This document shows positions 1 through 54,196 of a DNA stretch of 54,196 nucleotides, in pieces. Each line of letters begins with the position of its first letter. Position 1 is the first letter of the stretch. Source of the DNA: Dialister histaminiformans. Lineage in GTDB: Bacteria; Bacillota; Negativicutes; Veillonellales; Dialisteraceae. The stretch is from positions 76,087 through 130,282 of the forward strand of contig NZ_FMXA01000005.1 of NCBI RefSeq assembly GCF_900103425.1. Direction: 5' to 3'. The position numbers and the translations under genes are program-made. Under the pieces are notes generated by a model. That model did not search any database and was not told the origin of the DNA. It worked only from the letters and a program-made list of their open reading frames with translations.

Positions 1-66
1 GAAAGAAAGGGGGACCGACGAAGTCGGTGGATAGTTGATTCCACTTTGTTTGAATAAAGGAAAGTA
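1..66 (+). repeat. Multi-hairpin repeat, copy A (cut by window start)
   Basis: This is the right part of the repeat family seen complete near 29.3-31.2 kb. The G-rich strand GGGGGACC is followed by a small stem (CCGAC, loop GAA, GTCGG), then the constant part GGTGGATAGTTGATTCCAC and the end hairpin CTTT/AAAG. The left end lies outside the window. It belongs to the subfamily with loop TAGTTGAT. Confidence 0.7.
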
Positions 67-81
67 GAAGGATATCACATA

Positions 82-295
82 TTTCCCTCTCTGGAAGACC
101 ATATCCTAATATAGTGCACAATGTCCAATCTCCAGCTTTACAGCAGACCCGCCTGCCATATATTAAGATATCAAGGATTTGCAGGCATTCGAGACAATCC
201 GTTGTCTCGAATCCATCCGCTTGTCGAATGGTGGAAAGTAGAATCCACTATGTGAATCAGAAGGGTAGAACGCTGTATGTTAGAGCAAAGGAAAG
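82..295 (+). repeat. Multi-hairpin repeat, degenerate copy with expanded core
   Basis: The left half (82-100, TTTCCCTCTCTGGA...) and the right half (227-295, AATGGTGGAAAGTAGAATCC...) belong to the same repeat family, but about 125 bases separate them instead of a short stem-loop. The insert holds a perfect 8-bp hairpin, CGAGACAA/TTGTCTCG, at 190-209. The copy at 31044-31253 also has an expanded core, so the middle arm seems to be the tolerant site. No gene is supported here. Confidence 0.55.
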
Positions 296-323
296 CGTGC
301 TGATGGCTCCATCTGCCTTATCC

Positions 324-580
324 ATAAAAAAGGCCATTCGCAGAATTCCCCCCTGTTTTCCTCGGGGGAGCACACCGACCTTCCTTTTGATGTTAAGGCG
401 TAGTCTCAAAATTTCTTTTTGAAATTTTGCCGTTTCGAGCCGAAGGCTTGCGGTCCCGAAAGTGGCCTGACCACTTTTGCGGTCTTTGAGTGATAGCTCA
501 TCAAATGCTATTCGCAGTATCCATTTGTGGATAAGCAAAGCGAATCTGCCGGTCTCTAACCGATAACCTCAAACCTCATT
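324..580. repeat. Chain of hairpins with short linkers
   Basis: This non-coding stretch holds successive perfect or near-perfect stems: CCTT/AAGG around loop TTGATGTT (383-398), CAAAATTTC/GAAATTTTG, AAAGTGG/CCACTTT, and a nested pair ATTCGC/GCGAAT enclosing TATCCA/TGGATA. Short GC-rich linkers of the CCG/CGG type separate them. The part at about 324-402 resembles the reverse complement of 24803-24890. The two overlapping reading frames here look fortuitous. Confidence 0.6.
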
Positions 581-610
581 TCTTAACTTGCAGACCCATT
601 TTTTATACTG

Positions 611-660
611 TTGCTGTAAAAAAGTGGTGGAATATGGTAAAATGTGGGTAAAAGTGGAGG
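611..660 (+). promoter_or_regulatory. mraZ promoter and MraZ-type operator array
   Basis: Four direct repeats recur every 10 bp: GTGG at 624, ATGG at 634, GTGG at 644 and GTGG at 654, three of them in an AAAGTGG or AATGTGG context. MraZ proteins are known to bind short G-rich direct repeats at one-helical-turn spacing upstream of their own gene. A possible promoter, TTGCTG-16-TATGGT (611-638), overlaps the array, which would fit autorepression. The promoter assignment is weaker than the repeat pattern. Confidence 0.65.
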
Positions 661-674
661 GAGGGAAGAAGATT

Positions 675-1112
675 ATGTTCATGAATGAATATAGACATAC
701 GATTGATGCCAAAGGTCGTATGATTCTTCCTGCCCGTTTTAGAGAGGAATTAGGGACAAGATTTGTTCTTTCCCGCGGGATTGATCAGTGTCTCACTATT
801 TATCCGATGGAACATTGGCAGACATTAACAACAAGCCTGCAGAAACTTTCCTTTACCAAGAGCAGCGTACGTAAGTTGAGACGTTTCCTTATCGGGAGCA
901 GTACGGAAATGGAATGCGACCGCCAGGGACGTATTCTGATTCCTGCCCACCTTCGTGAATATGCCGGATTAAAGAAGGAAGCACTGGTCATAGGTACCGG
1001 GGCGACTATTGAAATCTGGAATCCAGCGGTGCTGGACGCAGCTAATGGGGACGATGAATCCATTGCCGATCTGGCAGAGTCTCTGGATATACCTATGGAT
1101 TTTGATTTGTGA
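675..1112 (+). CDS. mraZ: Transcriptional regulator MraZ
   Basis: This 145-residue DNA-binding protein of the MraZ family has two SpoVT/AbrB-like halves. The first carries the signature HTIDAKGRMILPARFR near the N-terminus, and the second carries CDRQGRILIPAHLREYA. It usually regulates its own dcw operon. I chose ATG 675 (MFMNEYRHTIDAKGR) because family members start this way and a GGAGGGAGGG Shine-Dalgarno precedes it. The frame opens upstream, but those codons lie in the operator region. It is the first gene of the division and wall cluster, and its stop overlaps the RBS of rsmH. Confidence 0.95.
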   Translation: MFMNEYRHTIDAKGRMILPARFREELGTRFVLSRGIDQCLTIYPMEHWQTLTTSLQKLSFTKSSVRKLRRFLIGSSTEMECDRQGRILIPAHLREYAGLKKEALVIGTGATIEIWNPAVLDAANGDDESIADLAESLDIPMDFDL

Positions 1113-1119
1113 GGTTCCT

Positions 1120-2052
1120 ATGGAATTTAAACATAAGACAGTATTGCTGAATGAAATGATTGATAATGTGCTGACAGATCCGGATGGAATCTATGTAGAC
1201 TGCACATTAGGCGGGGGAGGACATTCCTTTGCCCTGGCACAGAAACTTTCAGAAAAGGCAACGCTGGTAGGCGTAGATCAGGATGATAGAGCCATTGCAG
1301 CAGCTACAGAACGGCTGAAAGATGTCAGATGCAGACACCTTACAGTGCGCAATAATTTTTCCCATGTAGATGAAAATCTGGACAGTCTTGGTGTTGGCCA
1401 GGTGGATGGATTTATGTTTGACCTTGGGGTCTCCTCTCCACAGCTCGATGATGGAAGTCGTGGATTTTCCTATATGCATGACGGAGATCTGGACATGCGT
1501 ATGGATCAGAGAAATCCACTGACTGCCTATGAGGTGGTCAATAGCTATTCGCAGGAAGATCTGGAAAGGATTCTCTTTGATTACGGGGAAGAACGCTGGA
1601 CCAAACGTATTGTTCAGTTCATTCTGAAGGCAAGAGAAGAAAAACCGATTAAAACCACAGGCGAACTGGTGCATATAATCAAGGCCGCTATTCCAAAAGG
1701 AGCGCGAAGCGAAGGTTCTCATCCGGCTAAGCGTACTTTCCAGGCCATACGGATTGAAGTCAATGGTGAACTTAAGATACTTGAACAGACGATGAAGGAC
1801 TGTGTAAGAAGACTTAAATCCGGTGGAAGACTGGGAGTTATCACATTCCAGTCTCTGGAGGACCGGATTATAAAGCAGACATTCCGCTATATGGAAAGAG
1901 ATTGTGTATGTCCGCCGGAACTGCCGGTATGCGTATGCCACCATCATAAGGAAGTCAGACAGGTTGTGAAAGCGCTAAAACCATCGGCTGAAGAACTGAA
2001 AGAAAATCCAAGAGCAAGAAGTGCTATTTTACGGGTTGTAGAAAAGATATAA
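1120..2052 (+). CDS. rsmH: 16S rRNA m4C1402 methyltransferase RsmH
   Basis: This 310-residue SAM-dependent enzyme methylates N4 of C1402 in 16S rRNA (formerly MraW). The SAM-binding motif VDCTLGGGGHS lies at about residues 26-36, followed by the family blocks DLGVSSPQLDD and GFSYMHDGDLDMRM. The C-terminal part has SLEDRIIKQ and ends NPRARSAILRVVEKI, as in the family. Start ATG 1120 gives the canonical KHKTVLLNEMI N-terminus, with GAGG in the mraZ stop region as RBS. It is co-directional with mraZ and probably co-transcribed. Confidence 0.97.
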   Translation: MEFKHKTVLLNEMIDNVLTDPDGIYVDCTLGGGGHSFALAQKLSEKATLVGVDQDDRAIAAATERLKDVRCRHLTVRNNFSHVDENLDSLGVGQVDGFMFDLGVSSPQLDDGSRGFSYMHDGDLDMRMDQRNPLTAYEVVNSYSQEDLERILFDYGEERWTKRIVQFILKAREEKPIKTTGELVHIIKAAIPKGARSEGSHPAKRTFQAIRIEVNGELKILEQTMKDCVRRLKSGGRLGVITFQSLEDRIIKQTFRYMERDCVCPPELPVCVCHHHKEVRQVVKALKPSAEELKENPRARSAILRVVEKI

Positions 2053-2079
2053 CCGATACCAATTAACGGAGGGAGTTCC

Positions 2080-2466
2080 ATGGATTCTAATGAGTATGCA
2101 GGGTCCCAATATTGGGAAAGTACAGGAACAATGCTGACCGGCCGTCTGGCAGGTCAGAAGTCAGCGGTATATGCACGGAGATTTCGGCGTGTGCTGGAGT
2201 TTATCTGCGTTATTGCCATGCTGGTGGGCAGTTCCTACCTGATTAACGGGCTCATGATTCAGGAAGAATATCATATGGCCGGTCTGCGTACGGAAATTAT
2301 GTCTCTGGAAAGAGAAAATGACACGGATCGTATGGAAGTGGCAAGACTGGAAGCTCCTGCGCGTATTGAAGAAATAGCAGAACAGGATCTGGGGATGGTT
2401 GTCCCGGGAAAGGCTGTCTTTGGTTCGGCTGATCAGACAGCTCATGCACAGGCGGTAAGAGATTGA
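2080..2466 (+). CDS. ftsL: FtsL-like division protein
   Basis: This 128-residue predicted bitopic membrane protein has a basic cytoplasmic N-terminus, one membrane segment at about residues 46-66 (VLEFICVIAMLVGSSYLING) and a short outer domain with coiled-coil spacing of charged and hydrophobic residues. It ends in a DLGMV motif typical of FtsL/DivIC proteins. Assignment rests on size, topology and position between rsmH and murE, because FtsL sequences diverge strongly. RBS GGAGGG precedes the ATG. The ftsI/pbp gene that normally follows is missing; a terminator-like hairpin lies there instead. Confidence 0.8.
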   Translation: MDSNEYAGSQYWESTGTMLTGRLAGQKSAVYARRFRRVLEFICVIAMLVGSSYLINGLMIQEEYHMAGLRTEIMSLERENDTDRMEVARLEAPARIEEIAEQDLGMVVPGKAVFGSADQTAHAQAVRD

Positions 2467-2509
2467 CCGGGGCCATCCGCAATCGATTATATGGAAAAAT
2501 TATAAGAAG

Positions 2510-2560
2510 GATACAATAGCGGCTCCGGAAGGGGTCGCTATTGTATTCATTATTTATTTA
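2510..2560 (+). terminator. Terminator-like hairpin between ftsL and murE
   Basis: An 11-12 bp stem, GATACAATAGCG (2510-2521) against CGCTATTGTATT (2536-2547), is followed by the AT-rich run CATTATTTATTTA. The T-tract is imperfect, so termination may be partial. It splits the dcw cluster exactly where a class-B PBP gene usually lies. Confidence 0.6.
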
Positions 2561-2620
2561 AGCTATGATTAATAGTGATGTCATAACCTGTTGACACATA
2601 AAATAACAGAGGTGGAAAAC

Positions 2621-4126
2621 GTGAAAAACCTTGAAAAATTGCTGAAATGCACCGACATCAACTATATTGTCGGCGACACCAATAAAGAAATTACTGACAT
2701 TACCGCGGACTCAAGAGAAGTGAAAGAGGGAAGCCTTTTTATCTGTCTTGATGGCGCTCATGTAGATGGACATAATTATGCTGCATCTGCTGCACAGAAG
2801 GGTGCGGCAGCTATTGTTGCGTCCAGAGAGATTGATGTGCCGGAGGGCACAACGGTTGTCTATGTAACCGATACCCGCAAGGCGATGGAAGATATAACGC
2901 CTTTCTATTTCGATTATCCTGCACGCAGAATGCGCATGATTGCGGTAACCGGAACCAATGGAAAAACTACATCCACACATATCATTGCCCATATCCTGAG
3001 AAAGGAAGGGTACAAGGTGGGGGTTATTGGAACCATCCACTGGCTGATTAATGACGAAGAACATCCGATTCACAACACGACACCGGATGTTATTACTCTG
3101 CAGAAAATCCTTTTCCAGATGGCAGAAGCCGGTGTGACCCATGTATCCATGGAAGTATCCTCCCATGCCCTGAGCCTCAACCGTGTGGCCGGCGTGGAAT
3201 TCGATACTGCGGTTTTCACCAATCTGACAGAAGATCATCTGGACTATCATAAGACCATGGAAAATTATGCGGCGGCCAAAGCCAGACTGTTTTCCCTGGT
3301 CTCTTCGGATGAACATACCAAGCCGTTAAAGTCAGGGATTATCAATGCGGATGACCCGTATGCTCACGTGATGAAAGAAGCTGTGCACGGGAAAACATTC
3401 TGCCCTGTCTTTACCTATGCGATTGACCATGATGCCGATCTGAGGGCGGTAAATATCCATTTTTCAAGCCGGGCTTCCGTGTTTGACCTGAAAATGGATG
3501 GAGTGACCTATACGGTACATACCAACCTGGCCGGCCGTTTTAACGTGTATAACACACTGGCAGCTATTGGAGCCGCCCTGTCAGAAGGAGTGCGCATTGA
3601 TCACATCATCTCCGCTCTGGCGGAATTCCAGGCCTGTCCTGGTCGTTTTGAACTGATTAATGAAGGCCAGCCGTTTGGCGTAGTGGTGGATTATGCCCAT
3701 ACTCCGGATGGACTGGAAAATATTCTGAAGACGGCGAAGGAAATCACTAAAGGCCGTATTCTGGTTGTGTTTGGATGCGGTGGCGACCGCGACAGAAAGA
3801 AGCGACCGATTATGGGGGCTATTGCGGCCAAATACAGTGACATTGCCATTATTACCAGTGATAACCCGAGATCAGAAGATCCGAACTTCATCATCAGTGA
3901 AGTAGAAGATGGTGTTCGTCAGGAAGCAAAGAACCATCCGGCTTTCCACTATGAAGTCATCGCTGACCGTCGGCAGGCCATTGAAAGGGCCATCCGCCTG
4001 GCAGAAGCTGAGGATATAGTGCTGATTGCCGGAAAAGGGCATGAAACCTATCAGATTCTTAAAGATAAGACCATTCATTTTGATGACAGAGAAGAAGCTA
4101 GAAAAGCAATCAGGGAGTGTAAATAA
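2621..4126 (+). CDS. murE: UDP-MurNAc-tripeptide synthetase MurE (meso-DAP type)
   Basis: MurE adds the third stem residue to UDP-MurNAc-L-Ala-D-Glu in the cytoplasm. The ATP-binding motif VTGTNGKTTSTH lies at about residues 109-120, followed by the Mur ligase central and C-terminal domains. The motif SDNPRSEDP contains DNPR, known to mark meso-diaminopimelate-adding enzymes, so I infer DAP peptidoglycan. I prefer GTG 2621 over the TTG at 2591, because AGAGGTGG lies about six bases before the GTG and homologues begin near KNLEKLL. The stop overlaps the murF start. Confidence 0.95.
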   Translation: MKNLEKLLKCTDINYIVGDTNKEITDITADSREVKEGSLFICLDGAHVDGHNYAASAAQKGAAAIVASREIDVPEGTTVVYVTDTRKAMEDITPFYFDYPARRMRMIAVTGTNGKTTSTHIIAHILRKEGYKVGVIGTIHWLINDEEHPIHNTTPDVITLQKILFQMAEAGVTHVSMEVSSHALSLNRVAGVEFDTAVFTNLTEDHLDYHKTMENYAAAKARLFSLVSSDEHTKPLKSGIINADDPYAHVMKEAVHGKTFCPVFTYAIDHDADLRAVNIHFSSRASVFDLKMDGVTYTVHTNLAGRFNVYNTLAAIGAALSEGVRIDHIISALAEFQACPGRFELINEGQPFGVVVDYAHTPDGLENILKTAKEITKGRILVVFGCGGDRDRKKRPIMGAIAAKYSDIAIITSDNPRSEDPNFIISEVEDGVRQEAKNHPAFHYEVIADRRQAIERAIRLAEAEDIVLIAGKGHETYQILKDKTIHFDDREEARKAIRECK

Positions 4127-5502
4127 TGGCATCCTTTACTATAAAAGAAGTACAGCAGGCATCCGGTGCGGAAATACTCCATACCGGAGCGCATGAATCC
4201 TTTGATGGAATCAGTACCGATACCCGAACCATCAGAGAAGGAAATCTGTTTGTCGCGCTGTCCGGTGAAAACTTTGATGGACACCGGTTTGTGCGTCAGG
4301 CTGTGGAAAAAGGAGCTTACGGAGTGGTTGTCAGCCGTGCCGACGCGGCAAATGACCTGCCGGAAAGTGTCAGCGTTTTCCTGGTAAAGGATACAAAGAA
4401 GGCACTGGAAGGATGTGCCCGTTTTCATCGTCTCCGCTTTAACATTCCGGTTATCGGTGTAACCGGATCCAACGGAAAGACCACCACAAAGGATATGATT
4501 TCCGCTGTACTTGGAACCACATATTCCGTATGCCGGACTGTGGCCAACCACAACAACGAAATCGGTATGTGCCAGACCCTGCTGTCTCTGAAAAAAGAAC
4601 ATGGGGCCTGTGTAGTGGAAATGGGAATGCGCGGCTTTGGCCAGATAGAAGAACTCTGCACCTTTGCCCGGCCAACCATTGGCGTGGTAACTAATGTAGG
4701 TACCTCCCATATCGGCATCCTGGGCAGCCAGGATAACATCGCTAAGGCGAAAGGCGAACTGGTAGAAGCTCTGGGCAGTGAAGGTACAGCTATTCTCAAT
4801 GGGGATGATGCGCGTGTACTGGCTATGAAGGACCGCTTTACTGGAAAGACAGTTACCTATGGCCTTCATAGGGAAGATGTATGTGCTGAACATGTGGAAT
4901 ACAAACCGGATCGCACAGAATTTGACTGTAGCACTCCTTCCGGTACATTCCATGTGACACTATTCGTACTGGGAATGCACAATGTGTATGATGCCCTGGC
5001 AGCCATTGCCACCGGCGAAGTATGTGGAGTAAGCCATGACCGGATGAAACAGGCTCTGGCCGATTACCGGGGAGCCAGCCAGCGTCAGGCGATAACTACG
5101 CTGGGCGGGGTCCGGATTATGGATGATTCCTATAATGCTAACCCGCTGTCTATGGAGATGGCCTTCCGTTCCCTTATGCAGATGGAAGCTAAACGCAGAA
5201 TTCTTGTGCTCGGCGACATGCTGGAACTGGGAGATGATGAAGAAAGATATCACTATGAAACCGGCGCTAAAGCTGGGGACATGCATGTGGACGCGGTAAT
5301 TACCGTAGGTCCGCTGGGACGCTGTATTGCCAATGGGGCAAGAGATCATGGCGTACCTCATGTGGAATCCTTTGACACCACAGAACAGGCCGCCGGTGCG
5401 CTGAAAAAATATATGCAGGATGGCGATTTGATTCTGCTCAAGGCTTCTCATTCCATGCATATGGATAATATTCTGAAAATGTTAGGAGGAACTGCTGAAT
5501 AA
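4126..5502 (+). CDS. murF: UDP-MurNAc-tripeptide-D-Ala-D-Ala ligase MurF
   Basis: This 458-residue Mur ligase joins D-Ala-D-Ala to the UDP-MurNAc-tripeptide, the last cytoplasmic peptide step. The ATP loop VTGSNGKTTTKD is at about residues 112-123. Downstream are the family blocks NHNNEIG and MDDSYNANP. Length and domain order are normal. It overlaps murE by one base (TAATG) and mraY by one base, so translational coupling within murE-murF-mraY is likely. Confidence 0.96.
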   Translation: MASFTIKEVQQASGAEILHTGAHESFDGISTDTRTIREGNLFVALSGENFDGHRFVRQAVEKGAYGVVVSRADAANDLPESVSVFLVKDTKKALEGCARFHRLRFNIPVIGVTGSNGKTTTKDMISAVLGTTYSVCRTVANHNNEIGMCQTLLSLKKEHGACVVEMGMRGFGQIEELCTFARPTIGVVTNVGTSHIGILGSQDNIAKAKGELVEALGSEGTAILNGDDARVLAMKDRFTGKTVTYGLHREDVCAEHVEYKPDRTEFDCSTPSGTFHVTLFVLGMHNVYDALAAIATGEVCGVSHDRMKQALADYRGASQRQAITTLGGVRIMDDSYNANPLSMEMAFRSLMQMEAKRRILVLGDMLELGDDEERYHYETGAKAGDMHVDAVITVGPLGRCIANGARDHGVPHVESFDTTEQAAGALKKYMQDGDLILLKASHSMHMDNILKMLGGTAE

Positions 5503-6467
5503 TGTGTATGCCGTACCTCTTGTATATCATTGAAACCATTGTACTGACCATACTTCTCGGTTTTGTGGGAATTCCGCTGGCCAAAAAGTACAAGGCCCGC
5601 CAGTCAATCCGTACCGAAGGTCCGAAATCTCATCGTGCCAAGGCCGGTACACCGACCATGGGCGGACTGTTCATGATTCTGGCGGCCGTTCTGGTTACCG
5701 TATGTAATCATTTTATGACGGAAACCGTCATCTGGCTGATTATTCTTACCCTCGGTCATTGTCTCCTGGGATTCCTGGATGACTTTATCAAGGCGGAAAA
5801 GAAGAGAAATCTGGGCCTTACCGCCAAACAGAAATTTACAGGTCAGATACTTCTGGCACTGCTCTTCTGCTATGGTGTATCCCATGCGCTGAACCTTCCA
5901 TTCGCGATAGCCATTCCATTTACTAAGGTTGATATTTCCATTGGATGGCTTTATTACCCGTTTATTGTCCTTGTTATCGTGGGTGCATCCAATGCGGTCA
6001 ACCTTACCGATGGTCTGGATGGACTGGCAGCCGGATGCTGTGTCATTGCGTTCATAGCCTATGCGATTTACAGTCTGTGGCTGGGAATGTCTGATGTTGC
6101 CTCTTTTGCGTCTGTCATGGCAGGATGCTGTGCCGGATTCTTATTTTTCAATTATCACCCCGCTAAGATTTTCATGGGGGATACAGGGTCACTGGCTCTG
6201 GGTGGGGCTATTGCCGGTATTGCGGTAGTTACCCGTTCCGAATTCTTATTAATCTTCCTTGGATTGATATTTGTTCTGGAAGCCCTGTCGGTTATTCTGC
6301 AGGTGGCGTCGTTCCAGCTGACGGGAAAGAGAATATTTAAGATGAGCCCGCTTCATCATCATTTTGAATTATCCGGATGGAGTGAAGTTCATGTAGTCTG
6401 GTTTTTCTGGTTTATTGAAGCCGTAGCTGCGGCAGGGACACTGTTTCTTGCTATTCGTTTGATGTAA
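5502..6467 (+). CDS. mraY: Phospho-MurNAc-pentapeptide transferase MraY
   Basis: This 321-residue integral membrane enzyme transfers phospho-MurNAc-pentapeptide to undecaprenyl phosphate, making lipid I. About ten hydrophobic segments are visible. Signatures are KAGTPTMGGL, the Asp-rich FLDDFIK, NAVNLTDGLDGLAAG, and KIFMGDTGSLALGG with MSPLHHHFE near the end. ATG 5502 overlaps the murF stop; an in-frame ATG two codons later is the alternative start. It belongs to the murE-murF-mraY block. Confidence 0.96.
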   Translation: MCMPYLLYIIETIVLTILLGFVGIPLAKKYKARQSIRTEGPKSHRAKAGTPTMGGLFMILAAVLVTVCNHFMTETVIWLIILTLGHCLLGFLDDFIKAEKKRNLGLTAKQKFTGQILLALLFCYGVSHALNLPFAIAIPFTKVDISIGWLYYPFIVLVIVGASNAVNLTDGLDGLAAGCCVIAFIAYAIYSLWLGMSDVASFASVMAGCCAGFLFFNYHPAKIFMGDTGSLALGGAIAGIAVVTRSEFLLIFLGLIFVLEALSVILQVASFQLTGKRIFKMSPLHHHFELSGWSEVHVVWFFWFIEAVAAAGTLFLAIRLM

Positions 6468-6531
6468 AGGAAAAACAGACAATAAAATGACAGGACAGGT
6501 TATGCTGCCAGAGTAATGGGAGTGGATAATA

Positions 6532-7875
6532 ATGAAAAACGTCTTAATTTTAGGAGCCGGCATCAGTGGTTTGGGTGCAGCCCGCGTGCTCAGCACTCAT
6601 GGTGCCAATGTAGTAGTATCTGATCTTGCAGATCAGCTCGGGCATAAAAAGGAAGAATTCATTAACGCAGGCGTACAGTTCTGTTTTGGACCTCAGGGAG
6701 ATGTTCTCCTGGATGGAATGGATACGGTAGTAGTATCTCCGGCCATCCCGGCAGAAAACCCGGTAGTCCGTGGCGCGGTAAAGCGTGGTATTCCGGTAAT
6801 CAGTGAAGTGGAACTTGGATATCGTATCACCAAGGCGCCTATTCTTGGTGTTACAGGAACCAATGGCAAGACCACTACCACCACACTGCTGGGGAAGATG
6901 ATTAAGAAAGCAGGTATTCCCTGTGTAGTCGCAGGCAATATCGGCGCTTCCCTCAGCCTTGAAGTGTCTAAGGTTCCGGCAAATGGACTGATTGCCGCAG
7001 AACTGTCCAGCTTCCAGCTTGAATTTATTGATACATTCAAGCCGAAAGCGGCGGTTATTCTGAACATTACCCCGGACCACATGGAAAGACATCACACCAT
7101 GGAAGCCTATGTGGATGCCAAGGCCAGAATATTTGAAAACATGGATCAGGATGGAGCTCTTCTGCTTAACGAAAACGATCCATATACCCCGGATCTCGCG
7201 GCAAGAGCCAGAAGCCATACCCATGTCTATATGCTCAATACAGACATAGAAGTGGAAGAAGGGGCATGCATTATCGGAGATATGCTCACCATTAAAGCCG
7301 GTGGAAAGACCATTCCACTGGTTACCACAGGAAAACTGCAGCTTAAAGGCAAGCAGAACTATGAAGACTGCCTGGCCGCTGCGTTCCTGGCATATATCGG
7401 CGGCGTACCGGTGGAAGCCATCAGAGATGTGCTTAAGGAATTCACTGGTCTGGAACACCGCATTGAATTCGTAAGAAAACTGCATGGAGTTTCCTATGTC
7501 AATGACTCCAAGGCAACCAACGTAGATGCCGCATTAAAGGGAATCAACGCGTTCACCGCTCCGATTATCCTTATTGCCGGTGGACATGATAAGGAAACAC
7601 CGATTGAAGGATTTATGAAGTATGTGAAGGAACATACCCGTCATCTGGTTCTGTTAGGTGAAGCGGCAAACCGGTTCTACGATACAGCAGTGAAGGTAGG
7701 AATCACATCTCTCGAAAAGGCTGACAGCATGGAAGACGCGGTAAAGAGAGCGCAGAAGGCAGCCCATGAAGGGGATGTAGTACTGCTTTCCCCGGCATGT
7801 TCCAGCTTTGATATGTTTTCCAGCTACGAAGAACGTGGCGAAGTGTTCAAGAATATTGTCAATCATTTGAAATAA
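6532..7875 (+). CDS. murD: UDP-MurNAc-L-Ala-D-Glu synthetase MurD
   Basis: MurD adds D-glutamate to UDP-MurNAc-L-alanine. The 447-residue protein has an N-terminal nucleotide-fold motif LILGAGISGLGAAR, the ATP loop GVTGTNGKTTTTTLLGKM at about residues 106-123, and the C-terminal motif SPACSSFDMFSSYEERG. The usual dcw order places ftsW next, but here only 13 bases separate murD from murG. A 64-base gap precedes the gene. Confidence 0.96.
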   Translation: MKNVLILGAGISGLGAARVLSTHGANVVVSDLADQLGHKKEEFINAGVQFCFGPQGDVLLDGMDTVVVSPAIPAENPVVRGAVKRGIPVISEVELGYRITKAPILGVTGTNGKTTTTTLLGKMIKKAGIPCVVAGNIGASLSLEVSKVPANGLIAAELSSFQLEFIDTFKPKAAVILNITPDHMERHHTMEAYVDAKARIFENMDQDGALLLNENDPYTPDLAARARSHTHVYMLNTDIEVEEGACIIGDMLTIKAGGKTIPLVTTGKLQLKGKQNYEDCLAAAFLAYIGGVPVEAIRDVLKEFTGLEHRIEFVRKLHGVSYVNDSKATNVDAALKGINAFTAPIILIAGGHDKETPIEGFMKYVKEHTRHLVLLGEAANRFYDTAVKVGITSLEKADSMEDAVKRAQKAAHEGDVVLLSPACSSFDMFSSYEERGEVFKNIVNHLK

Positions 7876-7888
7876 TACGGATGGAAGC

Positions 7889-9013
7889 ATGAAAAGAATT
7901 ATTTTATCAGGTGGGGGAACAGGCGGACACATATACCCGGCAGTGACCATTGCAAGGGAACTGGAAAATGTGGAACCCGTGGAAATTCTCTTTGTAGGAA
8001 CACCTAACGGCATGGAATCCCGGATTATACCGGAAGAAGGATACCGTTTTGCGTCCATTCCGGCATCAGGACTTAAGAGAAAAATCACATTTGAAAATGT
8101 GAAAATCCTGTGCCGTACAGCAGGAAGCCTGTGGAAGGCGCGGAAGATTCTCAGAGAATTTAAGCCGGATGTAGTCATCGGGACAGGCGGCTATGTATGC
8201 GGGCCTATCCTTATGGCGGCTGCGCTGAGTCATATTCCAACCATGATTCAGGAACAGAATGTTATCCCCGGAGTGACCAACAAGATACTGAGCCATGTGG
8301 TGGACAGAGTGGCGCTTGGATATAAGGAAGCCAAAGCGAGATTCCCTGTACAGGACAAGTGTGTCTATACAGGAAATCCAACCCGTCCGGCCATCCGTGA
8401 AGCGAAAAGGGATGAATCCAGGGAAAAACTGGGAATCCGTCCGGATGATTTCATGGTACTTATCGCCGGCGGAAGCCGTGGGGCCAGAAACATCAACAAC
8501 GCTATGCTGGGCGTACACCGGCATTTCAGAGATACACCAGGTCTCTGTCTCTACCATGTCACTGGTACCAGGGATTACGGCAATGTGCTGAAGGAACTGG
8601 GAGAAGTGGATGAACGGGGATACTATGGCTCATCTAGCCGTATAGTGGACTATCAGCATGATATGCCTTCCGCTATGGCGGCGGCTGACCTTGTAATCTA
8701 CCGCGCAGGGGCCGTCGGACTGGCCGAAGTGGCGGTTCGCGGACTCCCCTCCATCCTTATCCCGTATCCGTACGCGGCAGAAGACCACCAGACATATAAT
8801 GCCCGGGTATTTGTCGCAGCCGGAGCGGCTAAGATGATTGAAGATAAATATCTGACAGCGCAGGAACTTATACAGGATATTGAAGAACTGCATAACCATA
8901 AGGATGTACTGGCAGGTATGGCAGAAGCAGCTGAAAAGTTAGGCAAAGCGAGTGCCGGGGCGGACATTGCTCACATGGCACTGGAACTGGCTGGTAAAAA
9001 AGGAGAAAGATAA
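7889..9013 (+). CDS. murG: Lipid II synthase MurG
   Basis: This 374-residue family-28 glycosyltransferase adds GlcNAc from UDP-GlcNAc to lipid I on the inner face of the membrane. The N-terminal motif SGGGTGGHIYPA, the block GTGGYVCGP, and the C-terminal sugar-nucleotide site IYRAGAVGLAEVAVRGLPSI are present. The family's usual RSGA sequence reads RAGA here, a conservative change. It lies tightly between murD and murC, with no room for ftsW. Confidence 0.95.
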   Translation: MKRIILSGGGTGGHIYPAVTIARELENVEPVEILFVGTPNGMESRIIPEEGYRFASIPASGLKRKITFENVKILCRTAGSLWKARKILREFKPDVVIGTGGYVCGPILMAAALSHIPTMIQEQNVIPGVTNKILSHVVDRVALGYKEAKARFPVQDKCVYTGNPTRPAIREAKRDESREKLGIRPDDFMVLIAGGSRGARNINNAMLGVHRHFRDTPGLCLYHVTGTRDYGNVLKELGEVDERGYYGSSSRIVDYQHDMPSAMAAADLVIYRAGAVGLAEVAVRGLPSILIPYPYAAEDHQTYNARVFVAAGAAKMIEDKYLTAQELIQDIEELHNHKDVLAGMAEAAEKLGKASAGADIAHMALELAGKKGER

Positions 9014-9016
9014 TTT

Positions 9017-10411
9017 ATGGATCTGAATAAATATCATACCCTCCATTTTATTGGAATAGGCGGTATGGGGATGCGCGCGCTGGCAAACATTCTTTTACGG
9101 ATGGGATTTAAGGTTACCGGTTCGGATATGGCGGACTCTTCGGTTCTTCATGAATTCGAACAGCTGGGGGCAGTTATTCATATCGGCCATAAGGCGGAAA
9201 ACACAGATGGTGCAGATGCCGTGGTCATCTCATCCGCCATTTCCGAGGATAATCCGGAACTTATGGAAGCCCGGAAAAAGAATATCCCTGTATTTCACCG
9301 TTCGGATGTACTGGCGGCTGTGTTTACCTGGGGCAGGGGAATTGCTGTGGCAGGAGCTCATGGTAAATCCACAACTTCAGCTATGGTAGGCCAGATTTTC
9401 AAACACGCTGGAACCGATCCAACCATTGTTCTTGGCGGCGCGGTAGATTATCTGCACGGCAATTCGTGTCATGGACACGGAAAATATGTCATTGCCGAAG
9501 CGGATGAAAGCGATGGTTCATTCCTTAAGTTCTCCACATTCCTTGCCGTAGTTACCAATATCGAAGATGATCATCTGGATCACTATGGTACCGTGGAAAA
9601 TATCAAGAAGGCCTTTGTAGAATTTATCAGCCATATTACATATGAAGATGGCGCCGCCATCGTATGTATTGATAATCCCGGGGTACGGAGTATTCTTCCA
9701 AGGGTAAACAAAAAAGTGGTTACCTATGGATTCGGGGAAGAGGCGGATTACCGCGCGGAAAACAAGCGGTATGACAAGCACATCATGAAGTTTGATGTAA
9801 CCCATAAAGGACAGCTTCTTGGAACCATCAGCCTCCATGTACCGGGGACCCACAATGTACTGGATGCTCTGGCAGCCACAGTAACCGCATTGTACTGCGG
9901 CATTTCCTTCCCGGTCATCCAGGAAGCTCTGGATGCGTTCCGTGGTGTTCATCGCCGTTTCGAAACCAAGGCTTTCATTGACGGAGTATGGATTATTGAT
10001 GACTATGCTCATCATCCGACAGAAATTGAAGCTACGCTTAAAGCGGCCAGGGAAATCGGTGGATATCGTGTCATCTGCGCATTCCAGCCGCATCGGTATT
10101 CCCGCACAAAACTGCTGCAGGATGAATTCGCGGTAGCTTTTGATTCAGCAGATGTTCTTTACTTTACAGATATCTATGCGGCCAGCGAACATGCGCTTCC
10201 CGGGGTAGATGGCCATCTGATTCCAGGACTGGTTTCCCAGCACCTTCCAGACACTCCGGTTCATTATGTGGGAGAACTGGATAAACTGGCAGAAGCACTT
10301 TATGAAGAAGTCAGACCGGGAGACATGGTTATTACCATGGGTGCGGGCAGCATTACCCGTGTTGGACAGAAACTGACAGGATTGATTAAAGAAAAAGGGT
10401 TGAAAAAATGA
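9017..10411 (+). CDS. murC: UDP-MurNAc-L-alanine ligase MurC
   Basis: MurC attaches L-alanine to UDP-MurNAc, the first peptide step. The 464-residue protein starts with the family motif FIGIGGMGMRALA, has the ATP loop VAGAHGKSTTSAM at about residues 111-123, and the conserved DDYAHHPTEI and FQPHRYSRT blocks. The gene is not fused to ddl or murB. Its stop overlaps the ddl start (ATGA). murB, often adjacent, is not in the window. Confidence 0.96.
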   Translation: MDLNKYHTLHFIGIGGMGMRALANILLRMGFKVTGSDMADSSVLHEFEQLGAVIHIGHKAENTDGADAVVISSAISEDNPELMEARKKNIPVFHRSDVLAAVFTWGRGIAVAGAHGKSTTSAMVGQIFKHAGTDPTIVLGGAVDYLHGNSCHGHGKYVIAEADESDGSFLKFSTFLAVVTNIEDDHLDHYGTVENIKKAFVEFISHITYEDGAAIVCIDNPGVRSILPRVNKKVVTYGFGEEADYRAENKRYDKHIMKFDVTHKGQLLGTISLHVPGTHNVLDALAATVTALYCGISFPVIQEALDAFRGVHRRFETKAFIDGVWIIDDYAHHPTEIEATLKAAREIGGYRVICAFQPHRYSRTKLLQDEFAVAFDSADVLYFTDIYAASEHALPGVDGHLIPGLVSQHLPDTPVHYVGELDKLAEALYEEVRPGDMVITMGAGSITRVGQKLTGLIKEKGLKK

Positions 10412-11343
10412 TTACAAAAAACAGCATCATCGGCGTATTAATGGGCGGAGTATCCGGAGAAGCAGAAATTTCAAGAGCAACTGGCAAGGCCATTGCCGAA
10501 GCATTGAGTAGCCTTGGCTATCACGTAGTACCTATGGAATATGATCCGCATCATGTAGTAGAACAGCTGAGAGAAAAGAAGGTAGATGTCGTATTCCTGG
10601 CACTGCATGGCAAGTATGGCGAAGACGGCACCATTCAGAGCGTTCTTGAACTGGCCGGTATTCCTTACACAGGATCCGGCGTTAGCTCCAGCGCCATCAC
10701 CATGGATAAGATTTTCTCCATGCGCGTAATGAAACAGGCAGGCATTCCCATGGCAGATTCCATGCCGGTTTATCTCCGGGATGGCGTAGAAGCTACAGCA
10801 GAAAAACTGCTTGCTCATTTCAGCTTCCCACTGGTTATCAAGCCGGCCTGCGAAGGCTCAACCATCGGTATTGAAATTGTCCGCAAGGCGGAAGACCTGG
10901 TTCCGGCATTGGAAAGAGCATTCCATGTAGAACCTCGCTGCCTGGTGGAAGCATTCCTGGATGGCGAAGAATTTACCGTTCCGGTATTTGAAGGAAAGGC
11001 ACTTCCGGTCATTCAGATCTGCCCGCATTCCGGTACTTATGATTTCCATTCCAAGTATACAAAGGGCGCTACCGACTATCTCTGCCCGGCTCCAATTTCC
11101 GACGAACTCAGAGATAAGATGCAGGCCATTGCGGTTAAGGCGTTCCAGGTATGTGAATGCCGCGGCGTAGTCCGTTTTGATATGAGAACTGACAGCAAGG
11201 GTCAGCCGCATGTACTGGAAGCCAACTCCATTCCAGGCATGACCGCTACCAGCTTGGTTCCGAAGTCTGCGGCCGCAGCGGGAACCGATTTCCCTCATTT
11301 ATGTGAAAAGATTCTTCTTGGCGCGTCAACTGGCAAGATTTAA
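10408..11343 (+). CDS. ddl: D-alanine-D-alanine ligase
   Basis: This 311-residue ATP-grasp ligase makes the D-Ala-D-Ala substrate of MurF. Family motifs include VFLALHGKYGEDGTIQ, the ATP-grasp segment PLVIKPACEGSTIGIEIV, and VLEANSIPGMTATSLVPK at the C-terminal catalytic site. Family members are usually 300-370 residues. It overlaps murC by four bases. The reaction is well established for the family; D-Ala rather than D-Lac specificity is assumed. Confidence 0.95.
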   Translation: MITKNSIIGVLMGGVSGEAEISRATGKAIAEALSSLGYHVVPMEYDPHHVVEQLREKKVDVVFLALHGKYGEDGTIQSVLELAGIPYTGSGVSSSAITMDKIFSMRVMKQAGIPMADSMPVYLRDGVEATAEKLLAHFSFPLVIKPACEGSTIGIEIVRKAEDLVPALERAFHVEPRCLVEAFLDGEEFTVPVFEGKALPVIQICPHSGTYDFHSKYTKGATDYLCPAPISDELRDKMQAIAVKAFQVCECRGVVRFDMRTDSKGQPHVLEANSIPGMTATSLVPKSAAAAGTDFPHLCEKILLGASTGKI

Positions 11344-11355
11344 AGGTGAGCTCCG

Positions 11356-12252
11356 ATGGGTGAATTCAAAAGTTTTGACGAATTTCAGCGTGAATTGCAC
11401 GGCCTCCCTAAAAAGGAAGAACCGGCAGTAAGATTTCCAGAGGAACCCTCTGAATCGGAATACCAGCCGGAATCTGAATATGAAGAACATAAGACAAAAC
11501 ATCATCGGAGAAGACGCGAATCGCGATTGAGGCCTTCCCGTCCATCCGGACTGTCATGGAAAAAACTTTTCCATGGTACAGTGGGTGTATTGATCATCGT
11601 GGTTCTTGTATTCCTGTTCTGCCCGGTTCCACTGGGAGATATTACTGTGCAGGGAAGCAACGCGGTGACTAAGAACGATGTTCTTTTTGAAGGGCAGATC
11701 AAACAGCCGGTCAATGTACTGCAGATCAGTACAGGCAAGCTGGAAGAACGACTGACCCAGGATATACGTATTTCCTCTGTCAAGGTATGGAGGGAATTCC
11801 CGTTTGACATAAAGGTGGCCATTAATGACCGCGTACCCTGTGCTGTTGTGCAGGGGGATTATGACTATGCCGTCCTTGATAAAGATGGCGTGGTGATGAA
11901 GACGGAAACCTCGTTGAAAGATACCGATCTTCCTATTATCACAGGAAAAAAGCTGGGCAACATTCTTCTGGGGGACAGAATTACTGATCCGTCCGTACTG
12001 AAAGGCATTAAGTTCTTCAGTTCCCTCAGCCCGGCAGGATTCAGACTGTTCTCAGAAATTAATGTGGGGCAGGCCAATAATCTTATTGCCTATACCCGGG
12101 ATGGTCTGGCACTGCGGCTGGGAACCGGCAAAGATATCGTGAAGCAGGCAAAACTTTCTCAGAACATGGTAGGCGATGTGAAAGCCAGAAACCTGGCGGT
12201 GGAATATATTGATGTAAATCCATCCGCACCGTTTATCAAACTGAAAAAGTAA
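11356..12252 (+). CDS. ftsQ: FtsQ/DivIB-type division protein
   Basis: This 298-residue single-pass membrane protein has a long charged cytoplasmic N-terminus rich in Glu and then Arg/Lys/Pro (residues 1-70), a membrane segment at about 73-90 (GTVGVLIIVVLVFLFC) and a POTRA domain beginning LGDITVQGSNAV, followed by the beta domain. FtsQ/DivIB links FtsL and its partners in the divisome. Position between ddl and ftsZ agrees. The expected ftsA gene is absent downstream. Confidence 0.88.
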   Translation: MGEFKSFDEFQRELHGLPKKEEPAVRFPEEPSESEYQPESEYEEHKTKHHRRRRESRLRPSRPSGLSWKKLFHGTVGVLIIVVLVFLFCPVPLGDITVQGSNAVTKNDVLFEGQIKQPVNVLQISTGKLEERLTQDIRISSVKVWREFPFDIKVAINDRVPCAVVQGDYDYAVLDKDGVVMKTETSLKDTDLPIITGKKLGNILLGDRITDPSVLKGIKFFSSLSPAGFRLFSEINVGQANNLIAYTRDGLALRLGTGKDIVKQAKLSQNMVGDVKARNLAVEYIDVNPSAPFIKLKK

Positions 12253-12511
12253 AAACCATACCGCAGGGAATGGAATCCTGTGGCAGGGATGATCCGGTTT
12301 TCTTTTGAGAAGGGAACCGGGTAGTCAGGCCAGATGGGAAAACCTGTAAAAGCCATATGTTTTCTAAGATGAGGACTTGCGATTTTAAATAATATTAATC
12401 GATTGGATATAGCCATTTTATACAAAATATTGTAAAATAAATGAGAATGTTGAATGATATGTCAAACGAAACTCGTTTCGATAAAACAAAAATCGTGAAG
12501 GAGGAGCAAAA
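12253..12511 (+). promoter_or_regulatory. ftsQ-ftsZ intergenic region, probable ftsZ promoter and leader
   Basis: This 259-base gap holds an imperfect hairpin (CCGGTT/AACCGG near 12294-12320) without a clear T-run, then a strongly AT-rich block (12375-12445) that probably carries the ftsZ promoter. I cannot single out one convincing -35/-10 pair. The RBS AAGGAGGAGC lies before the ftsZ ATG. No remnant of ftsA is visible. Confidence 0.4.
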
Positions 12512-13531
12512 ATGAGTGATTTCGCAGATATCAAAGTAATCGGTGTTGGCGGCGGCGGAAATAACGCAGTCAACCGTATGATAGACGCTAAAGTACAGGG
12601 GGTTGAATTTATTGCCGTAAATACGGAAGTTCAGGTCCTTGATAAGTCTCAGGCAGAAACCAAGATTCAGATTGGTGAAAAGCTGACCAGAGGCCTTGGC
12701 GCTGGCGCTAAGCCGGAAGTAGGTGAAAATGCGGCAGAAGAATCCCGCGATGAAATTACCAAGGCACTTAGCGGAGCTGACATGGTATTTGTAACCGCAG
12801 GTATGGGTGGCGGCACAGGTACAGGTGCAGCACCGGTAGTAGCACAGTGCGCAAAGGAACTGGGCGCTCTTACAGTAGCCGTAGTAACCAAGCCATTCTC
12901 TATTGAAGGTAAGGTTCGTGCAAAGAATGCAGCCAGCGGTATTGAAAAACTGAAACAGAATGTAGATGCCATTCTGGTAGTTCCAAATGATAAGCTTCTC
13001 GGCATTATTGACAAGAAGACTTCTGTAAAGGATGCATTCAAACTGGCCGATGATGTTCTCCGCCAGGGGATTCAGGGCATTTCCGATTTGATTACTGTTC
13101 CAGGCGTAATCAACCTTGACTTTGCTGATGTTAAGACCATTATGAGCGATCAGGGCGAAGCACTGATGGGTATCGGTGTAGGCACTGGCGAAAACCGTGC
13201 AGCAGATGCAGCTAAGCAGGCTATTTCCAGTCCGCTCCTTGAACGCAGCATTGAAGGCGCTAAGGGAATCATTATCAGCATTACTGGTAACGAAGACCTC
13301 GGACTGTTCGAAATCAACGAAGCTTCTCAGATTATTACAGAAGCAGCTGATCCGGATGCAAATATCATCTGGGGTACTGCCATTGATCCGGAAATGGATG
13401 ACACCGTTAAGATTACCGTCATTGCCACAGGTTTCAACGATGGCAAGAAACCAAGCGGCCTGACAGGCAGCACATTCAGAAGCCATGACCGTTCCAGCAC
13501 CATTGCGGTACCTGATTTCCTGAAAAAATAA
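12512..13531 (+). CDS. ftsZ: Cell division GTPase FtsZ
   Basis: This tubulin-like GTPase forms the Z ring. The 339-residue protein has the N-terminal [13 protein letters not shown] loop, the tubulin signature [14 protein letters not shown] at about residues 95-108, and the T7-loop region [11 protein letters not shown]. It ends with the conserved tail peptide IAVPDFLKK. The linker between core and tail is only about 20 residues ([12 protein letters not shown]... to the tail), so the protein is short for the family. The usual tail partner FtsA is not encoded nearby. Confidence 0.97.
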
Positions 13532-13546
13532 TAAGTTTTCAAAAGG

Positions 13547-13577
13547 CCACACCGCACCTGCAGTGTGGTTCTTTTCT
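13547..13577 (+). terminator. Probable terminator after ftsZ
   Basis: The stem CCACAC (13547-13552) pairs with GTGTGG (13563-13568), and an inner GCA/TGC extends it across one mismatch. The T-rich run TTCTTTTCTT follows. It ends 17 bases before the nrdR start, so nrdR is either read through or has a promoter I cannot see. Confidence 0.6.
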
Positions 13578-13594
13578 TAATGGAGAAAGTACAG

Positions 13595-14065
13595 ATGAAG
13601 TGTCCGTTTTGTGAAAACCCAAATACTAAAGTAACCGATTCCCGTGATACAGATGATGGAGCCTCCATTCGCCGCCGTCGTCAGTGCCTGTCCTGTGGTA
13701 AGCGTTTTACTACATATGAAACCGTGGAACACGGCCTGCTTCGCGTGGTAAAGAAGGATGGTACCCGGGAGATGTTTGACCGCAATAAGCTCAGAAACGG
13801 TATTGTACGTGCCTGTGAAAAGAGACATATCAGTACAGAACAGATTGAAAATATGGTTAACGCGGTAGAACATAAGGTAAGAAATGATTCCCATCAGGAA
13901 GTAAGTACGGAAATGATAGGGACCTGTGTGATGGACGAACTGAAAAAAGTGGATCAGGTGGCCTATGTCCGTTTTGCTTCCGTATACAGAGAATTTAAAG
14001 ATATCAGCAGCTTTATGTCCGAACTGAAGACGCTGATGGATACGAACAAATCAAAAGAACAATAA
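13595..14065 (+). CDS. nrdR: Ribonucleotide reductase repressor NrdR
   Basis: NrdR represses ribonucleotide reductase genes in response to nucleotide state. The protein (156 residues from ATG 13595) begins with the zinc ribbon MKCPFC...CLSCGKRF, with the RRRRQCLSC basic patch, followed by an ATP-cone domain starting VVKKDGTREMFDR. I chose ATG 13595 because the family starts MKCPFC; the in-frame ATG at 13580 adds five residues. RBS GGAGAAAG lies upstream. No NrdR box pair was identified in this window. Confidence 0.95.
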   Translation: MKCPFCENPNTKVTDSRDTDDGASIRRRRQCLSCGKRFTTYETVEHGLLRVVKKDGTREMFDRNKLRNGIVRACEKRHISTEQIENMVNAVEHKVRNDSHQEVSTEMIGTCVMDELKKVDQVAYVRFASVYREFKDISSFMSELKTLMDTNKSKEQ

Positions 14066-14083
14066 CCGAAGAGAGGTGTAGAA

Positions 14084-14653
14084 ATGGATAGTATAGAAAA
14101 AGGCTTTGCTGATCATGCCCGCGTACTGGAAGAGACAAAGGCGCTGATTCCGGTAGTCCGGGAAATGGCTGATGTCATGAGCCAGGCGCTTCATCAGGGG
14201 CATAAGATTCTGATCTGTGGAAATGGCGGCAGCGCGGCGGACGCGCAGCATATTGCCGCTGAATTTATCGGACGTTTTCACAACGAACGTATTTCCCTGC
14301 CCGCGGTAGCCCTTACCGTGGATACCTCCATCCTTACTTCCGTAGCTAATGATTACAGCTATGACGTGGTATTTTCCCGTCAGGTGGAAGGCCTTGGACA
14401 GGAAGGGGATGTACTCTGGGGAATAACCACCAGCGGTAACAGCGGCAATGTGATTAAGGCCGTAGAAGCAGCTAAGAAGAAAGGGCTAAAGACTATCGTT
14501 TCTTCTGGCAAAGATGGTGGTGCCATCAGGGGGATGGCCGATATTTCTCTGGTTATCCCGAGTGATGTCACGGCCAGAATTCAGGAAATGCATATGCTCT
14601 GCGCGCATCTCATCTGTGAAATTATCGATGAAGAGAGCTGGGGAAATGAATAA
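14084..14653 (+). CDS. gmhA: Sedoheptulose-7-phosphate isomerase GmhA
   Basis: GmhA converts sedoheptulose 7-phosphate to D-glycero-D-manno-heptose 7-phosphate, the first step of LPS heptose synthesis. The 189-residue SIS-domain protein has CGNGGSAADAQHIAAEF at about residues 45-61, the TTSGNSGNVIKA phosphosugar loop and the C-terminal block MHMLCAHLICEIID. It overlaps the following gmhB by eight bases. A second, diverged SIS isomerase lies at 37774, so this copy probably serves LPS core. Confidence 0.93.
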   Translation: MDSIEKGFADHARVLEETKALIPVVREMADVMSQALHQGHKILICGNGGSAADAQHIAAEFIGRFHNERISLPAVALTVDTSILTSVANDYSYDVVFSRQVEGLGQEGDVLWGITTSGNSGNVIKAVEAAKKKGLKTIVSSGKDGGAIRGMADISLVIPSDVTARIQEMHMLCAHLICEIIDEESWGNE

Positions 14654-15188
14654 GGAGTCCATAGCTAAAGCCGTTTTTTTTGACAGAGACGGTGTTCTTA
14701 ACAAGGATAAGCATTACCTGTTTCGTATAGCTGACATGGAATGGATTCCTGGTGCCAGAGAAGCTCTTGCCTGGCTGCATACCCATGGCTGGAAAATCAT
14801 TGTGGTCACTAACCAGAGCGGCGTGGCGCGGGGATACTATACAGAAGAAGATGTGCATAGGCTCCATGATTTTATGGCTTCTGAAGCAGAAAAAGCAGGC
14901 GGCGCTATTGACGATTTCTTCTATTGTCCGCATCTGAAAGGTGCTCCGGTAAAAGCCTATGATAAAGACTGCAGCTGCAGAAAACCGGCTCCTGGTATGA
15001 TTCTGCAGGCTATGAAAAAACACAGACTGCTTCCAGCAGAGTGTTTTCTCATCGGAGATGGAGCGCGCGATGTAGAAGCAGCCAGGAGGGCTGGCATACA
15101 GGGATTCCTTTTTACGTCAGGACGACTGGATGATTTTCTGCAGGCATGTCTAAAGCAAAGAAACATGGGGAAGGAAATTCATGGCTGA
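14646..15188 (+). CDS. gmhB: Heptose 1,7-bisphosphate 7-phosphatase GmhB
   Basis: This HAD-superfamily phosphatase of 180 residues removes the 7-phosphate from heptose bisphosphate. Motif I, FFDRDGVLNKDK, is near the N-terminus; VTNQSGVARGYY follows. A zinc-binding loop is visible as CPH at one side and CSCRKP at the other, and GDGARDVEAARRAG is the acidic motif. Start ATG 14646 overlaps the gmhA end. The gene runs into the heptosyltransferase with an eight-base overlap, so gmhA-gmhB-heptosyltransferase look like one unit. Confidence 0.92.
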   Translation: MNKESIAKAVFFDRDGVLNKDKHYLFRIADMEWIPGAREALAWLHTHGWKIIVVTNQSGVARGYYTEEDVHRLHDFMASEAEKAGGAIDDFFYCPHLKGAPVKAYDKDCSCRKPAPGMILQAMKKHRLLPAECFLIGDGARDVEAARRAGIQGFLFTSGRLDDFLQACLKQRNMGKEIHG

Positions 15189-16182
15189 AAAGATATTAAT
15201 CATAAAGATGAGCTCACTGGGGGATATCATTCATGCGATGCCCTCTCTGTATATGCTCAGAAAACATAAACCGGACGCCCACATCACCTGGGCAATCCAT
15301 CCGGCCTTTGCCGGCATACTTCCAGGAAAACCATGGGTGGACGAAGTATATCTAGTAGACAGGAAAAGAATTAAGCAGCTGTCCTATCTGAAACAGGTCA
15401 GAAGGGATTTGAAGTCCCGGCATTTTGACCTGGTCATTGACCTGCAGATGATAGCTAAAAGCGCGCTGATTTCCATGCTTTCCGGCTGTTCCCATCGGAT
15501 TGGATACTGGGATGCCCGGGAAGGCAGCTGGCTGGTCAATAAGCCCATAAGCGGACCGCATAAACACGGACATATCATTGAACAACTTTTGGATGTCATG
15601 CGCTTTCTGGGATGTCCGGAAACCGGTATTGAGTTCCCGTTCCGGGATCTGACAGAACCGACACAGACGCTGGAAAAGAAATTGCATGACGCAGGACTTC
15701 ATGATCCGTTTGTGGCCCTTGTCCCGGGAACGCGTGGGGAAAATAAGAAGTGGCCAATAGCCATGTGGGGAGAACTGGCGGCCAGACTGGCTGAACGTGG
15801 AATCCACTCCGTCATATCCGGTGCCCCGTCAGAAAAGAGTATGGAAAAGGAAATTCTGAAGAGAGCGGACTCTCCGTATGTCATTCCCATGATGGGGAAG
15901 ACGTCACTCCTTGAATTGGCGGCCCTGGAAAAGGCAGCCTCTGTCCACGTATCTTCCGATACAGGTCCTCTTCATATCGCCAATGCTATGAAGACACCGA
16001 TTGTGGCACTCTTCGGGCCTACCATGCCACAGCGAAGTGGTCCGTATGGAAATCCGTATAGCACCGTGCTGATGGCGGAAAATCCAGGACATGAAGACAC
16101 GGATATGTCCACCATATCGGTAGATCAGGTGCTGGAAGAAGTGGTCAAGAAGTGGGAACAGAAAAATAAACCACTGGCGTAA
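15181..16182 (+). CDS. LPS heptosyltransferase (GT9, WaaC/WaaF type)
   Basis: This 333-residue family-9 glycosyltransferase has the N-terminal motif IKMSSLGDIIHAMPSL, typical of ADP-heptose:LPS heptosyltransferases. The C-terminal half has ALVPGTRGENKKWP and VSSDTGPLHIANAMKTPIVA, the donor-binding region. It should add heptose to Kdo-lipid A or to core heptose at the inner membrane. It follows gmhA and gmhB. The WaaC versus WaaF role cannot be settled by reading alone. hldE and ADP-heptose epimerase genes are not in the window. Confidence 0.88.
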   Translation: MAEKILIIKMSSLGDIIHAMPSLYMLRKHKPDAHITWAIHPAFAGILPGKPWVDEVYLVDRKRIKQLSYLKQVRRDLKSRHFDLVIDLQMIAKSALISMLSGCSHRIGYWDAREGSWLVNKPISGPHKHGHIIEQLLDVMRFLGCPETGIEFPFRDLTEPTQTLEKKLHDAGLHDPFVALVPGTRGENKKWPIAMWGELAARLAERGIHSVISGAPSEKSMEKEILKRADSPYVIPMMGKTSLLELAALEKAASVHVSSDTGPLHIANAMKTPIVALFGPTMPQRSGPYGNPYSTVLMAENPGHEDTDMSTISVDQVLEEVVKKWEQKNKPLA

Positions 16183-16200
16183 GAAAGGGTTATTATAGCC

Positions 16201-16989
16201 ATGGAACTGATTACAAGCAAGACGAACCGCTGGGTGAAGCTGGCAGAACAGCTCAAACACAGAAAGTTCAGAGATAAATTTTCAAAATTCATTATGGAAG
16301 GCGTCCGCTCGGCGGATGATGCCAGAAATCAGGGCATCCGGGACGTAGTATGCTTTGTCACAGAAAAGGCGTATGAAGAACCGCGGACGAAGTCCATTGT
16401 GCAGGAAGCGCAGGACGAACTGCACTGGCTGGTTCTCTGTGTTCCGGAACCCATTATGAAACTGATTTCCGGAACGGAAACCAGTCAGGGGATTGTCCTT
16501 ATTGTGGATAAGCCGAAACATAGCCAGGAGGAACTGGACCATGTGAAGGGACATTATGTCCTTCTGGAAAAGGTGCAGGATCCTGGCAATCTGGGGACCA
16601 TCATCCGTACTGCGGCCGCGGCCGGATGCAGGGGGATCCTTCTTACGGAAGGTTCCACGGATGCCTATTCCGAAAAGGCGGTACGCAGCTCCATGGGGAG
16701 CGTACTGCGGCTGCCGGTCTATGAAAAATTATCCCTGGAAGATGTCCGGGACATTAAGGAAAGAAATCATCTGGTGATGGTGGGAACCTCACTGCATAAC
16801 GCCATGCCTTATAAGGAAAGCCCGGCGTTTGCTGATGGAATCATTGCCTTTGGCAATGAAGGAAATGGCATGTCAGAAGATATGCTGTCTCTCTGTGATT
16901 TTTCCTTATATATCCCCATTCATAACGGGGTAGAATCGCTGAACGTCACCGCGGCGGCAGCCATCATACTGTTTCACACAGCGGAATAA
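16201..16989 (+). CDS. TrmH/SpoU-family RNA 2'-O-methyltransferase
   Basis: This 262-residue RNA methyltransferase has an N-terminal substrate-binding part (KFIMEGVRSADDA) and a SPOUT knot domain. The three SpoU motifs are visible: VQDPGNLGTIIRTAAAAGC, FGNEGNGMS, and IPIHNGVESLNVTAAAAIIL. Members methylate rRNA or tRNA ribose; the exact target cannot be read from the sequence. It follows the heptosyltransferase by 18 bases, with GAAAGG as a weak RBS. Confidence 0.9.
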   Translation: MELITSKTNRWVKLAEQLKHRKFRDKFSKFIMEGVRSADDARNQGIRDVVCFVTEKAYEEPRTKSIVQEAQDELHWLVLCVPEPIMKLISGTETSQGIVLIVDKPKHSQEELDHVKGHYVLLEKVQDPGNLGTIIRTAAAAGCRGILLTEGSTDAYSEKAVRSSMGSVLRLPVYEKLSLEDVRDIKERNHLVMVGTSLHNAMPYKESPAFADGIIAFGNEGNGMSEDMLSLCDFSLYIPIHNGVESLNVTAAAAIILFHTAE

Positions 16990-17046
16990 TACATAAGATA
17001 CAGAAAAAGACGGACAAGGGACTCTCTGGAAAGGACAGGAGAAAGC

Positions 17047-17904
17047 ATGAAAAAACAGCTCATTATTAATGCGGATGATTTTGGTATCCATCTGGCGGTA
17101 AATGAAGCCGTGCGTAAGGCGGCTACAGAAGGAATTCTCACCAGCACATCGCTTATGGCCGGAGGGGATGCCTTTGATGAAGCCGTTGAAATGGCCCGGT
17201 CCATGCCATCCCTGGGCATAGGTATCCATCTCACCCTGGTGGGAGGGATTAAGCCTGTACTGCCGCCGTCTGAAGTGCCGTCCCTGACCTGGGATAACGG
17301 CGTGTTCTGTCATGACTATGGAAAGCTCATTGTTCGGGACCTGGAAGGGAAGATTTCACTTTCCGAGGTCTATGCGGAATGGGACGCCCAGATTCAGAAG
17401 ATTATGAATACCGGGCTGCCGGTAACCCATATGGATGGACATCAGCATATGCATATGTGGCCGCACTTTTATCCCATAGCGAGAGACCTGGCGAAGAAAT
17501 ATCATATTTCCTGCATGCGCGTTCCGGATGAAGATGTCCTGTACGGCATGAAGGATGGACATATTATACGCTGGGCGGCGAAAAACGGATTATCCCTGTT
17601 GTCCCGCATGCACAGGCCGGACCTGAAGAAGAACCATATCCGGACCAATGACCATTTCTTTGGAATGCTCTACGGAGGGCATCTCAGCCCGGAACGTTTT
17701 GCTAAGTTCATACTGCAGACAAAACCGGGAATCACAGAAATCATGTGTCATCCGTCGGCGGATACCCGGGCTATGGAAGATACATTCCACTGGGGATATC
17801 ATGGGGAAGATGAACTGGCCGGACTGCTTGCGGATATTAACCGGGAATTAATAGAGAAAAAGCAGATTAGTCTGATTTCATATAGAGATGTAAGGGAAGA
17901 ATAA
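17047..17904 (+). CDS. ChbG/YdjC (HpnK-like) carbohydrate deacetylase
   Basis: This 285-residue protein has the YdjC-family N-terminus LIINADDFGIHLAVNEAV, where the Asp pair and His bind metal, then GIHLTL, and the conserved THMDGHQHMHMWP metal-site block. Known members remove acetyl groups from oligosaccharides or take part in hopanoid glycolipid synthesis. Its place behind LPS-core genes suggests an envelope sugar substrate, but that is inference. RBS GGACAGGAG precedes the ATG. Confidence 0.85.
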   Translation: MKKQLIINADDFGIHLAVNEAVRKAATEGILTSTSLMAGGDAFDEAVEMARSMPSLGIGIHLTLVGGIKPVLPPSEVPSLTWDNGVFCHDYGKLIVRDLEGKISLSEVYAEWDAQIQKIMNTGLPVTHMDGHQHMHMWPHFYPIARDLAKKYHISCMRVPDEDVLYGMKDGHIIRWAAKNGLSLLSRMHRPDLKKNHIRTNDHFFGMLYGGHLSPERFAKFILQTKPGITEIMCHPSADTRAMEDTFHWGYHGEDELAGLLADINRELIEKKQISLISYRDVREE

Positions 17905-17906
17905 GA

Positions 17907-18359
17907 ATGAAAAACCAGAATCGACAATTTTATCTGGTGGATTTTCAGATACTATCCGAAGCGATAAAGAAAACCATTCAGACAAAGGAATTGCTGAAAG
18001 AAGGGGAAGCCGAAACCATTAATGAAGCGGTAAAAAAGACAGGAATCAGCCGCAGTGCCTACTATAAGTACAAAGATCATGTGGCGCCGGCTCTGGATAT
18101 GCAGGATGATGCCATCGTATCCCTGGCCATTACTACAGTGGATGACATTGCGGTATGCTCCCGGATTCTTCGAAAGATTGCCAAAGGGAAAAACAGGGTA
18201 GTGACCCTGAACAGAGGTCTGCCGGTAAAGAAGCAGACATTGATTTCCCTGGCATTTGAAACCGCGGAAACCAGGAGCGATATAAAGAAACTGATTACCA
18301 ATATTGAGAACATGAAAGGAGTAAAGGACGTCCGTCAGATTGGTGGAGGCGAAGAATAG
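17907..18359 (+). CDS. ACT-domain protein, UPF0735 (PheB-like)
   Basis: This 150-residue protein has an N-terminal helical part with a helix-turn-helix-like stretch (INEAVKKTGISRSAYYKYKDH) and a C-terminal ACT domain (VSLAITTVDDIAVCSRIL... onwards), the arrangement of UPF0735/PheB proteins. ACT domains usually bind amino acids. The function in this family is poorly known, though PheB lies with phenylalanine genes in Bacillus. It starts three bases after the deacetylase stop and is probably co-transcribed. Confidence 0.85.
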   Translation: MKNQNRQFYLVDFQILSEAIKKTIQTKELLKEGEAETINEAVKKTGISRSAYYKYKDHVAPALDMQDDAIVSLAITTVDDIAVCSRILRKIAKGKNRVVTLNRGLPVKKQTLISLAFETAETRSDIKKLITNIENMKGVKDVRQIGGGEE

Positions 18360-18407
18360 AAAAAGTGCGATTTTCCCCGTATTGCTCGTGTTTTACAGGT
18401 GCACAAC

Positions 18408-18436
18408 TTGACAAAAAAACTCAACATGTGTATTCT
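18408..18436 (+). promoter_or_regulatory. Promoter of tRNA-Pro
   Basis: TTGACA (18408-18413) and TATTCT (18431-18436) are separated by exactly 17 bases, a near-consensus sigma-70/sigma-A promoter. The tRNA begins about 14 bases after the -10 box, so little or no 5' leader is expected. htpX may be transcribed from here as well. Confidence 0.8.
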
Positions 18437-18449
18437 TGTAGTGTACTGG

Positions 18450-18526
18450 CGGGACGTAGCTCAGCTTGGTAGAGCGCTACCTTGGGGTGGTAGAGGTCGC
18501 ATGTTCGAATCATGTCGTTCCGACCA
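18450..18526 (+). tRNA. tRNA-Pro (anticodon GGG)
   Basis: The acceptor stem CGGGACG pairs with CGTTCCG, and A73 and an encoded CCA follow (18524-18526). The D arm contains AGCTCAGCTTGGTAGAGC, the anticodon stem is CTACC/GGTAG with loop TTGGGGT (anticodon GGG), and the T arm has GTTCGAATC. It reads CCC and CCU. Total length is 77 bases. A short T-run follows, so some transcripts may end there. Confidence 0.96.
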
Positions 18527-18556
18527 TTTTTTTAATATTAAAGAGAGGTCATCTTT

Positions 18557-19408
18557 ATGAACAGAATCAAATCCGTAATGCTTTTGACCCTGCTCAGTTT
18601 GCTTTTGATGGCTATCGGTGGGGTATTTGGTGGCCGTCAGGGTGCACTGATTATGCTGCTGGTTTCTTTTGTCATTAATTTCATCAGCTATTGGAATTCT
18701 GACAAAATTGCTCTTGCAAGTTACCGGGCACAGCCTATCTCTCCTGAGCAGGCGCCGGAACTACATAAACTGGTGAAACAGCTGGCAGATAATGCAGGAA
18801 TTGCTACGCCGAGACTGTATCTCATCCCTACCGATGTACCCAATGCATTTGCTACGGGCAGAGATGATAAGCATGCAGCGGTTGCTGTGACAGAAGGTCT
18901 GCTTCGCATTTTGAATCGTGACGAGGTAGCTGGAGTTATCAGCCATGAACTTTCACATATCAAACACCGCGATACACTGGTAATGACACTGGCCGCATCT
19001 CTGGCCTCTGCTATCAGCTATATCGCTAACATTGCTCAGTGGGGCCTTATTTTCGGGCACCGCGGTGATGACAGGGAAGGGAATCCTCTGGCTCTGTTAC
19101 TCACTATCATTGTTGCTCCTATCGCAGCTACCCTTATTCAGCTTGCGTTGTCCCGTTCAAGGGAATTTATGGCGGATGCATCCGGAGCGGCAATCAGTGG
19201 AAAACCACTGGCACTGGCGAGTGCTTTGCAGAAACTTGACGATTATGCACATAATCGCGTTCTGCCAGGTGCTAAGCCGGAAACCGAAGGGCTGTTCATC
19301 ATTAACCCGCTTTGCGGAAAAGGCGGCCTTCAGAATATGTTTTCAACGCATCCTTCTACGGAAGAGCGTATTGAAAAGCTGCGCGAAATTGCAGCAAATA
19401 TGAATTAA
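18557..19408 (+). CDS. htpX: Membrane zinc metalloprotease HtpX
   Basis: This 283-residue M48B protease takes part in quality control of inner-membrane proteins. Two hydrophobic segments lie at the N-terminus (about residues 6-24 and 30-47), the zinc site HELSH is at about 130-134, and a further membrane pair follows. The downstream Glu-containing block SREFMADASGAA supplies the third ligand. RBS AGAGAGG precedes the ATG. It lies 30 bases behind tRNA-Pro. Confidence 0.94.
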   Translation: MNRIKSVMLLTLLSLLLMAIGGVFGGRQGALIMLLVSFVINFISYWNSDKIALASYRAQPISPEQAPELHKLVKQLADNAGIATPRLYLIPTDVPNAFATGRDDKHAAVAVTEGLLRILNRDEVAGVISHELSHIKHRDTLVMTLAASLASAISYIANIAQWGLIFGHRGDDREGNPLALLLTIIVAPIAATLIQLALSRSREFMADASGAAISGKPLALASALQKLDDYAHNRVLPGAKPETEGLFIINPLCGKGGLQNMFSTHPSTEERIEKLREIAANMN

Positions 19409-19427
19409 TTGTAAGGAGGAACTACTC

Positions 19428-19844
19428 ATGGCGGTAGAAAAGACACTGGTACTGGTTAAGCCGGACGGAGTAAGAAAACACATTTGCGGAGAAATCATTT
19501 CCCGTTTTGAAAGAAAGGGACTGGCTCTCCACGCTGTAAAGATGGTTAACGTTTCTGTAGAACTCGCTAAGAAGCATTATGGCGAACACGAAGGTAAGCC
19601 ATTCTTCCAGTCTCTCATTGACTTCATCACTTCTGGCCCGGTTCTGGCTATGGTTATTGAAGGCAACAATGCGGTAGCAGCAGTTCGTCAGATCAATGGC
19701 GCAACTGATCCGCTGAAGGCTGCACCAGGCTCCATCCGTGGTGACTTCGGTACCTGCATCGATGAAAACATCGTTCATGCATCCGATGCTCCGGAAACTG
19801 CAGCAAGAGAAATCGGACTCTGGTTCCCGGAACTGTCTGACTAA
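19428..19844 (+). CDS. ndk: Nucleoside diphosphate kinase
   Basis: This 138-residue enzyme transfers the gamma phosphate between nucleoside triphosphates and diphosphates. The N-terminus TLVLVKPDGVRK and the block GSIRGDFG are conserved; the active-site His lies in NIVHASDAPETA. Length is normal for the family. A strong RBS, AAGGAGG, precedes the ATG, and a clear terminator follows the gene. Confidence 0.97.
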   Translation: MAVEKTLVLVKPDGVRKHICGEIISRFERKGLALHAVKMVNVSVELAKKHYGEHEGKPFFQSLIDFITSGPVLAMVIEGNNAVAAVRQINGATDPLKAAPGSIRGDFGTCIDENIVHASDAPETAAREIGLWFPELSD

Positions 19845-19886
19845 TCTGATGAGTTTTCTGACAAATAACACCTTATAAAGGTACAT

Positions 19887-19927
19887 AAATGGGACATTCC
19901 AGGCGAATGTCTCATTTTGTTTTTATA
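19887..19927 (+). terminator. Terminator after ndk
   Basis: The stem AAATGGGACATTC (19887-19899) pairs with GAATGTCTCATTT (19904-19916) with one G-T pair and a four-base loop, and TGTTTTTATAG follows. This is a standard intrinsic terminator ending the htpX-ndk unit. Confidence 0.85.
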
Positions 19928-19946
19928 GTAAAAGATGGAGGAAAAA

Positions 19947-22364
19947 ATGGAGATACTGGCACCGGCAGGTTCACCGGAACTTCTGTATGCGGCGGTTGAA
20001 GCAGGAGCTGACGCTGTTTATCTTGGGGGAAAATTATTCAGCGCCAGACGGTTCGCCGGAAATTTCACAAACGAAGAAATGGAAGAGGCCGTTCATTTCT
20101 GTCATGCCCGTAATGTAGCGGTATACGTAACTCTGAATACCCTGATTGCGGATCAGGAAATGAAAGATGCTGTGCCTTATCTCCGTTTTCTCGATTCCAT
20201 TGCCATTGACGGACTGCTTGTGCAGGATTTGGGAGTGGCCCGGCTGGCTCACGAAATCGTTCCGAATCTGCCGCTTCATGCCAGCACACAGATGACGGTA
20301 AGCAATCTGGCCGGCGTGAAGTTTCTGGAATCCCTTAATTTCCGTCGTGTCGTACTTTCCCGCGAACTGTCTCTGGAAGAAATAGAATATATCGCCAATA
20401 ACTGTGATGTGGAAATTGAAATCTTTGTACATGGTGCGTTATGTGTCTGCTACTCCGGACAATGCCTTATGAGCAGCTTCATCGGCGGGCGAAGCGGGAA
20501 CCGTGGTGCCTGTGCCCAGCCATGCCGCATGCCCTATAACCTTACCAATGCGTCCGGTGAACCATTCCCATCGCAGAACGGAAAATATCTTATCAGTCTC
20601 AAAGATATGAGCGGACTGGAAGATATAGAACGTCTGGCCCATTCCAGAGTAGCGTCCTTAAAAATTGAAGGCCGTATGAAGAGCCCGGAATATGTGTATG
20701 ACGTAGTATCTTCTTACCGCACAGCGCTGGATATGGTGGAAGAAGGGAAAAAGCCGGATCTGGAAAGCCTGAAAAAACGTCTGGAACGGCGTTTCTACCG
20801 TGGATTTACCGCGTCCTACTATCATGACCGCCCGGGAGCGGATATGATGACCGGCATTATCCCGGGGAACCGCGGCGTAGAAGCCGGCCGCGTCCTTTCC
20901 GCGAAACATCACAGCTTTACCTTTAAGGATACCTATGGTATCGGCAGAGAAGAAATACTCGGCATTTCCTATATCGGGAAGAATAAGAGCATGATCTTTG
21001 TTCCGGAAAAGGATATTTTCCGGGATAAGGGAAACCGGTACAGTTGTCTGGCGGAAACGCAGCCGGAAGAAAACAGCATGGTGTACTGGCAGATTAAAGA
21101 AGATAAGTACCATATTTCACCGGCTCATTCTCAGAGAAAACGGGTGGTGGATTTTGCTGTATATGCTATGCCGGATGCTCCACTTCAGTTGCTGATGACC
21201 GACCGGGATAACCATATGGTCTCTCTGGAATCCCCGGCTCCTTGCCAGAAAGCCCTTAAAAGGGTAACCACCCGGGAAGAGGCGGAAAAACAGCTGGGGC
21301 GTCTTGGAGACACCCCGTTTGCTCTGGGAACCGTGCATCTGGAAAATGATGGATGCATGATTCCAAGAAGCGTACTTAATGAACTGAGACAGCAGGCAAC
21401 TGCAGAATTGACCGCCATACTGGAAAAGGAATTCGTGCAGAAGACCCATAATTTTAAAGACCATCCAGTACATTTGCCCGATGTACCTCAGGCACATTTT
21501 TCCATGAAACCTCAGATCTCCGTACGCGCGGAAACTGTGGAACAGGTAGAGGAAGCTCTCCGTGCCGGAGCCGGAGAAATCGTATTTGGCGGAGAATCCT
21601 ATCACCATCGCGCAATTCCACTCAGCGATTATGAAAAGGCTGTGGAACTGGCGCATAACGCTCAGGCAAAGATTATTTTCGCGGCACCGCGCCTCCTTCG
21701 GGAAAAGCATACTGAACGGTATCTGAAGCAGCTGAAACAGCTGACCGCGCTGCGCCCGGATGCCATGGAAATTTCTTTTCTTGGTCAGATGGACTGGGTG
21801 GATGAATATATGAAAGGAATACCCCTGGTGGGCGGTGCTTCACTGAATATATTCAATACAGAAGCACTCCGTACCGTGGAAAAGCTGGGATTCTCAGGAC
21901 AGGCTCTGTCCCCGGAGCTAACCATTTCACAGATTCATCGCATAGCACAGGAATCCCGGATTCCTGTATCAGCTACCGTATATGGACGAAGCGAGATGAT
22001 GGTTTCTGAATACTGTGCCATTGAAGCTGTCCTGACTAATGGGGAAAAGAAGAAATGTCCGGGCGTCTGTATGAAAGACAGCTATTTCCTCAAAGATAAA
22101 GAAGGGCATATGTTCCCGCTTAGGACCGATGAATACTGCCACATGCACATCCTCAACAGCCGCATACTGGATATGCGCCCCTATGTACATAAGCTGGTTC
22201 ATGCAGGGCTAAACCGCCTCTGTGTGGATGTAAGGGCAGGGGACGAACCCGCATATTCACTGGTAAAATCTTTCATGGACATTCTTTCTGGCCGGAAGGA
22301 GGCTCCTTCTGCAGAAAGCAGCGGGGAAATAACCCGAGGTCACTTTTTACGAGGTGTATTGTAA
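19947..22364 (+). CDS. Peptidase U32 family protein (RNA hydroxylation type)
   Basis: This long U32-family protein (about 805 residues) begins MEILAPAGSPELLYAAVEAG and carries the signature EIFVHGALCVCYSGQCLMSS with a following GNRGACAQPCR. Conserved Cys residues in this block are linked to an iron-sulfur cofactor in tRNA/rRNA hydroxylases such as RlhA and TrhP, so a role in RNA hydroxylation is more likely than proteolysis. A second TIM-like half lies after residue 520. I prefer ATG 19947 over 19935, because GGAGG lies five bases before it. The stop abuts mutS2. Confidence 0.85.
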   Translation: MEILAPAGSPELLYAAVEAGADAVYLGGKLFSARRFAGNFTNEEMEEAVHFCHARNVAVYVTLNTLIADQEMKDAVPYLRFLDSIAIDGLLVQDLGVARLAHEIVPNLPLHASTQMTVSNLAGVKFLESLNFRRVVLSRELSLEEIEYIANNCDVEIEIFVHGALCVCYSGQCLMSSFIGGRSGNRGACAQPCRMPYNLTNASGEPFPSQNGKYLISLKDMSGLEDIERLAHSRVASLKIEGRMKSPEYVYDVVSSYRTALDMVEEGKKPDLESLKKRLERRFYRGFTASYYHDRPGADMMTGIIPGNRGVEAGRVLSAKHHSFTFKDTYGIGREEILGISYIGKNKSMIFVPEKDIFRDKGNRYSCLAETQPEENSMVYWQIKEDKYHISPAHSQRKRVVDFAVYAMPDAPLQLLMTDRDNHMVSLESPAPCQKALKRVTTREEAEKQLGRLGDTPFALGTVHLENDGCMIPRSVLNELRQQATAELTAILEKEFVQKTHNFKDHPVHLPDVPQAHFSMKPQISVRAETVEQVEEALRAGAGEIVFGGESYHHRAIPLSDYEKAVELAHNAQAKIIFAAPRLLREKHTERYLKQLKQLTALRPDAMEISFLGQMDWVDEYMKGIPLVGGASLNIFNTEALRTVEKLGFSGQALSPELTISQIHRIAQESRIPVSATVYGRSEMMVSEYCAIEAVLTNGEKKKCPGVCMKDSYFLKDKEGHMFPLRTDEYCHMHILNSRILDMRPYVHKLVHAGLNRLCVDVRAGDEPAYSLVKSFMDILSGRKEAPSAESSGEITRGHFLRGVL

Positions 22365-24731
22365 ATGAATGAACAGGTTCTTCACACACTGGAATTTGAT
22401 GAAATAAGAAAAATGCTGGCTTCTCGTGCCGTTTCCGGTCTGGCCAAGAAAATGGCCATGGAATGGGTGCCGTCTTCTGAGCAGAGCGTTATCCAGGAAT
22501 GGCTCACTGAAACGGAAGAAGCCACAATCTGCCTGCAGAAAGAAATTGCCACACCGCTGGGAGAAACCCATGATGTGGGGCCTTTGCTGGAAAAGGCGGA
22601 AAAAGATATTCCGGCAACACCACAGGAATTTATGGATCTTTCCGCTACGCTCTCCACACACAGCCGTATGCATCATTACTTTGAAGGCGACCGGCATATG
22701 GTGTACCCGGCACTGGAATCTCTCGCTATGCTCATGCAGCCTATGGATGACCTTATGCGCCGGATTGACCGGGTTTTTGAAGAAAACGGGAATATCCGGG
22801 ATGATGCGTCCCCGAAGCTGCACAGGATACGCAGCGAGATGGAAAACCTGAAATCCAGACTCCGTCGTTCTCTTCAGCGGATACTTCACGACAGAAATCA
22901 GGCCTCCTATTTTCAGGACAATATTATCACCCAGAGAAACGGGCGCTATGTACTTCCGGTAAAGGAAGAATACCGGTATAAGTTTGACGGCATTGTTCAT
23001 GACCGGTCGTCTACAGGACAGACGCTGTACATGGAACCAATGATTTCCGTTCAGCTTAACAACGATCTGGCAGAAGCAGCAGTGAGTGAAAAGGCGGAAA
23101 TTCATGCCATTCTGGAGCAGCTCACCAGAGAAGTAAAAAAGTCCGCTTACTCGATTCGTGAAAATGCAAAACTGGCTACCAGGATTGAATTTATCTTTGC
23201 CAGAGGAACACTGGCCATGGATATGCATGCGGTGCGTGCCGTGTATTCTTCCGAAGGGCAGGTAAACCTGAAAGAGGCACGCCATCCGCTTATTAATCCG
23301 AAAAAGGTGGTCCCTGTATCCATACCGCTGGGTATTGATTACAAGATACTCATCATCACCGGATCCAACGCAGGCGGCAAGACCATTTCCATTAAGACAC
23401 TGGGACTTCTGGCACTGATGAATCAGGCCGGTCTGTTCATACCGGCAAAAGAAGGTTCCACACTCCCTGTGTTCAACCATTTCTATGCCATCATCGGGGA
23501 TGATCAGAGCATTCAGTACAACCTGTCCACCTTCTCCAGCTATATCACCAAGCTGTCCGGATTCCTCGGCACCTGCGATTCCCATGATCTGGTTATACTG
23601 GACGAACTGGGATCAGGTACTGACCCGATTGAAGGCGCAGCACTGGCGGAAGCAGTTACGGAATATCTCTATAAAAAAGGCGTACCCACCATTATCACAT
23701 CTCATTTCAGCGAAATGAAGAAACTGGCTTATGAGACGGAAGGTATTGAAAACGCATTTGTTGAATTCAATGAAGTCACACTGATGCCGACCTATCATCT
23801 CATTATTGGGGTAGCAGGAAACAGTAATGCATTCAGCATATGCAAACGCCTGGGCCTGGTGGATGAAGTCATAGCCAGGGCGGAAAAACTCAAGGAAAAC
23901 TCACCATATCACAATATGGAATCCGTTATGGCCAACCTGAACCAGCAGATGCAGAACGTAGAAAAGGAAAAGATACGCCTGTCATCCATGGTAAAAGAAG
24001 CAGAAGAACTGAGGAATGATCTGAAGCAGGAAAGCGAAATTCTCTTTGAAAAGCGAAGGAAAATTCTGGATAAGACCAGAGAAGAAGCTGAAAGCATCAA
24101 GAGAAACCTTCGTGTACAGTCTGAGAATATCATTAAAGACCTGAAGAAGAGAGCATCCCAGATGGACAGAGAAGGACTCAATGCCCATATCAGCAAAGTA
24201 CGCGGCCGCGTCAACGGAATGAGTATTCCAAAGAATAAACTGGAAGCTAAACGTGAACGGCCAGAAGAATTCAACGTAGGGGATACCGTATATATTGATA
24301 CCCTGGGGAGCAATGGCACCATTCAGTCCGTTTCCGGAAAGAAAATAACTGTCCTCTGCGGCATCATCCGGGCGACCGTAGACAAGAAAAACTGCTTCCT
24401 CCCGCAACGCGGTGCCGATGCCCCAACACCCAAAGCATCCACCCGTATTCATGCAGGACGTAAAAAATACGTAGACCCATCGGTTACCCAGGTTAAAACC
24501 AGCATCAATCTGCTGGGAAAGACCGTAGATGAAGCCATCCCCGAAATTGACCGCTTCCTCAACGAAGCCTTTATGGCAGGCATATCCCCGGTACAGATTA
24601 TCCACGGAAAAGGAACCGGAAGCCTTCGCGCAGGCATCCACAAATACCTCCGAACACTCAACTTCGTATCCGAATTCCACCTCGCCAACCCCCAGAACGG
24701 CGGGGCCGGAGTAACAGAAGTGTATTTTTGA
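22365..24731 (+). CDS. mutS2: MutS2 family ATPase/endonuclease
   Basis: This 788-residue MutS2 protein has the clamp and lever part at residues 1-300, the Walker A motif ITGSNAGGKT at about 327-336, Walker B in LVILDELGSGTDP, a long charged coiled coil, and a C-terminal Smr domain with IHGKGTGSLRAGIH. MutS2 suppresses recombination, and some members act on collided ribosomes. The start follows the U32 gene stop directly, so the two are translationally coupled. Confidence 0.96.
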   Translation: MNEQVLHTLEFDEIRKMLASRAVSGLAKKMAMEWVPSSEQSVIQEWLTETEEATICLQKEIATPLGETHDVGPLLEKAEKDIPATPQEFMDLSATLSTHSRMHHYFEGDRHMVYPALESLAMLMQPMDDLMRRIDRVFEENGNIRDDASPKLHRIRSEMENLKSRLRRSLQRILHDRNQASYFQDNIITQRNGRYVLPVKEEYRYKFDGIVHDRSSTGQTLYMEPMISVQLNNDLAEAAVSEKAEIHAILEQLTREVKKSAYSIRENAKLATRIEFIFARGTLAMDMHAVRAVYSSEGQVNLKEARHPLINPKKVVPVSIPLGIDYKILIITGSNAGGKTISIKTLGLLALMNQAGLFIPAKEGSTLPVFNHFYAIIGDDQSIQYNLSTFSSYITKLSGFLGTCDSHDLVILDELGSGTDPIEGAALAEAVTEYLYKKGVPTIITSHFSEMKKLAYETEGIENAFVEFNEVTLMPTYHLIIGVAGNSNAFSICKRLGLVDEVIARAEKLKENSPYHNMESVMANLNQQMQNVEKEKIRLSSMVKEAEELRNDLKQESEILFEKRRKILDKTREEAESIKRNLRVQSENIIKDLKKRASQMDREGLNAHISKVRGRVNGMSIPKNKLEAKRERPEEFNVGDTVYIDTLGSNGTIQSVSGKKITVLCGIIRATVDKKNCFLPQRGADAPTPKASTRIHAGRKKYVDPSVTQVKTSINLLGKTVDEAIPEIDRFLNEAFMAGISPVQIIHGKGTGSLRAGIHKYLRTLNFVSEFHLANPQNGGAGVTEVYF

Positions 24732-24890
24732 GCTCATAAATGAGCTCAAGGGCTGTGTGAATTGCTTACAATTCACAAGGTTGTATAAGCGTTCTGCCTA
24801 TAAGGCGGTGTCTTAACATCAAAAGACAGGGCTGTGTACTCCCCGGAGGGAAGTACAGGGGGTGGATACTGCGTATGGCCTTATAGATAA
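24732..24890. repeat. Chain of hairpins, AGCC-linker type
   Basis: Directly after mutS2 come perfect stems TGAGCTCAT/ATGAGCTCA, TGTGAATT/AATTCACA, TGTCTT/AAGACA (around TTGATGTT on the minus strand) and TGTACT/AGTACA. The linkers read AGGGCTG, AGGTTG and AGGGCTG. Read on the minus strand, this is hairpin-ACAGCCCTT-hairpin, the same layout as 25826-25965. The block ends in GTGGATACTGCGTATGGCC, a module also seen inverted elsewhere. No gene is present. Confidence 0.65.
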
Positions 24891-24893
24891 CGT

Positions 24894-24937
24894 AAAAGGA
24901 GGAAAGAATCTGATTTTACAGATTCTTTCCTCCTTTT
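24894..24937. terminator. Bidirectional terminator
   Basis: A perfect 19-bp stem starts AAAAGGAGGAAAG at 24894 and ends CTTTCCTCCTTTT at 24937 with a short ATTTTAC loop. A-rich and T-rich flanks let it work in both directions. It would end mutS2 transcripts and also any minus-strand transcript from the decayed region to the right. Confidence 0.85.
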
Positions 24938-25050
24938 AACTGTTCTTTCAGGAAAAGTGTTGTTTTTAATGTCAATAGAGCTTGAGCGGCTTCCTACAGC
25001 CTTGCGTACTTTGTAAAGGTGTGCACCGCCTGTGAGATAGGCTCATCTTA

Positions 25051-25366
25051 TTATTCTTGTGGCTCCATTGTCTGCAGACGTTTTATCAAGCGGATGAGTT
25101 TCCAGCGTGTGGTGTCGATATGTTTTGTAAATTTCTGGAAGTGGGGTTCTGAAATCATTTTTTGCCCTATAGCGATTTCAGCTATGGCTTCCATTTCCTT
25201 CTGCGATATTTAACGTCACAGAAGTACATGCCCGGCGAAGTTGATCTGAGAGATTGTATTTTTCCTGTTTTGGAAAAATCTTGATTAATTCATAAGATAA
25301 ATTAACCAGATGCAAAGCATCCTGATAAACAGACAGAGTTTTAAAACTTCCCCTCATTTTTCCCAC
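25051..25366 (-). pseudogene. Broken four-helix-bundle protein gene (23S rRNA IVS family)
   Basis: From ATG 25366 the minus strand encodes GSFKTLSVYQDALHLVNLSY... through RRACTSVTLNIAEGNGS, the N-terminal half of the S23/IVS-encoded four-helix-bundle family, and then stops. In another frame the same strand continues as EAIAEIAIGQKMISE...LIKRLQTMEPQE to a stop at 25051, which resembles the family's C-terminal helix. A frameshift plus an internal deletion would explain the gap between halves. An RBS (AAGGAG) and an extended -10 (TGCTATAAT, 25406-25414) remain intact. Members are usually about 115-125 residues. Confidence 0.7.
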
Positions 25367-25405
25367 ACTCCTTAAAAATATTACAAATAATTATACCCTC
25401 TTGTA

Positions 25406-25414
25406 ATTATAGCA
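25406..25414 (-). promoter_or_regulatory. Extended -10 promoter of the broken four-helix gene
   Basis: On the minus strand TGCTATAAT matches the extended -10 consensus TGnTATAAT. A second TATAAT lies 15 bases downstream at 25391-25396. The start codon follows about 40 bases after the first box. Confidence 0.5.
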
Positions 25415-25533
25415 TGAAAAGAAGATAAATCCCGATTAAACGATAAGGACAGAGATAAGGGACAAATGGGATCTAAAGTGGAGGAGAAGAGAGATTCTTA
25501 TTAGGCGAATTGCAAGAAATAACGCAACACTTC

Positions 25534-25812
25534 TCACAAATTAGAAATTTCCTGTGTAAACATCTCTGATGCAGACCTGAATCCAAGACATTTTCGTGGT
25601 CTTTCATTAATCAATGACACGCTTCTATCCAGCTCTTCCTGATTGATGGCAGAGAATAATGTACACTTAGGATAAAATTCTCTGAGCAGGCCATTGGAAT
25701 TTTCATTGGCTCCGCGTTACCATGAGGAATATGCCTCTGCAAAATAGAAGGGAATGCCCATGGCCTCTATCTCCCGGAAACAGGCAAATTCCTTCCCTCT
25801 GTCTGATGCCTG
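25534..25812 (-). pseudogene. IS30-family transposase remnant
   Basis: The minus strand reads SDRGKEFACFREIEAMGIPFYFAEAYSSW, a TAA stop (25717-25719), then RGANENSNGLLREFYP and on to INERPRKCLGFRSASEMF and a normal end. This is the C-terminal catalytic part of an IS30 transposase, with the family's WERG(T/A)NEN motif. The conserved Glu codon GAA has become TAA, removing a catalytic residue. The N-terminal two thirds are gone; homology stops where a hairpin chain begins. The IS ends were not identified. Confidence 0.85.
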
Positions 25813-25825
25813 CATTTTCTTTTAC

Positions 25826-25965
25826 AAAAAAATGCTATACGCAGTATCCACCCTTGCAATCTTGAAGGGATTGCACAGCCTTGGCCATATGATATTAAGC
25901 CACAGCCTTGTGAATTTCTATGAAATTCACACAGCCCCAAGAATGCAAAGTCATTCTTGAAATCC
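25826..25965. repeat. Chain of hairpins, AGCC-linker type
   Basis: In order, the stems are TGCAATC/GATTGCA, TGGC/GCCA (around a TGATATTA-like loop), GTGAATTT/AAATTCAC and AAGAATG/CATTCTT. The linkers are CAGCCTT, ACAGCCTT and ACAGCCCC. The block opens with ATACGCAGTATCCACCC. The stems are unrelated to one another, while the linkers are nearly constant. The chain abuts the truncated IS30 gene. Confidence 0.7.
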
Positions 25966-26036
25966 AGAAAAAACAGAATTTTTATCATCAGGCTTTATCA
26001 CCAGCTAATAAAAAATCTGTTTTTTCTCACTAGGTG

Positions 26037-26045
26037 TGTTATAAT
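26037..26045 (+). promoter_or_regulatory. Extended -10 promoter upstream of degV
   Basis: TGTTATAAT matches the extended -10 consensus TGnTATAAT exactly. No good -35 is needed for this class. Transcription would start near 26052, leaving a leader of about 360 bases before degV. Confidence 0.6.
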
Positions 26046-26051
26046 AAACCA

Positions 26052-26411
26052 GTAAATGATGAAAAATAAAGAAAAGGTAAACGCTAATTATACGATAAAA
26101 TCGGAGAAACGGTACATCGTGTAATATGTTTGATTATTAACTTTAACTTGACCTGACAGGCTATGGGGGGATATAGTTAAAGCATAAAGTGAAATAGTAT
26201 GACCTGAACCAATCATTTCATGAATAGCTGAATCAATGAAAGATGTGAAGCTTTCCGGCACATAAGGCAGTCGAAAGCTTTTCGTGTTGTATTTTTATAA
26301 TCATGAAATGGCGAAACTTATTTTTCTCATATTCTGGTTGTAAAAATACCTGTTGAGTAATACAACTTACAGAAATAATTAAGAGCACAAGTTAGAAGGG
26401 ACGATGAATAA
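26052..26411 (+). promoter_or_regulatory. Long untranslated leader of degV, possibly structured
   Basis: There is no reading frame of note here. A stem GAAGCTTT/AAAGCTT lies near 26249-26281 and is followed by a T-rich stretch, which looks terminator-like. GTATTTTTATA just downstream can pair with TGTAAAAATAC near 26339-26349, and the latter region can instead form GTTGTA/TACAAC. Mutually exclusive pairings are what an attenuator or riboswitch would show, but I recognise no known class. Confidence 0.35.
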
Positions 26412-27242
26412 ATGATTCATGTTGTGACAGATACTACAGCTACAGTTCTGCCAGAAATGCTTGCTCAGCACCCTAATCTCCATGTGGTTCCAATGAGCCT
26501 TTGTGTCGATGGTAACTATGTAGATGAAGACAAGATTACCATTGAGCAGGTCATTGAATTCTCCGAAAGAGAAAAGACGGCTATTCCAACCAGCCAGCCT
26601 TCCACAGGAGATTTTTTACGTGTATTTAATGAAATTCCGGAAGAAGATGGCATTATATGCATTCATCTGACATCAGGGGTAAGTGGTACTGTAAACGGAG
26701 CCCGGCTGGCAGCCCGGCAGAGTGGTCGCAAGAACATAGCAGTCATTGATTCTCATACGACGGCTATCGGCATGCGCCAGATGATTCAGGATGCTTTTGA
26801 AATGATGGAAGCCCAGATGCCTTTTGACGAAATAGTTTCCCGGCTGAATGATGTTGCGCTGCATATGCATACCACATTTACCGTACCTACACTTGACTAC
26901 CTCAGAAGAGGGGGACGTCTTGGAAAGGCGGCCGGTCTGATTGGGAGCATTCTCAGAATAAAGCCTGTCATCTATATCAATGATGAAAATCAGGTAGATG
27001 CATTAGATAAAGTCAGAACAGAAAAGAAAGCCATTGCCCGTATGGTTAAATATCTGGAAGAACATTCTCCATGCAAGCGCATTGGTATTGTCCACATTAT
27101 GAACCTGGAAAGAGCACAGGCACTTCAGGCTAAAGTACAGGAAATGTATCCGGATATTGAAGTAACCTGCTCTACAGGGACTGCTGTACTGGCAGCATAC
27201 CTTGGACCCGGTCTTGTGGGAATTATTTTCGAAAGTGCTTAA
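26412..27242 (+). CDS. DegV family fatty-acid-binding protein (FakB-like)
   Basis: This 276-residue DegV protein has the N-terminal MIHVVTDTTATVLPE, the TSQPSTGDFLRVF lipid-pocket motif, and SHTTAIGMRQM and LDYLRRGGRLGKAAG blocks. DegV/FakB proteins carry a fatty acid so that FakA can phosphorylate it. The next gene is FakA-like, supporting this role. RBS AGAAGGGACG precedes the ATG. It is preceded by an unusually long leader. Confidence 0.9.
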   Translation: MIHVVTDTTATVLPEMLAQHPNLHVVPMSLCVDGNYVDEDKITIEQVIEFSEREKTAIPTSQPSTGDFLRVFNEIPEEDGIICIHLTSGVSGTVNGARLAARQSGRKNIAVIDSHTTAIGMRQMIQDAFEMMEAQMPFDEIVSRLNDVALHMHTTFTVPTLDYLRRGGRLGKAAGLIGSILRIKPVIYINDENQVDALDKVRTEKKAIARMVKYLEEHSPCKRIGIVHIMNLERAQALQAKVQEMYPDIEVTCSTGTAVLAAYLGPGLVGIIFESA

Positions 27243-27260
27243 TTTGGGGGAATAGATTTT

Positions 27261-28865
27261 ATGTATACAGTAATTGACGGTAAGCTTTTTAAGAATATGT
27301 TAGTTGGCGCATATCAGCTGATGAGTCAGAAATATGACATTATCAACCAGCTGAACGTATTCCCGGTTCCTGACGGCGATACTGGCAACAACATGCTGAA
27401 CACTCTTCGTTCCATGTACAGCATGATTGGAACCATGGATGAAAATGAACCAGTTGGCATTATTGCTGAAAAAGCCGCTTCCGGTGCCATTATGGGGGCC
27501 AGAGGCAACTCCGGTGTTATCCTTTCCCAGATTATTCACGGTCTGGCAAAAGGCCTGCATGGCAAGAAGACAGCTACCTGCCGTCAGATGAGTAAGGCAT
27601 TCCAGTATGGTATCCTCTATGCTTACCGTGCTATTACCACACCAGTGGAAGGGACCATTCTTTCTGTAGCCAGAGGCATTGCCAAGGGTACACGTGAAGT
27701 CATTCGCGTAGAACCAGACTTTGGCAAGGTACTGGAAGCCGCTATTGTAGCCGGAGAAGAAGCACTGGCAAGAACACCAAAGCAGCTTAAGATTCTGGCT
27801 GACGCAAACGTTGTCGACGCAGGCGGCCAGGGGCTGGTATTCTTCCTGATTGGCTGTCTCAATGGCCTTACCGGCAAGGTGGCCGATGTGGATGTAAAAC
27901 CAATGCAGCCGGTTATCAAGAGACTGGAAGCCAAGGGCGAAGATTTCTCCATTGACTATCCATACTGTACAGAATTCATCATCAGCCCATGCAAGATTGG
28001 CGCAAGAGAAGTGCGTAAGCAGCTCATGTCCTGGGGTGAATCCATGATCGTAGCGGAAGGGGATAACCTCGTCAAGGTACATATCCATGCCCGCAAGCCA
28101 GGCCGCGTACTGGATCTGGCTGGATCCTGGGGAATTCTCCATGACATCAAGTGTGACAACATGATTGACCAGTTCCACAAGAACAAGGCAAGACAGGAAA
28201 AGATTGCCAAGAAACCTCTGGGAATTCTGGCTGTCGTTTCTGGCAAAGGCTGGGGAAATATCTATACCAAGCTTGGCTGTGACGTAGTATCCGGCGGCCA
28301 GTCCATGAACCCATCCGTCCAGGAACTCTCTGATGCTATGGAAAACGGACACTATGAAAAGTACATCATTCTGCCGAATAACAAGAACATCATTCTCGCA
28401 GCTAAGCAGCTCAAGAAATGGGTAGGCGACAAGGTAACCATTGTCGAATCTAAAGACCCAATGCAGGGACTTGCCGCCGCTATGGCATTCTCCAAAGACG
28501 CATCTCCGGAAGATAACGCAAAAACCATGACAGAAAGCCTTGGCGAAATCACCACAGGTATGGTTACCACCGCAGTACGCGATAGTAAGATAGGCGATAC
28601 CATTATCCACAAGGATGATTTCATGGCCATGGCTCCAGATCACAAAGTAATCACCAGCAAAGATCTGAAGACCGCCTTCTTCAATCTCCTTGAACAGCTC
28701 GTAACCGATGACACTGAAATCATTTCCGTTTACTACGGAGCTGACCTGGATGAAGAAACCTGCAAGGCATTCGTAAAAGAAGCAGAATCTAAATACGAAG
28801 ATGCAGAATTTGAAGTATACGAAGGCGACCAGCCACTCTACCCACTCTTCGTATCTGCAGAATAA
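27261..28865 (+). CDS. fakA: DAK2-domain fatty acid kinase FakA-like protein (YloV family)
   Basis: This 534-residue protein has an N-terminal DAK2/DhaL nucleotide-binding domain (NVFPVPDGDTGNNMLNTL and GARGNSGVILSQI, with the acidic metal site PDGDTGNN), a central linker, and a C-terminal DegV-like domain. FakA phosphorylates FakB-bound fatty acids for phospholipid synthesis. It starts 19 bases after degV, behind GGGGG as RBS, so the pair forms a fakB-fakA-type unit. A terminator follows. Confidence 0.88.
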   Translation: MYTVIDGKLFKNMLVGAYQLMSQKYDIINQLNVFPVPDGDTGNNMLNTLRSMYSMIGTMDENEPVGIIAEKAASGAIMGARGNSGVILSQIIHGLAKGLHGKKTATCRQMSKAFQYGILYAYRAITTPVEGTILSVARGIAKGTREVIRVEPDFGKVLEAAIVAGEEALARTPKQLKILADANVVDAGGQGLVFFLIGCLNGLTGKVADVDVKPMQPVIKRLEAKGEDFSIDYPYCTEFIISPCKIGAREVRKQLMSWGESMIVAEGDNLVKVHIHARKPGRVLDLAGSWGILHDIKCDNMIDQFHKNKARQEKIAKKPLGILAVVSGKGWGNIYTKLGCDVVSGGQSMNPSVQELSDAMENGHYEKYIILPNNKNIILAAKQLKKWVGDKVTIVESKDPMQGLAAAMAFSKDASPEDNAKTMTESLGEITTGMVTTAVRDSKIGDTIIHKDDFMAMAPDHKVITSKDLKTAFFNLLEQLVTDDTEIISVYYGADLDEETCKAFVKEAESKYEDAEFEVYEGDQPLYPLFVSAE

Positions 28866-28895
28866 GAGCAGATTAACTTCTGATATAAAGAACGC

Positions 28896-28934
28896 AAAAA
28901 GGTAGTTGTGAAAAATCACAATTACCTTTTTTTA
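28896..28934 (+). terminator. Terminator after fakA-like gene
   Basis: AAAAAGGTAGTTGTG (28896-28910) pairs with CACAATTACCTTTTT (28917-28931) with one G-T pair, then TTT. It is a standard intrinsic terminator, and its A-rich left arm suggests it may also work on the minus strand. Confidence 0.85.
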
Positions 28935-28989
28935 TGCGGTAAAACTTTAAAATTATAATTCGGGTTATAGGACATTTTGTGTGTTTTTT

Positions 28990-29038
28990 AATGCCAATGG
29001 AGCTAGTGTTTATCGAGCTTCATTGGCATTTATTTTTT
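28990..29038 (+). terminator. Second terminator-like hairpin
   Basis: AATGCCAATGGAGCT (28990-29004) pairs with AGCTTCATTGGCATT (29016-29030) with one G-T pair, then TATTTTTTTA. It lies only 56 bases after the previous terminator and ends no visible gene, so it may be a backup or the end of a small unseen transcript. Confidence 0.65.
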
Positions 29039-29144
29039 TAAGATGATTTTTGAGGGTGGACAAAAAGTGTTGTAAAAAAATCTCAAAACCCTTGCCAATA
29101 CTGGTGAAATAGGCTTTTATTTTTGTCGCCAAAATTTTAGCAGG

Positions 29145-29217
29145 CTTTCCCTTATTCAAACAACTTGGAATCAACTATCCACCGACGTTTGTCGGTCCCC
29201 CTTTCTCTCCAGAAAGG
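29145..29217 (-). repeat. Multi-hairpin repeat, copy D
   Basis: On the minus strand this reads CCTTTCT-GGAG-AGAAAGG, then GGGACC with core stem CCGAC/GTCGG, then GGTGGATAGTTGATTCC and AAGGGAAAG. It is the only clearly inverted copy. The first stem is CCTTTCT/AGAAAGG, whereas copy E has CCCTCTCT/AGAGAGGG around the same GGAG loop. Confidence 0.75.
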
Positions 29218-29313
29218 AGCAGTTTGATGTGCTTGCCTGTACTTGTTCATAAGCTTGCTCCTAAACAGGAAGATAAATTATAAGGCAGTATTCCTGTTTT
29301 CGCATTATACGTT

Positions 29314-29438
29314 AAGAATGAGAAAGCTAATTGATAGGAAGAATACAGATTGTTTCCCTCTCTGGAGAGAGAGGGGGACCATCCGCCAAGACGGATGGTG
29401 GAAAGTAGAATCCTCTATGTTAGAGCGTAGGAACGTAG
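29314..29438 (+). repeat. Multi-hairpin repeat, full copy E
   Basis: The upstream module AAGAATGAGAAAGCT... begins at 29314. The first hairpin is CCCTCTCT-GGAG-AGAGAGGG, the core stem ACCATCCG/CGGATGGT, then GTGGAAAGTAGAATCC and the end hairpin CTATG-TTAGAG-CGTAG with one G-T pair. A reading frame overlapping it is almost certainly not a gene. Confidence 0.75.
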
Positions 29439-29519
29439 ACCGGTGTGATTGGTATATAAAAAGCTATGTGCAATATCTATCACACAAAAACTTCCATTAG
29501 ATAGAAGTTTTTGCCGCTC

Positions 29520-29600
29520 TGCCTTTTGATGTTAAGGTGCCCTCTAGAATCCCGTAGGGATTTGCTGTCTTGAGCCGAAGGATCGCGATCTTTGATTGAA
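29520..29600. repeat. Hairpin modules including a TTGATGTT-loop stem
   Basis: CCTTTTGATGTTAAGG (29522-29537) is the same hairpin as at 383-398. It is followed by AATCCCGTAGGGATT and by CGAGCCGAAGG-like linker sequence. A separate hairpin AAACTTC/GAAGTTT sits just upstream (29488-29510) and may terminate transcription. Confidence 0.5.
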
Positions 29601-29653
29601 GATTAGTATTGAATTATGGAACAACACTTTTTGTCCTATAACCCGCAAAACGT

Positions 29654-29830
29654 TTCCCGTTCTGGAGAGAAAGGATAAAGGCCGCAAACGTTGTTTGCTG
29701 TCGGCAAAAATGGCCTAGCCATTTTCGAGCCGGTATAAACGCAGAGCGTTCATAAGTCTGCAAGCCTACGGCTCGAGTCGGCAAAATCTTCTATCCGAAG
29801 ATTTCGAGGGGAAAAGTGGAATGTTTCTTT
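29654..29830. repeat. Left half of multi-hairpin repeat running into a GTCGG-linker hairpin chain
   Basis: TTTCCCGTTCTGGAGAGAAAGG (29654-29675) is the left end of the repeat family, but a chain follows in place of the core. Its stems are CAAAC/GTTTG, AAAATGGC/GCCATTTT, AACGC/GCGTT, AGCC/GGCT and AAATCTT/AAGATTT. The linkers are CTGTCGG, CGAGCCGG and GAGTCGG. The two repeat classes are therefore physically joined here. Confidence 0.65.
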
Positions 29831-29839
29831 ATAAAAGAT

Positions 29840-29957
29840 AAGAATGCGAAAGCTGTCAAAAGGAAAGTTTGCGAAACGAAGCTCCTTTCTGGAGAGAAAG
29901 GGGGACCAGCCTGTGGCTGGTGGATAGTTGATTCCACTATGTTGGAGCATAGGGAAG
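29840..29957 (+). repeat. Multi-hairpin repeat, full copy G
   Basis: The upstream module AAGAATGCGAAAGCT begins at 29840. Hairpin 1 is CCTTTCT-GGAG-AGAAAGG, the core is ACCAGCC/GGCTGGT with loop TGT, hairpin 3 is GTGGA/TCCAC with loop TAGTTGAT, and hairpin 4 is CTATG/CATAG with loop TTGGAG. This is the most regular copy and the best reference for the family. Confidence 0.8.
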
Positions 29958-29988
29958 TATGGTTGATGAGCTAAGGGTCAAAGACCGT

Positions 29989-30111
29989 AAGAATGCAAAA
30001 GCTCCACAAAGAGAAAGCATGCAGCACGTTTCCCGTTCTGGAGAGAAAGGGGGACCAGCCTGCGGCTGGTGGAAAGTAGAATCCACTATGTTGGGATAAG
30101 GGAAAGCAGAA
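29989..30111 (+). repeat. Multi-hairpin repeat, full copy H
   Basis: AAGAATGCAAAAGCT begins at 29989. Hairpin 1 is TTCT/AGAA inside CCC/GGG with one mismatch, the core is ACCAGCC/GGCTGGT with loop TGC, and hairpin 3 has loop AAGTAGAA. It ends GATAAGGGAAAGC. It lies 31 bases after copy G in the same orientation. Confidence 0.8.
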
Positions 30112-30203
30112 AAGTGTTACATATATCCTTTATAAAGATTTTCCATGTCCTGACTCAAATCTCAATTCTCGTATCTCTAACCTGTCTTTTTTGAATGTGC
30201 TTA

Positions 30204-30809
30204 TTATAAATGTGCCGTTGAATTGAGTGTTCTGACGATATTCCTTCCGTCTTTCAGTGCTTCTATTCTGGTGATGTTGGCATTGCCCTGGGAAAAGAGC
30301 CAGGCTCTGTCGAGGGGAATCTGGAGGAGGCCGCAAATCATTGTTCGGATGGCAGCTCCGTGGCTGACTATGAGGAAGGTTTTGTTGTCGTTGGCACTAA
30401 TCAGTTCATTGAGAAAACCCATGGTTCTGCTTTCTGCATCGGCAAAGGTTTCGCTGCCTGGAATGTCTACGGTATCAGGATGTATGTACAATTCCTTGAT
30501 TCGTCCCGGCCATTTTCTTTCAATTTCTTCAAAAGTCATTCCTTCCCACTGACCAAAATTGATTTCCGCAATTCGAGGTTCAACCTGCACAGTGAGATGA
30601 TGAGGACGTGCAATGGTCTGTGCAGTCACCTGTGCACGATTCAGAGGACTGGAATAGATAGCATCAAAATGGATATCCTTCAATGCCAGAGCGGCTTTTT
30701 CTGCCTGTTCAATGCCCAGCAAATTCAGAGGCACGTCCGTAGATCCCTGAAAACGGCCTATATCGTTCCATGCTGTCTGGCCATGTCTTACAAAATATAA
30801 AATGTTCAT
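30204..30809 (-). CDS. Histidine phosphatase family protein (phosphoglycerate mutase-like)
   Basis: This 201-residue protein has the catalytic motif LYFVRHGQTAWND at residues 4-16, the YSSPLNRAQVTAQTI block, EINFGQWEGMTFEEI, and the second catalytic His in FLIVSHGAAIRT. Relatives include alpha-ribazole phosphatase (CobC), GpmB-type mutases and broad phosphatases; I cannot choose between them. It is the only gene in a 2.7-kb repeat-rich stretch and is transcribed against its neighbours. Confidence 0.88.
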   Translation of the reverse strand: MNILYFVRHGQTAWNDIGRFQGSTDVPLNLLGIEQAEKAALALKDIHFDAIYSSPLNRAQVTAQTIARPHHLTVQVEPRIAEINFGQWEGMTFEEIERKWPGRIKELYIHPDTVDIPGSETFADAESRTMGFLNELISANDNKTFLIVSHGAAIRTMICGLLQIPLDRAWLFSQGNANITRIEALKDGRNIVRTLNSTAHL

Positions 30810-31043
30810 TTATGAGCTTTGCCTCCACCATTTAAATATAGTCCTGGGAAAAGTATAGCATAGATGAGCTTCTCACATCATCGATTCCTCTATGTAGAAT
30901 AAATGTACAGAAATATATAAAAATGTACAAATAAAGCAGTGCAGAAAAGACAACAAGTACAAGCATGGATGGGGCGGGAGATGAGGAGAATTAACAGACA
31001 ATGAAACGAAAAACTTAAGGTGTCAGTTTTCAGATGAAAAGAT
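30810..31043. other. Intergenic, no feature seen
   Basis: This AT-rich stretch upstream of the phosphatase gene presumably holds its promoter, but I found no convincing box pair. Short reading frames here have no recognisable content. Confidence 0.3.
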
Positions 31044-31253
31044 AAGAATACAAAAGTCCTGCCAAAGGAAAGCATACACACGTTTCCCTCTCTGGAGAGA
31101 GAGGGGGAATGACGACAAGGGCTTGTCGTCATTGGCTGTAAGTCCATAGAATTATGAAATCTTTGATTTCCATACTATTGACAGCCCGGTCTTTGCTGGC
31201 GAATGGTGGAAAGTAGAATCCTCTATGTTGGGATAAGGGAAAGCATGCAAATG
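31044..31253 (+). repeat. Multi-hairpin repeat, copy I with expanded core
   Basis: AAGAATACAAAAGTCC begins at 31044 and CCCTCTCT-GGAG-AGAGAGGG follows. In place of the short core there are about 95 bases starting with a perfect 10-bp hairpin ATGACGACAAG/CTTGTCGTCAT and then TGGCTGT...ACAGCC. The right half resumes at AATGGTGGAAAGTAGAATCC and ends GATAAGGGAAAGC. The ends are constant while the middle is replaced. Confidence 0.7.
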
Positions 31254-31337
31254 TTCTGAGTTCTTTCAGTCGGAAAGGAAGCCCCACAGGCTTCCAGTCT
31301 GATTGTCTGACCTGTCTGATATTCTGGCTACCTGCCG

Positions 31338-31374
31338 GGTGGATAGTTGATTCCACTTTGTTTGAATATGGGAA
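31338..31374 (+). repeat. Multi-hairpin repeat, right-half fragment J
   Basis: GGGTGGATAGTTGATTCC, then ACTTTGTTTGAATATGGGAAG, matches the right half of copy A. The left half is not recognisable in the preceding bases. Confidence 0.6.
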
Positions 31375-31439
31375 GCCTGCTGATGTGCTCCGTCTGAAGT
31401 CTGTTTTTTCTCTGACTTCCTACCTCTTAACTCTAACCT

Positions 31440-31545
31440 ATCTTTTAATGGTAAGATGCCGACTTATGAGCCTTGTGGCTCATACCGACCTGCAAATTTT
31501 TTTAAGAATTTGCACCGACCTTGAGCGTCAGCTCATCTTCTCCTG
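31440..31545. repeat. Chain of hairpins, CCGACC-linker type
   Basis: The stems are ATCTT/AAGAT (31440-31457), TATGAGCC/GGCTCATA (31465-31472 with 31477-31484), TGCAAATT/AATTTGCA (31491-31498 with 31507-31514) and TGAGC/GCTCA (31522-31535). CCGACC separates the second from the third and the third from the fourth. The linker is the reverse complement of the GGTCGG type. Confidence 0.7.
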
Positions 31546-31563
31546 CACATAACCTTACTTTTA

Positions 31564-31572
31564 TGTTAAAAT
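31564..31572 (+). promoter_or_regulatory. Extended -10 promoter of the glycolipid synthase gene
   Basis: TGTTAAAAT fits TGnTATAAT with one mismatch. Start of transcription would be near 31579, only about 17 bases before the ATG at 31596, with CGAGGA as RBS between them. Confidence 0.5.
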
Positions 31573-31595
31573 GATAAATGTGAACGAGGAGAAAA

Positions 31596-32711
31596 ATGCA
31601 GAAGAAACGTAAATTTTTCATCATGACAGCTTCTATTGGAGAGGGGCATTCTCAGGCGGCTCGGGCTATTGCGGAGACCATCAAACAGGTGCATCCGGAT
31701 GATGCGGTTCGCGTGCTGGATTTCCTGTCCCGGGATGTTCTTTCCATAGATCACGTCTTAAAAGAATCTTATTTGAAAATGATTCGTATATTTCCTGAAA
31801 TGTACGATAGTCTATATAGCAATTCACAGAACAGGCATTTAGGTGCGACGTTTCAGAGTCTTCTTTCCTGGAGTTTCCGAAAGCGGATGAAGAGGCTGAT
31901 TACCGTTTTGAAACCGGATGCTCTGTTATTTACTCATCCATTTCCGGCCTGTGCAGCCAATCTGCTGAAGAAGGAGGGGGATATTAACACCCCGCTTCTT
32001 GGAGTCATCACAGACTTTGACATTCATCAGCTTTGGGTGTATAAACATCTGGATGCCTACTGTGTCCCTTCAGAGGATCTGGCACGCAAACTGGAATCCC
32101 ATAATGTGCCAAGAAATATTATTCACACCACGGGAATTCCAGTTCGTAAATCCTTCTATGAAGAACTGAAAAATCCAAGGCCTAAAGAAAAAGGGACCGT
32201 GCTCATTATGGGCGGGGGACTGGGACTCGGAAATATTACAGATACCCTTCTCCGTCTGGATAAGATTGATTCCGTGAGCCAGTTTATCATAGCCACTGGC
32301 CAGAATATCAATCTGTATGAAGAAGTGGCATCTATCCGGCCAAGTCTCCGGCATCCGGTGGATTTGCACAGCTACACCAATAAAGTGGCAGAAATGATGA
32401 GCAAGAGCGAACTCATTGTCACCAAACCGGGTGCTCTTACCTGCACAGAAGCGTTGACTATGAACCTACCCATGGTTCTGGTGAATGCACTTCCCGGACA
32501 GGAACGGGCCAATGCCCAGCATCTGGAAGAGCAGGGATGTGCCGTTTGGATCAGGAAAAATGAACTGGCGGACACAGTCGACGGTCTGCTGAAAAATGAA
32601 AATAAACTCAAGCAAATGGCACAGGCCTGTGGCAATGATAAAAAAGACAGTGCACTCGAAATCGTCCAGATACTGGACCATATGCTGGAAAGCAATACGA
32701 ATACAAATTAA
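31596..32711 (+). CDS. MGDG synthase/UgtP-like glycosyltransferase
   Basis: This 371-residue GT28-type protein has the N-terminal MTASIGEGHSQAARAI of the monogalactosyldiacylglycerol synthase family and a C-terminal donor-binding region (LIVTKPGALTCTEALTMNLP, then LVNALPGQERANAQHL). Relatives such as B. subtilis UgtP glycosylate diacylglycerol at the membrane. The lipid substrate in a diderm is not established. It has its own promoter and an inverted repeat follows, so it may stand apart from the capsule genes. Confidence 0.82.
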   Translation: MQKKRKFFIMTASIGEGHSQAARAIAETIKQVHPDDAVRVLDFLSRDVLSIDHVLKESYLKMIRIFPEMYDSLYSNSQNRHLGATFQSLLSWSFRKRMKRLITVLKPDALLFTHPFPACAANLLKKEGDINTPLLGVITDFDIHQLWVYKHLDAYCVPSEDLARKLESHNVPRNIIHTTGIPVRKSFYEELKNPRPKEKGTVLIMGGGLGLGNITDTLLRLDKIDSVSQFIIATGQNINLYEEVASIRPSLRHPVDLHSYTNKVAEMMSKSELIVTKPGALTCTEALTMNLPMVLVNALPGQERANAQHLEEQGCAVWIRKNELADTVDGLLKNENKLKQMAQACGNDKKDSALEIVQILDHMLESNTNTN

Positions 32712-32759
32712 AATAGGTATCTCCAACTCAAAGGAAGGGGATACCTATTTGACTATAAT
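32711..32759 (+). promoter_or_regulatory. Inverted repeat and -10 box before the polysaccharide locus
   Basis: AATAGGTATC (from 32711) pairs with GATACCTATT (ending near 32749), extended by CC/GG. This is hairpin-like but has only a short T-run. TATAAT follows at 32754-32759 and probably starts transcription of the initiating transferase gene. No good -35 was found. Confidence 0.45.
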
Positions 32760-32803
32760 GGAAATATCGAAATTTGTATATCTAGTTTACAACGGAGAAA
32801 AGC

Positions 32804-34252
32804 ATGCAGCAGTGGATTAACCATACAGAGAAAAAGAAGCCTCGCAGTGCTTCGATGATTCGCCTTATAAGCAAAGCCATATATCTTTGCGGAGATTATG
32901 TGGGGATTTTACTGGCCGAATGGCTGGCTTTTCATATCCGGAATTACCTCATGGGGAATATATTCCAGGTGAGTGCTGTATACATATATGTGGTGACACC
33001 GGCAGTATTCCTTCTTTCACTGGCATTTGCCGGGATCTATTCCAAGCACTACACCAGTGCACAAATGCTGGAAAAGCTGTTTAAGGCCTGTCTTGGGGGC
33101 ATTGCCTTTTCCATCATCCTCATGTTCCTTACCCAGGTATCCGGTCAGGTATCCCGTCTTTATGTAGGACTTTTTGCGGTCATCGTTTACCTGTTCCTGG
33201 TAGTTGAAAAATACATTACCGCCTTATGTATCCGTAAGATGCCAGGACTTCAGATTCCTGTTCTGGTTGTAGGGGCAGGAAAGACAGCCGATGCCGCAAT
33301 TGATGAAGGGAAGAGTAACGTATTCATCAACTATCGGGTGGCTGGCTTCCTTGAAGATTTTGAACCATCGTCTGTCTATGCCGATACATATCCAATTCTT
33401 GGTGGGTTTAACGATCTGGAAAGGGTAATTGCTGAGACGGGAATTCAGGATGTAATCATCACAGCACCAGGACTTCCACAGGACCAGCTGAATCATCTCC
33501 TCTATCGGGCGCAGACACTGGTTCCCTATGTAAGTGTAGTTCCAAATCTGGTAGGCGTACCCATGTCAAATGCTGAATTAGAATCATTCTTTGATACCCA
33601 TATTATGGTATTAAATATTAAAAATAATCTGGCTTTTCAGACAAATCAAATCATAAAGAGAATATTTGATATTGTGTGTACTGTATGTGGAGGAATTCTA
33701 ATCTCACCACTTCTGCTGGCTGTTTTTGTATGGGTTAAGCTGGACTCTCCTGGACCGGCGTTCTTTAAACATCGTCGGGTGGGCAAGGATGGAAAGGAAT
33801 TCAACTGCTACAAATTCCGCTCTATGGTCGTAGATTCGAAAGAACGACTGGAAAAACTTCTGGCCACAGATCCAAAGGCAAAAGAAGAATGGGAACGGGA
33901 TTTTAAACTGAAAAACGATCCACGAATTACGAAAAGTGGTGCCTTTCTTCGAAAGACCAGTCTGGATGAACTGCCGCAGCTTCTCAACGTACTGAAGGGG
34001 GAAATGTCTCTGGTAGGTCCCCGTCCGATTGTGCAGAAAGAAGTGCCCAAGTACGGACAGTATATTAAAGAGTACTACATGGTACTTCCAGGAATCACGG
34101 GCCTCTGGCAGGCCAGTGGTCGAAGTGATATTGATTATCCGGAACGGGTGGCCATGGATCGTTGGTATGTTCATAACTGGAGTGTATGGCTTGATATCAT
34201 TCTCATCTGGCGCACATTGTTCGCAGTAATTCACAGTCGTGGTGCTTATTAA
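32804..34252 (+). CDS. Undecaprenyl-phosphate sugar phosphotransferase (WbaP/polyprenyl GPT type)
   Basis: This 482-residue initiating transferase has four or five membrane segments in the first 150 residues, a CoA-binding-like Rossmann region (VLVVGAGKTADAA), and a C-terminal sugar transferase domain. The latter has KRIFDIVCTVCGG, the block RKTSLDELPQLLNV and SLVGPRP. Such enzymes load the first sugar-phosphate on undecaprenyl phosphate for capsule or O-antigen repeat units. It starts the surface polysaccharide locus. Confidence 0.9.
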   Translation: MQQWINHTEKKKPRSASMIRLISKAIYLCGDYVGILLAEWLAFHIRNYLMGNIFQVSAVYIYVVTPAVFLLSLAFAGIYSKHYTSAQMLEKLFKACLGGIAFSIILMFLTQVSGQVSRLYVGLFAVIVYLFLVVEKYITALCIRKMPGLQIPVLVVGAGKTADAAIDEGKSNVFINYRVAGFLEDFEPSSVYADTYPILGGFNDLERVIAETGIQDVIITAPGLPQDQLNHLLYRAQTLVPYVSVVPNLVGVPMSNAELESFFDTHIMVLNIKNNLAFQTNQIIKRIFDIVCTVCGGILISPLLLAVFVWVKLDSPGPAFFKHRRVGKDGKEFNCYKFRSMVVDSKERLEKLLATDPKAKEEWERDFKLKNDPRITKSGAFLRKTSLDELPQLLNVLKGEMSLVGPRPIVQKEVPKYGQYIKEYYMVLPGITGLWQASGRSDIDYPERVAMDRWYVHNWSVWLDIILIWRTLFAVIHSRGAY

Positions 34253-34264
34253 TCAGATATAAGG

Positions 34265-35154
34265 ATGGATAAAAAAGAAAATTCGTAAGGCAGTTATTCC
34301 AGCAGCAGGGTTTGGAACACGTTTTCTCCCAGAAACCAAAGCGATGCCAAAGGAAATGCTTCCCATTGTAGATAAACCGACAATTCAATACATAGTGGAA
34401 GAGATATTAGACAGCGGAATTGAAGATATACTGATAATCAGCGGACATGCAAAACGTGCCATTGAAGATCACTTCGATTCATCACCGGAACTTGAACAGC
34501 ATTTATTTGAGCACAACAAGATGGAATTACTGGACGAAGTACGTAAAGTAGCAAGTATTAAAGTTCATTACATCCGGCAGCAGCATATGCGGGGACTTGG
34601 GGATGCCATTCTCTGTGCTAAAGATTTTATTGATGGGGAACCTTTTGGCGTTATTTTGGGGGATGACCTTGTTTATAATGGTGATAAAACTCCGGCTTTA
34701 GGTCAGTTGCTGGACCAGTATTATAAAACTGGAGGCACTATTGTGGGGGTGTCAGCTGGTTGAAAGAGAACAGGTTTCCTCCTACGGAATCATAAAAGGG
34801 AATCTTACGGAAAACTCTGACCTTGTTCATGTAGACGACATGGTGGAAAAACCAAAAGTAGAAGAAGCCCCCAGCTGTCTTGCTGCTTTGGGAAGGTATG
34901 TTATTACCCCGGAAGTGTTTGATATTTTAGAACATACAAAGCCGGGGAAAGGGGGAGAAATTCAGCTTACCGATGCACTCAGAGTTATGGCTCATAACGG
35001 CAATGTATATGCTTACAATTTCAAGGGCAAGCGTTATGATACAGGTAATAAGCTGGGGTTCCTGAAAGCAACCGTAGAATATGCACTTCGCAGGAATGAT
35101 CTGGGCCCAGCATTTAAGGAGTATCTGTCCAACGTGGTAAAAGGTCTGTCCTGA
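34265..35154 (+). pseudogene. galU: UTP-glucose-1-phosphate uridylyltransferase GalU, disrupted
   Basis: The sequence encodes [20 protein letters not shown] through GGTIVG in one frame, then [16 protein letters not shown] to the end in another; together they form a full GalU. Two defects are visible. The shift lies in GTGGGGGTGTCAG (34743-34755), consistent with one extra G. The first frame lacks ATG, GTG or TTG after the stop at 34260-34262: it opens at ATA/ATT, and the nearby ATG 34265 is out of frame across an A6 run. Sequencing error is possible, but neighbouring genes are intact. Confidence 0.8.
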
Positions 35155-35215
35155 TAAATTCGATATGGGGAAAAATAGATAGTATGTTTTTTAGGGATAA
35201 AGGAGCATGAACATA

Positions 35216-36229
35216 ATGAATGTATTACTTGCCGGTGGTGCGGGATATATTGGTTCACATACCGCAGTGGAACTGCTCAATGCAGGGCACCAGGTAGTGA
35301 TTGTAGATGACTACAGCAACAGCAGTCCCGAAGTTATTCATAGAATAGAAGAAATTACAGGCAAAACTGTGGTTTCCTATGAATCCGATGTGAAGGATAA
35401 GGAAAAGATGCGTCACATCTTTTCAGAGAATCATATTGACTGTGTCATTCATTTTGCAGGCCTTAAGGCGGTAGGAGAATCGGTCCGTCTTCCGCTGAAG
35501 TATTACCGCAATAACATAGATACTACACTGACTCTGCTGGAGTGTATGGAAGAAGCGGGAGTTAATCAGTTTGTATTCTCCTCTTCAGCTACAGTGTATG
35601 GGGAAGAAAATAAGCCGCCATACGTGGAAACCATGCATCGAGGAAGCTGTTCCAATCCGTATGGTTGGACTAAGGTGATGATGGAACAGATTCTGGAAGA
35701 TGCAGCCAAAGCTAATCCAAAATTATCCGTCATTTTGCTCCGTTATTTCAATCCAATTGGAGCCCATGAAAGTGGTCTGATTGGTGAAGACCCCCAGGGA
35801 ATTCCCAACAATCTGATGCCTTATATTGCCCAGGTAGCGGTAGGAAGAAGAGACCATCTTACTGTGTTTGGAGGAGATTATCCTACACCGGATGGAACCT
35901 GTCTTCGTGACTATATCCATGTGATGGATTTGGCCGATGGTCATGTGAAGGCAGTGGAATACGCAGCAAACCATAACGGTGTTGCAGTGTTTAACCTGGG
36001 AACAGGCACTCCTTACAGCGTTCTCGATATCATTCATGCATTTGAAAAGGTTACCGGGGTTAAAGTGAAATACGAAATCGGGCCACGAAGAGCGGGGGAT
36101 CTCTCTGAAGTTTGGGCAGATTCGACGAAAGTACAGAAAGTGCTTGGTTGGCATGCAGAACGAACGTTGAAAGATATGTGCCAGGATACATGGAACTGGC
36201 AGGCTAAGAATCCTGAGGGATATAAGTAA
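35216..36229 (+). CDS. galE: UDP-glucose 4-epimerase GalE
   Basis: This SDR enzyme interconverts UDP-glucose and UDP-galactose. The NAD motif LLAGGAGYIGSHTAVELL is at the N-terminus. The catalytic SSSATVYG and YGWTK blocks are present, and the C-terminus has GTGTPYSVLDII. I prefer ATG 35216 (MNVLLAGG), ten bases after AGGAG; ATG 35207 leaves only one base after the RBS. Length is about 337 residues, as expected. It is the last gene before base composition turns AT-rich. Confidence 0.92.
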   Translation: MNVLLAGGAGYIGSHTAVELLNAGHQVVIVDDYSNSSPEVIHRIEEITGKTVVSYESDVKDKEKMRHIFSENHIDCVIHFAGLKAVGESVRLPLKYYRNNIDTTLTLLECMEEAGVNQFVFSSSATVYGEENKPPYVETMHRGSCSNPYGWTKVMMEQILEDAAKANPKLSVILLRYFNPIGAHESGLIGEDPQGIPNNLMPYIAQVAVGRRDHLTVFGGDYPTPDGTCLRDYIHVMDLADGHVKAVEYAANHNGVAVFNLGTGTPYSVLDIIHAFEKVTGVKVKYEIGPRRAGDLSEVWADSTKVQKVLGWHAERTLKDMCQDTWNWQAKNPEGYK

Positions 36230-36234
36230 TCAGA

Positions 36235-36783
36235 ATGAGTACTATAAAGACATTCAAGGTTATCTTTCTTGATAGAGACGGTGTCATAAATAAAAAAGCA
36301 CCAGAAGGGGATTATATTAAAAACTGGGAAGAATTTCATTTTTTAGAAAAAGTTCCTGAGGCAATTCATATTTTTAATGATTTGGGTTTCAAAATTGTTG
36401 TTGTCAGTAACCAACGTGGGATAGCCAAAAGGCTGATGACCATGTCGGATGTAAATTATATCCATGAACAAATCAATAAACAGATTTCTGCATACAAAGC
36501 ACATATAGATGCATTTTTTGTATGCCCTCATGAAAAGGGTACCTGCCATTGCAGGAAACCGGAAATTGGCTTGTTCTTACAGGCTGCCAAGCTATTTCCC
36601 GTAGATAAATTACATTCATTTATGATGGGCGATAGTATTACGGATATAGAGGCAGGTCATAAATTTGGAATAAAATCTGTTGCAATTGGGAATTTTTTAA
36701 AAAAAGCAGATTTTTATTTTCCAGATTTATATCAAGCAGCTAAATATATTATGAATTCAGGGAGTAGTTATGGTAATCACTAA
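36235..36783 (+). CDS. gmhB: Heptose bisphosphate phosphatase (second GmhB-like)
   Basis: This 182-residue HAD-IIIA phosphatase has motif I IFLDRDGVINKK, VVSNQRGIAKR, the zinc loop CPHEKGTCHCRKPE, and the acidic motif MMGDSITDIEAG. It lies with a heptose kinase, a SIS isomerase and a nucleotidyltransferase, so it fits the GDP-D-glycero-alpha-D-manno-heptose pathway. It differs clearly from the copy at 14646. Its end overlaps the kinase gene by 14 bases. Confidence 0.88.
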   Translation: MSTIKTFKVIFLDRDGVINKKAPEGDYIKNWEEFHFLEKVPEAIHIFNDLGFKIVVVSNQRGIAKRLMTMSDVNYIHEQINKQISAYKAHIDAFFVCPHEKGTCHCRKPEIGLFLQAAKLFPVDKLHSFMMGDSITDIEAGHKFGIKSVAIGNFLKKADFYFPDLYQAAKYIMNSGSSYGNH

Positions 36784-37747
36784 AACACCTTTTAGGATGT
36801 CCTTTTTTGGTGGAGGAACAGATATTAAGGAATTTTATTCAGAGTATGGTGGCAGTGTACTTTCTTCTACTTTTGATAAGTATTGTTACGTAACTTCTAG
36901 GTTTTTACCTGAATTTTTCGATTACTCTTCAGAATTTGTTTATTCTCGGATAGAAAGAGTAACAGACATTGATAAAATAGAACACCCTTTGATTAGAAAC
37001 TGTATGAAATTTATGAATTTACAGAATATTCGGCTGGCATATGATGCTGATCTTCCAGCGAGAACAGGGTTGGGGACAAGTTCCTCTTTTGCGGTGGGAA
37101 TGCTCAATGCATTTCATGCTCTTAAAGGAGAAATGTGTAATAAAAAAGAACTGGCAGATGAGGCTATTTATGTAGAAAGAGTTCTTTGTAATGAATCGGG
37201 AGGAATTCAGGATCAGATAGCTGCTTCTTATGGCGGATTCAACCGTATTGATATGAGTGAGGATGGATATCAGGTTAAACCGATTATTCTTCCCAAACAA
37301 CGCAAAAAAGAGCTGAATGATTCACTGATGTTGTTTTTTACTGGATTTACACATATGTCATCAACCGTTCAAAATGGAGTAAAAGAAAATTTCTCCGATA
37401 AAATAAGACGGTTGCAAACCATGAAGTCCATGGTTGATGACGCACAGAATATATTAATAAAAGGCAGTCATTTGTCTGACTTTGGAAAAATGCTTCATGA
37501 AACATGGAAGTTAAAGAAGAGTTTATCATCAATAATATCTAACAGTGATATAGATGACATGTATCAATCAGCTATTAAGGCAGGAGCTGAAGGTGGGAAA
37601 CTTCTTGGATCAGGGGGTGGAGGTTTTTTACTGTTTTATGTGGACAAGGATAAACAAAAATATGTAAGAGACGCATTAAAGAATTTATTATATATTCCTT
37701 TTAATTTTGAAAATGATGGCACCCGCATCATCTATTATGATGAATAA
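36770..37747 (+). CDS. hddA: D-glycero-alpha-D-manno-heptose-7-phosphate kinase (HddA)
   Basis: This 325-residue GHMP kinase starts VITKTPFRMSFFGGGTDIKEF and has the ATP loop PARTGLGTSSSFAVGML and the C-terminal GSGGGGFLLFY motif. HddA phosphorylates the 1-position of heptose 7-phosphate with alpha configuration, which directs flux to GDP-heptose rather than ADP-heptose. The four-gene context (phosphatase, kinase, isomerase, guanylyltransferase) supports this over other GHMP sugar kinases. Confidence 0.9.
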   Translation: MVITKTPFRMSFFGGGTDIKEFYSEYGGSVLSSTFDKYCYVTSRFLPEFFDYSSEFVYSRIERVTDIDKIEHPLIRNCMKFMNLQNIRLAYDADLPARTGLGTSSSFAVGMLNAFHALKGEMCNKKELADEAIYVERVLCNESGGIQDQIAASYGGFNRIDMSEDGYQVKPIILPKQRKKELNDSLMLFFTGFTHMSSTVQNGVKENFSDKIRRLQTMKSMVDDAQNILIKGSHLSDFGKMLHETWKLKKSLSSIISNSDIDDMYQSAIKAGAEGGKLLGSGGGGFLLFYVDKDKQKYVRDALKNLLYIPFNFENDGTRIIYYDE

Positions 37748-37773
37748 TGTCCCTTAGTAAGGAGTTTGTATTA

Positions 37774-38427
37774 ATGAAATCTTCAACCATGCAATATATC
37801 GAAGAATTAGTTACAAGATATCCTGTACTTGAAAAAGTAAAAGATGATGTTGTAGAGGCACTCAACATGTTAATCAATATGTATTCTGCTCCATATCATG
37901 GCAAAATACTTGTTTGTGGAAATGGTGGTAGCGCAGCTGACTCTTTACATATAGTTGGAGAATTGATGAAGTCTTTTAAAATTCCAAGGCCTCTTCCAGA
38001 AAACTTCAGACAAAATATATTAAAGTATTCCCATGGCAAAGAACTCTGTAAAAATTTACAGATGCCTCTCCAGGCAATGTCGTTAGTTTGTGAAGTCGGG
38101 CTAAATACCGCTCTTGGTAATGATGTGGAAGCAGTATATGAATTTGCACAGCAGGTATTAGGGTACGGTCAAAAAGGAGATATCCTTTTTTGTATCAGTA
38201 CTTCAGGTAATTCGGAAAATGTAGTATGTGCAGCAGAAGTGGCACTGGCAAAGGAAATTAATGTAATTGCCCTCACTGGTGCAACTGGGGGAAAACTCAA
38301 AAACCTGGCAACGGTTTGTATTGCAGTCCCTGAAATTGAAACTTTCAAGGTACAGGAATTACATTTGCCTGTTTATCATGCCTTATGTCTGGCAGTTGAA
38401 AACGAAATATTTAAGAGGGGAGAGTAA
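37774..38427 (+). CDS. gmhA: Phosphoheptose isomerase (second GmhA-like SIS protein)
   Basis: This SIS-domain isomerase has VCGNGGSAADSLHIVGEL and the loop STSGNSENVVCAAEVA. It carries an insert (the block IPRPLPENFRQNILKYSHG) absent from the copy at 14084. Start ATG 37774 has GGAG nine bases upstream; the ATG at 37747 overlaps the previous stop but lacks an RBS. It would make heptose 7-phosphate for the GDP-heptose branch. Confidence 0.88.
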   Translation: MKSSTMQYIEELVTRYPVLEKVKDDVVEALNMLINMYSAPYHGKILVCGNGGSAADSLHIVGELMKSFKIPRPLPENFRQNILKYSHGKELCKNLQMPLQAMSLVCEVGLNTALGNDVEAVYEFAQQVLGYGQKGDILFCISTSGNSENVVCAAEVALAKEINVIALTGATGGKLKNLATVCIAVPEIETFKVQELHLPVYHALCLAVENEIFKRGE

Positions 38428-38429
38428 GT

Positions 38430-39122
38430 ATGGAAGCAATAGTTTTGGCTGGGGGATTTGGTACCAGACTGCAAAAAGTTGTTCAAGATGTGCCCAAGCC
38501 AATGGCACCAGTTGCGGACAAACCATTTCTTTCCTATTTACTTGACCAATTGGATAGACAGGGATGCGCTCATGCTGTTCTGGCAGTGGGTTATAAGAGA
38601 GAAGCCATCCAAGACTTTTTTGGCTCGGGCTATAAGGGGCTCTCTCTGTCCTACTCTATAGAGGACAAGCCGCTTCTTACCGGTGGGGCACTAAAGAAGG
38701 CCTTACAGATGGTTACGGAAGAAGCAGTGCTTGTGTTAAATGGAGATACGTTCTTTGGCGTAGATTTCTCTAAAATGATGGATTTTCACTATCAGACTCA
38801 TTCTGACGCTACACTGGCAGTGAAAGAGCTTCATGATTTCTCACGATATGGGACAGTCCATTTTGATGATGATTATAGAATTACTCGATTTGTAGAGAAA
38901 AAAGCATGTCAGGAAGGGTTTATCAATGGCGGGGTATATGTGCTGAATCGTACCCTTTTTGGTGATATCCCTCAGGATAAATTTATGATGGAAAAAGATT
39001 TTCTGGAAAAATATGTAGATTCGAAAGTGTTTAGCGCATTCCCTTGTGATGGATATTTTATAGATATTGGCATTCCGGAAGATTATGAAAAGGCAAATAA
39101 GGAGTTTCGCGAGCTGGTATGA
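38430..39122 (+). CDS. hddC: Heptose-1-phosphate guanylyltransferase (HddC-like)
   Basis: This 230-residue nucleotidyltransferase has the N-terminal MEAIVLAGGFGTRLQKVV, the sugar-nucleotide site VLNGDTFFGVDF, and a short C-terminus without the hexapeptide repeats of GlmU or GalU-type relatives. By context it joins GMP to D-glycero-alpha-D-manno-heptose 1-phosphate. The nucleotide (GTP) is inferred from the pathway. It starts two bases after the isomerase stop and overlaps the next gene by four bases (ATGA). Confidence 0.87.
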   Translation: MEAIVLAGGFGTRLQKVVQDVPKPMAPVADKPFLSYLLDQLDRQGCAHAVLAVGYKREAIQDFFGSGYKGLSLSYSIEDKPLLTGGALKKALQMVTEEAVLVLNGDTFFGVDFSKMMDFHYQTHSDATLAVKELHDFSRYGTVHFDDDYRITRFVEKKACQEGFINGGVYVLNRTLFGDIPQDKFMMEKDFLEKYVDSKVFSAFPCDGYFIDIGIPEDYEKANKEFRELV

Positions 39123-40375
39123 AGAATAAAAAGCTGCTTTTTGTAACGACAAGACTTTTCTGGCCAACAGATAGCGGGCGGAAATTAAGCCTGTACTATT
39201 ACTGCAAAGGTATTCATGAAAAGTATAATTGTGATATTTACATCTACTCCTTCCTGGAATCAGGGCAGACAGAGGAAGATATAGAGGAAAAGCCTGAATT
39301 TATTAAAGAGGTTCGGCTGGCTGATTCCATTAGCAAAAGGGAAAAGATTCACAACTTATTATTAAAGACCATGCTTTCTCGAAAATGGCCGATTCAGTGT
39401 TCTTTGTATTTTAGTGAGCAAAATGCTGAGCATATAAAAAAATATTGCGATGAGATTCAACCTGATTATATTTTTACCGATATGATTCGTACATCTATGT
39501 ATTACGATTCTTTTAAGCATACTCAAGCATTGAAAGTGCTGGATATGGATGATTTGCTTTCCGCTCGTTATGAAAGACAGCTGCATGCTCAATATAAATC
39601 AAATATATCCGGGCAATATGCTGGTAAACTCCCAGGATTTATTATCAAGCTCATTAATAACCAGATTGTGCGCAATGCAATTCTTAAATTAGAAAGGAAT
39701 CTGACAGTAAAAGCAGAAATTCACTATTCAAAGCTTTATGATAAAGTGATTTTTGTTTCTGATGTAGAAACGGCATATCTCAATAGTAAAGTTCCCGGAA
39801 AAGCGGTGACGATCCCCGTTGGGATTAATACTGTTCCCGAAATAGAGTTAACAGGAGAACCAGAAGGTAATCTACTCTCCTATGTTGGTAATCTGAAGGT
39901 CGCAGCGAATGTAGATACACTTCACTGGATTATTTCGGATATCCTGCCAAAAATTCAGCACGATGTGAGATTCATGGTTATTGGAAAATGTCCAGATGAT
40001 ATTCGAAGCAAATATAAGGATAAAAGTAATATTATCTTTACTGGACGTGTAGATAATCTAGTGGAATATGTTCGTAAAAGTCAGATCTTCCTGTCCCCTA
40101 TTTTGTATGGTACAGGAATTAAAACCAAGATTCTGGAAGCTATGTCCATGGAGGTACCTGTTGTAACAAATGACATAGGTGCTGAAGGAATTATGGCCAG
40201 AGATGGTAAGGAGTTATGGATTAGAAATGATTCTGCAACTATAGCTGAACAGGTTGACTATTTGTTGGACCATTATGATGAAGCAGTGAGTGTAGCTGAA
40301 GTAGGAAGAGAACTGGTAGAAAAAAAATATGAATGGAATAATATATATAAAGAGTTTGGCAAATTTTTCAAATAG
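39119..40375 (+). CDS. Glycosyltransferase, GT4-like
   Basis: This 418-residue GT-B transferase has an N-terminal acceptor domain starting LLFVTTRLFWPTDSGRKLSLYYY and a C-terminal donor domain with YGTGIKTKILEAMSMEVPVV, the usual glycosyl-transferases group 1 site. Overlap with hddC suggests it may be the heptosyltransferase that uses GDP-heptose, but that is inference. It ends the tightly packed heptose block. Confidence 0.85.
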   Translation: MKNKKLLFVTTRLFWPTDSGRKLSLYYYCKGIHEKYNCDIYIYSFLESGQTEEDIEEKPEFIKEVRLADSISKREKIHNLLLKTMLSRKWPIQCSLYFSEQNAEHIKKYCDEIQPDYIFTDMIRTSMYYDSFKHTQALKVLDMDDLLSARYERQLHAQYKSNISGQYAGKLPGFIIKLINNQIVRNAILKLERNLTVKAEIHYSKLYDKVIFVSDVETAYLNSKVPGKAVTIPVGINTVPEIELTGEPEGNLLSYVGNLKVAANVDTLHWIISDILPKIQHDVRFMVIGKCPDDIRSKYKDKSNIIFTGRVDNLVEYVRKSQIFLSPILYGTGIKTKILEAMSMEVPVVTNDIGAEGIMARDGKELWIRNDSATIAEQVDYLLDHYDEAVSVAEVGRELVEKKYEWNNIYKEFGKFFK

Positions 40376-40473
40376 AATTTGGATTATTTGATAGTCTGAA
40401 TTTACATAAAAGCAAGAAGGATAAAATGTAGGGAATATAGTGAATAAAAACTGGAAATCTAATCAAAAAAATA

Positions 40474-40506
40474 TTTGGACTTTTAGAAATTTATTGGACT
40501 TTTAGA
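40474..40506 (+). repeat. Short direct repeat upstream of acyltransferase
   Basis: TTGGACTTTTAGA occurs twice, about 19 bases apart, in the AT-rich gap before the acyltransferase gene. It could be a regulator site or a chance duplication. Confidence 0.35.
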
Positions 40507-40525
40507 TAGAAGGAACATTACAATT

Positions 40526-41635
40526 TTGACAGACAGACAGACAGACAGACAGAAGGAAAGACAGAAGGAAAGAAACATATTTTTGGATATAGTCAAATAT
40601 TTCACGATATTTTTAGTGATATGGGGACATGTGGTTCAACAGTCATTGAATCCTGGCGTATATCCAGAACATGTTGATGGTATTTATCGTTTGATTTATA
40701 CATTTCATATGCCACTTTTTATGGGGATAAGCGGGTATTTTTTTGGAAAATCTGTATGTAAAGTAGGAGGTGTTTATTCTTATCTAAAAAAGAAATTAAA
40801 GAAAAGGATTCTGGGGCTTATTATTCCCATGCTTTCATTCGGGGTTATCGCCTATTTTGTCCAAGTATTTATGGAAAAGAAGGTAGAATCACCCCTAACG
40901 ATTCTTCAGCAGGCACATAATATTTGGTTCTTGGGCGATTTGGTTATCTATACTTTTGTGGTTTTAGCCGTCTCATTTCTATGTAATCAAAAATTCTCCC
41001 ATGATTGGAAATATCTTTTAGCAGGAGCAATACTCACCTGTATTCCCCAAGTTGGATATGGGTTCAGGGGACCGTTTTTTTATCTTTATTACATTGCAGG
41101 ATACTGTATAGCCATGTATCTAACTAATTCTAAAATTGTTTCTTTAAGTAAATATGGCAAAGAGGGAATTATAGTTTTTCTACTTACTTATGTTCTTTAT
41201 AGCCATCTTCCGTGGCCGTTTGAGCATTTTCAGGCAAATTGGCATAGCTTTTCTTTTATTCGCATATTTACAGTGATTTCATTAAAAATTATCTTGGGCT
41301 TCATAGGGAGTTATATAGCACTTTATCTGATTTATCAAATGTGTATGAAACTTCAGTCTACCTGGCTTTTTAGAAAGGCAAGTCGGATGGGTGCATATAC
41401 TTTGGATATTTATCTCATTCAGATGATTTTAGTTGAACGCATTCTTGGGCCCGTCTATCGCCAATGGATGGATATTTCTGGAATAGACTATTTACATATG
41501 TATGGGTTATTGGTTGAGTTTATAGTCACATTTTCATTTGCGGTTGTGTTAATTGAAATTATTTGTTGGATTAGCCGATTAGTTAATAAAAGCCCCGCCC
41601 TGGCATACTTTTTGTTTTATAGAAAAATATCATGA
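40526..41635 (+). CDS. Acyltransferase-3 family membrane protein, with GACA repeat at its start
   Basis: This 369-residue integral membrane acyltransferase has the family start RNIFLDIVKYFTIFLVIWGH, in which the His is catalytic, and about ten hydrophobic segments. Relatives O-acetylate capsule, LPS or peptidoglycan sugars. The probable start is TTG 40526, with AAGGA 11 bases upstream. Six GACA units (40528-40551) follow the start at once and are translated as TDRQ repeats, so loss or gain of a unit would shift the frame. Phase-variable acylation is therefore plausible. Confidence 0.83.
   Translation: MTDRQTDRQKERQKERNIFLDIVKYFTIFLVIWGHVVQQSLNPGVYPEHVDGIYRLIYTFHMPLFMGISGYFFGKSVCKVGGVYSYLKKKLKKRILGLIIPMLSFGVIAYFVQVFMEKKVESPLTILQQAHNIWFLGDLVIYTFVVLAVSFLCNQKFSHDWKYLLAGAILTCIPQVGYGFRGPFFYLYYIAGYCIAMYLTNSKIVSLSKYGKEGIIVFLLTYVLYSHLPWPFEHFQANWHSFSFIRIFTVISLKIILGFIGSYIALYLIYQMCMKLQSTWLFRKASRMGAYTLDIYLIQMILVERILGPVYRQWMDISGIDYLHMYGLLVEFIVTFSFAVVLIEIICWISRLVNKSPALAYFLFYRKIS
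40528..40551 (+). repeat. Tetranucleotide repeat (GACA)6
   Basis: Six perfect GACA units are followed by imperfect tetramers GAAG, GAAA, GACA, GAAG, GAAA, GAAA up to 40575. The repeat lies between the start codon and the first conserved codons of the acyltransferase gene. It is of the type that controls phase variation in Haemophilus and Neisseria surface genes. Confidence 0.95.
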
Positions 41636-41788
41636 TTATAAATTCCAATATCTAATTGAACACTTTATAAAGCCACTAATCTGTTCACCTCTTCCAAGAA
41701 AAGTACTTTGATATTAATTTCCTTTATGATGCCTCTCCTTTTTTCCGTATACGAGTAATGGCAAGATACACATTTAAATTTATTTAGG

Positions 41789-42658
41789 ATGGTTAAACAT
41801 AAAAAAATGAAGAAAATTACTGTAGATGAAATGAAATCAATTGAATTGAACATTTTAATTGATGTTGCAGCATTTTGTGAAGAGCATAAATTACGTTATT
41901 ATTTATGTGGAGGCACTTTGTTGGGAGCAATACGTCATAAAGGGTTTATTCCATGGGATGATGATATAGATATTATTATGCCTCGCCCGGATTATATGAA
42001 ATTTTTAACAGAATATAATAAGAGAGAAGGTCCTTATAAAGTAAATTCTGAAATTAATCAAAAAAACTGGCACGCAACACACGCAAACGTAGAAGACAAA
42101 CGAACAATAAAAATTAATACTAATTTTGGCAAAATCAACCAGTATGGAATTGATATAGATGTATTTCCAATAGATGGTTCACCTGATAATGAAAAAAAAC
42201 GTAAAAGTTTTTGGCTAATTAATAATGTGTTAGCACGAATCGCAACATTATCAGTATTAAGTTTTACTATAAGCAAGTATTATGCTGATCAAGATGTGTC
42301 TTTTGCATCCTTACGTACGCTACTCAGAACCGGCGTTAAATTTTTAGGAATTCCAATTGCAAAATTGATTTGCTCTTTTTGGAATCTTAATCAAATTGTA
42401 ACTAACAGGGCCATGAAATATGACGTTGATAAAAGCGAATATATAGGAGTAAGTACATTTCCTCATTATGGATATAAAGAGTGTATCAAAGGCGCTCCGT
42501 TTTTAAAAATTACGAAGAGAATATTTGAGGGCAAATATTTTAATACTCCTGATAATTATGATGAATATTTGAGTAACCTATATGGTGATTACATGACACC
42601 ACCATCTAAACAATCCCAGCAGTCTCATCATGATTTTGAAGTATATTGGAGAGAATAA
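41789..42658 (+). CDS. LicD family phosphotransferase
   Basis: This 289-residue LicD protein has the nucleotidyltransferase-fold motif YLCGGTLLGAIRHKGFIPWD followed by DDIDI. LicD proteins transfer phosphocholine or another phospho-polyol from a CDP carrier to a glycan. The next genes encode a CDP-type cytidylyltransferase and an SDR enzyme, so a CDP-alditol may be the donor. Codon use is strongly AT-rich. The start may be ATG 41789 or ATG 41807; the RBS is weak for both. Confidence 0.87.
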   Translation: MVKHKKMKKITVDEMKSIELNILIDVAAFCEEHKLRYYLCGGTLLGAIRHKGFIPWDDDIDIIMPRPDYMKFLTEYNKREGPYKVNSEINQKNWHATHANVEDKRTIKINTNFGKINQYGIDIDVFPIDGSPDNEKKRKSFWLINNVLARIATLSVLSFTISKYYADQDVSFASLRTLLRTGVKFLGIPIAKLICSFWNLNQIVTNRAMKYDVDKSEYIGVSTFPHYGYKECIKGAPFLKITKRIFEGKYFNTPDNYDEYLSNLYGDYMTPPSKQSQQSHHDFEVYWRE

Positions 42659-42715
42659 AGTTGTTGCTTGAATTAACGACAGAAATTATAATTTCAGATT
42701 ATAAAGGAGAATTTT

Positions 42716-43435
42716 ATGCCGATAATAGCTCTATTAACAGCAGCAGGAATAGGAAGCCGGATGCATCAGGATATTCCCAAACAATTTTTAAATGTGGACA
42801 ATAAACCGATTCTTATTTATACACTTGAAGCCTTTCAAAAACACCCAAGTATTGATGAAATCTGTGTAGTGATTCTAAAAGGATGGGAAAATATTCTTGA
42901 AGCCTACGCAAAGCAGTTTAATATTTCCAAATTAAAATATGTGGTTCTAGGGGGAGCAACAGGGCAGGAATCTATTTGTAATGGGCTTCGTGAAATCAGG
43001 AAATATCGAGATGATAATGACATCGTAATGATTCATGACGGAAATCGTCCGATGGTCAGTCAGGAAATGATTACCAACAGTCTGGTTACCTATCAGAAGT
43101 ATGGAGATGCAGTTGCAGCTATTCCTTGTACAGAAGTTGTATTTGTAGTGGATAAACCAGAATTGCAGGTATCAGGCAAATCTATTGAGCGAAATAATCT
43201 TCGGCGTACACAGACTCCTCACACTTACCGGCTGGGAGATATTCTGGAAGCACAGGAAAAAGCACAGAAAATGGGATACACTAATATGGCAGCTTGTCCG
43301 ACTCTTATGGAAAAGCTTGGCAGGCCATCCCATTTTTCGGTGGGATCAGAAAAAAATCTTAAGATTACAACTACAGAGGATATTGAAATCTTTAAAGCAT
43401 TACTTCATTCAGAAAATGATTCATGGATTAAGTGA
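42716..43435 (+). CDS. IspD/TarI-family cytidylyltransferase
   Basis: This 239-residue enzyme has ALLTAAGIGSRMHQDIPKQF, the signature of the IspD/TarI family, and MIHDGNRPMVS. IspD makes CDP-methylerythritol for isoprenoids; TarI/Bcs1 makes CDP-ribitol. Position between licD and an SDR gene inside a polysaccharide locus favours a CDP-polyol donor for LicD. I cannot exclude an IspD role. RBS AAAGGAG precedes the ATG. Confidence 0.85.
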   Translation: MPIIALLTAAGIGSRMHQDIPKQFLNVDNKPILIYTLEAFQKHPSIDEICVVILKGWENILEAYAKQFNISKLKYVVLGGATGQESICNGLREIRKYRDDNDIVMIHDGNRPMVSQEMITNSLVTYQKYGDAVAAIPCTEVVFVVDKPELQVSGKSIERNNLRRTQTPHTYRLGDILEAQEKAQKMGYTNMAACPTLMEKLGRPSHFSVGSEKNLKITTTEDIEIFKALLHSENDSWIK

Positions 43436-43460
43436 TTTTTTTTGATAAGGTGAGGACAGG

Positions 43461-44510
43461 ATGTATATAAAAGCACAACAGTACAATCAGGATATAAAGC
43501 GCATTATTAATCTGAATCTACCGTGGAAAAAGTTACAAAACCATTCTTTGCTTGTAACAGGAGCATCGGGACTTATTGGGACAATGTTGATTGATGTGCT
43601 TATGGCTAAAAATGAAAAAGAACAATTAAATTGTAACATCTATGCTGTTGGCAGAAATAAAAACAAAGCCTGGAAACGTTTTAGTGATTATTGGGATAAC
43701 TCTAATTTTCACTTCCTGTCGCTGGATATAAATAATCCTATTCCACTGAAACATAATATTGACTACATTATCCATGCAGCCAGCAATACTCATCCAAAAT
43801 TATACGCTTCAGATCCCGTTGGATCACTGATGACTAACCTGGAAGGGACTTATAATCTCCTGGAATATGGAAGGACACATGATTTAAAACGCATGCTGTT
43901 TCTTTCGTCAGTAGAAATTTATGGTCAGGCTATACATCCGGAAGATATTTTCGATGAAGATTATTGTGGATATATTAATTGTAATCAAGTAAGAGCCTGC
44001 TATCCTGAAGGGAAAAGAGCAGGGGAAGCACTTTGTAACGCTTACATTTCCAAGTACGGATTGGATATTGTAATCCCCCGCCTGTCCCGTGTTTATGGTC
44101 CTACCATGCGATTGGATGACAGTAAAGCTATGAGTCAGTTCCTAATGAATGGAGTACGGGGAGAAGATATTGTACTCAAGAGTCGTGGACTGCAAAAATT
44201 TTCCTATTGTTACGTTGGAGATGTAGTACAGGGATTATTGTACTGCCTGCTTAGGGGGAAATGTGGGGAGGCTTATAATGTTTCCGACGTGAAGACGGAT
44301 ATGCTGCTGAAGGATATCACACAATACATTGCTAGTCTGAATGGACACGAGGTAGTATTTCATCTGCCAGATGCAAATGAACAAAAAGGTTTTTCAAAAG
44401 TTACCGTAGGGGTCATGGATTCAACAAAGTTGCAATCGCTGGGATGGCGGCCTTTTGATGATTTGAAGAGTGGAATTAAGAAAACCATTGAAATTTTGCA
44501 AAGTCTTTAA
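43461..44510 (+). CDS. NAD-dependent epimerase/dehydratase (extended SDR)
   Basis: This 349-residue SDR protein has the Rossmann motif LLVTGASGLIGTMLIDVL at about residues 29-46 and the SSVEIYG active-site region. The usual YxxxK lies in CYPEGKRAGEAL. The substrate is unknown. Together with the cytidylyltransferase and LicD it may reduce or epimerise the CDP-linked group. It starts 25 bases after the cytidylyltransferase gene. Confidence 0.82.
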   Translation: MYIKAQQYNQDIKRIINLNLPWKKLQNHSLLVTGASGLIGTMLIDVLMAKNEKEQLNCNIYAVGRNKNKAWKRFSDYWDNSNFHFLSLDINNPIPLKHNIDYIIHAASNTHPKLYASDPVGSLMTNLEGTYNLLEYGRTHDLKRMLFLSSVEIYGQAIHPEDIFDEDYCGYINCNQVRACYPEGKRAGEALCNAYISKYGLDIVIPRLSRVYGPTMRLDDSKAMSQFLMNGVRGEDIVLKSRGLQKFSYCYVGDVVQGLLYCLLRGKCGEAYNVSDVKTDMLLKDITQYIASLNGHEVVFHLPDANEQKGFSKVTVGVMDSTKLQSLGWRPFDDLKSGIKKTIEILQSL

Positions 44511-44534
44511 TCCGGATAGGAGGAGTAAAGCGGA

Positions 44535-45476
44535 ATGCCAAAGGTGAGCGTTATTGTACCAGTTTATAATGTAGCAGCTTATTTGGATAAATGTATAGAA
44601 TCTTTATGCAATCAGACGATTGAGGATATTGAGATTATTCTCGTAGATGATGGGTCAAAAGACGAAAGTGGAGTAATGTGTGATGAGTATGCTAAAATGG
44701 ATGCCCGAATTAAAGTAATTCACAAATCCAATGGTGGGCTTAGTGATGCACGGAATGCAGGGCTTGATATTTGTCAGGGTGAATACATTGGCTTTGTTGA
44801 TAGTGATGATTGCGTAGAGAAAGAAATGTATGAAGTCCTGTATGACCGAGCGATAAAGTTCAATGCAGATGTTTCAGGATGTATGCTTAATTATATTTAT
44901 AATGATAAAGTTATAGCGGGCGATGGAAAAAATTTTACTTCTAATGATAAAATCTGTATTATAAAATTTATTTTTGAGGGTTACGGTGGACAGATTTCTG
45001 TATGCAATAAAATTTTCAAAAAAGATATTTTTGATTGTTTACGATTTGATGTAGGAAAATATTATGAAGATGCATACTTTGTCTTGAAGTGGATTGAAAA
45101 AGCTTCGTGTTTTACTTGTATAAATCACGGATATTATAATTATTTTTATCGAACAGATAGCATTACTACTGAAAAATTTAGTAAAAAGGCTTGGGACATA
45201 GTCGAGGCGTACAAATACAATTTAGGAGTTATAAAAGAAAAATATCCGAAGGCTCAATATTATGCCGAGCGTAGGCTATGGTGGGCTTATAGAATCATAA
45301 TAGAGCGAATGACTAGAAACAACATTAGTAGTCATGAAGCAGTAAAACCTCTGAAAAAAAATCTGATAAGAATTTTATCCAACCCGGTAATTTCTTTCAA
45401 AGCTAAACTAGGATATATTCTGCTTTGTATAAGCACGAAATTTTATATAAAAGTACGATCAGATTCAACTCACTAA
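44535..45476 (+). CDS. Glycosyltransferase family 2
   Basis: This 313-residue GT2 protein has KVSVIVPVYNVAAYLDKCI, IILVDDGSKDESG, and the DXD motif in GFVDSDDCVEKEMY. It is a cytoplasmic GT-A transferase of the EpsJ/CpsJ type that adds one sugar of the repeat unit; donor and linkage cannot be read. RBS AGGAGGAG precedes the ATG. The gene is AT-rich like its neighbours. Confidence 0.88.
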   Translation: MPKVSVIVPVYNVAAYLDKCIESLCNQTIEDIEIILVDDGSKDESGVMCDEYAKMDARIKVIHKSNGGLSDARNAGLDICQGEYIGFVDSDDCVEKEMYEVLYDRAIKFNADVSGCMLNYIYNDKVIAGDGKNFTSNDKICIIKFIFEGYGGQISVCNKIFKKDIFDCLRFDVGKYYEDAYFVLKWIEKASCFTCINHGYYNYFYRTDSITTEKFSKKAWDIVEAYKYNLGVIKEKYPKAQYYAERRLWWAYRIIIERMTRNNISSHEAVKPLKKNLIRILSNPVISFKAKLGYILLCISTKFYIKVRSDSTH

Positions 45477-45608
45477 GTATACGAAAAATAGGGAAATATT
45501 TGCTTTCTTATATTAACGAATTAGCATTGAAAATTTCAAGAAATATTTAAATTGACTTATTGGATTGTCAATATCTTACTTTAATCAATAAATTGTGGAG
45601 TATAAGAA

Positions 45609-47579
45609 ATGATAAATTTTGATCATATAAAAGAAATAATTGATCGAAGCTCTCTTATATCTTTTGACTTGTTTGATACACTTATTAAACGTGATTGCTA
45701 TAAACCAACCGAACTTTTTGTTTTTTTAGAGCAAAAAATAAATCAGAGATATAAGATTGAAAGTCACTTCTCTTCAAAAAGGATTCAGGCAGAAATAAAT
45801 GCACGTAATAATTCTGAGGCAGAAGAAGTTTCTCTAGATGAAATATATGATGAACTTTCTTTTGATACTGAAGTTGTACCCAAAGTACAGATACAGCAAT
45901 GGGAAGAGGAATATGAATATAAAGTTTGTCAGTGGAATCCCCTGATGAAACCTGTATATGAATATTGTATGAACCAGGGAAAGAGAATTTTTATTGTTAC
46001 CGACATATACCTTCCGGAAAAATTAATAAAAAATATTCTTCGGAAGCTTAATATTCAATATGATGCGCTATATGTATCTTCTACATTAAAAAAAACGAAG
46101 AGTAACCAAACTCTTTTTCAGAAAATGCTGACTGAAACTGGTATACAACCGTCTGATATTGTCCATATTGGGGACAATCAGAAAAGTGACTATTTGATGC
46201 CAAAGAAACTGGGGATTCAAGCCATTAATATTCCTAAGGATGTCAGATTAAACATATTGTTAAATAACAAATTATATAAAACAAATTCACGGTATGCAGA
46301 TTTGTGCTCTTTTATTAATAATCATGCCGATACCCATTCTTGGAATGCATTGAATGTTGAGAAAATTTCTGACTTTTTTTCAGAAGTTGGATACGAGGCT
46401 CAGGGACCCGTATTATATGGTTATGTAAACTGGCTACAGGAGCGGTTTCAGAAAGATGGTATTGAGAAAGTTTTCTTTCTTGCCCGTGATGGACAGCTTA
46501 TGCAGACAGCGTATAGGAAGTTAAAGGACCCTATTCCTAATAAGTACATGTATGCTTCTAGAAAAGCACTGATAATACCCTCACTTTGGATGAATCCTTC
46601 TATTCGGGGAATAAAAAATGCCATTTACTGGGGAGAATGCGGTACCATTTCAAGTTTTTTGAAAAAGATTGGTCTTGATCCGAAAAAATTTGACAATATT
46701 TATACTGAGGCTGGATTTTCACTGGAGAATACTTATGAATATGAGGAACTATGGGAAAACCCGAATTTTCAGGATATTTTTGTAAAACATATAAAACAGA
46801 AAATGATATCCCACAGTCATGAAACGTATAATTTGTTGCTTAAATATTTAAAGCAACTTGATTTTTCTGGGAAAGTAGCAGTAGTGGATATTGGATGGTT
46901 TGGCCATATGCAGGCAGCATTGGAAAAAATAGTGCAAGAAGCTCATATTCCGGTTGAGATACATGGATATTATCTGGGATTAAGACCCGAGTCATCTATT
47001 TTAAATCATCTTCATGCCAAGGGGTACCTTTTTGACGTAAATCATTATCAGGGGTTAGAAAATTTAGAAAAAACATTTAATGCGATTGTGGAAATATTGT
47101 TCACAGCAGATCATGGAACAACAAAGGGCTACACGGAAAAGGAAGGCACCATTGTTCCGGTTTTGGGGAAATGGGAATATGGTGAATCGTCATCATACAT
47201 AAATGATTTTAGGATGATTCAAGCTTGTCAGAAGGGAGCACTTTCTTTTATTGATGATATGAAAGAAGCAAAAATTTATTTCCCGTTCAGATTCAATCCT
47301 GATGTAATTTTTGCAAACTGGATGCAATTAGGAATTCATCCATCTTTAAAAATTGCTGAGTTATTTGGAAATCTTCATTTTATGGATGATGATGTAAGAT
47401 GCCTGGCGAAACCTGAAAAAAATGCAGGCTTCTATTTTTTTCACCCACACACCTTTTTAAAAGAGTTTCGGAATGCCTTTTGGCGTAAGGGGTTTGTAAC
47501 CAGAACTTTGGGTGACCATTTGTTATTTACAGGGATGTATGATGTAGCGAAAAAAATATATCATATGGTCAGAAAATAG
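45609..47579 (+). CDS. Large HAD-domain protein of polysaccharide loci
   Basis: This 656-residue protein starts with a HAD-like domain (SFDLFDTLIKRDC at about residues 18-30, then FIVTDIYLPEKL and VHIGDNQKSDY as later motifs). A long C-terminal part has VFFLARDGQLMQTAYRKL and VAVVDIGWFGHMQAAL. The architecture is common in polysaccharide clusters, but its reaction is not known to me. It may phosphorylate or dephosphorylate a glycan precursor or act as a transferase. A 132-base AT-rich gap precedes it. Confidence 0.75.
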   Translation: MINFDHIKEIIDRSSLISFDLFDTLIKRDCYKPTELFVFLEQKINQRYKIESHFSSKRIQAEINARNNSEAEEVSLDEIYDELSFDTEVVPKVQIQQWEEEYEYKVCQWNPLMKPVYEYCMNQGKRIFIVTDIYLPEKLIKNILRKLNIQYDALYVSSTLKKTKSNQTLFQKMLTETGIQPSDIVHIGDNQKSDYLMPKKLGIQAINIPKDVRLNILLNNKLYKTNSRYADLCSFINNHADTHSWNALNVEKISDFFSEVGYEAQGPVLYGYVNWLQERFQKDGIEKVFFLARDGQLMQTAYRKLKDPIPNKYMYASRKALIIPSLWMNPSIRGIKNAIYWGECGTISSFLKKIGLDPKKFDNIYTEAGFSLENTYEYEELWENPNFQDIFVKHIKQKMISHSHETYNLLLKYLKQLDFSGKVAVVDIGWFGHMQAALEKIVQEAHIPVEIHGYYLGLRPESSILNHLHAKGYLFDVNHYQGLENLEKTFNAIVEILFTADHGTTKGYTEKEGTIVPVLGKWEYGESSSYINDFRMIQACQKGALSFIDDMKEAKIYFPFRFNPDVIFANWMQLGIHPSLKIAELFGNLHFMDDDVRCLAKPEKNAGFYFFHPHTFLKEFRNAFWRKGFVTRTLGDHLLFTGMYDVAKKIYHMVRK

Positions 47580-47686
47580 ATTATTGAAGAATATGTAAAT
47601 GTTGGAGCAGAAAAAACACATTTAGCTTAAATACAAGTTGTTTGAAAATATATTTAAATATCTTTAAATGATAAAGGAAGAGAATT

Positions 47687-48934
47687 TTGAAAAAGGGTAA
47701 TCATGTTTTAATGGAAAACATTTTTTCCATGCTGACATTGCGAGGGTTGGAATATATCCTTTCATTTCTTCTTGTGCCATATATGTTGAGAATCTTAGGA
47801 CCGGCTAACTATGGTGCAATAGCTTTTATGCAGAGCATTGTATCTTATTTCAACCTTTTCATCGATTTTGGATTTAACCTGACGGCACCGAGAGAACTGG
47901 CTCAGGCTGAAATGAGGGATATTCCTCTCATATTTTCTGCCTACATATGGGCAAAAATTGCTTTGTGGTTGGGCGTATCCATACTTTTTGTTTTGGGGAT
48001 AATTATCGTTCAAAATTTTACAGTGTATAATTTTGATTATATCCTGTTTATTGCAGTATATACATCGGTACTGGGAAATGTTTTGTTTCCCATATGGTTT
48101 TTCCAGGGAATACAACAAATGAGATATATAACGATTATTAACCTGATTGGAAGATTTTTTACAATTGGTTGTATTTTTCTTTTAGTAAAAAAACCGACTG
48201 ATTACGTAGAAGCTGCATTCTTTTTGTCATGTACACCACTTTTGGCGGGAATAATGTCGATTATATTTATAGCTTCTCATTTTCCGGGGATTCTCCAAAG
48301 ACCCCAATTTGATAAAATTAAAGAGGTTGTCAATAAAAGCTATCGGATATTTGTATCTAACCTAGCTGTTAATTTATATACAAATTCAGATATAGTTATA
48401 CTTGGTGCTCTTACGAATAATACTATTGTTGGATACTATAGTGGGGCGGATAAACTGATAGGGTGTGTAAAAAGAGGAATCTGGGCTGTTAATGAAGCTG
48501 TATATCCTTATATAAGTCGTAAATTTAGAGATTCATACGATTCGGCTATTTATTTTTTAAAAAAACAATTAATTATTTATTCCAGCTGTGGAATTTTAGG
48601 TGGTTTTTGTATACTTTCCTTGTCACCATATGTAATTCCATGGCTTTTGGGTGATAAATATATTCCTTCTATTATGCCTCTCCGGATTTTGGCATTTGTT
48701 CCATTAATTGTATCGATTAGTAATATCTTTGGATATGAAACGATGTTACCATTAGGGATGGAGAGCACATATAGTCGAATTCTTTTAATAGCTTCTGCAC
48801 TAAATTTGATTATTATCGGACCATTAATTTATTTCTATGGTGCAAATGGAGTTTCTATAGCTGTAATGATTACAGAATTTTTTGTAATGGCATTGATGGC
48901 ATTGATTTTATATCGGAAAAGGATATTATTATAA
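47687..48934 (+). CDS. wzx: Oligosaccharide flippase (Wzx type)
   Basis: This 415-residue membrane protein has 12 or so hydrophobic segments and the polysaccharide biosynthesis/MATE-like start ENIFSMLTLRGLEYILSFLL with YMLRILGPANYGAIAFM. Wzx moves undecaprenyl-linked repeat units across the inner membrane. The start is TTG 47687, with AAAGGAAG seven bases upstream. A perfect 26-bp palindrome lies just after the stop. Confidence 0.9.
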   Translation: MKKGNHVLMENIFSMLTLRGLEYILSFLLVPYMLRILGPANYGAIAFMQSIVSYFNLFIDFGFNLTAPRELAQAEMRDIPLIFSAYIWAKIALWLGVSILFVLGIIIVQNFTVYNFDYILFIAVYTSVLGNVLFPIWFFQGIQQMRYITIINLIGRFFTIGCIFLLVKKPTDYVEAAFFLSCTPLLAGIMSIIFIASHFPGILQRPQFDKIKEVVNKSYRIFVSNLAVNLYTNSDIVILGALTNNTIVGYYSGADKLIGCVKRGIWAVNEAVYPYISRKFRDSYDSAIYFLKKQLIIYSSCGILGGFCILSLSPYVIPWLLGDKYIPSIMPLRILAFVPLIVSISNIFGYETMLPLGMESTYSRILLIASALNLIIIGPLIYFYGANGVSIAVMITEFFVMALMALILYRKRILL

Positions 48935-48940
48935 ATCATA

Positions 48941-48966
48941 AAAATATTTATGGCCATAAATATTTT
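48941..48966. terminator. Perfect 26-bp palindrome after wzx
   Basis: AAAATATTTATGG joined to its reverse complement forms a loop-less 13-bp palindrome seven bases after the wzx stop. The right arm ends TATTTT, which could serve as a weak T-run. It may also be a protein-binding site. Confidence 0.5.
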
Positions 48967-49135
48967 CTGAAGAGAACGGGGATAAAGGGATGTCAAGTTA
49001 TTTTAATTACATCTTAAAATAAGCCTAGATTATAGCATACTTTTATTGCTCAGCAGGCCAAAACATAGACATAGTATGAGGTCATATTACAGTCCCCCTG
49101 TACTACAGCAGTAGAATTTAATATAAGAGGAAAAA

Positions 49136-50686
49136 ATGGAAAAACAAAAAAATCTTATTTTTGGTGTAATAGTATTTACTTTAATATTTTGTTACATTCC
49201 TACGGCATTGCAATTGAATTTTCTGGCAGGTACATGGGCTACTAAATTAACAATTTACCCAATTATTATCGCTATGGTTTTTACATTGTTTTATAGAAAG
49301 TCTTTTTCATTGTCTCGTGATGAACGGAAAATGCTGATAAGATATTTGGTGGTTTATTTTTTTGTTATGATAATATCACTTGTCTGGGGATTAGTAGATT
49401 ATCCTTATTATAATGTAATATTACAGGGACCAGTTAATCAGATAAAAAAATTACCTAGTGTATATTCCTTCTTAATTAATCATGATATCTCTGTTACAAA
49501 ACAGGGACTACTTTTTGTATGGATGTTAGCTCGACCAATTAAGGCTTTGTTTGTCGATATATTTTGGGGTCTTAGTCTTTCTGTATTGGTGTATGTTTGG
49601 TATAAAAATGATTTTCATAATGGACTTCGATTTTTCTTAAAGGGAGTGATTGCGTCTGTAATAGTAGTTGTATTGTATGGCTTTTTGGATGCAATGTATT
49701 TGTCAGGTAGTGAGTTGGCTACAGATATTTTAATAATATTGAATCCGATTGTTCATGAAATAAAAGAGGAGGGAATCTGGTGGCCACCCATTTTATGGAA
49801 TGGGCAGTTGAGATCACTTTTTGCAGAACCTTCGTATTATGGGATATTTGTGGCCTTCGCACTACCTTGGATATGGTATGTTCTTGATACCTCCAGAAAT
49901 ATGCGTAATCGTTTATTTCTCTGGGGGATATTGTTTTTCCTTATACTGTTTTTATTTTTAACAAGGGCAAGAACAGCCAATGTTTTGTTATTAGCTGAAG
50001 TAGTGTTGCTCTTTTTATTTACAATTTCTGGTTTTTTACAATCTAGAAGATTTTTCCTGTCAGTTTTTTTGTGTGTGCTACTTGCATTTGGAACTTCACT
50101 GGTGCTATTTAATTATGGTTTTGGTAAGAATTCCAACAATATGACCGCTTTGAGTTATATGCAAGATAACATAGGTTCTCTTACAAGTGTGGATAAACGG
50201 AGCAATCGATCTCGCTATTCAGTTATGATTGCTGACTTAAAAATTGGTATGGAACATCCTGTTTTAGGTGTTGGGCCACATTTACGAAATGCTTATATTC
50301 CTCATTACTTACCAGATAAAGAACATTTAAGTAATGAAACTAAAAATTGGATTAAAAATCAGGATGAAAAGGGCATTTTAAGAGCTGGCTTTCCTGAATT
50401 AGGAGAATACACAAGTCGATTTGCAGAAACGGGAATTTTAGGCCTTTTGGTTTTTATGTTACCTTCGTTTTACCTGATTTGGAGAATAATCATTTTTTTG
50501 AAAATTCACAGGAAAGATATGCCCCAAATTCGTGCCATAACCGTATATTTTTTGATTTCATTCCTCGGTGTTTTGGCAACGGGAATAGGGGATAGTTTAC
50601 ACGTTTTATTTTCTTATTGGTTGTTATTGGGATTGGGATTTACACTACTGCATTACATTACAATTGAGTCAGATGAGAAAAAGTGA
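49136..50686 (+). CDS. wzy: O-antigen/capsule polymerase (Wzy type)
   Basis: This 516-residue membrane protein has about 11-12 hydrophobic segments and one long outer loop (about residues 350-430). The family block LRSLFAEPSYYGIFVAFALP and the later GMEHPVLGVGPHLRNAYIPH resemble O-antigen ligase/polymerase domains. Wzy polymerases are diverse, so this rests on topology, those motifs and the position after wzx. The locus ends here; no wza, wzc or Wzz-like gene is in the window. Confidence 0.82.
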   Translation: MEKQKNLIFGVIVFTLIFCYIPTALQLNFLAGTWATKLTIYPIIIAMVFTLFYRKSFSLSRDERKMLIRYLVVYFFVMIISLVWGLVDYPYYNVILQGPVNQIKKLPSVYSFLINHDISVTKQGLLFVWMLARPIKALFVDIFWGLSLSVLVYVWYKNDFHNGLRFFLKGVIASVIVVVLYGFLDAMYLSGSELATDILIILNPIVHEIKEEGIWWPPILWNGQLRSLFAEPSYYGIFVAFALPWIWYVLDTSRNMRNRLFLWGILFFLILFLFLTRARTANVLLLAEVVLLFLFTISGFLQSRRFFLSVFLCVLLAFGTSLVLFNYGFGKNSNNMTALSYMQDNIGSLTSVDKRSNRSRYSVMIADLKIGMEHPVLGVGPHLRNAYIPHYLPDKEHLSNETKNWIKNQDEKGILRAGFPELGEYTSRFAETGILGLLVFMLPSFYLIWRIIIFLKIHRKDMPQIRAITVYFLISFLGVLATGIGDSLHVLFSYWLLLGLGFTLLHYITIESDEKK

Positions 50687-51088
50687 AACGGCATAAACTT
50701 TAAAATTTATAGATTTTTTCTGTATTACCAATCCGATGTTTAGTAATGTATGAGACTTTCTGCAACCTATTGTTGTTATTACTGATTTAGTAGTTTCCAG
50801 AATCAGACAAATTTTTAGGGAGTACAGTTGATTTGCCTTCGATTTGTTCTTTATTGTTTTTTTAGCCCGGTAAATTGCAATAACTAAGGTTTTTCACGGA
50901 AATTGGGGGATGAATAATCAGCAGGTAAAGAAATAATCTACGTTTCGGTACCCATATCCGATTCTCTTTAGTACCTAATAACAGATATAAGAGAAATCGT
51001 TGAATTGAAAATCAAATAGTTAAAGCGATAGTAGAGTATGTGCAAATGAAATATCGTTGAAGCTTGGAGATATAACTCATTCAATAAC
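50687..51088. other. AT-rich intergenic region, no feature seen
   Basis: This region follows wzy. I found no reading frame with recognisable content, no tRNA and no clear repeat. It lacks the hairpin chains found at other unit borders. It may hold remnants beyond recognition. Confidence 0.3.
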
Positions 51089-51140
51089 AAAAAAAGCCAA
51101 AACAGATGTCCAATCAAGGATACCTGTTTTGGCTTTTCTT
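51089..51140. terminator. Terminator between wzy and the small secreted protein gene
   Basis: AAAAGCCAAAACAG (51092-51105) pairs with CTGTTTTGGCTTTT (51124-51137), and an inner TGTCC/GGATA adds more pairs. A-rich and T-rich ends make it fit both directions: for the polysaccharide locus and for the minus-strand gene at 51221-51436. Confidence 0.8.
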
Positions 51141-51220
51141 TTGGCCGATTTGCATACGAAAAAATGTATTTTGCAGTGCACAATACATAGCGGGACTGCA
51201 TTTTCTTTTAGGTAATTTCT

Positions 51221-51436
51221 TTATGGACGGCACACCTTGCATGGCACATACCCGGCATGAAGGGCCTCGTTCTTTGTTTTGAAGTACACTCTATGATCAT
51301 TGCGGATTTTTCGTTCGAAACGACAGCCTTCTGTGTGAGATTTGAAACTGTTAGAGTTCCCGACATAGGCAAAAGCAGAACTGGTCATACAAATCAGAAG
51401 GGAAGCCATAGCCAGGGATTTTTTCAGTGTTTTCAT
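51221..51436 (-). CDS. Small exported protein with Ada-like Cys motif
   Basis: This 71-residue protein starts MKTLKKSLAMASLLICMTSS and has AFA before the likely signal peptidase site, so it is probably exported. The mature part has GCRFERKIR and ends YVPCKVCRP. Three Cys with nearby His resemble the small zinc-binding motif seen in Ada and at the end of some nucleases (...GYxPCKxCxP). No enzyme domain is present. I prefer ATG 51436 over the TTG 15 bases upstream. A terminator follows. Confidence 0.7.
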   Translation of the reverse strand: MKTLKKSLAMASLLICMTSSAFAYVGNSNSFKSHTEGCRFERKIRNDHRVYFKTKNEALHAGYVPCKVCRP

Positions 51437-51539
51437 TGTCACTCTCTGCAAAAAAATACATAGAAATAGAATTTATTTCTTATCAGACTAGCAGAACGGG
51501 AAAGAATATACAAGCGGGGAATCAGATATTCCTATAGAT

Positions 51540-51577
51540 AAAAGGACAAAACGGTTTAATAGCTGTTTTGTCCTTTT
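51540..51577. terminator. Hairpin in divergent promoter region
   Basis: AAAAGGACAAAAC (51540-51552) pairs perfectly with GTTTTGTCCTTTT (51565-51577), and GGTTCTTT follows. It has the form of an intrinsic terminator but lies between two divergent genes and so ends neither. A small RNA end or a leader element are possible readings. Confidence 0.5.
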
Positions 51578-51615
51578 GGTTCTTTAAGGGCACTCCAAAA
51601 AAGCATGTATAGATT

Positions 51616-51624
51616 TGATACAAT
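51616..51624 (+). promoter_or_regulatory. Extended -10 promoter of the HAD hydrolase gene
   Basis: TGATACAAT matches TGnTATAAT with one change. Transcription would start near 51631, about 38 bases before the ATG at 51669. Confidence 0.5.
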
Positions 51625-51668
51625 ATAGTAAATCACGTTTGACATATCAGGGGAGGAAGGAGCGACTT

Positions 51669-52526
51669 ATGAGGGATTGGAAGGATAAACAGCCTATACT
51701 GGCTATTTGTTATGACTTTGACTATACATTGTCGCCGCAGAATATGCAGGATGGATATATTTCTTCACTTGGAGCGGATGTAGCTGAGTTCTGGAAGAAG
51801 TCCAATGATTTTGCAAAAGATAATAATATGGACAGTAATTCAGCGTATATGTATCTGATGCTGGATCTGGCGCGGGGAAAGATTGTTCTGAACCGGGAGA
51901 ATCTGGCTGCCTATGGAGCATCTGTCCATCTCTACCCTGGGGTAGAGGGATGGTTTGATCGCATTAATGCCTATGGGCGTCTGCACGGGATAACGGTGGA
52001 GCATTATATTCTGTCATCAGGTCTTCGGGAGATGATAGATGGGACGTCCATTCGTAAACATTTCCGGGCTGTATTTGCGAGTTCATATTATTACAACAGT
52101 CGTGGAGAGCCAAAGTGGCCTGCACAGGTCATCAATTATACCAATAAAACGCAGTTCCTCTTCCGGATTGAAAAGGATATTCTGGATGTAAACAGCATGG
52201 AAGTGAACAGGCATTATGGGGAAGGGGAAGTGAGAGTTCCTTTCCGGAACATAGTTTATATGGGGGACAGCCGTACGGACATTCCCTGTATGAAACTGGT
52301 AAACAGTATGGGTGGTCACTCCATTGGGATTTATGAAAATGGGCAAAAGGAACAGGTATACGATTTAGTAAAGGATCAGAGGATTCGCTACTTCGCAGAA
52401 GCCGATTACAGAGAAGGCAGCCGGCTCGATATTCTTATGAAAGCCATCATAGAAAAGACCAAAAGCTACGAAAAACTCGAGAACCTTCATCTTGAGGATA
52501 TGTGGGAGTATAGGGAGATGAGCTGA
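51669..52526 (+). CDS. HAD-superfamily hydrolase
   Basis: This 285-residue protein has motif I in AICYDFDYTLSPQNMQDG, a middle region with YILSSGLREMIDG, and the acidic motif YMGDSRTDIPCMK. These mark a HAD phosphatase; the substrate is unknown. I chose ATG 51669 because a strong RBS (GGGGAGGAAGGAG) lies just upstream, although the frame opens 54 bases earlier. It is a single gene followed by a hairpin chain. Confidence 0.85.
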   Translation: MRDWKDKQPILAICYDFDYTLSPQNMQDGYISSLGADVAEFWKKSNDFAKDNNMDSNSAYMYLMLDLARGKIVLNRENLAAYGASVHLYPGVEGWFDRINAYGRLHGITVEHYILSSGLREMIDGTSIRKHFRAVFASSYYYNSRGEPKWPAQVINYTNKTQFLFRIEKDILDVNSMEVNRHYGEGEVRVPFRNIVYMGDSRTDIPCMKLVNSMGGHSIGIYENGQKEQVYDLVKDQRIRYFAEADYREGSRLDILMKAIIEKTKSYEKLENLHLEDMWEYREMS

Positions 52527-52755
52527 AGCTCATGGTCGGCAGGAATCGCCAGGCAATTCCTGGGTCCGTATGACCTGCGGATCATAAGTCCGTGCCCTAA
52601 TATCAAAATGGCAGGTCCGCAAAATTTTCCATTTGAAAATTTCGAGGGGCGGATTCTGCGAATAGCTAAAAAGATAGGTACGAGGTTAGAGGCAGGAGGT
52701 GGGCAGACGCGCTTTGCTGGTCCGCACGTGGATTTATAATGTAAATCTGTACATT
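52515..52755. repeat. Chain of hairpins, GGTCSG-linker type
   Basis: The stems are ATGAGCT/AGCTCAT (overlapping the HAD gene end), AGGAAT/ATTCCT, TATGA/TCATA, TGCC/GGCA (52593-52613), AAATTTTC/GAAAATTT and GATTTA/TAAATC. The linkers are GGTCGG, GGGTCCG, AGTCCG and GGTCCG. GGGCGGATTCTGCGAATAGC repeats a module seen near 330, 510, 24870, 25832 and 53812. Confidence 0.65.
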
Positions 52756-52778
52756 CTTCTCTGATTGATATTTTTGCA

Positions 52779-52787
52779 TGTTATAAT
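52779..52787 (+). promoter_or_regulatory. Extended -10 promoter of the GT2 gene
   Basis: TGTTATAAT matches the extended -10 consensus exactly, the same nine bases as upstream of degV. The ATG follows about 35 bases later. Confidence 0.6.
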
Positions 52788-52822
52788 AAAATTAATAATT
52801 ACTTTTTTCATGGGAGTCTGCT

Positions 52823-53776
52823 ATGGATTTGATCACGGTTATTGTTCCCTGTTTTAATGAGGAGGCTTCGCTTCCTTATTTTTTTAGTGCTTTTGAACAG
52901 CTTAAGAAGGCTATGAGTTCGGTTGATTTTGAGCTTCTTTTTGTGGATGATGGTTCGAAGGACAGTACGCTTTCCATTATTAAACAGCTGACAGTGGAAC
53001 ATGATGAGGTAGAATATATATCCTTTTCCAGAAATTTTGGAAAGGAAGCGGCTATGTATGCAGGACTCAGGCATGCCAGGGGAGATTATGTAGTATTTAT
53101 GGACGCAGATCTGCAGGATCCTCCGTCGCTCCTTCCTGATATGTATAAGGCGGTATCGGAGGAAGGATACGATTCAGCGGCTACTCGACGTGTCACACGG
53201 GCAGGCGAACCCCCAATCCGTTCGTTTTTTGCACGGCTCTTTTATCGGTTGATGAACCGGATTTCCCGTACAGAATTGGTAGATGGGGCCAGGGATTATC
53301 GACTTATGAACCGGAAATTTGTGAACGCGCTCCTTGAATTAGCTGAATATAATCGTTTTTCAAAAGGCCTTTTTGGATGGGTAGGATTCCGTACGAAATG
53401 GTTTGCGTTTGAAAACGTAGAGAGAGTAGCGGGAGAAACTAAATGGTCCTTCTGGAAACTTCTTCTCTATGCGGTAGACGGCATCGTAGCCTTTTCCACG
53501 GTGCCCCTGATTGTTTCAACCATGTTTGGAATTCTGTCATGTCTGGCTTCATTCGTCGGAATCCTTTTTGTAGTTATCCGAAAGCTTATTATAGGAGATC
53601 CTATTCAGGGCTGGGCATCTACCATATGTATCATACTCCTCATGGGAGGCATCCAGCTTCTCTGTACAGGAATTCTAGGACAATACCTGGCTAAAACCTA
53701 CTTGGAAACAAAGAAACGACCAGTGTATATAATTAATGAGGAAAAGACAGCAAAGAGCTTAGAGCAAAGAGCTTAG
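52823..53776 (+). CDS. Polyprenyl-phosphate-type glycosyltransferase, GT2 (GtrB/DPM1-like)
   Basis: This 317-residue protein has LITVIVPCFNEEASLPYFF, LLFVDDGSKDSTLSII, FSRNFGKEAAMYAGL, and the DXD motif in FMDADLQDPPSL. Two membrane helices lie at the C-terminus (about residues 230-255 and 265-290). This is the GtrB/YkoT type, which moves a sugar to undecaprenyl phosphate for later transfer outside. It stands alone with its own promoter. A 14-bp tandem duplication covers its stop codon. Confidence 0.9.
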   Translation: MDLITVIVPCFNEEASLPYFFSAFEQLKKAMSSVDFELLFVDDGSKDSTLSIIKQLTVEHDEVEYISFSRNFGKEAAMYAGLRHARGDYVVFMDADLQDPPSLLPDMYKAVSEEGYDSAATRRVTRAGEPPIRSFFARLFYRLMNRISRTELVDGARDYRLMNRKFVNALLELAEYNRFSKGLFGWVGFRTKWFAFENVERVAGETKWSFWKLLLYAVDGIVAFSTVPLIVSTMFGILSCLASFVGILFVVIRKLIIGDPIQGWASTICIILLMGGIQLLCTGILGQYLAKTYLETKKRPVYIINEEKTAKSLEQRA

Positions 53777-53777
53777 A
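53750..53777 (+). repeat. 14-bp tandem duplication at the end of the GT2 gene
   Basis: GCAAAGAGCTTAGA occurs twice in a row (53750-53763 and 53764-53777). Because 14 is not a multiple of three, the second copy is read in another frame and supplies the TAG stop. Confidence 0.85.
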
Positions 53778-53962
53778 GCTTTGGCAGACTTGCTATGCTC
53801 GTCTGCAAGTGGATTCTGCGAATGGAATGACGACAAACCTGCTAACAAAAATCAAGTGTTTTTTGTTAACAGGAGAAGTTGTCCTTCATCCAATTTGGGG
53901 CGCACTTAATAAGCCATCCTTAAGGATAGTAAAAAAGAAATATTCATCTTTACCATTTGCCT
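53778..53962. other. Flank of IS110-family element, with hairpin
   Basis: GTGGATTCTGCGAATGG near 53811-53827 is the module that also occurs inside the hairpin chains. ACAAACCTG...CTAACAAAAA then pairs with TTTTTGTTAACAGG (about 53841-53873) as a terminator-like hairpin on either strand. The end of the IS element should lie in here, but I cannot place it. Confidence 0.4.
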
Positions 53963-54196
53963 TTACTGGTATACTTCCATTACCCGGACATAGTAGATTC
54001 GTAAAAATTTATTTAACCCGGCAATCTTTGACAGCTTTTTGTTTTTCCCTTCGGCCTCCTTCTTCAGGATATAGTTGTATACGGCATTATCTTCTGGTTC
54101 CTTATGGCTTTTAAGCATACGCATTACTTCAAATCCTATCTTGCGCAGAATGGGTGACCCTCTTTTTGAAATTCTCCTATGAGTACCCACAAATTG
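53963..54196 (-). CDS. IS110-family transposase, C-terminal part (runs off the window)
   Basis: The minus strand is open from the window edge and reads FVGTHRRISKRGSPILRK, then KKLSKIAGLNKFLRIYY and ends MEVYQ. This matches the C-terminal domain of IS110/IS116/IS902 (DEDD-type) transposases, where the RISKRGSxxLR block is conserved. The N-terminal catalytic domain lies outside. Recombinases of this family use a bridge RNA encoded beside the gene. Confidence 0.78.
   Translation of the reverse strand, partial: QFVGTHRRISKRGSPILRKIGFEVMRMLKSHKEPEDNAVYNYILKKEAEGKNKKLSKIAGLNKFLRIYYVRVMEVYQ

Follow-up and report, generated by a model that had tools for sequence, protein, structure and literature searches.

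Intergenic DNA in many bacteria is filled by REP-like palindromes, and several families of these lack a known enzyme. Among them are the REP and REPIN sequences associated with the RAYT (TnpA-REP) transposases (PMC8266576, PMC3116915, PMC3733652), which occur as many intergenic palindromes per genome, as inverted copies on either side of a nuclease gene (REPtrons) and as gene-less inverted pairs, and for which structure-based recognition has been proposed. CGTC-tagged REPs, including the neisserial dRS3, are abundant palindromes with no dedicated transposase according to a 2013 survey, and are laid out as a CGTC tag, an 8-9 bp stem starting with AT and a CCA tail (PMC3733652). Neisserial NIME combine short palindromes with modules of other kinds into intergenic arrays of mosaic order (PMC3898611), and members of the IS200/IS605 group are likewise small mobile units with folded ends.

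Here, we analyze a family of two-hairpin palindromes that, by analogy, appears closest to REP/RAYT and has an unrelated nuclease. Its copies in the window described below are probably gene-less (non-autonomous) versions of the folded ends of a mobile unit encoding a DUF559 protein. The family shares with REPtrons the three arrangements named above, the gene-less inverted pairs being found here in genome G095, and differs from them in having a DUF559 Vsr-like PD-(D/E)XK nuclease instead of an HUH tyrosine transposase, and two linked hairpins with no conserved GTAG tag instead of a single hairpin that has one. An unpaired GTAG before the palindrome is not conserved; GTAG follows the core in one subfamily only, and GTTG in the other. 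Because nuclease type and tag differ, we do not count the family among the REPtrons. The CGTC-stem-CCA layout is absent from 41 aligned copies, and the mosaic arrays resemble those of NIME, whose dRS3 has the form ATTCCC-N8-GGGAAT in contrast to the two-hairpin plan linked to DUF559. Pneumococcal BOX elements have modular hairpins, with modules that differ from those of the present element, and we know of no nuclease gene reported for them. They are similar in being small interspersed intergenic repeats (PMC3049150).

The IS200/IS605 group also differs in its nuclease, and the host genome has only a truncated Y1 fragment. No HUH Y1 transposase gene (PF01797) lies next to the elements, the sole trace genome-wide being a 55-residue fragment beside cas genes, and an IS200/RAYT protein was rejected as the partner enzyme on this ground. 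This IS200-like fragment (L065, G000:C30:42776) directly follows ORFs that by eye are cas1/cas2-like.

Repeat copies in the window

The window (G000:C24:76087-130282) is a stretch of 54,196 nucleotides from Dialister histaminiformans containing the copies in Table 1. Coordinates from a covariance model place copies A, D, E, G, H and I where an earlier reading of the letters alone (the sequence-only reading) had put them. The model, built from 41 distinct simple copies, gave 135 matches in the 1.7-Mb host genome, about 60 of them full copies and the remainder fragments or insert-bearing variants, and copy E alone gave 56 BLAST matches, indicating that the family is real and not due to chance. 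Sequence comparison detected no DUF559 remnant in the window.

Table 1. Repeat copies and parts of copies in the window, with strand and the basis of each assignment.
Feature	Position	Strand	Basis and remarks
Copy A (hairpin 1 3' arm, core GAC/GTC, right module)	1..67	+	cmsearch, 62.7 bits; 5' part cut by window start
Insert-bearing copy, right part only	180..271	+	37.4 bits; G000:C24:76266-76357
Copy D, core GAC/GTC, head-to-head with copy E	29142..29237	-	81.4 bits
Copy E, full unit	29336..29438	+	106.3 bits
Copy E hairpin 1, TTTCCCTCTCT-GGAG-AGAGAGGGGGA	29353..29378	+	sequence; helix 1 of alignment
Copy E core hairpin, ACCATCCG..CGGATGGT	29378..29399	+	sequence; helix 2 of alignment
Hairpin-1-only fragment	29645..29674	+	repeat search
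Copy G, core ACCAGCC/GGCTGGT	29862..29960	+	94.7 bits
Copy H, core ACCAGCC/GGCTGGT	30012..30109	+	100.5 bits
Copy I	31067..31246	+	67.4 bits
Right-module fragment	31338..31374	+	repeat search; 95% to copy A

A DUF559 gene between inverted elements

Several repeat copies have right flanks that code for parts of a DUF559 protein. A search of the genome found PF04480 matches on contigs C3, C20, C23 (both ends), C9, C34, C36 and C39, and sequence comparison added remnants on C34 (at 33k), C35 and C40. In the parts of the host genome examined, every one of these genes and remnants adjoins an element, including both on C23 and both on C34; two weak matches, one below threshold at C24:109872 and the other a DUF559-like domain of an ORF of 1561 aa on C30, were left out of this set. 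The DUF559 copy number is uncertain because several copies lie at contig ends.

The sole copy seen whole, on C3, consists of an element, 66 nt, an intact 140-aa DUF559 gene and an inverted element that touches the stop codon, with the GGTGGA sides of both elements toward the gene; as in a REPtron, a high-copy intergenic palindrome brackets its own nuclease gene. At the listed genes the 3' elements are inverted and overlap or directly follow the stop codon, whereas a gap of about 45-100 nt separates the 5' elements from the gene downstream of them. Among the findings that would overturn it, the sequence-only reading had named correspondence with the end of a known MITE or IS. This is partly the case, since the element forms the inverted terminus of a unit with a DUF559 gene.

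The C3 protein matches DUF559 (PF04480) in Pfam with 101 bits against a cut-off of 20.6, and has as a PDB relative 3HRL, a solved endonuclease-like protein (E=3e-15). Residues D61, E72, D74 and H78, each conserved in 28 or more of 29 homologues, are likely to be catalytic. The DUF559 domain is common, and the papers we found assign it no role in mobility; a search of non-subscription literature by title and abstract returned none that links it to repeats. A Caulobacter DUF559 protein is treated as a Vsr-like repair enzyme (PMC12907096).

DUF559 flanks in other genomes

DUF559 is present in 34 of 120 relative genomes, where hairpin repeats in inverted orientation often flank the gene at a distance of 20-140 nt. 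Terminal inverted repeats like those of the C3 unit, scored at more than 25 bits and with the 3' repeat allowed to overlap the gene end, surround 13 of 29 DUF559 genes outside the host as against 3 of 76 control neighbouring ORFs (p=1.6e-6); at 30 bits the counts were 9 DUF559 genes and 1 control ORF. About half of the DUF559 genes outside the host have no detectable inverted flank. Enrichment for hairpins alone was modest, and weaker than in the inverted-repeat test, because ordinary terminators also yield hairpins, and searching for the complete plan with a regular expression, whose pattern was probably too strict, found no match.

Individual flanks follow the plan of the window repeat. That of G113 reads TTTTCCCTCTTCTTGAAGAGGGGGGACCGTTTTT..AAGACGGTGGGTG and is matched by the model built from host copies only (22.8 bits, E=0.0025). 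The flank of the G095 gene, CCCCTCTCGAGAGGGGTGGC-core-GGGGTGTGTT, occurs at least 56 times in its genome, often in inverted pairs of ~100 nt that combine one arm from each of two core classes; its core covaries (CGC/GCG versus CAC/GTG), and the adjoining bases are AATT or AAGT, with no matched duplications. The G095 motif is found in 5 of 9 genomes with a stand-alone DUF559 gene versus 11 of 111 others (p=0.002), and it adjoins the gene in G083, G103, G111 and G119. In G083, G103 and G111 the flanking copies are in direct orientation, not inverted. Pairs of ~100 nt with AATT or AAGT in front were seen in G095 at L184, L186, L188, L189, L193-L195, L197, L199 and L200, several of them adjoining a terminator-like GACCAGCATTTTGTC sequence.

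Loci from other phyla, taken from plasmid-collection records, revealed folded G-rich flanks of DUF559 genes in Deinococcus (a 56-nt inverted repeat, 98%), Pseudanabaena (81 nt, 88%) and Azospirillum. A DUF559 gene on a Sphingomonas plasmid has a flank reading CCTCCCCGAAACGGGGAGGGGGACCGGCGAAGCCGGTGGA, and the host-only model matches both of its sides, inverted, at 26.0 and 16.9 bits. Sphingomonas DUF559 genes interrupt the suf operon between sufB and sufC (L213, also on a plasmid) and the pnt operon (L214, the gene whose flank is given above); their location inside conserved operons suggests recent insertion of a single gene, as for a mobile gene. These distant flanks have plan and gene in common with the window family and may or may not be alike by descent. 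In Neisseria gonorrhoeae NZ_CP119142.1 (L201) a DUF559 gene lies between direct repeats of ~55 nt (CTGCACAAGCTGTTTTCCTTGCAGC..CCCCAACAGCCGACCCGTC); this record is catalogued as a plasmid and is probably a chromosome because it measures 2.17 Mb.

A probable mobile unit or, less likely, a passenger

The association of the DUF559 gene with the element is well supported, as are the inverted flanking, the multiplicity of copies, the conservation of the residues that are likely catalytic and the plan common to distant genomes. From these we infer mobilization by DUF559. The proposed unit would have as its sole gene the DUF559 (PF04480) Vsr-like endonuclease, which would recognize the two-hairpin fold (hairpin 1 and core), single-stranded or as a cruciform, and cut next to it. 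Copies would then multiply by repair of the break or by template switching, in the manner proposed for TnpA-REP acting on REPs, and once abundant could recombine among themselves into mosaic arrays. The core arms would covary because the stem must pair while its letters are free, and hairpins 3 and 4 would lie outside the recognized signal.

Several observations count against this mobile unit: the predominance of tandem over inverted neighbours (37 same-strand versus 9 opposite in the host genome), the DUF559 genes without a detectable inverted flank, the direct flanks, and the missing empty site. Neither an empty site nor a target duplication was found, and no close relative showed the site empty. 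DUF559 could instead be a homing-type passenger that cuts at, or recombines into, older REP-like palindromes spread by other means, using pre-existing repeats as its sites. Homing enzymes are known among the Vsr-like nucleases, the host genome has few DUF559 copies for more than 60 elements, and the direct-repeat flanks of some genomes fit such a passenger. We nevertheless consider it unlikely: the only two motif copies in G103 both flank the DUF559 gene, within 200 nt, the genus-mate G001 has neither gene nor element, and the search for another intact candidate enzyme yielded just the truncated Y1 fragment.

A broader and more tentative proposal, which we hold to be possible yet somewhat doubtful, is that DUF559 together with two-hairpin palindromes constitutes a class of minimal mobile elements of its own, one that spans phyla and evolved in parallel to RAYT/REP. 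Such a class could also provide the enzyme that further orphan palindrome families lack, and in its furthest form the folded end could be an RNA partner of the nuclease. Were DUF559 to serve one broad class of palindromes, the question of their enzyme could be tested with a protein of 140 residues and a hairpin of 60 nt. The many core variants within one genome offer a ready set of candidate substrates.

Covariation is concentrated in the core hairpin

The sequence-only reading had proposed four hairpins with covarying stems and, from this, selection on structure in RNA or in a cruciform. In the 41-copy alignment the core hairpin strongly bears out the covariation: its 9 pairs are formed in 96% of cells and six have changed on both sides. 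Core pair 50-64 occurs as UA, CG, AU and GC in 20, 10, 7 and 4 copies, that is, as all four Watson-Crick pairs with zero mismatches in 41 of 41. Under a null model that keeps the tree by re-dealing substitutions among columns branch by branch, this pair (E<0.01) and core pair 52-62 (E=0.03) were the only proposed pairs to reach significance. Core stems of 6-10 bp also differ in their letters (GAC, ATC, AGCC, ATCCG, ATTCG, ATCTG, GCCAGCC), with an outer pair of A-T, C-G or G-C and arms that nearly always match. The fold of the core has been kept through many sequence states. Hairpin 1, of 10 pairs, is well paired (92% of cells) and covaries weakly, two of its pairs being doubly changed. Support is lacking for hairpin 3 (GTGGA/TCCAC; no doubly changed pair) and hairpin 4 (CTATG/CATAG; one, with 74% paired), many copies having TGCTGT or TCCTCT in this region; none of the three has a significant pair under the tree-preserving null. 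Shifting the 3' partners by 1-3 columns lowered paired cells from 89% to 47-61%. The non-pairing column pairs 72-76 and 49-64 also pass the null, which reflects subfamilies.

Compensated stems can also arise by mutation: polymerase template switching within a near-palindrome rewrites one arm to match its partner and is documented to yield such stems without selection (PMC8794818). Palindromes are generally prone to it, and one stem (ACCGCCAGCC) carries a pair of reverse-complement loops (AAC/GTT). An inverted loop was found in just 1 of 18 stem classes, and among half-compensated pairs G-U outnumbers A-C (43:6 in hairpin 1 and 10:3 in the core on the + strand, counted over distinct haplotypes). 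Template switching may contribute; the decay of hairpins 3 and 4 within the same units speaks against it as the sole cause, and a purely mutational origin of the covariation appears improbable. The G-U excess leans toward one folded strand in what is a weak test, since the copies had been aligned by fitting them to the model.

Placement and modularity

Nearly all elements are intergenic, in divergent, convergent and tandem gene settings alike, in both orientations and with housekeeping genes adjacent. A gene-regulatory placement was rejected because position relative to the neighbouring genes is not consistent. The strong folding and the + strand G-U excess would suit a structured RNA that is transcribed and serves the host, for example in cis-regulation or mRNA stability. 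The mixed settings and orientations argue against it, as does the confinement of the element to the host species within its family: 11 other family genomes, the genus-mate included, gave no covariance-model match, and DNA-level relatives of the repeat were absent among 60 genomes. The absence of the element from Rfam also argues against it: at gathering thresholds the window yields only a tRNA, and the DUF559 loci only raiA, SAM and tRNA. The sequence-only reading did not recognize a named element either. We regard such an RNA as very unlikely. A match of a viral contig to the right module was rejected as a chance match within a phage gene.

Modules reassort between copies, one core being found with differing hairpin 1 and right modules, and inserts are shared. 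Two long hairpin-rich core inserts recur. One, of ~90 nt, takes the place of the core 5' arm and loop in copy I (ATGACGACAA..TTGTCGTCAT, GGCTGT..ACAGCC) and in about a dozen further copies; the other sits before the core, as at about 100-215, ahead of the core CCATCCG..CGAATGG of the copy at 180..271. Passive spread of a mosaic repeat by homologous recombination or gene conversion with no dedicated enzyme, as proposed for the NIME arrays, would account for the reassortment and the common inserts, and is highly improbable because it leaves the DUF559 association unexplained both in the host and in other phyla.

The ~90-nt insert (31105-31200 in the window, and further copies) keeps differing 3' arms (GGAT, GGCT, GAAT, AGAT), which implies repeated independent exchange. 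A second repeat family, at 350-570, 29523-29820 and 31440-31540 of the window, strings together short hairpins whose arms vary, joined by a constant linker ACCGACC / GGTCGGT, and often begins after CTTTTGATGTTAAGG. The spacing of its linkers is enriched in the host genome only, with 25 matches versus 2 in the control.
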